Shown in pieces: positions 1 to 36,726 of a stretch of DNA of 36,726 nucleotides. Each line of letters opens with the position of its first letter. The first letter of the stretch is position 1. The DNA comes from Bacteroidales bacterium (GTDB lineage Bacteria > Bacteroidota > Bacteroidia > Bacteroidales > F082), in contig JAFZXP010000054.1 of NCBI GenBank assembly GCA_017616735.1, forward strand, positions 1 through 36,726, given 5' to 3'. A program made the translations under genes and the position numbers. The notes beneath the pieces were generated by a model that was given only the letters and a program-made list of their open reading frames with translations, was not told where the DNA came from and did no database searches.

Positions 1-1083
<1,083 letters not shown>

Positions 1084-1091
1084 TTACGAAA

Positions 1092-1370
1092 TTAGATGAT
1101 AGCGATAATGTCGTTTTCACGCATAATCATGTAGTCTTTGCCGTCGAGATGGAACTCGGTGCCTGCGTATTTGCCGTATATGACGGTGTCGCCGACCTTC
1201 ACTGTGACAGGGTTGTCCTTAGTGCCAGGGCCGACAGCCATTACTGTGCCTTGCTGAGGTTTTTCCTTGGCTGTATCAGGGATGATGATTCCACTTGCGG
1301 TTTTCTGTTCAGCGACAGCCGGCTCAATAACTACGCGGTCTGCCAACGGTTTGATATTCAATTTTGCCAT
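1092..1370 (-). CDS. groS: Co-chaperonin GroES
   Basis: Ten-kDa lid of the GroEL chamber. The 92-residue product has the family's full length, starts [17 protein letters not shown], carries the mobile loop that docks to GroEL (residues about 20-35, with [10 protein letters not shown]) and ends with the usual [14 protein letters not shown] beta strand. It is first in the groS-groL operon. The upstream space (1371-1507) contains the terminator of the secG operon and then about 80 bases of AT-rich sequence that must hold its promoter. I found no clear CIRCE (HrcA) element there, so its heat-shock control is not evident from the sequence. Confidence 0.97.
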
Positions 1371-1452
1371 GATATAATATTTTATTAATTGTTATCTTGT
1401 GCCGACTTTTTATCAAAAATCATTCCAATGCTAATATTACTGCCAAATAACA

Positions 1453-1489
1453 AAAAAATGTCAGAACGTATGACATTCTGACATTTTTT
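1453..1489 (-). terminator. Strong hairpin terminator after secG
   Basis: A perfect 14-bp stem (AAAAAATGTCAGAA paired with TTCTGACATTTTTT) with a 9-nt loop, ending in a T run on the minus strand. It lies 19 bases past the secG stop and before groS, so it ends the pheT-to-secG transcript. The symmetric A/T ends would allow function on both strands. Confidence 0.85.
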
Positions 1490-1507
1490 GTCCTGTTTTT
1501 TCAGATA

Positions 1508-1831
1508 TTACTCAGCTGTCTCTGCTTCAGGTGTTGCTGCAGGAGCTGCCATTGGAGTTTCAATCTGGCTGCGCATGCGTGTGTCCTGACCTGCACCCTG
1601 CACACCGTTTCTTGGAATTGTCACGCTTGATGCGAGGCAGAATACCACTAAGAGGATAGCGAGTGTCCATGTTGTCTTCTCGAGGAAGTCAGTGGTCTGA
1701 CGGACGCCGAGAATCTGGTTGTGCGATGAGAAGTTTGATGCCAATCCGCCACCTTTTGAGTTCTGAACCAAAACTACCAACATCATCAAAAAACTGACGA
1801 TAAGGATCAATACTGAAACTGTTACGTACAT
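1508..1831 (-). CDS. secG: Preprotein translocase subunit SecG
   Basis: Small inner-membrane subunit of the SecYEG channel. The 107-residue product has two hydrophobic helices (about residues 3-22 and 54-72) separated by the conserved loop LVQNSKGGGLASNF, then a polar Ala/Glu/Pro-rich tail (PMAAPAATPEAETAE) typical of Bacteroidota versions. It is the last gene of a minus-strand run beginning with pheT; the start lies 11 bases from the stop of the preceding gene. A hairpin terminator follows immediately. Confidence 0.95.
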   Translation of the reverse strand: MYVTVSVLILIVSFLMMLVVLVQNSKGGGLASNFSSHNQILGVRQTTDFLEKTTWTLAILLVVFCLASSVTIPRNGVQGAGQDTRMRSQIETPMAAPAATPEAETAE

Positions 1832-1842
1832 CTTATTAAATA

Positions 1843-2565
1843 TTAATTGTTTAACTTATTTTTTAACTCTTCAATTCGAGCCGCAAAGATAATACTTTTT
1901 TCTGGATGTTTCAACTTTAATTTTTCATAAATTGAAATTGCCTTTCCGAAATAGCCTTGTTGCTCGTAAATGCTTGCTAATGTTTCACTTACAATATTTT
2001 CTTGATCGATAACCGACTCTTGTGCAGCCGAAATCGGGTTGAAAAATTCTTGTTTTGGACGCGAGATTGTCGGATTTTCGGCTATGAATTTGTCGATAAT
2101 TTCGGCTTTTGAAAGCTTCTTTTCCGATTTTTTGGCTTTTGCTTTGGCCTTTTCCAGCTCGGCGATTTTATTTTCGATTATCGACATCAGTTCGTCGAGT
2201 GTTTTTTTCTTCTCTTCGAGCAGAGCCACTTCGCGGTTGAGATCTTCTGACGAGCCCCCAAGGTCTATTTCCGGTATGAGAATGGTTTTTTCAGGAATAA
2301 GTACGGTCGGCTCAGGTGCGACATACTCGTCGGGCAACTGCATGCACTTGATGCGCAATGTGTTGCGGTTGGGTGTCATGGCGGCTGCCAGATGTAGCTG
2401 AGATGCCGCGTTTTGGTGCTGAGTGCGGGTCATACCTACAGCAAGCAACACTTGAGCCGCTGTAAAATAAGGGTATTGGCTCGCCAACGCCTCCAGCTCG
2501 CTTACATCCTCGTTGTCAATAAGATCGGGATGTTCCATCAATCGTGTCAGCCTTGTGTTGTCCAT
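1843..2565 (-). CDS. TPR-like protein between lptE and secG
   Basis: Not a named enzyme. The 240-residue soluble product starts with a helical module ([20 protein letters not shown], then a segment on ageing lists of residues like [10 protein letters not shown]), has a long charged coiled-coil middle (about residues 110-150, rich in K, E, L) and ends in a TPR-like pair of helices ([20 protein letters not shown] followed by [11 protein letters not shown]). No signal peptide is seen, so it is probably cytoplasmic. Its ATG abuts the lptE stop without a gap, and secG follows after 11 bases. Similar proteins sit between lptE and secG in other Bacteroidales (from memory); the role is unknown, perhaps scaffolding for envelope assembly. 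Confidence 0.8.
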
Positions 2566-3072
2566 CTACCAGTTCACTACCGCTTTATTGAATATATCCT
2601 CGCACAATTTGTCGCAGATTGTGGTGATGAGTGTCTCCTGTACAGAGTTCAGGTCTTGAGCGCTAGGATAGTCTTCGTATTGCGAAAACTTCTGCTCGAA
2701 ATTCTTAGATTCGTCGAATCTATTGTAAAACCTGACGTTTACAGTGATTGTCAAACGGTTTAAAGCCGCTATCTGGTCGCCGGTGATGGCGGTTGGAGAG
2801 GTCTTGTAGTCTACAATCTCGCCTTCGATTGCCAAATCACCGTCGTTTGGCACCTCGTTCAGCGAAGTCTGATTCATGAAATAATCGCGCAATGTGTTGG
2901 TAATCATGTCGCTGAGCAAAGGATTCACCAAATTGGCGTTGTTGGGGAAATGCTGTATCGACACAGTTTTGGCTTCTGCCGGAATGCTTGCGCCTGTAAA
3001 TGAATACACGCCGCAGCCGGTCAGCACCAGAACCGCCAATAATATTAATAAGGTGTTAATCCGTTTCAACAT
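2566..3072 (-). CDS. lptE: LptE-family lipoprotein (LPS assembly)
   Basis: Predicted outer-membrane lipoprotein that plugs LptD and helps insert lipopolysaccharide. From the ATG at 3072 the product is 168 residues with a lipoprotein signal (MLKRINTLLILLAVLVLTGC, Cys20 as lipidation site). The next residues GVYSFTGASIPAEAKTVSI are the LptE hallmark in Bacteroidota, and the body has the expected alternating beta/helix pattern. A longer frame opens at a GTG at 3090, but the ATG gives the normal signal-peptide length. It follows the sigma-54 regulator by 31 bases and abuts the TPR-like gene. Family call is confident; LptD partnership is from family knowledge. Confidence 0.87.
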   Translation of the reverse strand: MLKRINTLLILLAVLVLTGCGVYSFTGASIPAEAKTVSIQHFPNNANLVNPLLSDMITNTLRDYFMNQTSLNEVPNDGDLAIEGEIVDYKTSPTAITGDQIAALNRLTITVNVRFYNRFDESKNFEQKFSQYEDYPSAQDLNSVQETLITTICDKLCEDIFNKAVVNW

Positions 3073-3103
3073 ATTTTTCAAATTTAACACATTATGCGAA
3101 GCG

Positions 3104-4297
3104 TCACATTTTTATATCGTATTCCTTGATTTTCCTATAAAGCGTGCGTTCGCTGATGCCGAGTTCGTTGGCGGCGTCTTTGCGTTTGCCGTTGTGCTTG
3201 CGCAAAGCCTTGCAAATCACCTCGTTTTCCTTGTCTTGCAACGACAGGCTGTCGGCGGTTGCCTTGTCCTGCAGATACTCAACCTCCACATCCTGTGTGT
3301 TGTCGTATTCCACCATATGCTCATGCTGCGATGGATTGAGTACCGTGGCGTTGATAGGCGTCGCGGTAGGAATCTTGCCTGATGTCAGCTCGTCGACTGT
3401 CTTGCGCAGCTCGGTTATGTCTTTGCGCATATCGAACAGCACCTTGTACAGCAGGTCGCGTTCCGATATCGAGTCGGCTTTGCTTTCGTCCTTGAAAATG
3501 GCCGGCAAAACGGTCTGCACAGGCAGATAGTTTTTCAAAATGTCAGGTGTTATCAGACGATCAGGCTCGATGATTGAAATCTGTTCGGTAACGTTTTTCA
3601 GCTGGCGGATGTTGCCGTCCCAACGGTATTCCTCGAGCATGGTGAGGGCTTCACGTGTCAGTTGAATGGCCGGGATGTGGTATTTTTCGGCAAAGTCTGA
3701 CGCAAACTTGCGGAACAGAAGCTTGATGTCTTCCTTTCGCTCGCGCAGTGCCGGAATGTGAATCGGGACAGTGTTCAAGCGGTAATAGAGGTCTTCGCGG
3801 AAGCGACCTTTCTCGATGGCAACAGGAATATTGAGATTGGTTGCAGCCACCACGCGCACGTTGGTTTTTTGTATTTTCGACGAACCCACTTTGATGAATT
3901 CACCGTTTTCCAAAACTCTTAGCAAGCGAGCCTGTGTGGCAAGAGGCAACTCGCCCACCTCATCGAGGAAGAGAGTGCCGCCGTCAGCCACCTCAAAATA
4001 ACCTTTGCGGGTGTCGTAAGCTCCTGTGAATGAACCCTTTTCGTGACCAAAAAGCTCCGAGTCGATGGTTCCTTCGGGAATGGCTCCGCAGTTAATGGCG
4101 AAGTAAGGACCATGTTTGCGGCTGCTGTTCTGGTGAATTATCTGCGGAAACACGTCTTTACCAGTGCCACTCTCGCCATTGATGAAAACGGTCAGGTCGG
4201 TGGCGGCTACTTGCACTGCCACTTCGATGGCGCGATTCAGGCTCGGGTCGTTGCCGATGATACCAAAACGTTGTTTTATGACTTGGATATCTGTCAT
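3104..4297 (-). CDS. Sigma-54-dependent activator without sensor domain
   Basis: AAA+ ATPase that remodels sigma-54 RNA polymerase at promoters. The 397-residue product starts almost directly with the AAA+ core: Walker A GESGTGKD (41-48), the sigma-54 contact loop GSFTGA (88-93), Walker B LFLDE (D112, E113), arginine-finger region (RFREDLYYRLN), and a C-terminal Fis-type helix-turn-helix (about 362-397, with DAANELGISERTLYRKIKEY). There is no receiver, PAS or GAF domain, so activity may be set by its amount or by a partner. Its ATG overlaps the pheT stop (ATGA), implying translational coupling. A linker of about 100 residues (270-360) precedes the HTH. Target genes cannot be told from this window. 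Confidence 0.93.
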   Translation of the reverse strand: MTDIQVIKQRFGIIGNDPSLNRAIEVAVQVAATDLTVFINGESGTGKDVFPQIIHQNSSRKHGPYFAINCGAIPEGTIDSELFGHEKGSFTGAYDTRKGYFEVADGGTLFLDEVGELPLATQARLLRVLENGEFIKVGSSKIQKTNVRVVAATNLNIPVAIEKGRFREDLYYRLNTVPIHIPALRERKEDIKLLFRKFASDFAEKYHIPAIQLTREALTMLEEYRWDGNIRQLKNVTEQISIIEPDRLITPDILKNYLPVQTVLPAIFKDESKADSISERDLLYKVLFDMRKDITELRKTVDELTSGKIPTATPINATVLNPSQHEHMVEYDNTQDVEVEYLQDKATADSLSLQDKENEVICKALRKHNGKRKDAANELGISERTLYRKIKEYDIKM

Positions 4298-6762
4298 CTC
4301 AAGGTGGCATTAAGTTGTTGCTCGATTGCCTGCTGAATCTTTGACATTGTCTTTTCGATAACCTTGTCGGTGAGAGTCTTCTGCGTGTCTTGCAATGTAA
4401 AGCTGACCGCATATTGCTTCTTTCCTGCCGGAATCTTGTCACCTTCGTAGATATCGAACAAATTCACCGATTTGAGTATATACTTTTCAGCTGCAACAGC
4501 GACTTTCTTAACTTGTTCGAATGTCACGGTCTTGTCCATGACCAGAGCGAGGTCGCGGCGTACGCTTGGGAACTTCGGCAAAGCGGTGAAGCTGATTGTC
4601 TTAAGGCCTTTCACAATTTTCAAAATGGCATCCCAATCGAAACTTGCGTGATACACTTCCTTTTTCACGTCGAACAGTTTCAAAGTCTTGGCGCTAAGTT
4701 TTCCAAGTGTTACCAAAGCATTGTTATTCAATGAATAAACAATTGAATAATCGTAATGCGACTCATGGCCTTCGGTCATCTCCAAACTCTCGGTGTCTAT
4801 GCCCACCTTGCTGATGATTCCGAGTACATATTTTTTGAGATCGAAGAATGTGAGGCTCTGCGGTTTGCCGTTCCACGACTCCTCTTGGTTGTCGCCTGTA
4901 ATGGTAAGGTCGAGGCGATAGTTTTCGCTGTACGGGTTAAGAGGATTGTTGTCGGTTGGCTTCTTGTCGGGATCGAAAGCGTAGACATTGCCGAATTCGA
5001 AGAATTTCATGTTGAAGACTTTGAAATTCTGGTTGCGTGCTATGCTTTCCAAGCCGCCGAACATCAACGACTGACGCATCACGTCGAGGTCGGAGCTCAA
5101 CGGGTTCATGATCTTCAGGTTGTGAGTCTCGTCAAAACTGTCGAGTTCCTTGGCATAAGCCGATTTCGTAAGAGAGTTGTTCATAATCTCGTAGAAACCG
5201 TTGCTTGCCAGCATTATTGAGATTTCTTTTTGAATCTTTTCCTTGTCAGGCTTGTTGTTGACGTTGAGGCTGGCGTTAATCTTCGATGGTATGGCGATGT
5301 TGTCGTAGCCGTAGATTCTCAAGATTTCCTCGACAAGGTCAGCTGGACGATAAACGTCGACTTTGCATGTCGGAATATCAACTGTGACATATGCGTCGGT
5401 GAGTTCAATCACCTGACAATCAAGGTCTTTCAGAATATTCACAGCTGCTTCTTTTTCTATCTCCTGACCTGCAATCTTGTTGAGATAATCGAATTTGAAC
5501 TGCACGCGTACTGGTGTGAAGTCGCCGTTTTTCACGTCTTTCACCTCAGATGACACTGTGCCGCCTGCAAGTTCCTTCACCAGCAATGCGGCGCGTTTCA
5601 GGGCGTATGGTGTGATATTGGGGTCGCAACCACGCTCAAAGCGGAAGCTGGCATCGGTCTGCAGTCCGTGGAAACGGGCTGTCTTACGAATTGAAGTGGG
5701 GTTGAAGTAGGCGCTCTCGATGAAGACGTTCTTTGTCTCTTCTGTTACTCCCGAGTCGAGGCCACCGAACACGCCGGCTATGCACATAGGCTCTTCGGCA
5801 TTGCAAATCATAAGGTTGGTGTCGCTAAGCTTGCGCTCAACTCCGTCCAATGTAACGAAAGGAGTGCCTTTGGCCAGGCATTTCACTATCACCTTTTTGC
5901 CTTTTATTTTATCTGCGTCAAATATGTGCAGAGGCTGTCCGACTTCCATCAAGACGTAGTTTGAAATGTCGACGATATTGTTGATTGAGCGCAAACCGAC
6001 TGCCTCAAGACGATGCTTGAGCCAAGCCGGTGACGGGCCGACCTTCACGCCGCTGACTGTAACGCCAGTGTAGCGTGGGCAGGCTTTGGTGTCTTCAACT
6101 ATGACTTCGATGTTGTTTGAGGTGTTTTCAACTTTGAAAGCATCCACTGACGGACGTTCAATCTTATATTGACGTGTGTTGTTTTTATGGTTCAAGGCAG
6201 CCACGATGTCGCGGTCGCAGCCGATGTGCGATGTGGCATCCGAGCGGTTGGCGGTGAGGCCGATTTCGTAAGTAAAATCTTCTTCAACAGGGAAGTAGAA
6301 TGAGGCAGGCTTGCCCACCTCGTAGTTGTCAGGAAGCACCATGATGCCTTCGTGTGATGGTCCGAGTTGGAGCTCGTCTTCGGCGCAAATCATGCCTTCC
6401 GACACCTCGCCGCGGATTTTGCCTTTCTTGATGGTGAAGCTCTCGTCGCCGCTCCACAGCTCGCAACCTATTGTTGCCACGAGGACTTTCTGTCCGGCTG
6501 CCACGTTAGGGGCGCCGCACACTATATGCAGAGGCTCGGCTTCGCCCACGTCGACGGTGGTGATATGAAGATGGTCGGAGTTCGGGTGGTCGATGCAGGT
6601 GAGCACCTTGCCGACGACGACGCCTTTCAAGCCGCCTTTCACCGACTCATAACGTGTCATGTCTTCAACTTCCAGACCTGTTCCGGTCAATGTTTTTCCC
6701 AATTCTTCAGCCGGTAAATCGCACTGAATATACTGCTTAAGCCAGTTATATGATATTTTCAT
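4294..6762 (-). CDS. pheT: Phenylalanyl-tRNA synthetase beta subunit
   Basis: Beta chain of the (alpha-beta)2 enzyme that charges tRNA-Phe. From the ATG at 6762 it is 822 residues, the usual size. Visible parts in order: N-terminal MKISYNWLKQYI, EMAP/tRNA-binding fold (about 40-150, with HPNSDHLHITTVDVG), B3/4 editing domain (about 210-370), B5 domain (about 405-475), the catalytic-like core, and the C-terminal ferredoxin-like anticodon-binding domain starting near FPSVRRDLALVMD. The frame extends 31 codons upstream to a TTG, but that part is non-conserved and lies over the promoter, so I reject it. It shares an ATGA with the next gene. pheS is not in the window. Confidence 0.97.
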   Translation of the reverse strand: MKISYNWLKQYIQCDLPAEELGKTLTGTGLEVEDMTRYESVKGGLKGVVVGKVLTCIDHPNSDHLHITTVDVGEAEPLHIVCGAPNVAAGQKVLVATIGCELWSGDESFTIKKGKIRGEVSEGMICAEDELQLGPSHEGIMVLPDNYEVGKPASFYFPVEEDFTYEIGLTANRSDATSHIGCDRDIVAALNHKNNTRQYKIERPSVDAFKVENTSNNIEVIVEDTKACPRYTGVTVSGVKVGPSPAWLKHRLEAVGLRSINNIVDISNYVLMEVGQPLHIFDADKIKGKKVIVKCLAKGTPFVTLDGVERKLSDTNLMICNAEEPMCIAGVFGGLDSGVTEETKNVFIESAYFNPTSIRKTARFHGLQTDASFRFERGCDPNITPYALKRAALLVKELAGGTVSSEVKDVKNGDFTPVRVQFKFDYLNKIAGQEIEKEAAVNILKDLDCQVIELTDAYVTVDIPTCKVDVYRPADLVEEILRIYGYDNIAIPSKINASLNVNNKPDKEKIQKEISIMLASNGFYEIMNNSLTKSAYAKELDSFDETHNLKIMNPLSSDLDVMRQSLMFGGLESIARNQNFKVFNMKFFEFGNVYAFDPDKKPTDNNPLNPYSENYRLDLTITGDNQEESWNGKPQSLTFFDLKKYVLGIISKVGIDTESLEMTEGHESHYDYSIVYSLNNNALVTLGKLSAKTLKLFDVKKEVYHASFDWDAILKIVKGLKTISFTALPKFPSVRRDLALVMDKTVTFEQVKKVAVAAEKYILKSVNLFDIYEGDKIPAGKKQYAVSFTLQDTQKTLTDKVIEKTMSKIQQAIEQQLNATLR

Positions 6763-6793
6763 GATGATGAATTTATTTTCTAGTGTACAAACT

Positions 6794-6802
6794 GCAAAGA
6801 TA
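6794..6802 (-). promoter_or_regulatory. -7 element of the pheT operon promoter
   Basis: On the minus strand TATCTTTGC matches the Bacteroidota primary-sigma -7 motif TAnnTTTG. It lies 32 bases upstream of the pheT ATG, a normal leader length. I cannot see a good -33 TTTG at 19-21 bases. Just upstream (6810-6824) is a dyad CTGACA-aaa-TGTCAG in the -10 to -33 spacer, a possible operator. Confidence 0.5.
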
Positions 6803-6883
6803 CAAAATTCTGACAAAATGTCAGTCTTTTTTAAAAAATTTTTGAAAGAGGACAAAAGACTTCAGATTGTAATGCTTTCTACT

Positions 6884-6985
6884 TTAACACATTAACCAAG
6901 CATAAATTCCAGCTCCGACAAGGCAAGGTATCAGTCCTATCAACATACCCCAGATTGTTTCGATGATTATAATTGTCCAATTCAT
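6884..6985 (-). CDS. 33-residue single-pass membrane peptide (new small ORF)
   Basis: Reading the minus strand from the ATG at 6985 gives 33 residues: MNWTIIIIETIWGMLIGLIP then a second hydrophobic stretch ending AWLMC and a TAA stop. Nearly the whole peptide is one or two hydrophobic segments with a Glu at position 9 and little charge. The ATG lies 2 bases after the stop of the winged-helix gene, so it is positioned for translational coupling at the end of that operon. It is too short for normal gene callers. No homologue is recognised; I infer a real small membrane protein from position and composition only. Confidence 0.42.
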   Translation of the reverse strand: MNWTIIIIETIWGMLIGLIPCLVGAGIYAWLMC

Positions 6986-6987
6986 TG

Positions 6988-8028
6988 TTATTTCTGTTTA
7001 AATTTTAAATATATTTGCCATGCTTCCTGAACATCTTCAGCATCAAAATTGCCCTCGAAAAACGACACCTGGCAATCCTCTTTGAAAGGTGACCAGTTGC
7101 CACAAATGACGCCGTCGTGGGCGATGATTGGCTGGAAGATGCCGCTGTTGTTGTGGGCATGATGACGGTGTTCAGCAGGGAGCACGATATCGCGGCTTTT
7201 GTAACCGATAAGATACTCGTCGTAAGGCGGAATCAGCAGATACTGACCTTTGCGGAAGCCACGGGTGCGGCAGTCGTCGGTGAGATAGAATTCGCGACGT
7301 TTCCATTTTTCGAGATGCAGGTAATCGCCCAATAATTCGATGCCTTTTCGGCAGTCGTTGATACCGAGTCCCGACCACCACACGAAATCCTCCAACGTAG
7401 CTGGCTGACGGCTCTGGAAATATTTCTTTGCCAGGCGCATCAGGGCCTCGTCGCGGTCTATAGTCTTGCGAGGTCCGACTTTGTTCTCGGCAAGCGCATA
7501 TGTCGCTTTCATCGGCTGTAAGTCGCCGCTACACAGCGTTCCTGTGAACTCGCCCATTCGGATGTGATACGAAAGGCGGTGGTCGTCCATCGTGATGTCT
7601 TTTTCAGTCAATGCCTGCACGAAATCCTCTTTGGTGACGCTTCTTTTGTCGGCGGCGGTCTGCGCCAGAATCTTCCTAATTTTCAGGTATTCCTCATCGG
7701 GAATGTCGATTTTGTTGCTGTGCATCCAGCCTTTGGTGACGGTGATGGCCTTCGGTGCGCAGAGGTCGAGCATCCACCAGTAATCTTCTTTTACGACCAA
7801 CTGCCACGTACCTCTCATCAAATGAAGTCTGACAATCTCGTCGCTATCAAATGCCTTATTGAAAGCCTTTGCCGACGGCTTCTTGGTGCGCATCTCCACC
7901 GCCCACCGCATCAGACGGTACTCCTGCGCCTGCATGGCACCCAAATGGCCGATCACCTCGGCAGGGTCACTAAACTGCGGCGCTGCAAGTTGCTGATTAA
8001 GAAGACGTATGGCAATAGGATTCATCAT
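6988..8028 (-). CDS. AlkZ/YcaQ-like winged-helix protein (HTH_42), possible DNA glycosylase
   Basis: A 346-residue protein of the winged-helix DNA-binding family (HTH_42), which includes the DNA glycosylases AlkZ and YcaQ that remove bulky or crosslinked alkylated bases. The family's N-terminal block is clear: LGAMQAQEYRLMRWAVEMRT, with the Q-x-Q pair (Gln33, Gln35) where AlkZ-type enzymes place catalytic glutamines. Later blocks RLHLMRGTWQLV, TLEDFVWWSGLG and LIPPYDEYLIGYKSR are also family hallmarks. No signal peptide. Two adjacent ATGs (8028, 8025) are possible starts; the GNAT stop abuts the first. Glycosylase activity is an inference from the Q-x-Q pair; many relatives are uncharacterised. 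Confidence 0.85.
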   Translation of the reverse strand: MMNPIAIRLLNQQLAAPQFSDPAEVIGHLGAMQAQEYRLMRWAVEMRTKKPSAKAFNKAFDSDEIVRLHLMRGTWQLVVKEDYWWMLDLCAPKAITVTKGWMHSNKIDIPDEEYLKIRKILAQTAADKRSVTKEDFVQALTEKDITMDDHRLSYHIRMGEFTGTLCSGDLQPMKATYALAENKVGPRKTIDRDEALMRLAKKYFQSRQPATLEDFVWWSGLGINDCRKGIELLGDYLHLEKWKRREFYLTDDCRTRGFRKGQYLLIPPYDEYLIGYKSRDIVLPAEHRHHAHNNSGIFQPIIAHDGVICGNWSPFKEDCQVSFFEGNFDAEDVQEAWQIYLKFKQK

Positions 8029-8664
8029 TTAAAATTCTTCTTCGCATCCCAGTTGTCCCGGCAATCTCAGTTTTTCCTTTTCGGGGAATGTGGCCTCGTA
8101 TGCCTCGAAAGCATCGGGGTTTTCATCAGCGACGAAATATCCTTTTGGCGGACAATAAGTACCTTCGCGGTCGCCCCAATAGCCTGGAATCAGCTCTTGC
8201 GCAAGGAAGAACGGCACCTCGTCGTCCTTCGGCATCTCGTGGTAGTGGATGCGGAGTTTACTGGCGAGGTCGAAGCCCGCATGGCGATAGAAATCGATGT
8301 TGCCCTCCATCTGGAGCAAGCCTACACCCATTTTCTTGGCCTTTTCAAGTGCGTGGTTCAAGAGTTTCAAACCGTAGCCTTTCCTCTTATATTCAGGATG
8401 GATGCTGATTGGTCCGAAAGTCCACGACGGGAAACGAGTGCCGTCGTCGAGGACGATTTCAGCCTTCGAAAACATCACATGACCGATGATTTTGCCGTCT
8501 TCTTCCATCACGAAATCCAGTTCCCTGATAAAATCAGGATTGTTTCTATATTGATTTAGCACATAATGTTCGGTGCATCCCGGACGATAGACGTTCCAGA
8601 AAGCATCGCGAGTAAGGTTTTCCACCTCGCGGTAATCTTCAGGTTGTTCCAAACGGATATTCAT
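8029..8664 (-). CDS. GNAT-family N-acetyltransferase
   Basis: Cytoplasmic acetyl-CoA-dependent acetyltransferase of about 211 residues. It begins MNIRLEQPEDYREVENLTRD, has the central strand GHVMFSKAEI, the acetyl-CoA pyrophosphate loop in YKRKGYGLKLLNHA and the C-terminal NIDFYRHAGFD block, followed by an extension with EATFPEKEKLRLPGQ. The substrate is unknown. The frame continues 14 codons upstream to an ATG at 8706, but the conserved fold begins at the inner ATG, which also has AAGGA nine bases before it. Its stop abuts the winged-helix start, so both are co-transcribed; the zinc-ribbon gene lies just upstream. Confidence 0.9.
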   Translation of the reverse strand: MNIRLEQPEDYREVENLTRDAFWNVYRPGCTEHYVLNQYRNNPDFIRELDFVMEEDGKIIGHVMFSKAEIVLDDGTRFPSWTFGPISIHPEYKRKGYGLKLLNHALEKAKKMGVGLLQMEGNIDFYRHAGFDLASKLRIHYHEMPKDDEVPFFLAQELIPGYWGDREGTYCPPKGYFVADENPDAFEAYEATFPEKEKLRLPGQLGCEEEF

Positions 8665-8709
8665 TTCTTTTTCCTTATTTCTTATTGTATAGTAATCAAT
8701 TTGCATCCC

Positions 8710-9441
8710 TTAAAGAACAAAACTGCGGGGATAGAAATCGCTATAGAAACGGCCATCTGTGGCAGTGAATTTCAGAACGCAATAGTTAGGGTCGGTGACG
8801 CCGCCAGAATAGTACTGCTCGTCGCCCTCGTGCCATATCATTTCCTTACTTTTGGCATCGGTAAGAACCTCCATCGTGCCTCGAAGCATCATGCCTTTGA
8901 AGCCTTTTTCATCGCAGAAATATATGCTGGCCTTCGGATTTGCTTTGTAATGAGCAACACGCAACGAGAAAGTGTTGGTAGTGAAATAAAACACCTTAAC
9001 GCCTTCACGGACTCTCGGCGCCAGCATCGCCTTTGTGCAAGGATATCCTTCTTCATCAACCGAAGAAATATACGCTACAGGCAACGTGTCTGCCATCTTG
9101 GCAATAAGCTCCTTAACGCCAGCCAAAGCCGGGTTTTCAGGCATTTTATCGTCAGAAATAGTCAATTCTTTACGCCAACGTTTCAAATGCGGAAAATACA
9201 TCTTCATCTGACCGATGTATTCCTCCTTAGTGATAGGCTGAGGCAATCCTTTATTGACCTCATCGACAAACTGCGCACAATGCTCAATCATCTCATCCAT
9301 TGTGCAATCTTGCAAAAACTTGCCATTTTGATAGCAATACATGCAATAATCCTCATTCTTGCTGCCATCGGCGTTTGTGCCTGAAACATGTTCATTCAGA
9401 GGCATTCCGCAACTCTGACAAAACTTCATTTCGTTTTCCAT
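8710..9441 (-). CDS. Zinc ribbon + pyridoxamine 5'-phosphate oxidase-like flavin-binding protein
   Basis: A 243-residue two-domain protein. Residues 5-90 are a putative zinc-ribbon module (Cys8, Cys11, Cys33, Cys36 in FCQSCGMPL and YCMYCYQNG) of the type fused to small flavoproteins. Residues about 100-243 form a split-barrel FMN-binding domain (VAYISSVDEEGYPCTKAMLA, then FYFTTNTFSLRVAHYKANPK). Such proteins are usually called pyridoxamine-phosphate-oxidase-like or general-stress flavoproteins; the true substrate is unknown. An inner ATG at 9429 would trim four residues. First gene of the 9441-to-6884 minus-strand operon. Confidence 0.9.
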   Translation of the reverse strand: MENEMKFCQSCGMPLNEHVSGTNADGSKNEDYCMYCYQNGKFLQDCTMDEMIEHCAQFVDEVNKGLPQPITKEEYIGQMKMYFPHLKRWRKELTISDDKMPENPALAGVKELIAKMADTLPVAYISSVDEEGYPCTKAMLAPRVREGVKVFYFTTNTFSLRVAHYKANPKASIYFCDEKGFKGMMLRGTMEVLTDAKSKEMIWHEGDEQYYSGGVTDPNYCVLKFTATDGRFYSDFYPRSFVL

Positions 9442-9480
9442 ATTTAGATTTATATAACTTTCATAGTTTATCCAAATAGT

Positions 9481-9786
9481 TTACAATTCAAACAATCGTT
9501 TTTGGTAATCGTTAGTTGATTCATTATCAATTTCCATGAATGCGAAACCATTGTAAAATGAATATTGTAAACTTCGACTGTTCATAGATATCAAATATTT
9601 ATTATCTTTTCTTGATTTTGTACCATTTTGACTCACAGATAGATAATATCTGTTATTAGCACTTAAAAGCTCTCTTCGTTTTTCCATTTTACCTTGATTA
9701 CCCACACAAAGATCATTTTTATCTTTTAATGTATGACCGCAAAAAACAATTAAATCTGCTTGAGATTGATTGATAATATTTACCAT
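9481..9786 (-). CDS. AT-rich orphan ORF, about 101 residues, possibly truncated
   Basis: I do not recognise this protein. From the ATG at 9786 it reads MVNIINQSQADLIVFCGHTL, then a basic middle and a mixed beta-rich end (NGFAFMEIDNESTND). The frame stays open upstream for another 25 codons, to a stop at about 9862, without an ATG; the only near start is a TTG at 9813, and the upstream residues (DIVSKINSYNLPSKKRFEL) look protein-like. This suggests the 5' end has been lost or the start is non-standard. A weak resemblance to the start of carbon-nitrogen hydrolases (ADLIVFCGH) is not enough for a call. It lies in low-GC sequence unlike its neighbours, next to decayed genes. Confidence 0.45.
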   Translation of the reverse strand: MVNIINQSQADLIVFCGHTLKDKNDLCVGNQGKMEKRRELLSANNRYYLSVSQNGTKSRKDNKYLISMNSRSLQYSFYNGFAFMEIDNESTNDYQKRLFEL

Positions 9787-9918
9787 CAGTTCAAAACGTT
9801 TTTTTGAGGGCAAATTATAAGAATTAATCTTGCTAACTATATCGTATATGCAACCGCAAATTTAACAAACTATTTCAGTTTTTATAGATAAGAATAAAAA
9901 ATTTTTCAAAAAAACACT

Positions 9919-9939
9919 TAGGTATAAATTTTATACCTA
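9919..9939. promoter_or_regulatory. Perfect 21-bp inverted repeat, operator-like
   Basis: Ten-base arms TAGGTATAAA and TTTATACCTA flank a single T. It lies just upstream of the HicB remnant. Perfect dyads of this size are typical operators of toxin-antitoxin repressors, so it may be the old autoregulatory site; this is inference from position. Confidence 0.5.
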
Positions 9940-10098
9940 TTTCCGTGGCTGAACGTTTCTGAGGTCGCCAACGCCATCGGCATCAACAAAAGCCTATTGG
10001 CACGCTATATTTATGGTATCTCCAAACCCAGCGAGCAACGCCTGGATCAGATCCGTAAAGCATTACATGAAATGGGAAAGGAGCTGCAGACGGCGTGA
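9928..10098 (+). pseudogene. Remnant of a HicB-type antitoxin: C-terminal HTH only
   Basis: An in-frame stretch without a start codon (a stop at 9925-9927 precedes it) translates to a helix-turn-helix tail: WLNVSEVANAIGINKSLLAR, then YIYGISKPSEQRLDQIRKAL and a final HEMGKELQTA before TGA. Its pattern (GIN-x3-L-x2-Y, then P, R, I, H, EL) parallels the C-terminal domain of the intact HicB at 34401-34799. The N-terminal RNase-H-like half and any hicA partner are missing, and the segment is more GC-rich than the AT-rich DNA around it. I read it as debris of a second HicAB locus. An XRE-type regulator fragment is the alternative. Confidence 0.65.
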
Positions 10099-10202
10099 TT
10101 TTGCGCTCCATACAACAAAAATTCATATCTTACCTCGGAAACATTTAGACCACCTATTACAACCGAAGTATCGGATTATTCTCTAAATTATCAATAATAA
10201 TC

Positions 10203-10358
10203 TTATAAAGCATCAATCATCACTTGAACCCCTCTGATGATGTAAATCTTTGATTTTAAATAATCTTCATCATAAATTGACAATTCATTTGTTTTCATAT
10301 TATACATTTTTAAATTTATTACACATTTCATTCCCAGTTCGTTTTCAACGAATCTCAT
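10203..10358 (-). pseudogene. N-terminal fragment of an ORF6N-domain protein
   Basis: A short minus-strand frame of 51 codons (ATG at 10358; inner ATG at 10298 gives 31). Its last part, YLKSKIYIIRGVQVMIDAL, matches the opening block of ORF6N domains (typically K-I-Y-x-IRG-x-QVM-L/I-D), found in phage- and transposon-linked regulators. It stops where the family continues with a conserved L-A-x-L-Y block. Sequence further downstream on that strand (to about 10100) is riddled with stops, with only LYKIIIDNLENN in another frame, so the gene is decayed. Confidence is moderate because the matched block is short. Confidence 0.45.
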
Positions 10359-10457
10359 CTTTGATTAATAAATTTTACGATGCTTTTTGTTTTCTGATTC
10401 TGTAAATCGGTTGGAAATATACAAATTGTTTGTTAAATAGAAAGAAAAAGTTTAATA

Positions 10458-10488
10458 AAATAGCCGCAGAAATCATCCGCGGCTATTT
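10458..10488 (-). terminator. Terminator of the surface-protein operon
   Basis: A perfect 10-bp stem, AAATAGCCGC with GCGGCTATTT, and an 11-nt loop, followed on the minus strand by a T-rich run. It lies 35 bases after the stop of the 86-residue secreted protein. Confidence 0.8.
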
Positions 10489-10523
10489 ATACGAATTTGT
10501 CAAAACCGTTATTGCTGATAAAA

Positions 10524-10784
10524 TTACTTTTTCCGACGTTTTATCGCATATCCTGCTCCTAATGCGGTGAGGATTAGCAATCCGCTACCGATAGGGGCGT
10601 TTTGGTCGCCGGTTAAACCACCAAGTTGTCCACCGAGAACGGCCGGGAATACACCGTTACCAGTGCCACGATAATAATCGTCATTATCCCAGCCACTGTT
10701 GAAGAATGCGTCTTTTTTACCTTGAGCGTTGGCTGTCAAACCAAGCATCAAAAATATAGCGATTGCAAATAATATCTTTTTCAT
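10524..10784 (-). CDS. Small secreted protein with C-terminal membrane/sorting-like tail
   Basis: An 86-residue product with an N-terminal signal peptide (MKKILFAIAIFLMLGLTANA, cleavage after ANA) and a short Gly/Asp/Asn-rich mature part. The C-terminus has a tripartite tail: NAPIGSG, a hydrophobic stretch LLILTALGAGYAI, then the basic end KRRKK. This layout resembles Bacteroidota C-terminal sorting signals of the PID-CTERM type (PIDGG-hydrophobic-basic), but here the motif is PIGSG. It lies 40 bases downstream of a T9SS cargo gene in the same operon and ahead of a terminator. Function unknown; the protein may be anchored in the inner membrane or processed by an exosortase-like enzyme. Confidence 0.75.
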   Translation of the reverse strand: MKKILFAIAIFLMLGLTANAQGKKDAFFNSGWDNDDYYRGTGNGVFPAVLGGQLGGLTGDQNAPIGSGLLILTALGAGYAIKRRKK

Positions 10785-10824
10785 CTGTTTTCTTTCTTTT
10801 TTATCATTTCGAATTTTTCTCTCG

Positions 10825-12873
10825 TCATCTTACAACAATTTTTTGGGCTTTCTCATTCAGTTTGAAGATGTAAACACCTTGTGCAGGAATGCTGATTGAT
10901 TCTGCATCGTTGATTGTTGTACTAATCACGCGGCGGCCGGTGATGTCGAATACTTGCAATTCGCCTTGACCGCTCACGTAGATGTCGCTGCCGCTCTGGT
11001 AAGCGAAGATGTCGTTGTCGCCTTCGCCGTAGTTAGGCATGTATTCAAGATGGACGATGAAACGATTCTCGCTGTCTTTCGGAGTGCCGATGAAGCTGTA
11101 TTCACCTTCGAGCAGCATATCGACATCGGCGCCTGTAAGGCGGTCGATGACGTGGAGATAGTTGTAATCGCCTGTGGCTTTGTAGCTCAAGGTGTACTTG
11201 CCAGCTGTAGCGGCCTTGAAGTTGAGACCAAACACCTTGGTGTCGTCTGTCATCGTCGCGATAGCATAGTTGTTGTCATCCTGAGGGATGTAGAGCATAG
11301 GAGCGTTTTCATTACGATGGTTGATTTTTGTTAAGCCTATGCCTTTGTCGAACCATGCGTAAGCGGCATCTGAATATTCAGAACTCTCGACAATGAATTT
11401 GATATTGTCGTTCTTGAATTTTCCGGGATCAGGAGTTACATAATTAATGTCTTTGATTTGGAAATCTGCGACAGCTTCTGATACCTCAACAAGGATACCT
11501 TGATTTGGTTTAATCTCAGCGCCATCTTCAATTATAGTCCATGTACCAGAATTTGTTAATGCATAGCAACCGGTTGAGAGCTTGGAATTGTCAATAGCCT
11601 TGCCTGAGCCTTTAGCTATGCTGTGTGTGTAAGGATTGCCGATGAGGTTGAAACCTCTAAGATCTTCGACATCGAGGGTTGATGTGTAAGACAAGGCTAT
11701 ATTGACTGGGCCAACGGTTGTGTTGCCAACATAAGAAAGCTCATTGCCTGAATTGCGGTACATATAACCCTGACCTGCGTACATTTTATCAAAACCAGTT
11801 GCTCCGTTTCCTTCTTTTTGGTTAAGCCAAGTGTGAGTTGACTCTTCGTATGCAAACATGTCGTAAGCGCCATTGTTGGTGAGGTTGACAGTTGTTTCGT
11901 TGCCGATTGTTACATAATTGTAATCGTCAGTGTGAACTGGGGCTGAAATTGTGTACCAGTGATCTTTAGCATCTTTTGCATCGGCATCGGCAATTGATTT
12001 CTTCACTGTCGCAGCCACCGAGTTGTTGCAGAAAAGCTGTCCGCCGTCGGCAATGGTGAGACTGCCTCCATCGGCAATGGTGATGTTGCCTGCGTTGGCG
12101 ACATAATCACTCGGGATGGTGATGTCAGCCGCGATGGTGACATCGGTGCCTGCTGCTGGCACAACGCCGGTATTCCAGTTAGTGGCTACGTTCCAGTCGC
12201 CTGCTGCGGTGAGGTTAGAATAGGTGAATGTCTCTGTTTTCACCATGCCCCAAGCGCCTTTGGTGTCGCTCACTCGCCAGCTGAGCGTATGGGTGCCTTC
12301 TGAGAGTGCCGAGAAGTCTATCCCGATGGCGCTGCCGGTAACGTTGCCCGTCACACAGTTCGCCACATTGCCGTCAATCCAGTACATGTATCGGGCAATA
12401 GCCACGCTCGATGATTCCGTTGCCGATGGTATGATGAAATATTTGGTTACAGCCGAACTCCACCGACCGGCATCGTCTTTCACGCGAACGGTAAGCGAGT
12501 GCAGACCCGACGAAAGACTGCCAATAGAAATGACCGCTGGCGATTCACCGAGTGCAGTACGAGCTGCCACGTTGCCGTCGATCCAATATTCACGCTGAGC
12601 TATGGCGGTTGCCGTTGGCTCATTATAAGGAATGACAAAATACTTGGTAACTATCGAACTCCAAAGCCCGTTTGAGTCTTTTACACGAATGGAGTAGGAG
12701 TGTAATCCTGGCAAAAGGCCGGATATATCAACTGTTGATGTCACTGCCTGTGCCGAACTGATGTCACCATCCAGCCAATAGAGCTGCTGGGTGATGGCGT
12801 TCGGTGTCTGTGCCATCATCGTCGTGCAGACGACAGTGGCGACAGCGAGCATTATGCTTCTTAGTCTGTTCAT
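10825..12873 (-). CDS. T9SS-exported surface protein with three tandem N-terminal repeats
   Basis: A 682-residue secreted protein from the ATG at 12873 (signal peptide MNRLRSIMLAVATVVCTTMM, then AQ). A longer frame to 12909 would overlap the upstream gene and add a useless leader. After the signal come three repeats of about 55 residues, each built on YW(I/L)DG and GLHS-x-VRVKD-x2-GxWSS. Then comes a beta-rich region with DVTIAADITIPSDY and IADGGSLTIADGGQ, and finally a type-A T9SS sorting domain (GELQVFDITGRRV, then GVYIFKLNEKAQKIVVR). It is thus expected to cross the outer membrane by the Por system and be attached to LPS. Ligand or substrate is unknown. Confidence 0.88.
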   Translation of the reverse strand: MNRLRSIMLAVATVVCTTMMAQTPNAITQQLYWLDGDISSAQAVTSTVDISGLLPGLHSYSIRVKDSNGLWSSIVTKYFVIPYNEPTATAIAQREYWIDGNVAARTALGESPAVISIGSLSSGLHSLTVRVKDDAGRWSSAVTKYFIIPSATESSSVAIARYMYWIDGNVANCVTGNVTGSAIGIDFSALSEGTHTLSWRVSDTKGAWGMVKTETFTYSNLTAAGDWNVATNWNTGVVPAAGTDVTIAADITIPSDYVANAGNITIADGGSLTIADGGQLFCNNSVAATVKKSIADADAKDAKDHWYTISAPVHTDDYNYVTIGNETTVNLTNNGAYDMFAYEESTHTWLNQKEGNGATGFDKMYAGQGYMYRNSGNELSYVGNTTVGPVNIALSYTSTLDVEDLRGFNLIGNPYTHSIAKGSGKAIDNSKLSTGCYALTNSGTWTIIEDGAEIKPNQGILVEVSEAVADFQIKDINYVTPDPGKFKNDNIKFIVESSEYSDAAYAWFDKGIGLTKINHRNENAPMLYIPQDDNNYAIATMTDDTKVFGLNFKAATAGKYTLSYKATGDYNYLHVIDRLTGADVDMLLEGEYSFIGTPKDSENRFIVHLEYMPNYGEGDNDIFAYQSGSDIYVSGQGELQVFDITGRRVISTTINDAESISIPAQGVYIFKLNEKAQKIVVR

Positions 12874-12892
12874 AGTCGTTTGCAAATAATGG

Positions 12893-13942
12893 TTAGCGGG
12901 TCTCCGCATCGAAAGTTACATTCAGATTTGTGCCATCAACATCAAGCTGCAGGCTTTTCACTACAGGTGTTGCCGGCACTTTGTTCCAAGGATAGTTGCC
13001 TCCGCTGACGCCAATTGGTGTCTCATCCGTGCCAAGCCATGTTGGGTCTATCAGTGTAAAGGTTCTGGTTGGGGAATATGTATCATTGTTAGCGTCGCCG
13101 AAAATTTGGGTACCCCTTTCAACTTGTATGAGGTCATATGTATTAAAAGAAACATTGCCCATACTATCTCTGTAAATACAATTATAAGCGGTACCACCTA
13201 CGCCAATTCTATTATATTGCCAATTACTCCAGTAGGTAGTAGATCCCCAGAATGTGAAAACACAGTTTTTCCATGTAAAAGCTGAATAAACTAAATCATT
13301 AGGTAAATTGCCGTTCTCATACGCAGCAATGTAACCAGTAATAATGCAATGATCAATGAGTACCGTGCTACCCGATTTGAAACATTTCACGCACCCGTTA
13401 ACATAACAATTTGTCACCAATAATTTGTTGGCCATAATATCAGAGAGACCGTAAATGGAACAAGTATAACAATCGCAGAAAGTTACGTTTGTGATTTCAC
13501 TGCGAATACTTAATTCACGTCTAAAACTACATTTTTTGATAGTTACATTTGTCAGAGGGGAAGATGCGTTATTACTAACGTAATCATAGAAATATACACC
13601 CTCAATATGCACATTGCTCAAGGTTGCATCAGTCACTCCAATAGACAGATTACCATTGATTTGGGTAATGCCTGTACCATCGGTTTCATTTTCTTCAAAG
13701 CCTGAACCATAGATGTTTACCGATTTGGTGAGGTTTGTCGCGTTAAATTGTCCTGGTGAAAGTGTAATCACATCGCCATCAACGGCAGCAGCGTATGCAT
13801 TGGCAAAGGCTGTCTGGGTTGTGAATACGGTCACGTTGTCGCCATGTTGCAGGGTGGCGGTCATCACATCGGTTTTCTGGGCCTGTGCCATCGTCATGCA
13901 GCACAGCGCAATCATTGAAAGGATAAAAATTCTTGTTTTCAT
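12893..13942 (-). CDS. Secreted right-handed beta-helix-like protein
   Basis: A 349-residue secreted protein from the ATG at 13942, with signal peptide MKTRIFILSMIALCCMTMAQ. The frame extends upstream only to a TTG. The mature part opens with a segment typical of parallel beta-helix proteins (AFANAYAAAVDGDVITLSPG, then NLTKSVNIYGSGFE), followed by many short coils of the form NVTIKKCSF, NKLLVTNCYV, VLIDHCIITG. It ends at FDAETR without a T9SS tail. It is 19 bases upstream of the T9SS cargo gene and shares its promoter. No catalytic motif is evident; a surface adhesin or a carbohydrate-binding role is possible. Confidence 0.8.
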   Translation of the reverse strand: MKTRIFILSMIALCCMTMAQAQKTDVMTATLQHGDNVTVFTTQTAFANAYAAAVDGDVITLSPGQFNATNLTKSVNIYGSGFEENETDGTGITQINGNLSIGVTDATLSNVHIEGVYFYDYVSNNASSPLTNVTIKKCSFRRELSIRSEITNVTFCDCYTCSIYGLSDIMANKLLVTNCYVNGCVKCFKSGSTVLIDHCIITGYIAAYENGNLPNDLVYSAFTWKNCVFTFWGSTTYWSNWQYNRIGVGGTAYNCIYRDSMGNVSFNTYDLIQVERGTQIFGDANNDTYSPTRTFTLIDPTWLGTDETPIGVSGGNYPWNKVPATPVVKSLQLDVDGTNLNVTFDAETR

Positions 13943-13977
13943 ATTAGTACTTAATTGATTTTTTAATTGTAGGAAGT

Positions 13978-14008
13978 GCAAAAATAATGGAAAGCATCGA
14001 ATTATCAA
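13978..14008 (-). promoter_or_regulatory. Promoter of the surface-protein operon
   Basis: On the minus strand a -33-like GTTG (TTG at 14008-14006), a 19-base spacer and a perfect -7 TATTTTTGC (13986-13978). This is the Bacteroidota sigma-70-type layout, 35 bases upstream of the beta-helix gene's ATG. Confidence 0.62.
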
Positions 14009-14020
14009 CGCTTTATGTCA

Positions 14021-14058
14021 AAAATCGACTTGCAAAATGCAAATTGCAAGTCGTTTTT
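14021..14058 (-). terminator. Terminator after the AAA ATPase gene
   Basis: A 10-bp perfect stem (CGACTTGCAA with TTGCAAGTCG), an 8-nt loop and flanking A/T runs, 20 bases beyond the ATPase stop. On the minus strand the stem is followed by ATTTTTG. Confidence 0.72.
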
Positions 14059-14078
14059 GTAAATTGCAAGTAAAATTG

Positions 14079-15209
14079 TTAAAATATTCGCTTAAGCCAC
14101 TGATCCATGAAGCGGTCATAAACCATATATCCTTCTGGCAGACGATATAAAAGTTCCTTGTCGTTGAGCACATCTAAGGCTGTTTTGACACTGCTGGCTC
14201 CTGATAACTTGTATTTGTTGATAAACTCCTTGCTTAACGGTTGCCCAACGATGCCTTCCATCGCAACAGAACGCAATAGCTCAAACTGATTTTCGGTTAG
14301 GAGAAGCACAATGCTTTCATATTGCGGCGACTTGCTTTTTACAACGGCAAGTATGGTTTCATTAAGCTGAGAAAGCGATGAAACAATTTTGTATTGCTCG
14401 TAAAATCTGTTTAAAACTGACTGTATATACCAAGTGTAACCGTCAAATTTACTGTAAAGTTCATGGAAAATCTCTCGACTCAGACTGCCTTTTTTAGCTT
14501 CGAAAAAGCTGTTGGCAAACTGGTAATATGTTTCTTCATCAAGCTGGGTTAAATTAATAATATCAGTGCTTTGATAGAAAGGACGCTTAGGCGAAGTGAA
14601 CATTTCTGACATAAGATGCAGTTTGCTGCCCGAGAAAATAAAATGCACATTGTGGGCGAATTGAATATGCGAGCGCAGCAAAGCCTCGGTGCCTGGTTCA
14701 GGATATTCGTTGATTTGCTGAAACTCATCGATAGCAATAAATACCTCGCATTGCATCTTGTTGAGATAACCGAAAATATTGCGTATGGTTATATCCGATT
14801 CCGATGGTTCGACACTTACCGACACGTTGGGCATTCCTGTAAGAGGATCAACACCGACAACCGGGCGCAATGAGGCAAACACATCGAGAATTTTTCGACC
14901 AAGCATTCGGGTTTTGGAGAGCGTCGCGTTGAGAACAGCCGTGCCGAGCATTCGTACCAACTCACTCTGGTTTTTTGTCGGGAAAATATCGATATAGATG
15001 CAAATGGCATCCTTGTTTTCTGTCTTTATCTGGTGAAAAGTGTTCCAAATAAGCCCTGTTTTGCCCAATCTGCGGGGTGAAATTAGTGTAATATTTCGTC
15101 CGTTATAGAGTGTTGAAGACAGAGTTTTTGTTTCTTCAATACGGTCGCAAAAATAATCTGGCCCATCGTAACCTTGGCAAATAAAGGGGTTTACAATCTT
15201 TTTTTTCAT
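14079..15209 (-). CDS. Archaeal-type AAA ATPase (STAND-like), orphan
   Basis: A 376-residue cytoplasmic P-loop ATPase of the archaeal-ATPase family common in Bacteroidota. Walker A is SPRRLGKT (44-51), Walker B is VFIAIDEFQQI (Asp161-Glu162), followed by the sensor-like HFIFSGSKLHLM block and a C-terminal winged-helix region (LLTENQFELLRSVAMEGIVG, then SVKTALDVLNDKELLYR). No effector gene (nuclease or toxin) is adjacent, so the function is unknown; members are discussed as mobile or regulatory ATPases. It is a single-gene transcript with its own promoter, a palindromic operator-like leader and a terminator. Confidence 0.85.
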   Translation of the reverse strand: MKKKIVNPFICQGYDGPDYFCDRIEETKTLSSTLYNGRNITLISPRRLGKTGLIWNTFHQIKTENKDAICIYIDIFPTKNQSELVRMLGTAVLNATLSKTRMLGRKILDVFASLRPVVGVDPLTGMPNVSVSVEPSESDITIRNIFGYLNKMQCEVFIAIDEFQQINEYPEPGTEALLRSHIQFAHNVHFIFSGSKLHLMSEMFTSPKRPFYQSTDIINLTQLDEETYYQFANSFFEAKKGSLSREIFHELYSKFDGYTWYIQSVLNRFYEQYKIVSSLSQLNETILAVVKSKSPQYESIVLLLTENQFELLRSVAMEGIVGQPLSKEFINKYKLSGASSVKTALDVLNDKELLYRLPEGYMVYDRFMDQWLKRIF

Positions 15210-15246
15210 AATTGTTATATTAAATTTTTAAAAATGTCATTACATA

Positions 15247-15270
15247 TTTTCCGTTACGGAAATTCCGTAA
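15247..15270. promoter_or_regulatory. Overlapping palindromes at the ATPase promoter
   Basis: Three half-sites TTCCGT / ACGGAA / TTCCGT are spaced exactly 7 bases apart (15249, 15256, 15263). They form two overlapping dyads: TTTCCGTTACGGAAA and TTACGGAAATTCCGTAA. The site lies between the -7 motif and the start codon, at the expected transcription start, so it suits an operator or a 5'-leader hairpin. Confidence 0.6.
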
Positions 15271-15271
15271 T

Positions 15272-15280
15272 GCAAAAATA
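15272..15280 (-). promoter_or_regulatory. -7 element of the AAA ATPase promoter
   Basis: Minus strand TATTTTTGC, a perfect TAnnTTTG match, 62 bases upstream of the ATG at 15209 and directly next to the palindromes. No good -33 motif was found. Confidence 0.5.
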
Positions 15281-15322
15281 GATAAAAACTTTTAAACAGA
15301 GATACTGAAACTTAAAATTTTT

Positions 15323-16915
15323 TCAATTTTTTTCAGCCCACTCCTTCGGAGTCATTCCTGTGGAGGCTTTGAAGGCACGGAAGAAAGTGCTCTCGGTGGC
15401 GAAACCGGCCTCGTGGCAGATGTGGGAAATCTTGATTTCGTTAGTTTCGCGAAGCAGTTTCTTGGCGTATTCAACGCGATAATCATTGATGAATTGGTTG
15501 AACGAACAGCCTTTGTGTGCGTTGACGCAGGCCGAAACGGTGTTGCGATGCACACCCAAAACCTTAGCCACATCGTTGACTTTCAATTCGGGATTAAGGT
15601 AAAGACGCTGTGTCTCCATCAGTTGGACAATGCGAGCCGTCAACTCGTCAGCTGCGGCGTCTGATTCAGGTTTGGAGCGATGCTTCCTGTCATAGCGGAT
15701 TGCCGCGACAATGGCCAGCACGAGCAGAAGTCCGCCAAGCACCCATAGCCATGCCGGATAGCGGCTTGTTTCAGCAGTGACCAAAGCCTTTTCGGTGCCG
15801 GTATGCAGCAGCCACACCGAAGCCAAAGGCGCGAAGTTGTCGTCGATGATGCCTCCTGCGACGATAAGGTCGCCGTCGGGTGTCAGAATAGGGGTGGCGT
15901 CGCCAAAATCTTCCAACTGGCCAATATTATATAAGGTAATCGGTGCCGGCTGTTTGGCGTATTCAACAGCCACAACATAAACACGGTTTGTCGAGTCATT
16001 GCCAACCAGATAAGCACGTTTTGCCCTTCGGTCGGCTATAGCAGGGCGGTTGTACTTTATTCTGCCGTATTCCGATATCGCCGGCACTGGAATTGTGGTC
16101 TGCAAAAGCGAAAAAACGGTGTCTTTTATGTGAATGAAAGCAACTTCGCCGCCATTGTTATACGCCGCAATTAGATAGGAATAGTCGCCAGCGGCTGCAT
16201 CTCCGATAAACGACTCGTTGGCATGGTTGTTTTGGTCGTACAAAAACGGCATCCAATCATTCAGCAGCGGCACGGTGAACGGCTCGCCATTCAGACGGTC
16301 GACGGTGTCACAAGGCTCGAAACGTCCGCGCCAGACGGAGCCGAAAGCCATCACATCATTATCCGATATTGGCAAAAGATAAGGCGCTGACCGCCATATT
16401 GTAACGTCTTTAACAAAACTAAAAGATTTCTTGCCGTCGAATATCTCAAAACAATCGTTGTCTTTATGGTTGCCTGCTATCAGCACCTGTCCGTCGGCGA
16501 GTTCTACGCCTTGCGCCAGCGCTCTGCTGCGCTGGAGGCTGCCGAAGCCTTCAAAGGTGTGAGTTGCACTATTATACATCTCCGCTTCGAAGCTCTGTCC
16601 GATGCCGAGGTTCTTGTCGTGACCTCCCGCGAGAAGCACTCTGCGGCCGTCACTCATAACCACAGCCATTCCGTCGTCGTGATTATAAACCGTAGAAATC
16701 AGATGCCATGCGCCATTGCTGAAATATTCGGCTGTTGGCGTCATCACAAAACCGGAGGTGTGGCCGCCAACCACTGTAAGCTCGCCGTTGGCATAAAACA
16801 CGTTATGTCCGGCGCGAGGTATATTAAGGTCGGGCAGACGCTCTACATCAAGAGTCTGCCCGACCAACGATATCGTCGATATCAATAGAAACGATAAGAC
16901 AAGAAGTCTTTTCAT
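15323..16915 (-). CDS. Membrane-spanning regulator: periplasmic Kelch-like propeller + TM + cytoplasmic AraC HTH
   Basis: A 530-residue one-protein signalling device. It has a signal peptide/anchor (MKRLLVLSFLLISTISLVGQ), a long periplasmic part (about 20-385) with Kelch-type blades (ELTVVGGHTSG, RRVLLAGGHDKN, GQVLIAGNHKDN, GDLIVAGGIIDD), one transmembrane helix (about 388-408, WLWVLGGLLLVLAIVAAI) and a cytoplasmic AraC-family DNA-binding end (about 440-530, DVAKVLGVHRNTVSACVNAH, then ATESTFFRAFKASTGMTPKE). There is no kinase or receiver domain, unlike hybrid two-component systems. It starts 4 bases after the M24 peptidase stop and is co-transcribed. Signal and targets are unknown. Confidence 0.87.
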   Translation of the reverse strand: MKRLLVLSFLLISTISLVGQTLDVERLPDLNIPRAGHNVFYANGELTVVGGHTSGFVMTPTAEYFSNGAWHLISTVYNHDDGMAVVMSDGRRVLLAGGHDKNLGIGQSFEAEMYNSATHTFEGFGSLQRSRALAQGVELADGQVLIAGNHKDNDCFEIFDGKKSFSFVKDVTIWRSAPYLLPISDNDVMAFGSVWRGRFEPCDTVDRLNGEPFTVPLLNDWMPFLYDQNNHANESFIGDAAAGDYSYLIAAYNNGGEVAFIHIKDTVFSLLQTTIPVPAISEYGRIKYNRPAIADRRAKRAYLVGNDSTNRVYVVAVEYAKQPAPITLYNIGQLEDFGDATPILTPDGDLIVAGGIIDDNFAPLASVWLLHTGTEKALVTAETSRYPAWLWVLGGLLLVLAIVAAIRYDRKHRSKPESDAAADELTARIVQLMETQRLYLNPELKVNDVAKVLGVHRNTVSACVNAHKGCSFNQFINDYRVEYAKKLLRETNEIKISHICHEAGFATESTFFRAFKASTGMTPKEWAEKN

Positions 16916-16919
16916 TTAT

Positions 16920-18341
16920 TTAGAAGATTCCAGGAATTCTTATCCATTCGCGTGCTTCAGCGCAGGTTCTCTCAACGTCTTCCACGGTCTTCGGAATCGG
17001 TTTGCCCAAGATGCGGTTGCCTGTCTCGGTGATGAGGAGGTCGTCTTCGATGCGGATGCCGCCAAAGTCCTTGAATGACTCGAGTTTGTCGTAGTTGATG
17101 AAATCCTTATGTTTTCCTTCGGCTTTCCAGATGTCGATCAAGGTCGGGATGAAATAGATGCCTGGCTCGTCGGTTACCACGAAGCCCGGTTTCAGTACCT
17201 TGCCGCAGCGGAGGCAACTGAAGCCCTGTTGTGTTGAGCGTGGAGTCTCTTTGTTGTAGCCCACGTTGACTTCACCGAGGCCTTCCATGTCGTGCACATC
17301 CATGCCGAGCATATGACCGAGGCCGTGAGGCTGGAACAGATAATGCGCGCCGGCTGCCAACGCGTCGTCGACGTTGCCTTTCATCAAGCCTATGCCTTGC
17401 AATCCTTCGATGAGGGTGCGGGCGGCGAGCTTGTGCATCTCCATGTAACGGATGCCCGGCTTGGTCTGTTTTGCCACTTCCATGTTGGCTTTCAGCACGA
17501 TTTCGTAAACGTCACGTTGACGGCTGTTGAACTTGCCGCCCACAGGTGTGGTGCGTGTGAAGTCGCTGTCCAGATAGTTGCCTGTCTCGGCACCGCAGTC
17601 GCAAACCATCATGCGGCCTTCTTTCAAAACGCCGCCGTGGTTGTGGTTGTGCAAGGTCTGGCCGTCCATGCTGACGATATTAGGGAACGATACTATGCCG
17701 CCGCGAGCGATGGCGATGCCTTCGATGGTGCCACTGATCTCTTGTTCGATGACGCCCGGCTTACACATCTTCATGGCTGTGGTGTGCATGTAATAAGCGG
17801 TGTCGGCAGCATATTCCATCTCCTTAATTTCGATGTCGCTCTTAATCTCACGTAAGCTCACGATGGCTTCAATCAAAAGCTGGCTGACGTAATTTTTCAC
17901 CTCGCTGGTGCAGATGTCCATGTAGTTGGCGATTTTTATGGTCTGATCGCCACGATAGGTAGGGGTAAGGTGAATCATGCGGCCTTTCTCCATCATCTGG
18001 CGGATGTATTCCGGGAAGCGGTTGATGTCGCGGCAGTCTTTGATGCCGATCATATCGCCTTGCTCAGGCAACGACGGCAGCGGACCGCACCAGATCACAT
18101 CGTCGATTGTGACTTCCTGGCCGAAGAGGATTTCTTCGCCCGACTCGAAGTCGATAACGCCGACCAGATCAGGGTGATTCAATCCGAAGAAATATGCGAA
18201 GTTGCTGTCCTGACGATAATGATAGGTGTTGTCAGGGTAGTTCATCGATGCCTCATCGTTCGCCACAAACACCGCAATGCCTTTATTCATCAGCTTTTTC
18301 AGGGCCGCTCTGTTTTTAACATAGAAATCTTTATTAAACAT
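16920..18341 (-). CDS. M24 family Xaa-Pro aminopeptidase
   Basis: A 473-residue cytoplasmic metallopeptidase of the pita-bread (M24B) family, which removes N-terminal residues next to proline. The N-terminal creatinase-like domain (MNYPDNTYHYRQDSNFAYFF) precedes the catalytic domain. The metal ligands are visible in MVCDCGAETGNYLDSDFTRT (two Asp), HGLGHMLGMDVHD (His), TDEPGIYFIP (Glu) and GGIRIEDDLLI (Glu). No signal peptide. It is upstream of, and coupled to, the Kelch/AraC regulator. A second M24 protein is encoded at 25562-26836; the two are only distantly alike. Confidence 0.93.
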   Translation of the reverse strand: MFNKDFYVKNRAALKKLMNKGIAVFVANDEASMNYPDNTYHYRQDSNFAYFFGLNHPDLVGVIDFESGEEILFGQEVTIDDVIWCGPLPSLPEQGDMIGIKDCRDINRFPEYIRQMMEKGRMIHLTPTYRGDQTIKIANYMDICTSEVKNYVSQLLIEAIVSLREIKSDIEIKEMEYAADTAYYMHTTAMKMCKPGVIEQEISGTIEGIAIARGGIVSFPNIVSMDGQTLHNHNHGGVLKEGRMMVCDCGAETGNYLDSDFTRTTPVGGKFNSRQRDVYEIVLKANMEVAKQTKPGIRYMEMHKLAARTLIEGLQGIGLMKGNVDDALAAGAHYLFQPHGLGHMLGMDVHDMEGLGEVNVGYNKETPRSTQQGFSCLRCGKVLKPGFVVTDEPGIYFIPTLIDIWKAEGKHKDFINYDKLESFKDFGGIRIEDDLLITETGNRILGKPIPKTVEDVERTCAEAREWIRIPGIF

Positions 18342-18367
18342 ATTAAATCGTTTTTATTATTTATATC

Positions 18368-21127
18368 CTAGAAAAATAAGAATTTGCCGTTCGATCTTAA
18401 GATACCGAAGCCTAACATGGTTTCGACAAAGAATTCGTCAGATCCGACTCTGCACAATTTGGTACCGACTGATATCGGGAATGGTCCGAGATTCAAGTTG
18501 TATTCCACTTCAAAGTCTATACCGATAGTTGTCTGTTTTTTAGTGTTATCCACCTTGACTTCATCCTCGGCTTCTTTTGAGTAGAATCCTGTACCGACAC
18601 CAAACTGCACTTGGGAGAATGCTGATGTCGACAGAATCAGACCCAAGGATGTGTTGAATCGGTTTTCACCGAACTGCATACCAAAGTACATTCCAGGCAC
18701 ACCCATTATGCCGCCGAGTTCAAATCCGACAGGAGCTCCAGCTGTATAGGTGTATTTTATCATTGTGACAAAGTCGCTGTAGTACTTCATGTCATAAAGA
18801 TCTCTCAAGGCCAAGCCTGCTCCGATGTTCCAGTCGAGGAAACTATTGTCACCGCCGATGTCGCACCAGTGCGGACCTACCGACAATGATACAGGGCCCA
18901 GATACAGGCTGGCTCCGAGTTCGGCCTCAAATCCGATTTTATTTTCCAATGTGAGGTTTGGTCTGTATCGGCCGGCACCCAATCCACCGTGTATCGCAAA
19001 GCCGTTGGCCAATGCGAAGATAGGTCCCATGGTCAAACTTGCACGGCTGCCTTGCCAGTAGTCGGAACCTTCGTTAACCAAATTGTCGTTTGAAAAATCC
19101 GATCTCTGAATGCGTGCGTAGTAACCTACATGGTTGTCGTAAATGACACCGGTCATGAATCCGATAGGAGCTGTATTTGACCAAGTGTATTCGAATATGG
19201 TGCGTTCTTCGAAGTAACTTCTTCTGCCTTTGAACAATGATGTCGAGCCAATGGCAATATCAAATTCGGTATATGCTTTCGATTTGTCGAAGGCGTTTAC
19301 TCTGTGCGCGCCTAAAGACAGCGACACCTTGTCTTCGATGTTGAACGACAGACCGGTTTCCAAATCGGCGCCCCAGGTGAAGTCGGTGTACGAGGAGTCG
19401 TAAGCGACATAGTATTGTGTAGCGCCCACACCGGCACCCATGTACAACGACATCCAGTCGGTGATATGATAATTGGCACCTGCTGTTAATGAATATCTCT
19501 TTTTATGATAGTCGCTGCGCCAAAGATTTTCCAGGAAACCTGTCTGAATCTTGGCATAATAGCCCATGCCGGCATTGTGCTTTGTCCACATCAGACCCAG
19601 CGGTGCCGAAGGGGAGAACACATAGCTGAACTGCGACAAATCGATATCATTATCGTCATTAAGATTGAATCCCAAACCGAAGTTGAAGAAGAGCGGATTG
19701 TTGTCGATGCTCTTGAAGTCGTATTCCGCTCCGGCAAGCACCGATACTCCTTTGAATCTGAACATAAAACCTAAGTCGGCTGATACTGTCTGCAGAGAAT
19801 CTGCTTCGGTCATGGTCTCAACCAGAGCCGGACCGCCGTAAACGTACCACCAGTCGCTGATAGCGTAGGTTGCGCCAATCGACAGGCGTCTGCTCTTCGA
19901 TCTCATGTCGGGATACATGTAGATGTTTTCAAGACCTATCTGATAGCCGGCGTAAAAACCCCAGCTGTTGTCATGCATAGCTCCACCCATGTAACCGACA
20001 TTGCCTCTGGTTGAGTATGTGCCAAGGAAAAACCTTCTGTCAAGCATGTCACGGTCTTTCCAGTTTGGAATAAGGTTGAACGTCATATGGCTTGTCTGGT
20101 TTTCATTTATGGTAACAGTCTTACTCTTATCATAATAACCGAATTTGTGCAGCTTGATAGAGTGCTCACCAATCAACACATTGTTGATTCTGGTAATCTT
20201 ACCGCTACTTTCGGCTTCTTTTTTGTTGTCGATATATACTTCGTAACCGTTTTTGTTACTTTCGATTTCAATTGTGCCAACCCTTGGTATTGGGCTTTTA
20301 AGCACTTTCGTCTCGTTTCGGCCAGGCACAACGGTCAGGTTTTCAATTTGATCTTTGTGATTATTTTTGCTTACGGTAATCACATATTGTCCGCTAAGCA
20401 GTCGGTCACTCCATGATCCATTGCCGGTTGCAATGGTTTGATTTTTGCTGTCCTTGATAGTAATCCTAGAGTCCTTGTCGGTTGACAATGTGATGATGGC
20501 GAAGTCTTCTCTCATTTTGAATGAGAATGAGTTATGCGATTTGTCGACATACACCACAGTGTCGATTGTCTTGTAATACTCTTTTGTCAGTTTTACACGA
20601 TAAGAGCCCGTAGGCACACGCTTGATGGATAACGGCGTTGTCCCTGTTTCGTTACCGTCTTCCATTTCAACTACAATAGAAGCCTCTACATTGGATCTCC
20701 ATGTCGCTTCCTTTACGATTTCGCCAGGCCCTTTTTCTTTGACCGCTATCTCCATTTTATAAGTGCGGTTGGCTTGCAGAGCCTTGAAGGTAATATGCTT
20801 ATTGCCGTAATCGTTATGCTTGACATCCATGCTGGTGCTGTTTGAAGTGATAAACAGCCAGACTTCACCTTCTTTAGGAACTTTTATGATTGATGCGCCG
20901 CTACCGCCGTCGAATTTGAATTTTTCGCGGCCGGCGGCATCGGTACCTGTGAAATTCACGATGATAAGCGCGTTTTTGACACCGGCTTTGTCTAATTTGT
21001 ACTTTTGTTCAGCATCCATCATGGCAGTGTTGCCAACGTCTTCTTTTACCGAGCTACACGTATATGATTGGGCCGAAACCTTTAATACCAATAACAAAAG
21101 TGCTGCTAAAAATAAATATCTTCTCAT
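18368..21127 (-). CDS. Large envelope protein: PEGA-like domains + four barrel-like repeats
   Basis: A 919-residue exported protein (signal peptide MRRYLFLAALLLLVLKVSAQ). Residues about 145-355 hold PEGA-like surface modules (GTTPLSIKRVPTGSYRVKLT, then GTIEIESNKNGYEVYIDNKK). From about 369 to the end come four tandem modules of 130-145 residues, each opening with an aromatic beta block: GYMGGAMHDNSWGFYAGYQI (379), APLGLMWTKHNAGMGYYAKI (508), APIGFMTGVIYDNHVGYYAR (653) and APVGFELGGIMGVPGMYFGM (798). The protein ends in Phe (KFLFF), as outer-membrane barrels do. It follows the LPP20-like gene by 4 bases. I know no named family; an outer-membrane barrel is inferred. Confidence 0.75.
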   Translation of the reverse strand: MRRYLFLAALLLLVLKVSAQSYTCSSVKEDVGNTAMMDAEQKYKLDKAGVKNALIIVNFTGTDAAGREKFKFDGGSGASIIKVPKEGEVWLFITSNSTSMDVKHNDYGNKHITFKALQANRTYKMEIAVKEKGPGEIVKEATWRSNVEASIVVEMEDGNETGTTPLSIKRVPTGSYRVKLTKEYYKTIDTVVYVDKSHNSFSFKMREDFAIITLSTDKDSRITIKDSKNQTIATGNGSWSDRLLSGQYVITVSKNNHKDQIENLTVVPGRNETKVLKSPIPRVGTIEIESNKNGYEVYIDNKKEAESSGKITRINNVLIGEHSIKLHKFGYYDKSKTVTINENQTSHMTFNLIPNWKDRDMLDRRFFLGTYSTRGNVGYMGGAMHDNSWGFYAGYQIGLENIYMYPDMRSKSRRLSIGATYAISDWWYVYGGPALVETMTEADSLQTVSADLGFMFRFKGVSVLAGAEYDFKSIDNNPLFFNFGLGFNLNDDNDIDLSQFSYVFSPSAPLGLMWTKHNAGMGYYAKIQTGFLENLWRSDYHKKRYSLTAGANYHITDWMSLYMGAGVGATQYYVAYDSSYTDFTWGADLETGLSFNIEDKVSLSLGAHRVNAFDKSKAYTEFDIAIGSTSLFKGRRSYFEERTIFEYTWSNTAPIGFMTGVIYDNHVGYYARIQRSDFSNDNLVNEGSDYWQGSRASLTMGPIFALANGFAIHGGLGAGRYRPNLTLENKIGFEAELGASLYLGPVSLSVGPHWCDIGGDNSFLDWNIGAGLALRDLYDMKYYSDFVTMIKYTYTAGAPVGFELGGIMGVPGMYFGMQFGENRFNTSLGLILSTSAFSQVQFGVGTGFYSKEAEDEVKVDNTKKQTTIGIDFEVEYNLNLGPFPISVGTKLCRVGSDEFFVETMLGFGILRSNGKFLFF

Positions 21128-21131
21128 AGGC

Positions 21132-22976
21132 CTAATGTAAATTTCTTAATGTAAACTGTTCTTGAACTGTTGTCTTTTCTGGCTGCCATGTTCTGACATA
21201 AATCATAGGCTCTTTTTGCCTAAGATCGACATACAGGAACAAATAACCGTTGTCGACATAAGTATTTGTGGCAAAACTTTGGGCAACATTGATTCCGAAT
21301 ACGTTTTTAGCTCTGCGTGATTCTTCAATATTCACGTCGGTGAATCTGATATTGACGTATTTTTTGGCATGGAATAAATCGGACAGATTTTTGATGTATG
21401 CTTTTTTTGACACCTGGTTGAACTCATAATCGTCGCCTGAAAGCCGGACATCGTTTTCCACATTGAGTTTTTTGTCAACTCTGTGACCGACTATGATCAG
21501 GGCGTCTTCGGAGTAGATGTTGTTGAGGAAAGGCAGGTTCTTGGTCATGTAGGCTGTCTGGAAATCCTCGAGGAAGTTGATAAGAGTCAGTCGGGCGCCT
21601 TCATCCCAATCTTTGTATTGTGTCTTTTCCATGATGTCGGCTTCGGCCGATGGCGAAAGCCTGATGGCTACCGAATTGATCAGTTTGTCTGATTTGTTGA
21701 ATCGGAAAGATATGCTCCGGTAGAACACCATTCCGTCGCTGTATTCAAATTGCATCGGAATGCTGCGACAAAGGATTTCGTCTTTGTAGTAGATGAAACA
21801 ATAGTTTATGTTTTTACTGCTGATGCTGTATTTCAGTCTGGCGCCGGCCATGTCGTTGTAACCCAACAGTTTTTTAAAGTCGCTGAATCCATTCTGGGTG
21901 AAGTATTTGCTTACATCGTCGGGATTTTTGCTGTTGATGGCGCTCTCGACTTTTTTCATGATGTTTTTGCAGTCATCGGCGGTTTTTGAATCGACTTTGT
22001 ACTGGTTTTGCAAATTGTTGACGATATTGTTGTCATCTTCAATTTTGGCGGTTTCAGCATTTGTCTTTATTTGCGCGTCGGCTTTCGACAACTGGAAGGT
22101 TGATTTGGGGAACACTATGTGGTTGCCGATTACCTCGTTCATCATGTAAGCCACAGGCTCGCTTGTCTCAAAGTCGGGATAAGAGAAGTCAATCATGATG
22201 TACGACTGCTCGACACCCTTTTCAAATCTCAGCGAGACATTGCCGTCTTCGACATTGCAGATTATAGGTTTCTGCTCAATAGGATCGTAATAGTAGAATC
22301 GTATGTTACTGACTTTGTGGTTGTTGTAGATTGTTACTTGCGCTATTGAATATGTGTCGTAATCTTTCCATTCTTTGATATGGAACTTGGTCGATTTCAG
22401 AATGCCGTCGATTTTTTCTTCAATGAGCCAGCGTATCACCGGATGCGACTGATTGTTGTCGGTGATGTATTTAATTGCTTGTGCGTCGGGATGCGAGTAA
22501 CAGAGCAGCAGGGCTTTGTAGTATGAGCGCAGAGCATCGCCCATCGCCCCTTGTTCCTCCATCTCCAAGCCTCTGTCGATGGAGCTGAATATATGCTCTT
22601 TTCGCTCGTTACAGAGTGAATCGAAGACCGATTTCTCGATGTATCTTAAGAAATTGTTGTGCGGCAAATCGATAGGCCTTGTATTGGAAAGTTGCTTAAT
22701 GTCGTTTTCAAACGATTTATAAATGGCGTTGAGATGATCGTCGGCTTTGTTAGGCATCAACTGAGCATGTCCTTTGTAGTTGTGCTTGATGTTTCTGATC
22801 AGCTTTTCCGTAGCTTTCTCGTTGGCTTCTCTAGGGTTGGAGCATTGTCCGCTTTCACCCCAATAGTAACTGCCGCCTGTTTTGATTTGGTCTATTGATA
22901 ATTGCTTTCCGCCCTGGGCGTTAAGTTGAAATGTTGAGATTAATAAAGCAAATAACAAACAATAAAAATTCTTCAT
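21132..22976 (-). CDS. Secreted protein, LPP20-like N-terminus, partner of the PEGA/barrel protein
   Basis: A 614-residue exported protein of unknown function. It has a signal peptide (MKNFYCLLFALLISTFQLNA), then a motif like LPP20 proteins (GGSYYWGESGQCSNPREANE, with the helix EKATEKLIRNI). A middle beta-rich part (IRFYYYDPIEQKPI) follows, and the C-terminal region resembles an NTF2-like fold (TLINFLEDFQTAYMTKNLPF, then IYSEDALIIVGHRVDK). It is the first gene of a two-gene operon; its stop is 4 bases before the PEGA/barrel ATG. Co-translation suggests a complex in the envelope; this is inference from layout. Confidence 0.72.
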   Translation of the reverse strand: MKNFYCLLFALLISTFQLNAQGGKQLSIDQIKTGGSYYWGESGQCSNPREANEKATEKLIRNIKHNYKGHAQLMPNKADDHLNAIYKSFENDIKQLSNTRPIDLPHNNFLRYIEKSVFDSLCNERKEHIFSSIDRGLEMEEQGAMGDALRSYYKALLLCYSHPDAQAIKYITDNNQSHPVIRWLIEEKIDGILKSTKFHIKEWKDYDTYSIAQVTIYNNHKVSNIRFYYYDPIEQKPIICNVEDGNVSLRFEKGVEQSYIMIDFSYPDFETSEPVAYMMNEVIGNHIVFPKSTFQLSKADAQIKTNAETAKIEDDNNIVNNLQNQYKVDSKTADDCKNIMKKVESAINSKNPDDVSKYFTQNGFSDFKKLLGYNDMAGARLKYSISSKNINYCFIYYKDEILCRSIPMQFEYSDGMVFYRSISFRFNKSDKLINSVAIRLSPSAEADIMEKTQYKDWDEGARLTLINFLEDFQTAYMTKNLPFLNNIYSEDALIIVGHRVDKKLNVENDVRLSGDDYEFNQVSKKAYIKNLSDLFHAKKYVNIRFTDVNIEESRRAKNVFGINVAQSFATNTYVDNGYLFLYVDLRQKEPMIYVRTWQPEKTTVQEQFTLRNLH

Positions 22977-23066
22977 ACCTACTTATTTGGTGAGCATTAA
23001 AATAAGGTACAAAATAACGCAATATTTATGACATAAACAAATAATTTCTACGATTTTTTAAATAAA

Positions 23067-23094
23067 AAAAAGACACCACGAATGATGTCTTTTT
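23067..23094 (-). terminator. Terminator after the purine permease
   Basis: A 9-bp stem, AAAAAGACA with TGTCTTTTT, and a 10-nt loop, 23 bases past the permease stop. It is symmetric and separates the permease from the LPP20-like operon. Confidence 0.72.
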
Positions 23095-23116
23095 GTATGT
23101 GAAAAAATGTTGTGTT

Positions 23117-24430
23117 TTACATGAAAATATACCGCAAAATGAATACTATCGCCATAATCCACATTATGATACTGATTTTCTTGATGTATTGCTTGTTGAA
23201 GATTGCGCTGATTGCGTTCAGTACCACGTATGATATCACGCCGAGCATGATGCCGTCGGATATACTGTATGACAAAGGCATGAGCATTGCTGTTAGAAAC
23301 GCAGGGATAGCTTCGGAATAGTCGTTCCAGTCAATCTCTCTTAGCGGTGTCACCATCATGACGCCGACAATAACTAAGACCGGACCTGTAGCGGCGCTTG
23401 GAATGGCAAGGAACAACGGTGAGAAATACGTGGCGAGTATGAAACATACGGCTATGACGAAGGCTGTCAGGCCTGAACGGCCACCTTCGGCTACACCTGA
23501 TGCGCTCTCGACGTATGTCGTTGTGGTTGAAGTGCCAAGACATGCGCCGGCTGTGGTGGCGATGGCATCGGCCATCAAGATTTTACTTACGCCATCAACT
23601 TTACCGTCTTTATCAATCATTCCGCACTTGACCGATACACCGACCACGGTGCCGATAGTGTCGAACATATCGAAGAAAAGGAAAGTGAACACCACAATTA
23701 GCATATCCCAAGAAAGAATGTGGCTCCACTCGAATTGGCAAAAGATAGGGGCCACTGAAGGCACGTGCGACATCACGCCGTTGTATTGTGTCACACCCAT
23801 CGGGATGCCGATGGCGGTGGTGGCGAGGATGCCTATGAGCAGTCCGCCGCGCACTTTGAGTACGACAAGCACGCCTGTGATGAAAAACCCTATAATTGTG
23901 AGTATCGAGGTGATTGAGCTTAGGTCGCCCACAGCGACAGTGGTCGAAGGATTATCGACTATGATGCCTGCGTTGCGTAAGCCAATGAAAGCTATGAACA
24001 TGCCTATGCCGGCGCCCATGGCTTTCTTTAAATTGGCGGGGATGGTGTTGACGATAGCCTCACGTACGTTGGATATTGTCAGCAGAATAAAGATGATGCC
24101 TTCTAAAAGAATGGCAGTAAGAGCGAACTGCCAGCTGTAACCCATGCCCAGACAGACGGTGAACACGAAGAAGGCATTCAGCCCCATGCCCGGGGCCAGA
24201 CCGAAAGGCTTCTTGGCGTAGAATGCCATCACCAAAGTACCTATGATGGCTGCGCCTGCAGTGGCGGTGAACACAGCGTCGGTGGGCATTCCCTGTCCGG
24301 CCAAGGCACTGAAGATGCTAGGGTTGACGGCAAGGATATACGCCATCGTCAAAAATGTGGTGATGCCTGCCAGAATCTCAGTTCTGACGTTCATCGTCTT
24401 AGGATCGAATCCGAATAATTTCTGTAACAT
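23117..24430 (-). CDS. NCS2-family purine permease (AzgA/PbuG type)
   Basis: Inner-membrane proton-coupled importer of adenine, guanine or hypoxanthine. The 437-residue product begins MLQKLFGFDPKTMNVRTEIL and has about 12-14 hydrophobic segments. Family blocks are visible: FLTMAYILAVNPSIFSALAG near the N-terminus, GLAPGMGLNAFFVFTV, and the conserved TYVESASGVAEGGRSGLTAF stretch. Its length fits AzgA/PbuG members. The DUF5020 outer-membrane gene is directly upstream, separated by a 7-bp repeat tract, so both probably form one transcript. Exact substrate among purines cannot be told. Confidence 0.92.
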   Translation of the reverse strand: MLQKLFGFDPKTMNVRTEILAGITTFLTMAYILAVNPSIFSALAGQGMPTDAVFTATAGAAIIGTLVMAFYAKKPFGLAPGMGLNAFFVFTVCLGMGYSWQFALTAILLEGIIFILLTISNVREAIVNTIPANLKKAMGAGIGMFIAFIGLRNAGIIVDNPSTTVAVGDLSSITSILTIIGFFITGVLVVLKVRGGLLIGILATTAIGIPMGVTQYNGVMSHVPSVAPIFCQFEWSHILSWDMLIVVFTFLFFDMFDTIGTVVGVSVKCGMIDKDGKVDGVSKILMADAIATTAGACLGTSTTTTYVESASGVAEGGRSGLTAFVIAVCFILATYFSPLFLAIPSAATGPVLVIVGVMMVTPLREIDWNDYSEAIPAFLTAMLMPLSYSISDGIMLGVISYVVLNAISAIFNKQYIKKISIIMWIMAIVFILRYIFM

Positions 24431-24442
24431 GATACTATAGTT

Positions 24443-24477
24443 TTAGCCATTAGCCGTTAGCCATTAGCCATTAGCTG
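24443..24477. repeat. 7-bp tandem repeat tract (TTAGCCA)
   Basis: Five heptamers in a row on the plus strand: TTAGCCA, TTAGCCG, TTAGCCA, TTAGCCA, TTAGCTG. The tract nearly fills the 56-base gap between the DUF5020 stop and the permease start. Confidence 0.9.
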
Positions 24478-24486
24478 AAAGCTCGG

Positions 24487-25218
24487 TTAAAAGTTCCATT
24501 TGATGCCCAAGGCCGGAGCTACGTTGAATCCTTTGTTGTCGCCGAAGTTTTTGCGCCAGCTGCCGGTGAAGTTGTAAGCAAGTTCAATTTCGCCTCCGAC
24601 AAAGAGATGCTCGCAGTTGAAGAATTTGCCGACGTTGTACCAAATCTGAGGTTCGCTGATGGCGACAACCTTGGTTTCTTCTGTGCCTTCATCTGTAGTC
24701 CATGTGGTTTTTTGTCCCCAAACATCAACAAAGCCGCTGAATACCAGACCGTTGACTCCGAAGATGTTGTTCATACCCCATACAAAGGTGAACTGCAGCG
24801 GGATGTAATCGTCCTGACCGGCAATCCATTTGTACATCAACTCAAAAGTGAAGGTGTTGCTGTAGTCGTCGTTGTGCAGCAGGTATTCGGCACCGAACAA
24901 CCAAGCGTTGTTAATGAGAAAACCGTTGCCCAAGCCGCCGTTCCACTCTACGTGTGCGCTTAAGGCTTCGAGTTTGCTGCCTTTCCAGAAGTTAAGGCCA
25001 CGGGCAATTTCGGTGTAGTATTCTGTAGGGCCGGAATAATCGAAAGGATGATAGATATCAGTGAAGAAGAAGGTGCTTCCCCAGTTGTCGGCCTTGAACA
25101 TCTCGAGGGTTGTGGTTAACTGCTCACGATTGAAATCGTACTGTTCCTGAATGTTGACTTGTGCGTTGGCACAGAATGCTGTAGCGACGAAAGCTACAAT
25201 GAATAAAAATTTTTTCAT
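24487..25218 (-). CDS. DUF5020 / Tsx-like outer-membrane channel
   Basis: A 243-residue exported protein with signal peptide MKKFLFIVAFVATAFCANAQ and alternating beta strands ending in KWNF, as expected for a small outer-membrane barrel. Motifs such as STFFFTDIYHP, WNGGLGNGFLINNAWLFGAE and PLQFTFVWGMNNIFG match the DUF5020 family, which is related to the nucleoside-specific channel Tsx. It lies directly upstream of a purine permease, fitting a route for purines or nucleosides across both membranes. Its 5' leader carries copy A of the palindromic element, 48 bases before the ATG. Confidence 0.85.
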   Translation of the reverse strand: MKKFLFIVAFVATAFCANAQVNIQEQYDFNREQLTTTLEMFKADNWGSTFFFTDIYHPFDYSGPTEYYTEIARGLNFWKGSKLEALSAHVEWNGGLGNGFLINNAWLFGAEYLLHNDDYSNTFTFELMYKWIAGQDDYIPLQFTFVWGMNNIFGVNGLVFSGFVDVWGQKTTWTTDEGTEETKVVAISEPQIWYNVGKFFNCEHLFVGGEIELAYNFTGSWRKNFGDNKGFNVAPALGIKWNF

Positions 25219-25266
25219 GATACTTATTTTAAATTATTAACTTCAATATTTTATAATTTACAGTTT

Positions 25267-25349
25267 GACTTCAAACTATGCAAAGCCTCACTTCAGGGTA
25301 AGCCCTTGAGGTCTTACATTCGTGATGCCTTGCATAGTTTTCCGTCTTT
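25267..25349 (-). repeat. Palindromic element, copy A
   Basis: An 83-base imperfect palindrome. In the sense of the minus-strand genes it starts AAAGACGGAAAACTATGC and ends GCATAGTTTGAAGTC. Outer arms AAACTATGCAA and TTGCATAGTTT pair perfectly, then GGC.TCAC pairs with GTGA.GCT, and the tip is GTAAG..CTTAC. It lies in the leader of the DUF5020 gene. Confidence 0.9.
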
Positions 25350-25420
25350 ATAAACTTCAATAATTTAAACTGTTAAACTTCAATAACCTATAAACTATAA
25401 CCTATAAACATTTCTAATTC

Positions 25421-25504
25421 GACTCCAAACTATGCAAAGCCTCACTTCAGGGTAAGCCCTTGAGGTCTTACATTCGTGATGCTTTCGCATAGTTTTCCGT
25501 CTTT
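25421..25504 (-). repeat. Palindromic element, copy B
   Basis: An 84-base copy in the same orientation as copy A, 71 bases away. Sense: AAAGACGGAAAACTATGCGA at one end and GCATAGTTTGGAGTC at the other. The tip reads GTAAG-A-CC-TCAA-GG-G-CTTAC. A conserved flank TATTGAAGTTATG precedes the element, as at copy C. Confidence 0.9.
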
Positions 25505-25575
25505 CATAACTTCAATACTTTATAACTTTATAACTTTTAACTTTCAACTCTCAATTTTCAACTACTCTAAACTTT
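25505..25575 (-). repeat. Heptamer-type tract overlapping the M24 peptidase stop
   Basis: On the minus strand: GTTGAAA, GTTTAGA, GTAGTTG, later GTTGAAA, GTTAAAA, GTTATAA. The last codons and stop (TAG at 25562-25564) of the peptidase lie within it. An 18-base stretch GTTTAGAGTAGTTGAAAA is identical to plus-strand 32390-32407. Confidence 0.75.
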
Positions 25576-26836
25576 CAACTTCAATAGCCAGATCGCCGAA
25601 CAGATTAATAGGATCGCCGTCAGTGATCAGCAGGTCATCTTCGAGTCGGATGCCGATTCCTTCCTCGCGAATGTAAAGCCCTGGCTCGCATGTCAGAATC
25701 ATTCCCGGTGCGAAAGGCTCGTATTTGTCGAGATTGTCGTGGCAGTCCAAACCGACGTGGTGCGACATGCCGTGCATGAGATATTTGCGGTATAACGGCC
25801 TTTCAGGGTCTTGATTTTTGGCGTCTTCCTCGGTGAAGAGCCCGAGCTTGATCATCTCTTTTTCCATCAGCTGATAGGTGGTCTGATTGATTTTGTCAAT
25901 CGTGCCGCCGATTTTGTAGAGCTTGGTGATTTCTTTCTTCACTCGCAAAACTGCTTCGTAGCACTCTTTCTGACGCGGGGTGAACTTGCCGTTGATAGGG
26001 ATGGTGCGGCTCAAATCGGAAGCGTAGTTTTGGTATTCACAGCCCATGTCGAAGAGCAGCAACTCGTTGTCGTTCAATATGCTGTCGTTCTTGGAATAAT
26101 GCAGACAGCAGGCGTTTTTGCCGCCGGCCACAATAGGGTGGAAGGCGTGACCCGAGGCGTTGTTCATCTTGAAGATGTATTCCATCTCGGCCTGCATCTC
26201 GTACTCGTAACGTCCGGGCTTCACAGTCTTCATGCAATGCAAGAAGGCCTTGCCGGTGATGTCGCAGGCGTGTTTGATGATCTCAATTTCTTCAGGCGAT
26301 TTTATCTTGCGCAGTTTGTTCAAAATCGGAGCCGAGCGGTCGAAAGTGTGGAGCGGATACTGGCTCATGATTTCCTTGACGAAACGCTCTTGTATGGTGA
26401 CGACTTTTGTCTCGAAACGTGAGTATTCGTAAAGGTTGAGATACACTTTTGAACTGCTGAGTATCAACTCGCGCAGCACGTCGTTGAAGCTGTCGGCGTA
26501 CATCACATTGTCGCAGCCCGAGATTTCCTTGGCCTGTGCGGCATCGAGCATCTCGCCTCGCCAGATGGCTTTGGTTTCGCTGTAAGGCTCGATGAACAGT
26601 ATCTCGCGCATCTCGGGTTTGGGATGGTCGGGATATAGTATAAGGTAAGCGCCTTCACGGTCTATTCCCGTGAGGTAGAAGAAATCGGAGTTCTGACGGA
26701 AAGGATAGCACTGGTCGCCGTTGCGGGGCATCTCCTCGTTTGCTGTAAATACAGCAAGAGCGCCTTTTGTCATCATTGAGGCGAAATTCCTGCGGTTTCT
26801 GACAAAAAGCGCCTTGGGTATAATATTTGTAGACAT
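25562..26836 (-). CDS. Second M24 family Xaa-Pro aminopeptidase
   Basis: A 424-residue cytoplasmic metallopeptidase. The AMP_N domain is at the N-terminus (GDQCYPFRQNSDFFYLTGID); the catalytic domain carries the metal ligands in LLFDMGCEYQNYASDLSRT (two Asp), HGMSHHVGLDCHD (His), TCEPGLYIREEG (Glu) and GIRLEDDLLI (Glu). The layout is close to E. coli PepP. Its C-terminus ends VESLE, encoded by a heptamer-like repeat that continues past the stop, so the original end may have been replaced. It is 4 bases downstream of the PorT-like gene and co-transcribed with it. Confidence 0.93.
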   Translation of the reverse strand: MSTNIIPKALFVRNRRNFASMMTKGALAVFTANEEMPRNGDQCYPFRQNSDFFYLTGIDREGAYLILYPDHPKPEMREILFIEPYSETKAIWRGEMLDAAQAKEISGCDNVMYADSFNDVLRELILSSSKVYLNLYEYSRFETKVVTIQERFVKEIMSQYPLHTFDRSAPILNKLRKIKSPEEIEIIKHACDITGKAFLHCMKTVKPGRYEYEMQAEMEYIFKMNNASGHAFHPIVAGGKNACCLHYSKNDSILNDNELLLFDMGCEYQNYASDLSRTIPINGKFTPRQKECYEAVLRVKKEITKLYKIGGTIDKINQTTYQLMEKEMIKLGLFTEEDAKNQDPERPLYRKYLMHGMSHHVGLDCHDNLDKYEPFAPGMILTCEPGLYIREEGIGIRLEDDLLITDGDPINLFGDLAIEVESLE

Positions 26837-26840
26837 GAAC

Positions 26841-27488
26841 TTACAGTCCTAAGCTAACGAGTTTAACGCCAAGTGTCACAGTGAAGATGCTCTCCTTGGT
26901 GCTGTCGAGATGGAAGTCTTGTCCTGAGATGGTGACGTCGTCCTTGTCAAAGAGATTGGTCAAGCCGAAACTGTAGTTGATGTCGAGGGTGAACAGAAAC
27001 ACATCGATGCCGAGGCCTAAAGCACCGCCCCATGTCAGGTTGTTGGCTTCAACATCCAACGATTGGTTGTTCTGGTCGCATTTGCCATTCTGGTCGACCA
27101 CGAAATACATCACCGGGCCGACACTGGCTCTGAATTTAACCAGCTTCAGGTCAAGGAACTGGTAACCGACCAAAATCGGCAATGCCAAATTCTGCTGGCT
27201 CATGGTGAGACTAGGATCGAAATCGAGGAGGTCGGTGCCGTCGAGGTTGAAAATCTGACCGCTCTTGAACCAAAGAAGTTCAGGCTGAATCATGATATTC
27301 TTGAATGTGACACGGCCGAAAATACCAATTGTGAAATGTTCCGAGAATCCTGATTGGATGTCGGCTTTATTTAATGACAAATTAGCGGTCTGATAGCCTA
27401 ATTTCGGTCCAAAATGGAATCCGACACCTTCTGCTCTTGCCACATTGGCGAAAAGAACAACTGCCAAAACGAGTAATAATTTTTTCAT
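26841..27488 (-). CDS. PorT-family outer-membrane beta-barrel protein
   Basis: A 215-residue exported protein (signal peptide MKKLLLVLAVVLFANVARAE) with the OMP_b-brl-2/PorT layout: GVGFHFGPKLGYQTANLSLN, amphipathic strands such as HFTIGIFGRVTFKNIMIQPE, KFRASVGPVMYFV and WGGALGLGIDVFLFTLDINY, and a C-terminal strand (FTVTLGVKLVSLGL). It is first in a two-gene operon with the second M24 peptidase and faces another PorT-like gene divergently. Members range from T9SS accessory proteins to general porins; the role here is unknown. Confidence 0.82.
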   Translation of the reverse strand: MKKLLLVLAVVLFANVARAEGVGFHFGPKLGYQTANLSLNKADIQSGFSEHFTIGIFGRVTFKNIMIQPELLWFKSGQIFNLDGTDLLDFDPSLTMSQQNLALPILVGYQFLDLKLVKFRASVGPVMYFVVDQNGKCDQNNQSLDVEANNLTWGGALGLGIDVFLFTLDINYSFGLTNLFDKDDVTISGQDFHLDSTKESIFTVTLGVKLVSLGL

Positions 27489-27498
27489 GATATAAATT

Positions 27499-27527
27499 TT
27501 TGTGATTGTTATTTTTTATTATTTTTG
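27499..27527 (+). promoter_or_regulatory. Promoter of the plus-strand PorT-like operon
   Basis: TTTG (27499-27502) and a perfect -7 TATTTTTG (27520-27527), with a 17-base spacer, slightly shorter than the usual 19. It lies 36 bases upstream of the ATG in the divergent 74-base gap. Confidence 0.5.
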
Positions 27528-27562
27528 CAAAGATATTTAAAATTGTAAAACGAACAGCAAAA

Positions 27563-28195
27563 ATGATGAAAAAATTTTACCTACTGATAGTTGCGATGGT
27601 GCTTTGCCTTGGTGCCAACGCCCAACGTTTCGAGTATCAACTTGGCCTTAAAGGAGGTGCAGGTCTCGATTGGATCCGTTCTATAAAAGAGGATTATTCG
27701 AGCAAAGACAACGGCTTCTGCTACAAATTCGGTTTGACGGCCATTTACAATTTTGGTGAGAATTACGGCTTGAACACCGGATTCAATGTGCTCGGCAGCA
27801 AGTTCGCATACACTGTGAAAGTGAATGACGATGAAACTTTTATTGAATCAGAAGATAAAAACGACTTCAGAGCCACCTATTGCCAGATTCCGTTGCTGTT
27901 GAAGATGCGTACCGATGCATTCGGATCGGGATTGCGCTTCTTTGGCGAGATTGGCTATGGATTCAACATTCTGGTTGAAGGCCAATATTCACAGAACGGC
28001 ATTAAAAAGGCGACTCCTTTCCGCGATGTGTGCAGCTCGTTCATTGTGCATCTCGGCTTGGAAAAAGAGGTGCTCAACCGCAGTGCGCTGCAATTTATAA
28101 TCGGATACGACAATTTCTTCTCAAGCATGATGACCATGAAGGAGAGCAAGCTTTCTATCAGTAATCTTTGCTTTGAGCTAGGATTCTTATTCTAA
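27563..28195 (+). CDS. PorT-family outer-membrane beta-barrel protein
   Basis: About 210 residues. The frame is open from 27506, but the leader MMKKFYLLIVAMVLCLGANA at 27563 is a clear signal peptide and the upstream part overlaps the promoter; a second ATG at 27566 is equally good. The mature part follows the PorT pattern: FEYQLGLKGGAGLDWI, YGLNTGFNVLGSKFAY, FRATYCQIPLLLKMRT and LRFFGEIGYGFNILVEGQYS, ending in ISNLCFELGFLF. Its stop overlaps the ATG of the next gene by one base (TAATG), so the two are translated together. Similar in type, though not closely, to the divergent gene at 26841-27488. Confidence 0.82.
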   Translation: MMKKFYLLIVAMVLCLGANAQRFEYQLGLKGGAGLDWIRSIKEDYSSKDNGFCYKFGLTAIYNFGENYGLNTGFNVLGSKFAYTVKVNDDETFIESEDKNDFRATYCQIPLLLKMRTDAFGSGLRFFGEIGYGFNILVEGQYSQNGIKKATPFRDVCSSFIVHLGLEKEVLNRSALQFIIGYDNFFSSMMTMKESKLSISNLCFELGFLF

Positions 28196-28977
28196 TGAAA
28201 ATCACTTTGGCGCAGATTGAGTGTGTTGCCGGCGATGTTGAAGGCAACACCTCGAAAATAATAGAGGCGGCTCAAAAGGCTAAAGCCTCTTCTTTGGTTA
28301 TTTTCCCGGAATTGGCTGTTTCAGGCCCGAATCCTGTTGCATGTTTTAAAAATGACGGCTTTGCCGAACAATGCGAGAAGGCTCTCGACCGCATAGCCAA
28401 AGAATGCGAAACCATACCTGTTTTGGTGGGATGCCCGGTCAGAAACACCACGGGCAGTGGCAAACCTTGGTTCAATGCGGCGGTTTACATGTTTCAAGGG
28501 CAGCGTAACGTGTTCAAAAAGAAATATTTGTCGGATGCCGAAAAGGAGATTTTCGAGCCGTCGGATGAAGACGCTCTGCTGCAAATCGGCTGTCACAAAT
28601 ATGCTGTGACAATCGGTCAGGACCTGGCCAATACCAGCGGTGACGATTTTCTGATTGTCAATCGCATAGATGAACTGATGCCGCTTAAACCCGATGTGAT
28701 AATAAATATCGGTGCCGAAAAATGCGGAGTCAGGACATCGGAGCGTCGACGCAACGACATGCGCATGAATGTTCTGAAAACCGAGCTGCCGCTGGTGTTT
28801 GTCAACAATGTGGCACCAAAAAAAGAAGCCACCTATGACGGCGGCTCAATGATATTCGGATACGAAAGTTATGTTGTGGCTTCCGCTGATTTCTTCACCG
28901 AAGATGTGAAAGATGTCAACCTTGAGTGTCTTATTTCAATGAGTCATGTCGACAAGCAGGAAGATTACACCTTATAA
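28195..28977 (+). CDS. Nitrilase-superfamily protein lacking the catalytic Cys (NadE-glutaminase-like)
   Basis: A 260-residue cytoplasmic protein that aligns with the N-terminal glutaminase domain of glutamine-dependent NAD+ synthetase: MKITLAQIECVAGDVEGNTS, LVIFPELAVSGPNP, VLVGCPVR, KPWFNAAVYMFQGQRNVFKK, EIFEPSDED and TYDGGSMIFGYES. Of the Glu-Lys-Cys triad, Glu39 (FPEL) and the Lys of KKKYL (about 109) are present, but the place of the Cys (usually ICED) reads TIGQD, with Gly141. It is therefore likely unable to form the thioester. No synthetase domain is attached. It might be a structural or regulatory subunit. It is coupled to the PorT-like gene and overlaps the phosphorylase tail to tail. 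Confidence 0.82.
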   Translation: MKITLAQIECVAGDVEGNTSKIIEAAQKAKASSLVIFPELAVSGPNPVACFKNDGFAEQCEKALDRIAKECETIPVLVGCPVRNTTGSGKPWFNAAVYMFQGQRNVFKKKYLSDAEKEIFEPSDEDALLQIGCHKYAVTIGQDLANTSGDDFLIVNRIDELMPLKPDVIINIGAEKCGVRTSERRRNDMRMNVLKTELPLVFVNNVAPKKEATYDGGSMIFGYESYVVASADFFTEDVKDVNLECLISMSHVDKQEDYTL

Positions 28978-29847
28978 CCTTTCCAAGGTAGTCTTAATCA
29001 GTTTCTCAACGTAAGGATGATAGTCGGTGGCGAAAGTCTCGCTGACTCGGTTTGCCACTGCCACGCAGATTGTCAGGCAGTTGTGACCCAGCATCTTGCC
29101 TAGGCTGAACAGTGCCGACGACTCCATTTCGAAGTTGCAGACTTTCCATCCGTTGAACTGGAATTTTTCGATATCCGGGTTGATTTTCGGATAGGTGAGT
29201 TCCATGCGGAGCGAACGTCCCTGAGGCCCGTAAAATCCCGGCGAGGTGGCTGTTATGCCATGATGATATCCGACTGCAAGACGGTCGAACAGTTCTTTGG
29301 AGCATTCAACGGCATAAGGCTTCGGAAGGTCGGTGGGGTAGTGCATGTCGCGGATAAAGGCGTCGGTCATGGGCTTGTCAATCACCTCGGTGTGCTCCTT
29401 GTAAAAATAGGCCAAACCATCCAAACCGATGGCATAACGTGAGGCGACATAGCTGTCCTCGACGCCTATTTCCGGCTGCAGCGCGCCGCAGGTGCCCAGG
29501 CGCACCAGATTCAGAGTGCGATGCTCTTTCTTAGGGGTGCGGGTCTGGAAGTCGATGTTGGCAACCGCGTCAAGCTCGTTGACGACGATGTCGATGTTGT
29601 CGGTGCCCATGCCGGTTGACAAGGCCGTGATGCGCTTGCCTTTGTAAGTGCCGGTATGCGTGACCAGCTCACGGTTCTGACGTTTGTATTCTATGGTGTC
29701 GAAGTTGGCCGAAACCATGGCGACACGTCCCGGATCGCCTACCAGAATCACGTTGTCGGCAAGCATTTCCGGAAACAGATTCAAGTGATATATTGCGCCC
29801 TCGCTGTTGAAAACCAGCTGTGAGCCTGGAATGGGTTTGGTATTCAT
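28972..29847 (-). CDS. Nucleoside phosphorylase, uridine phosphorylase type
   Basis: A 291-residue cytoplasmic enzyme that splits nucleosides (probably uridine) with phosphate into base and ribose-1-phosphate. Start at the ATG 29847 (MNTKPIPGSQLVFNSEG); the frame extends to a GTG at 29898 but that part is AT-rich leader. Family motifs: VILVGDPGRVAMVS (phosphate binding), TALSTGMGTDNIDIVVNELD, NLVRLGTCGALQ and NFEMESSALFSLG (ribose/metal-site Glu region). It overlaps the plus-strand nitrilase-like gene by 6 bases at the shared sequence TTATAA. It is the only minus-strand gene between 27.5 and 36.3 kb. A purine specificity cannot be excluded. Confidence 0.9.
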   Translation of the reverse strand: MNTKPIPGSQLVFNSEGAIYHLNLFPEMLADNVILVGDPGRVAMVSANFDTIEYKRQNRELVTHTGTYKGKRITALSTGMGTDNIDIVVNELDAVANIDFQTRTPKKEHRTLNLVRLGTCGALQPEIGVEDSYVASRYAIGLDGLAYFYKEHTEVIDKPMTDAFIRDMHYPTDLPKPYAVECSKELFDRLAVGYHHGITATSPGFYGPQGRSLRMELTYPKINPDIEKFQFNGWKVCNFEMESSALFSLGKMLGHNCLTICVAVANRVSETFATDYHPYVEKLIKTTLERL

Positions 29848-29920
29848 ATCTTGTCGAAATGTTAAAAATTTTTTACAAAAGTAGTCAAAATTCCGCACAT
29901 TGTGTTAAAAAATGTTAAAA

Positions 29921-29953
29921 TTGAACTTTGTAAAATATTAATGTTTAACTTTG
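29921..29953 (+). promoter_or_regulatory. Putative cinA promoter
   Basis: A perfect -7 motif TAACTTTG (29946-29953) with TTG at 29921-29923, 22 bases upstream; an alternative TTTG at 29927-29930 is only 15 bases away. It lies 56 bases before the cinA ATG. Confidence 0.45.
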
Positions 29954-30009
29954 TGACGTTTTACAACTGTCATTTCAAAACAAACACGGGTCTGTAAAGA
30001 TAATATAAT

Positions 30010-31257
30010 ATGAAAAGAGACAACGATTTTGTGAAGGCCAAACTGATTTCGATTGGCGACGAGCTGCTTATTGGTCAAGTGGTGAACACTAATGCCGCAT
30101 GGCTTGGAAATATATTGACAACCAATGGAATAGAGGTGATATCAACCCTGACTATAGGCGATGGCGAACAGGATATTGTCGAAGCATTGGACGCCTGTTC
30201 GGATGTCGACATCATAGTGATGACAGGTGGATTGGGACCAACAGCCGACGATATAACCAAGCCGACTTTGTGCAAGTATTTCAACACCGAGCTGGAGTTC
30301 TGTCAGGATGCCTACGACAACGTGATGAGCATTTTTACCAAACGCGGCTATCAGATGACCGAGCGCAACCGTGGTCAGGCCTACATTCCGAAGTCGTGTA
30401 CCTATATTCCGAACCGTTACGGAACAGCGCCATGCATGTGGTTTGAAAAAGGCAAGTCGGTGTTTATCTCGATGCCGGGTGTGCCTTTCGAGATGAAAAA
30501 CGTGTTCGAGCAGGAGATACTGCCAAAGCTGCTCAAACATTTCAAGATTACGCCGTATATTAATAAGGTGGTGATGACCACTGGAGTCGGCGAGTCGTTT
30601 TTGGCCGACAAAATCAAGGATTGGGAGGATTCGTTGCCTGGTTTCTTATCGCTGGCATATTTGCCGCAATACGGAATGGTCCGTCTCCGTCTGGAAGGCC
30701 GTCATCCCGACAGGGAATTTTTGCAGAAAACCATAGACGAAAAAATCCATCAGTTGCAAAGCCTGATTGGGGAGTTTATTTTCGGATATGACGAGAAACC
30801 CATTGCTGAAGTTGTCTTGGAGAAACTCAAGGCGGCTGGGGCGACTTTGTCGTCGGCCGAGAGCTGCACGGGCGGTACTATAGCCAAGCTTATAACGGCT
30901 ATTCCAGGCAGTTCGGATGTGTTCAAGGGCACGGTGGTATCATATGCGACCGAAGTGAAGGAAATCCTGCTCGGAGTGAAACACGAGGATGTTGCGAAGT
31001 ATACTGTTGTAAGTCAGCAAGTTGCTGAGCAGATGGCCACAGGGGTGAGATCGTTGTTGAAAACCGACTATGCTGTGGCTACGACAGGAGTGGCAGGCCC
31101 TGGCGGTGGCACAGACGAAAATCCTGTAGGCACAGTGTGGATTGCGGTGGCCGGTCCAAAAGGTGTTGTCTCGAAGCGGTGCAATTTCGGCAACGACAGA
31201 GGTAACAACATCGAACGCGCTTCAATCACTGCGTTGGAGATGCTGAGAAAGTACTAG
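30010..31257 (+). CDS. cinA: CinA: competence/damage-inducible protein with NMN deamidase domain
   Basis: A 415-residue cytoplasmic protein with both CinA parts. Residues about 10-180 form a molybdopterin-binding-like (MoCF) domain with KLISIGDELLIGQVVNTN and MTGGLGPTADDITK; COG1058 members act on ADP-ribose. Residues about 265-415 form the PncC nicotinamide-nucleotide amidohydrolase domain with SSAESCTGGTIAKLITAIPG and TTGVAGPGGGTDENPVGTVW. It likely recycles NMN and repairs NAD by-products. Its stop TAG flows straight into a 7-bp repeat tract. gldB and comM follow on the same strand. Confidence 0.94.
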   Translation: MKRDNDFVKAKLISIGDELLIGQVVNTNAAWLGNILTTNGIEVISTLTIGDGEQDIVEALDACSDVDIIVMTGGLGPTADDITKPTLCKYFNTELEFCQDAYDNVMSIFTKRGYQMTERNRGQAYIPKSCTYIPNRYGTAPCMWFEKGKSVFISMPGVPFEMKNVFEQEILPKLLKHFKITPYINKVVMTTGVGESFLADKIKDWEDSLPGFLSLAYLPQYGMVRLRLEGRHPDREFLQKTIDEKIHQLQSLIGEFIFGYDEKPIAEVVLEKLKAAGATLSSAESCTGGTIAKLITAIPGSSDVFKGTVVSYATEVKEILLGVKHEDVAKYTVVSQQVAEQMATGVRSLLKTDYAVATTGVAGPGGGTDENPVGTVWIAVAGPKGVVSKRCNFGNDRGNNIERASITALEMLRKY

Positions 31258-31305
31258 TTGAGAGTTGACAGTTAGAAGTTGACAGTTAGAAGTTGACAGT
31301 TTAAA
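31257..31305 (+). repeat. Heptamer repeat tract starting in the cinA stop codon
   Basis: Seven heptamers, all GTTnnnA: GTTGAGA, GTTGACA, GTTAGAA, GTTGACA, GTTAGAA, GTTGACA, GTTTAAA. The first G is the last base of the cinA stop TAG. The tract runs to within 25 bases of the gldB ATG. Confidence 0.9.
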
Positions 31306-31329
31306 GAGTTTAAGAATTTTAAAGTGAAT

Positions 31330-32337
31330 ATGTCTGGAATTATTAAGATAATCGGGTTTTTTATCATATCAACTGCATTGCTCTCTTGTTCTGAATCAAG
31401 CGGATACAAGAAACGATTGAGCATTCCATACAAAAACATGGAGCCGCAGACTGTTGAGATTATTGAATACAATAAGGCTCTGTTTGCGATAGATACCGCC
31501 GATTTTGAAGCCGGGCTTAAGGCATTGGCGCCTCGGTTTAAGCCACTGCTTGGCGACACTCTGAATGAGGATTTTGTGATGTATCTGAAAGAATTTGTTA
31601 CCGACACTTTTATATTGAAAATCAATAGTTTGGTAAATGAAACCTTTCCTGATATCGAGGCTGTGGCCAAAGATGTGAAATACGTGTATCAGCATGTCAA
31701 ATACTATTATCCTGAGTATACAATTCCGACAACTTACAGCTATGTCTCGGGAATATATCACGACAAACCGCATCTTATCAACGACGATTACATACTGTTG
31801 GGCCTGGATTTTTATCTGAGCAACAAGGATTATGTTTACGACAGAATAGGGTTCCCAAGGTATATGTCGCGCCGTTGCCAGCCGGCCTATCTGACGAGGG
31901 ATTTAGCTGAGGCATTTTATAATAGCTTCATAACCAAGCAGATAAATCAGAAAAACGTATTGGCCGAAATGGTTGAGCATGGCAAGAAACTGTATTTTGT
32001 CGAGGCCATGGACCCGAGACTGCAAGATTCGGTGATTATGGGCTATTCGTCAAGCCAGATGCAGTGGGCCAGGGATAATGAGGGTGAAGTGTGGGCTTCG
32101 GTGGTTGGCAACGAGATGCTTTATGCCAATAACTACGACAGCAAACGTCTGCTGTTCGGCGACGGGCCGTTCACCGCTCCTTTTGGCGATGAGGCGCCGG
32201 CACGTTTGGGTGAATACTTGGGATTGCAAATCGTACGGTCGTTCATGTCGAACAATGATGTGACTTTGACGGAGTTGATGAATGTGACTGATTGTCAAGA
32301 TGTTTTGCAGAGGTCGCAATATAAACCTCGGAAGTGA
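31330..32337 (+). CDS. gldB: GldB-family gliding-motility lipoprotein
   Basis: A 335-residue envelope lipoprotein. The ATG at 31330 gives the signal MSGIIKIIGFFIISTALLSC with Cys20 as lipidation site; a GTG at 31324 is an alternative. The GldB pattern is clear: ALAPRFKPLLGDTLNEDFVM, TTYSYVSGIYHDKPHLINDD, ILLGLDFYLSNKDYVYDRIG, PRYMSRRCQPAYLTRDLAEA. GldB belongs to the set of genes for gliding or for T9SS in Bacteroidota; many non-gliding Bacteroidales keep it. Its last three codons and stop lie inside a half copy of the palindromic element, so the C-terminus has been remodelled or the element landed there. Confidence 0.88.
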   Translation: MSGIIKIIGFFIISTALLSCSESSGYKKRLSIPYKNMEPQTVEIIEYNKALFAIDTADFEAGLKALAPRFKPLLGDTLNEDFVMYLKEFVTDTFILKINSLVNETFPDIEAVAKDVKYVYQHVKYYYPEYTIPTTYSYVSGIYHDKPHLINDDYILLGLDFYLSNKDYVYDRIGFPRYMSRRCQPAYLTRDLAEAFYNSFITKQINQKNVLAEMVEHGKKLYFVEAMDPRLQDSVIMGYSSSQMQWARDNEGEVWASVVGNEMLYANNYDSKRLLFGDGPFTAPFGDEAPARLGEYLGLQIVRSFMSNNDVTLTELMNVTDCQDVLQRSQYKPRK

Positions 32338-32358
32338 GGCTTCGCATAGTTTGGAGTC
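32331..32358 (+). repeat. Half copy (D) of the palindromic element
   Basis: Twenty-eight bases identical to the 3' half of copy C (32536-32563), ending GCATAGTTTGGAGTC. The left arm is absent. The gldB stop (TGA, 32335-32337) lies inside it. Confidence 0.9.
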
Positions 32359-32368
32359 ATAAGATAAA

Positions 32369-32396
32369 GTTTAGAGTTTAAAGTTTAGAGTTTAGA
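32369..32396 (+). repeat. Heptamer repeat tract (GTTTAGA)
   Basis: Four heptamers: GTTTAGA, GTTTAAA, GTTTAGA, GTTTAGA, then GTAGTTGAAAA. The end is identical over 18 bases to the tract at the 3' end of the M24 peptidase gene (25555-25572, opposite strand). Confidence 0.9.
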
Positions 32397-32412
32397 GTAG
32401 TTGAAAAAGTAG

Positions 32413-32432
32413 AGACGGTCGGTCGACCGTCT
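32413..32432. repeat. Short perfect hairpin, 9-bp arms
   Basis: AGACGGTCG and CGACCGTCT around a GT loop, between the heptamer tract and copy C. No T run follows, so it is not a typical terminator; possibly a transcript-processing or insertion scar. Confidence 0.7.
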
Positions 32433-32479
32433 AAAGTTGAAGAGTTTATAAGTGTAAATGTTATAAGTATTGAAGTATG

Positions 32480-32563
32480 AAAGACGGAAAACTATGCGAA
32501 AGCATCACGAATGTGAAGCCGTAAGGATTCACCCTGAAGTGAGGCTTCGCATAGTTTGGAGTC
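32480..32563 (+). repeat. Palindromic element, copy C
   Basis: An 84-base copy, sense on the plus strand, starting AAAGACGGAAAACTATGCGA. Outer arms AAACTATGCGAA / TTCGCATAGTTT pair over 12 bp; the tip is GTGAA-G-CC-GTAA-GG-A-TTCAC. It lies 41 bases before the comM ATG. It differs from copies A/B mainly by paired changes. Confidence 0.92.
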
Positions 32564-32604
32564 GAAATAACGAAATTATAAATTATTAACTAAAAACCAA
32601 AATT

Positions 32605-34137
32605 ATGTTGGTAAAAACTTATGGAAGTGCCTTAAATGGCATTGATGCAATTACAGTTACAATTGAGGTCAACAGTGACCGTGGAGTTCAATTTTTTCTT
32701 GTTGGACTGCCTGACAGCGCAGTGAAGGAGAGCCAGCAGCGCATAGAATCGGCATTGAATAACAACGGCTTGAAATACCCTAAACGCAAGATTACCATAA
32801 ACATGGCCCCCGCTGACATACGAAAAGAAGGCTCAAGTTACGACCTGCCTTTGGCCGTTGCCATATTGGCGGCTACAGAACAGGTTAACCCTGAAAGACT
32901 CGATAAATATGTGATAATGGGTGAGCTTTCGTTGGACGGAGGCATCAATCCGATTAAGGGAGCCCTGCCGATAGCAATCAGAGCGGCCGAAGAAGGTTTC
33001 AAGGGCGTGATTGTGCCCAAAGATAATGCCAATGAAGCCGCAGTTGTGGAGAATATAGACGTTTACGGCGTTGAAACGCTTATGGATGTCGTAAACTTTT
33101 TCAATGGTGTTCAGGGTTTGGAACCTGTTAAGTTGAATCAGGAGGAGGAAATAGGCAATGATTTTTACGACTTTGACTTCGCCGATGTCCGTGGGCAGGA
33201 AGGCATTAAAAGAGCTTTGGAAGTGGCTGCGGCCGGATCGCATAACGTGATTCTCATAGGCCCTCCAGGTAGCGGCAAGACAATGCTGGCCAAGCGTTTG
33301 CCCACGATTTTGCCTCCGATGACCTTGAAGGAATCGCTCGAAACCACAAAGATTCATTCGGTGGTGGGAATGCTGGGCCATGGTGTCTCGTTGATGCGTA
33401 CACGACCATTTAGAAATCCGCATCACACAACGTCGTACGTCGGTTTGGTCGGCGGCGGCACCTATCCGCAGCCCGGAGAGATTTCACTTGCGCACAATGG
33501 AGTTCTCTTTCTTGACGAGTTGCCGGAATTCAAGCGTTCGGCGTTGGAAGTGCTGCGTCAGCCGATGGAAGACAGGAAAGTGACCATAGCCCGTGCCAGG
33601 CAAACGGTTGAGTTTCCGGCCAATTTCATGTTGGTGGCGGCAATGAATCCTTGTCCATGTGGCTATTACAATCATCCGACCAAGGAATGCACCTGCAAAC
33701 CTGGGCAGGTTGAAACTTATCTCTCGAGGATTTCTGGTCCGTTGCTCGACCGCATTGACTTGCATATCGAGACGTTTCCGATATCTTATGATGAGTTGGC
33801 GCAGAAAAAAGCGGGGGAGAGGAGTGCCGATGTGCGCGAGCGCGTTATCAAAGCCCGCATGATTCAGGTGCAGCGTTTCGCTGATGTCCCTGATATACAT
33901 TGCAATGCGCAGATGACTCCGAAAATGATTCAGAAGTATTGTGACCTTGACCAACAGTGCGGTTTGTTGTTGAAAAACGCCATGGAACGCCTTGGTTTAT
34001 CGGCTCGTGCCCGCGACAGGATTTTAAAAGTTTCGCGCACCATTGCCGACTTGGCCGGTTCCGAAAAAATCAAGCCCGAGCATCTGGCCGAGGCCATTCA
34101 ATACCGCAGTTTGGATAGAGACAGCTGGGGGAAATAA
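32605..34137 (+). CDS. comM: YifB/ComM-family Mg-chelatase-like AAA+ ATPase
   Basis: A 510-residue cytoplasmic ATPase. ComM is a branch-migration helicase that helps integrate DNA during transformation. It has the N-terminal ChlI-like domain ([40 protein letters not shown]), Walker A GPPGSGKT (219-226), Walker [11 protein letters not shown] (300-309), the family block [15 protein letters not shown] with a Cys-rich zinc-like stretch (CPCG..., CTC), and the C-terminal domain with [20 protein letters not shown]. Full length. Its leader carries palindromic element copy C. cinA, two genes upstream, is also competence-linked in some bacteria. Confidence 0.95.
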
Positions 34138-34176
34138 AAAAACTAGAAAAATTTATTCAAATAATAGAAATTTTGC

Positions 34177-34184
34177 TATTTTTG
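34177..34184 (+). promoter_or_regulatory. -7 element of the hicAB promoter
   Basis: TATTTTTG followed by C, a perfect Bacteroidota -7 motif, 20 bases before the hicA ATG. No clear -33 TTTG. The leader would be very short. Confidence 0.5.
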
Positions 34185-34204
34185 CAAAGTCAAAAACTAT
34201 ATTT

Positions 34205-34384
34205 ATGAAATACAGGGAACTGCATAGAAGGTTCATTAGGGCTGGTTGGAGATATGATCATGCTGAAGGGAGCCATTATTTTTATAAAAAAGACGGTGTT
34301 TTGTCAGAGCCAATACCATATCATGGAGCTCATGAAATATCAACAGGATTGGCAAATAAAATTATAAAAAAATATGGAATATGA
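34205..34384 (+). CDS. hicA: HicA-type mRNA interferase toxin
   Basis: A 59-residue toxin with the double-stranded RNA-binding-like HicA fold; it cleaves mRNA and tmRNA. The sequence MKYRELHRRFIRAGWRYDHA, followed by EGSHYFYKKDG, shows the conserved Gly and the catalytic His in GSHYFY, and it ends with the ISTGLANKIIKKYGI block. The frame is open far upstream inside comM, but the only sensible start is the ATG at 34205. The hicA-hicB order is the common one. It lies 67 bases after comM with its own promoter. Confidence 0.9.
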   Translation: MKYRELHRRFIRAGWRYDHAEGSHYFYKKDGVLSEPIPYHGAHEISTGLANKIIKKYGI

Positions 34385-34385
34385 T

Positions 34386-34393
34386 AAAGGAGG
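34386..34393 (+). promoter_or_regulatory. Canonical Shine-Dalgarno of hicB
   Basis: AAAGGAGG, 7 bases before the ATG at 34401, immediately after the hicA stop. Such a strong site is unusual in Bacteroidota and decides the hicB start over the upstream ATG at 34374. Confidence 0.8.
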
Positions 34394-34400
34394 ATTTAAA

Positions 34401-34799
34401 ATGGAAAAAATTCAAATGATAATCGAGAAGTCGAAAGACTATTTCGGAGCATATTCCGAGAATTGTGATGGAATATATGCGGCAGGTAATAGCATTCAAG
34501 CTGTGAAAGATGATACTTACGAGGCTATACGTCTTATCAAAGAGGATCTTCCTGAAGAACGTTGGCCAGAACAAATCAAAGGTGATTTTGAAATAGAATG
34601 GCGTATTGATGTTCCAAGTTTTTTGGAGTACTATTCCAAGTATATGTCACTTGCAGGTATGGAGAAAATGACTGGCATTAATCAAAAACAACTTTCTAAC
34701 TATCTGAATCACAGAGCTGTGCCTCGTCGAAAGCAAACCGACCGCATCAAAAACGGAATACATCGGTTTGCCGAGGAGTTGCTGAGTATAACGCTGTAA
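34401..34799 (+). CDS. hicB: HicB-type antitoxin with C-terminal HTH
   Basis: A 132-residue antitoxin that neutralises HicA and represses the operon. The N-terminal part (MEKIQMIIEKSKDYFGAYSE, then GIYAAGNSIQAVKDDTYEAI) is the partial RNase-H-like HicB fold; the C-terminus is a helix-turn-helix (MEKMTGINQKQLSNYLNHRA, then VPRRKQTDRIKNGIHRF). An upstream ATG at 34374 overlaps hicA and would add nine residues, but the strong ribosome-binding site AAAGGAGG fits the ATG at 34401. A fragment of a related HTH survives at 9928-10098. Confidence 0.9.
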   Translation: MEKIQMIIEKSKDYFGAYSENCDGIYAAGNSIQAVKDDTYEAIRLIKEDLPEERWPEQIKGDFEIEWRIDVPSFLEYYSKYMSLAGMEKMTGINQKQLSNYLNHRAVPRRKQTDRIKNGIHRFAEELLSITL

Positions 34800-34899
34800 T
34801 CACTTCCTGTGCGGAAATGAAATTTGTTTGACGTGTTATTGTAACCGCTTATATAGTAAATTATTTTACTTTTTCCGTCTGCATTTCAAATTTTAATCG

Positions 34900-34907
34900 T
34901 ATTTTTG
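34900..34907 (+). promoter_or_regulatory. -7 element of the aspA promoter
   Basis: TATTTTTG followed by C, 33 bases before the aspA ATG, in the 141-base gap after hicB. No convincing -33 motif is seen. Confidence 0.5.
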
Positions 34908-34940
34908 CGGGCTAAATTTGAAAAAGACAGATAATAATAT

Positions 34941-36353
34941 ATGAATACCGAGAAATTCCGTGTTGAAAGCGACCTTTTGGGAAGCAGAGAAGTGCCGGCC
35001 GATGCGCTTTACGGCGTGCAGACCGTGCGTGCGATGGAGAATTTTAATATCAGCGGCAACCTGATGAAGGATTATCCCAACTTCATCAAAGGCATGGCTA
35101 TTACAAAGAAAGCCGCCGCGATAGCCAACTATGAGGTCGGAATGATCGATTTGCAGCAACGCGATGCCATTTGTACCGCATGCGATGAACTGATCGAGGG
35201 TAAACATCACGACCAGTTCCCGATTGATATGATTCAAGGCGGAGCGGGCACTTCAACCAATATGTGCGCCAACGAAGTCATTGCCAATCGTGCGCTTGAA
35301 TTGCTTGGCCATGAACGCGGTCAGTACAAATACTGCTCACCAAACGACATTGTAAACGCTTCACAATCAACCAACGACGCATATCCTTGCTCGATACATC
35401 TGGCTATGGTGCTCGAACATGAGGTGTTTTTGCCTCATCTTGTGCAAATGATTGGCGCTTTGGAAAAGAAGGCCGAGGAGTTTAAAGATGTCATAAAAAT
35501 GGGCCGTACACAGCTTCAGGATGCGGTTCCGATGACTCTCGGTCAGACTTTCAGCGGCTTTGCGGCGGCTTTGCGCGGTGAGTTGAAGACTCTGAACATG
35601 GCGGCTCGCGAGTTTTTGGTGGTTAATATGGGCGCCACGGCCATCGGAACGGGCATATGCTCCAAACCGGGCTATAGTGGAGCATGTATCAATGCCTTAC
35701 GCCGTGTCACAGGATGGAATATAACTTTGGCCGACAACCTGATTGAAGCTACAAGTGCCACATCGTGCATGATTCAATACAGTGCTGCAATGAAACGTTT
35801 GTGCATTAAAATCAACAAGATGTGCAACGACTTGCGCTTGATGAGCTCAGGTCCGAGATGCGGTTTTAACGAGATCAACCTGCCTCAACGTCAGCCTGGT
35901 TCGTCAATTATGCCGGGCAAGGTCAACCCGGTTATTCCGGAAGTGATGAACCAGGTGTGCTACAAGGTGATTGGTAACGACATGACCATATCACTCGCAT
36001 CCGACAACGGCCAGCTTGAGCTCAATGTGATGGAACCAGTCATCGCATACTGCCTGTTTGAGTCGGTGCATTTGCTGACCAAAGGCTTGGACACTCTGAG
36101 AACACATTGCATAGATGGTATCGAGGCCAATGTGGAGCATTGCCGCAAGATGGTTGAAAACAGCATAGGCATTGTCACCATGCTCAACCCGATTATAGGT
36201 TACAAAGAGTCGACTAAGATTGCCAAAGAAGCAAGTGAAACCGGTCGCGGTGTGTATGAGCTGGTTCTTGAACACGGCATACTCACCAAGGAACAGCTCG
36301 ATTGGATTCTCCAACCTGAGAACATGATTAAGCCGGTGGAAATAAAAATGTAG
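34941..36353 (+). CDS. aspA: Aspartate ammonia-lyase
   Basis: A 470-residue cytoplasmic homotetramer that converts aspartate to fumarate and ammonia, feeding fumarate respiration in anaerobes. It begins FRVESDLLGSREVPADALYG. Conserved blocks: GAGTSTNMCANEVIANRALE, SQSTNDAYPCSI, RTQLQDAVPMTLGQTFSGFA, and the flexible SS-loop GSSIMPGKVNPVIPEVMNQV (residues 320-339). The VIPEV ending of this loop separates aspartases from fumarases, which have TQCE there. Full length, with its own promoter and terminator. Confidence in aspA over fumC is high. Confidence 0.95.
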   Translation: MNTEKFRVESDLLGSREVPADALYGVQTVRAMENFNISGNLMKDYPNFIKGMAITKKAAAIANYEVGMIDLQQRDAICTACDELIEGKHHDQFPIDMIQGGAGTSTNMCANEVIANRALELLGHERGQYKYCSPNDIVNASQSTNDAYPCSIHLAMVLEHEVFLPHLVQMIGALEKKAEEFKDVIKMGRTQLQDAVPMTLGQTFSGFAAALRGELKTLNMAAREFLVVNMGATAIGTGICSKPGYSGACINALRRVTGWNITLADNLIEATSATSCMIQYSAAMKRLCIKINKMCNDLRLMSSGPRCGFNEINLPQRQPGSSIMPGKVNPVIPEVMNQVCYKVIGNDMTISLASDNGQLELNVMEPVIAYCLFESVHLLTKGLDTLRTHCIDGIEANVEHCRKMVENSIGIVTMLNPIIGYKESTKIAKEASETGRGVYELVLEHGILTKEQLDWILQPENMIKPVEIKM

Positions 36354-36375
36354 GAGCGAATCACTTCGCCCCTAC
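36350..36375. terminator. Bidirectional hairpin overlapping the aspA stop codon
   Basis: GTAGGAGCGAA pairs with TTCGCCCCTAC (one A-C mismatch) around a TCAC loop. The aspA stop TAG (36351-36353) lies inside the left arm. It separates convergent aspA and rpmA. Confidence 0.72.
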
Positions 36376-36405
36376 ATAAATTTTCTGTTCGTTTCCGAAC
36401 TACGT

Positions 36406-36678
36406 TTATTCTGTCACTTCGCCGTTTACCGGGATGACTGAAACGTATGAACGATTCTCTCTTTTCTTGCGGAATTCCACGATGCCGTCTGTAAGTGCGA
36501 ACAAAGTGTGATCTTTGCCCATGCCTACATTGTCACCAGGATAGTGCTGTGTGCCACGCTGACGAACGATGATGTTGCCTGCGATAACTGCCTGTCCACC
36601 GAAAACTTTCACTCCGAGTCGTTTGCTGTGTGATTCACGACCGTTTTCGGAACTACCAACGCCTTTCTTGTGTGCCAT
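36406..36678 (-). CDS. rpmA: 50S ribosomal protein L27
   Basis: A 90-residue ribosomal protein near the peptidyl-transferase centre. It begins [20 protein letters not shown], then [20 protein letters not shown] with the [20 protein letters not shown] block, typical of L27. There is no N-terminal cleavable extension of the Firmicutes type. It follows rplU by 23 bases, the usual operon order. It is convergent with aspA. Confidence 0.97.
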
Positions 36679-36701
36679 AATTCTTTAATTTTTTCGGTTT
36701 A

Positions 36702-36726
36702 TTATTCAGTGATGTTTTCAATGCGC
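36702..36726 (-). CDS. rplU: 50S ribosomal protein L21, last residues only
   Basis: The minus strand ends in the frame R-I-E-N-I-T-E followed by TAA (36704-36702), directly upstream of rpmA. Position (rplU-rpmA is near-universal) makes this the C-terminus of L21; the sequence alone is too short to prove it. Confidence 0.65.

Follow-up and report, generated by a model that had tools for sequence, protein, structure and literature searches.

The window, by which we mean the whole stretch of 36,726 nucleotides analysed here, carries three full copies of an imperfect palindrome of approximately 80 bp that is dispersed through its home genome, where two different interiors share the same ends, changes in the two arms are paired, and the elements lie in sense orientation after genes. 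Judged by their sequences, the two interior types, I and II, make up one branch of a superfamily whose members were found in a single clade of one Bacteroidales genus. We consider it somewhat probable that the element is a clade-specific, REP/ERIC-like, non-coding repeat that acts as a transcribed hairpin at 3′ ends and between cistrons. The superfamily is genuine and apparently undescribed, the latter judgement being based on searches of Rfam and of the literature.

The three full copies, all of type I, were located where the first-pass annotation had reported them. Taken in the reading direction that opens with GACGG, copy A (GACGG...GAAGTC; 25267..25346, 80 nt) and copy B (25421..25501, 81 nt) form a head-to-tail pair on the minus strand; the plus strand carries copy C (32483..32563, 81 nt). 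Copy A matches model R1 with an E-value of 1.0e-18, a model that was itself built in part from the sequence of copy A. On the minus strand, copies B and A are placed between an upstream gene for an aminopeptidase P (M24; 25562..26836) and a downstream gene for a DUF5020 protein (24487..25218), with an AT-rich repeat segment from the aminopeptidase P gene to copy B (25502..25561) and an AT-rich linker from B to A (25347..25420). On the plus strand, copy C is preceded by a gene for a GldB-like lipoprotein (31324..32337) and followed by one for a Mg-chelatase/ComM-like ATPase (32605..34137). A half copy consisting of the 3′ arm only (32331..32358, plus strand), which the first-pass annotation does not mention, is identical to copy C at 28 of 28 positions, and its TGA (32335-32337) terminates the gldB-like reading frame lying upstream. 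Between the half copy and copy C runs an AT-rich linker (32359..32482, plus strand) with a 7-nt periodicity (autocorrelation of 0.49 at lag 7 over 32359-32478), which holds a short perfect hairpin, AGACGGTCGGTCGACCGTCT, at 32413..32432. This hairpin is unrelated to the element; it is also present at the junction corresponding to copies A/B in two sister genomes (G117 and G070), and a one-base variant of it in a third (G107). A scan with the outer-stem pattern, allowing up to three mismatches, gave six matches in the window compared to 0.08 expected, and the match at 3089-3107, which belongs to none of the copies, is probably due to chance.

The long hairpin proposed for these copies at first reading is well borne out by RNA folding, in which copies A, B, and C reach −29.6 to −35.6 kcal/mol on both strands with z-scores of −5.5 to −7.9, and none of 200 dinucleotide shuffles folds as well in any case. 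Among the type I elements of the window, no intrinsic terminator with a GC-rich stem and U-tract was called, and the eight terminator calls overall are no excess over the 8.7 in shuffles. The two swapped Watson-Crick pairs of the apical stem and the flip of the A-G mismatch to G-A, to which the first-pass annotation drew attention, are real, and both pairs vary across the family too. The change of the outer stem from GCAA/TTGC to GCGAA/TTCGC also exists, but it is less clean than had been described; copy B is an intermediate, having GCGAA on one outer arm and TTTGC on the other with a G-U pair. The GNRA loop remarked on in copy C turned out not to be a family feature, such a tip being found in 13 of 40 type I copies.

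The home genome (G000) is an assembly of 2,079,695 bases (2.08 Mb) in 78 contigs, which is 80.5% complete. A BLAST search of it with copy C and its flanks returned 67 matches, and a search for palindromes of the form ACTATGC-N38-66-GCATAGT found 71, compared to none for the reversed-pattern control. Scarcity of further copies, which had been named in advance as speaking against the element, was not what the covariance models found: after removal of opposite-strand duplicates (4 of type I and 11 of type II), there are at least 78 element places, at least 43 of them of type I, the kind seen in the window with its TCAC/GTGA mid stem, and at least 35 of type II, with a GCAGGC/GCCTGC interior. Both numbers are lower bounds because scoring covered the best 47 first-look candidates, and the weakest home candidates, such as C74:4728 and C43:4770, were left out of the reading. 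The two types have different interiors on near-identical ends with few variants. In the fetched home stretches, 70 elements (40 of type I and 30 of type II) in 39 clusters were matched by pattern at both ends; they are 79-82 nt long, and their ends, GAC(GG/TCC)AAACTATGC, are terminal inverted repeats, as in a MITE. The home copies are in part recent duplicates, and therefore these counts are not independent.

The model of type I has 25 pairs in 80 positions, and 96.4% of its cells are paired. Eight of its pairs show double changes, compared to 2.2 in shuffled alignments (0 of 500 shuffles as high) and at most one in slid controls; in 19 rows, columns 34-49 hold 13 GC, 3 AU, and 1 GU pairs, and columns 36-47 hold 12 GC, 4 AU, and 2 GU pairs. 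The covariation of type II is modest, with three pairs having double changes and 11 of 500 shuffles as high. For type III, the form found in sister species, the corrected alignment has 93.9% of cells paired, with double changes in 16 pairs and 66 cells, where shuffles give 7.7 pairs and 15.5 cells and slid controls at most 9 and 18; the structures of all types were derived from the rows counted (that of type III was drawn by hand) and are therefore favoured over their slid versions. The expectation that the arms covary thus holds for types I and III against both kinds of control and, more weakly, for type II. As to the proposal that the structure itself is under selection, pairing does survive double changes, but paired changes alone are no proof of selection because template switching in a palindrome could likewise copy one arm onto the other. 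The unequal internal loops of type I are conserved and its mismatches persist or flip (A-G to G-A), which would speak against simple arm-copying as an argument rather than as proof.

The placing of the elements mostly follows the genes. All 23 multi-element clusters of the home genome are uniform and head-to-tail, and among 37 clusters with neighbours on both sides the strand agrees with both flanking genes in 30 and is opposed to both in 2. Taken separately, the upstream neighbour is on the strand of the element in 33 of 38 clusters (binomial p 4e-6) and the downstream neighbour in 34 of 38 (binomial p 6e-7). Six clusters start 0 or 1 nt past a stop codon and one more overlaps the stop by one base, and the remaining clusters start up to about 150 nt past it, seldom beyond. 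Three of the 39 clusters (in C2, C47, and C53) overlap a long-ORF call, where the gene calls of the home genome are such long-ORF calls rather than curated annotation. Three contigs (C22, C48, and C52) hold elements in both orientations, each usually running along the local genes, which argues against a pure replication-strand effect. In another genome (G122), a copy of type I close to a gene for superoxide dismutase is, by eye, antisense to that gene. Among 48 fetched type III copies, 7 lie inside reading frames according to a crude ORF caller, and the 41 others lie in tandem (28), convergent (12), or divergent (1) gaps; in 34 of the 41 the upstream gene shares the strand of the copy, 25 of those 34 copies lie within 17 nt of its stop codon, and 6 of the 41 have both neighbours opposed. 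Sense orientation and placing after genes favour the structured RNA that the first-pass annotation had offered as one of its two readings.

Type III has a nearly fixed core, AAAAAATCAGGCCTTGC…CAGACTGATTTTT, inside variable arms, and because its copies were detected by means of the type II model, the sharing of that core is partly a matter of ascertainment. With 47-48 candidates scored per genome, 9 of the 99 congeneric genomes are matched by model R1 and 18 by model R2, some of these matches being cross-matches to type III, and model R3, which was built from 27 type III sequences and used at an E-value threshold of 1e-4, has matches in 20 of 99, cross-matching types I and II. These 20 include every one of the 18 genomes in which NadD reaches 86% identity or more to the query; the other two (G035 and G103) have no NadD match, and R3 found nothing in genomes whose NadD is at most 80% identical. 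At this depth of scoring the family is thus clade-limited within the genus; as far as tested, the sequences place the R3-positive genomes in a single NadD-defined clade. BLAST of 24 genomes of other genera in the same order gave no match, and named genomes scanned for the exact ends yielded five stretches in four Bacteroidales metagenome-assembled genomes, two of which are from water buffalo gut.

Searches for NadD gave 94 matches in 93 genomes, and the loci of 30 genomes, 18 from within the clade and 12 from beyond it, were compared at the junction between nadD and a gene that we take to be yicC. Here the sister species carry unrelated hairpins at the same place. Five clade genomes have a member of the family, type I in the home genome and G015 and type II in G065, G032, and G117; eleven have inverted arrays with a 7-nt periodicity (lag 7 autocorrelation of 0.49-0.79), several of which are interrelated; and two (G083 and G078) have short palindromes of the GTAGGGACG and AGAGACGCG types. 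The junction folds at z < −3 in 17 of the 18 clade genomes, G090 being at −2.4. Outside the clade, 7 of 12 genomes are without an insert, their stop and start codons touching or overlapping, 4 have inserts (z from −2.2 to −5.1), and 1 was unparsed. For each of the window's two junctions, where the A/B segments take in a few variable C-terminal codons, z < −3 was reached in just 7 of the 18 clade genomes, 7 being longer but weak and 4 short, and the idea of a hairpin at every junction was rejected. Control co-directional gaps of 60-160 nt fold at z < −3 in 13 of 46 cases, of which four were contaminated by nadD junctions (L201 and L202) or by diverged family elements (L220 and L078); after their removal 9 of 42 are still strong, and hairpin-bearing gaps are therefore common in these genomes. 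Tentatively, and with low confidence, it could be supposed that selection in the clade maintains, at certain junctions, a hairpin just past the stop codon whatever its sequence may be, with unrelated repeat families swapping in. The interchangeable suppliers might then be types I/II, the inverted heptad arrays, and the GTAGGGACG- and AGAGACGCG-type palindromes, the window element being one of them. Selection for a hairpin stays a hypothesis since the sister species are not independent of one another, the site was noticed because family elements occur there, and such gaps are hairpin-rich.

The family can be set against known elements. That it belongs to no named family, as had been thought, holds for Rfam, in which the window has no match at gathering score and types I, II, and III match only unrelated families, with scores far under the gathering thresholds. 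A literature search, for which most subscription papers were out of reach, found no description of the element. REP repeats are described as dispersed palindromes outside genes that mostly follow coding regions and lie where neighbouring genes are co-directional or convergent, and the CGTC repeats among them as occurring in Bacteroidetes too, with no dedicated transposase found for them; head-to-tail arrays are given there as absent or under-represented for GTAG repeats and negligible for CGTC repeats (PMC3733652). The element is likewise dispersed, extragenic, palindromic, and similarly placed after genes, and one of its ends reads CGTC on the complementary strand, whereas its length is 80 bp rather than the 20-40 bp of REP and its arrays are head-to-tail. 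It is not the 20-40 bp GTAG-tagged palindrome of REP with RAYT, having 80 bp and GAC ends, and no repeat-bracketed Y1 transposase was found in its genome; nor, despite the CGTC end, is it a CGTC REP of about 20-40 bp with a stem of 8-9 bp and a loop of 4-5 nt, since its pairs number 25 in 80 positions. The family thus lacks features that define the GTAG and the CGTC families of REP, and it is without a known mobiliser. ERIC, RU, and YPAL-type repeats are medium-length imperfect palindromes in intergenic DNA and have been proposed to be transcribed. Compared by description, the element is of the same medium-length, imperfect, intergenic kind, but it occurs in another phylum and has two interiors on common ends. 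The BrickBuilt MITE of Porphyromonas gingivalis, also in Bacteroidales, reportedly combines inverted with tandem repeats and holds a minisatellite, and this minisatellite is the difference from our element in a comparison by description. The intergenic TAACTGA heptamers of some Bacteroidetes are direct repeats that for the most part sit immediately ahead of start codons (PMC4679880); they share the 7-nt unit and intergenic location with the yicC-nadD heptads of the sister species, which are inverted and hairpin-forming.

Three other explanations have to be weighed against a transcribed hairpin. A possible, though doubtful, one is that the element is selfish MITE-like DNA, on whose terminal repeats, GAC..AAACTATGC, a transposase acts, so that hairpin and orientation are by-products and insertions elsewhere were purged. 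The inverted ends, the narrow length range (79-82 bp across 70 copies), the expansion in the home species, and the two interiors on the same ends would all fit this explanation. However, no Y1 transposase (PF01797) was matched in the home assembly, 80.5% complete as it is, and the enzyme is absent from 12 of the 20 R3-positive genomes while being present in 70 of the 99 genomes of the genus. Seven loci around Y1 genes in five sister species, a set that excludes the Y1 loci of G099, G011, and G103, gave no match to R1, R2, or R3, and mobilisation by a RAYT was rejected on both grounds. A genome-wide search at home, tolerating one mismatch, found 72 left ends, every one of them part of an 80-bp element, and the assembly is therefore without a longer parent, such as an autonomous MITE, having these ends. 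No constant target duplication was seen by eye in the flanks, which diverge strongly between filled and empty relatives, and plasmid, phage, and viral collections gave no match to the type I DNA or the exact ends. The actively moved, REP-like element that was the other first reading is thus upheld in its dispersal and REP-like habit, but a link to a Y1 transposase, a target duplication, and a parent element were not found; overall, the first-pass interpretation is partly supported. By eye, a short GC-rich palindrome adjoins the Y1 genes in two of the loci (L201 and L205).

It is unlikely that the element is a regulatory structured RNA or protein-binding site whose conserved core is read by a dedicated factor, with the many genes forming one regulon. 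This idea could account for the near invariance of the type III core within compensating arms, for the conserved unequal loops of type I, and for type III-like hairpins that occur near the starts of rRNA operons; yet the core is not the same between types, its constancy in type III is partly the ascertainment described above, the window genes adjoining elements have no evident common theme, and the hairpins that sister species carry at corresponding junctions are unrelated. Very unlikely is a purely mutational origin, in which repair by template switching keeps the arms of the palindrome matched without selection. A coordinated arm change, G-C for A-T, is present in all three elements of the array in C63, the same left arm occurring once in C61, and an arms-only remnant in G065 (L150) would also agree with such repair. 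Against it, unequal internal loops and mismatches are retained, or flip, without being perfected, core columns are fixed while flanking pairs change, and arms are shared between types within clusters in 4 of 17 pairs at the right end, which is not significant (p 0.85), and in 13 of 17 at the left, which is marginal (p 0.046). Homogenisation of arms within arrays, striking as it is in C63 and C44, was rejected on this 17-pair test.

As far as the sequence can tell, the family acts like transcribed hairpins of the REP and ERIC types. Under this favoured reading, the element would be co-transcribed with the upstream gene, and its RNA would fold into a stable hairpin in the mRNA. Acting at the 3′ end or between cistrons, the hairpin could shield the upstream message or weakly insulate the cistrons. 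REP and ERIC elements are thought to act as mRNA hairpins in a like manner. Type III copies, with the A-runs and T-runs of their core, may double as two-way intrinsic terminators, and the elements would multiply within genomes and build local head-to-tail arrays. With it, a little-studied group of gut bacteria gains a superfamily of structured repeats, which is relevant to the long-standing question of what function REP-like repeats serve. The unrelated hairpins at one junction in sister species are a natural experiment, in which comparison could tell whether the fold or the sequence is selected.

At the junction of the aminopeptidase P gene (25562-26836, minus strand) and the DUF5020 gene, where copies A and B of the imperfect palindrome lie, the genomes G026, G005, G035, and G078 contain long palindromes of the form GTCATTTCGA…TCGAAATGAC (fetched loci L224, L227, L234, and L237), a motif that probably occurs in many environmental genomes. 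The large open reading frame at 25562-26836 shares two stretches, 36 nt that are 83% alike and 48 nt that are 71% alike, with another at 16920-18341 in the window, and the two frames are perhaps aminopeptidase P-like paralogues. The gldB-like gene takes its stop codon from a half element consisting of the 3′ arm only (32331-32358), as if the coding end had been fused to an element by deletion or recombination.

The gap between yicC and nadD (loci L167-L195) holds, in eleven sister species, 7-nt repeats in inverted arrays that form long hairpins, and it is without an insert in 7 of the 12 fetched relatives outside the NadD-defined clade. Short GC-rich palindromes (GCGTGCC…GGCACGC) are found directly 3′ of Y1-transposase genes in two sister species (L201, about 3570-3620; L205, about 3545-3580, GTAG-tagged), and this repeat is separate from the window's element. 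A 37-nt palindrome of arms only, its interior lost, lies in G065 upstream of a gene that we take to be superoxide dismutase (L150, about 1501-1537); by eye, the same site has two type II copies in the home genome, G000, and one type I copy, in reversed orientation, in G122.

Type III-like hairpins AAAAATCAGTCTGG…CCTGATTTTTT are present within the first 600 bases of contigs of G099, G107 (two contigs), G005, G032, G117, and G122 (L275-L281). In G122, the 16S rRNA gene identified with Rfam starts just past the hairpin. Such hairpins near contig starts may insulate rRNA operons.
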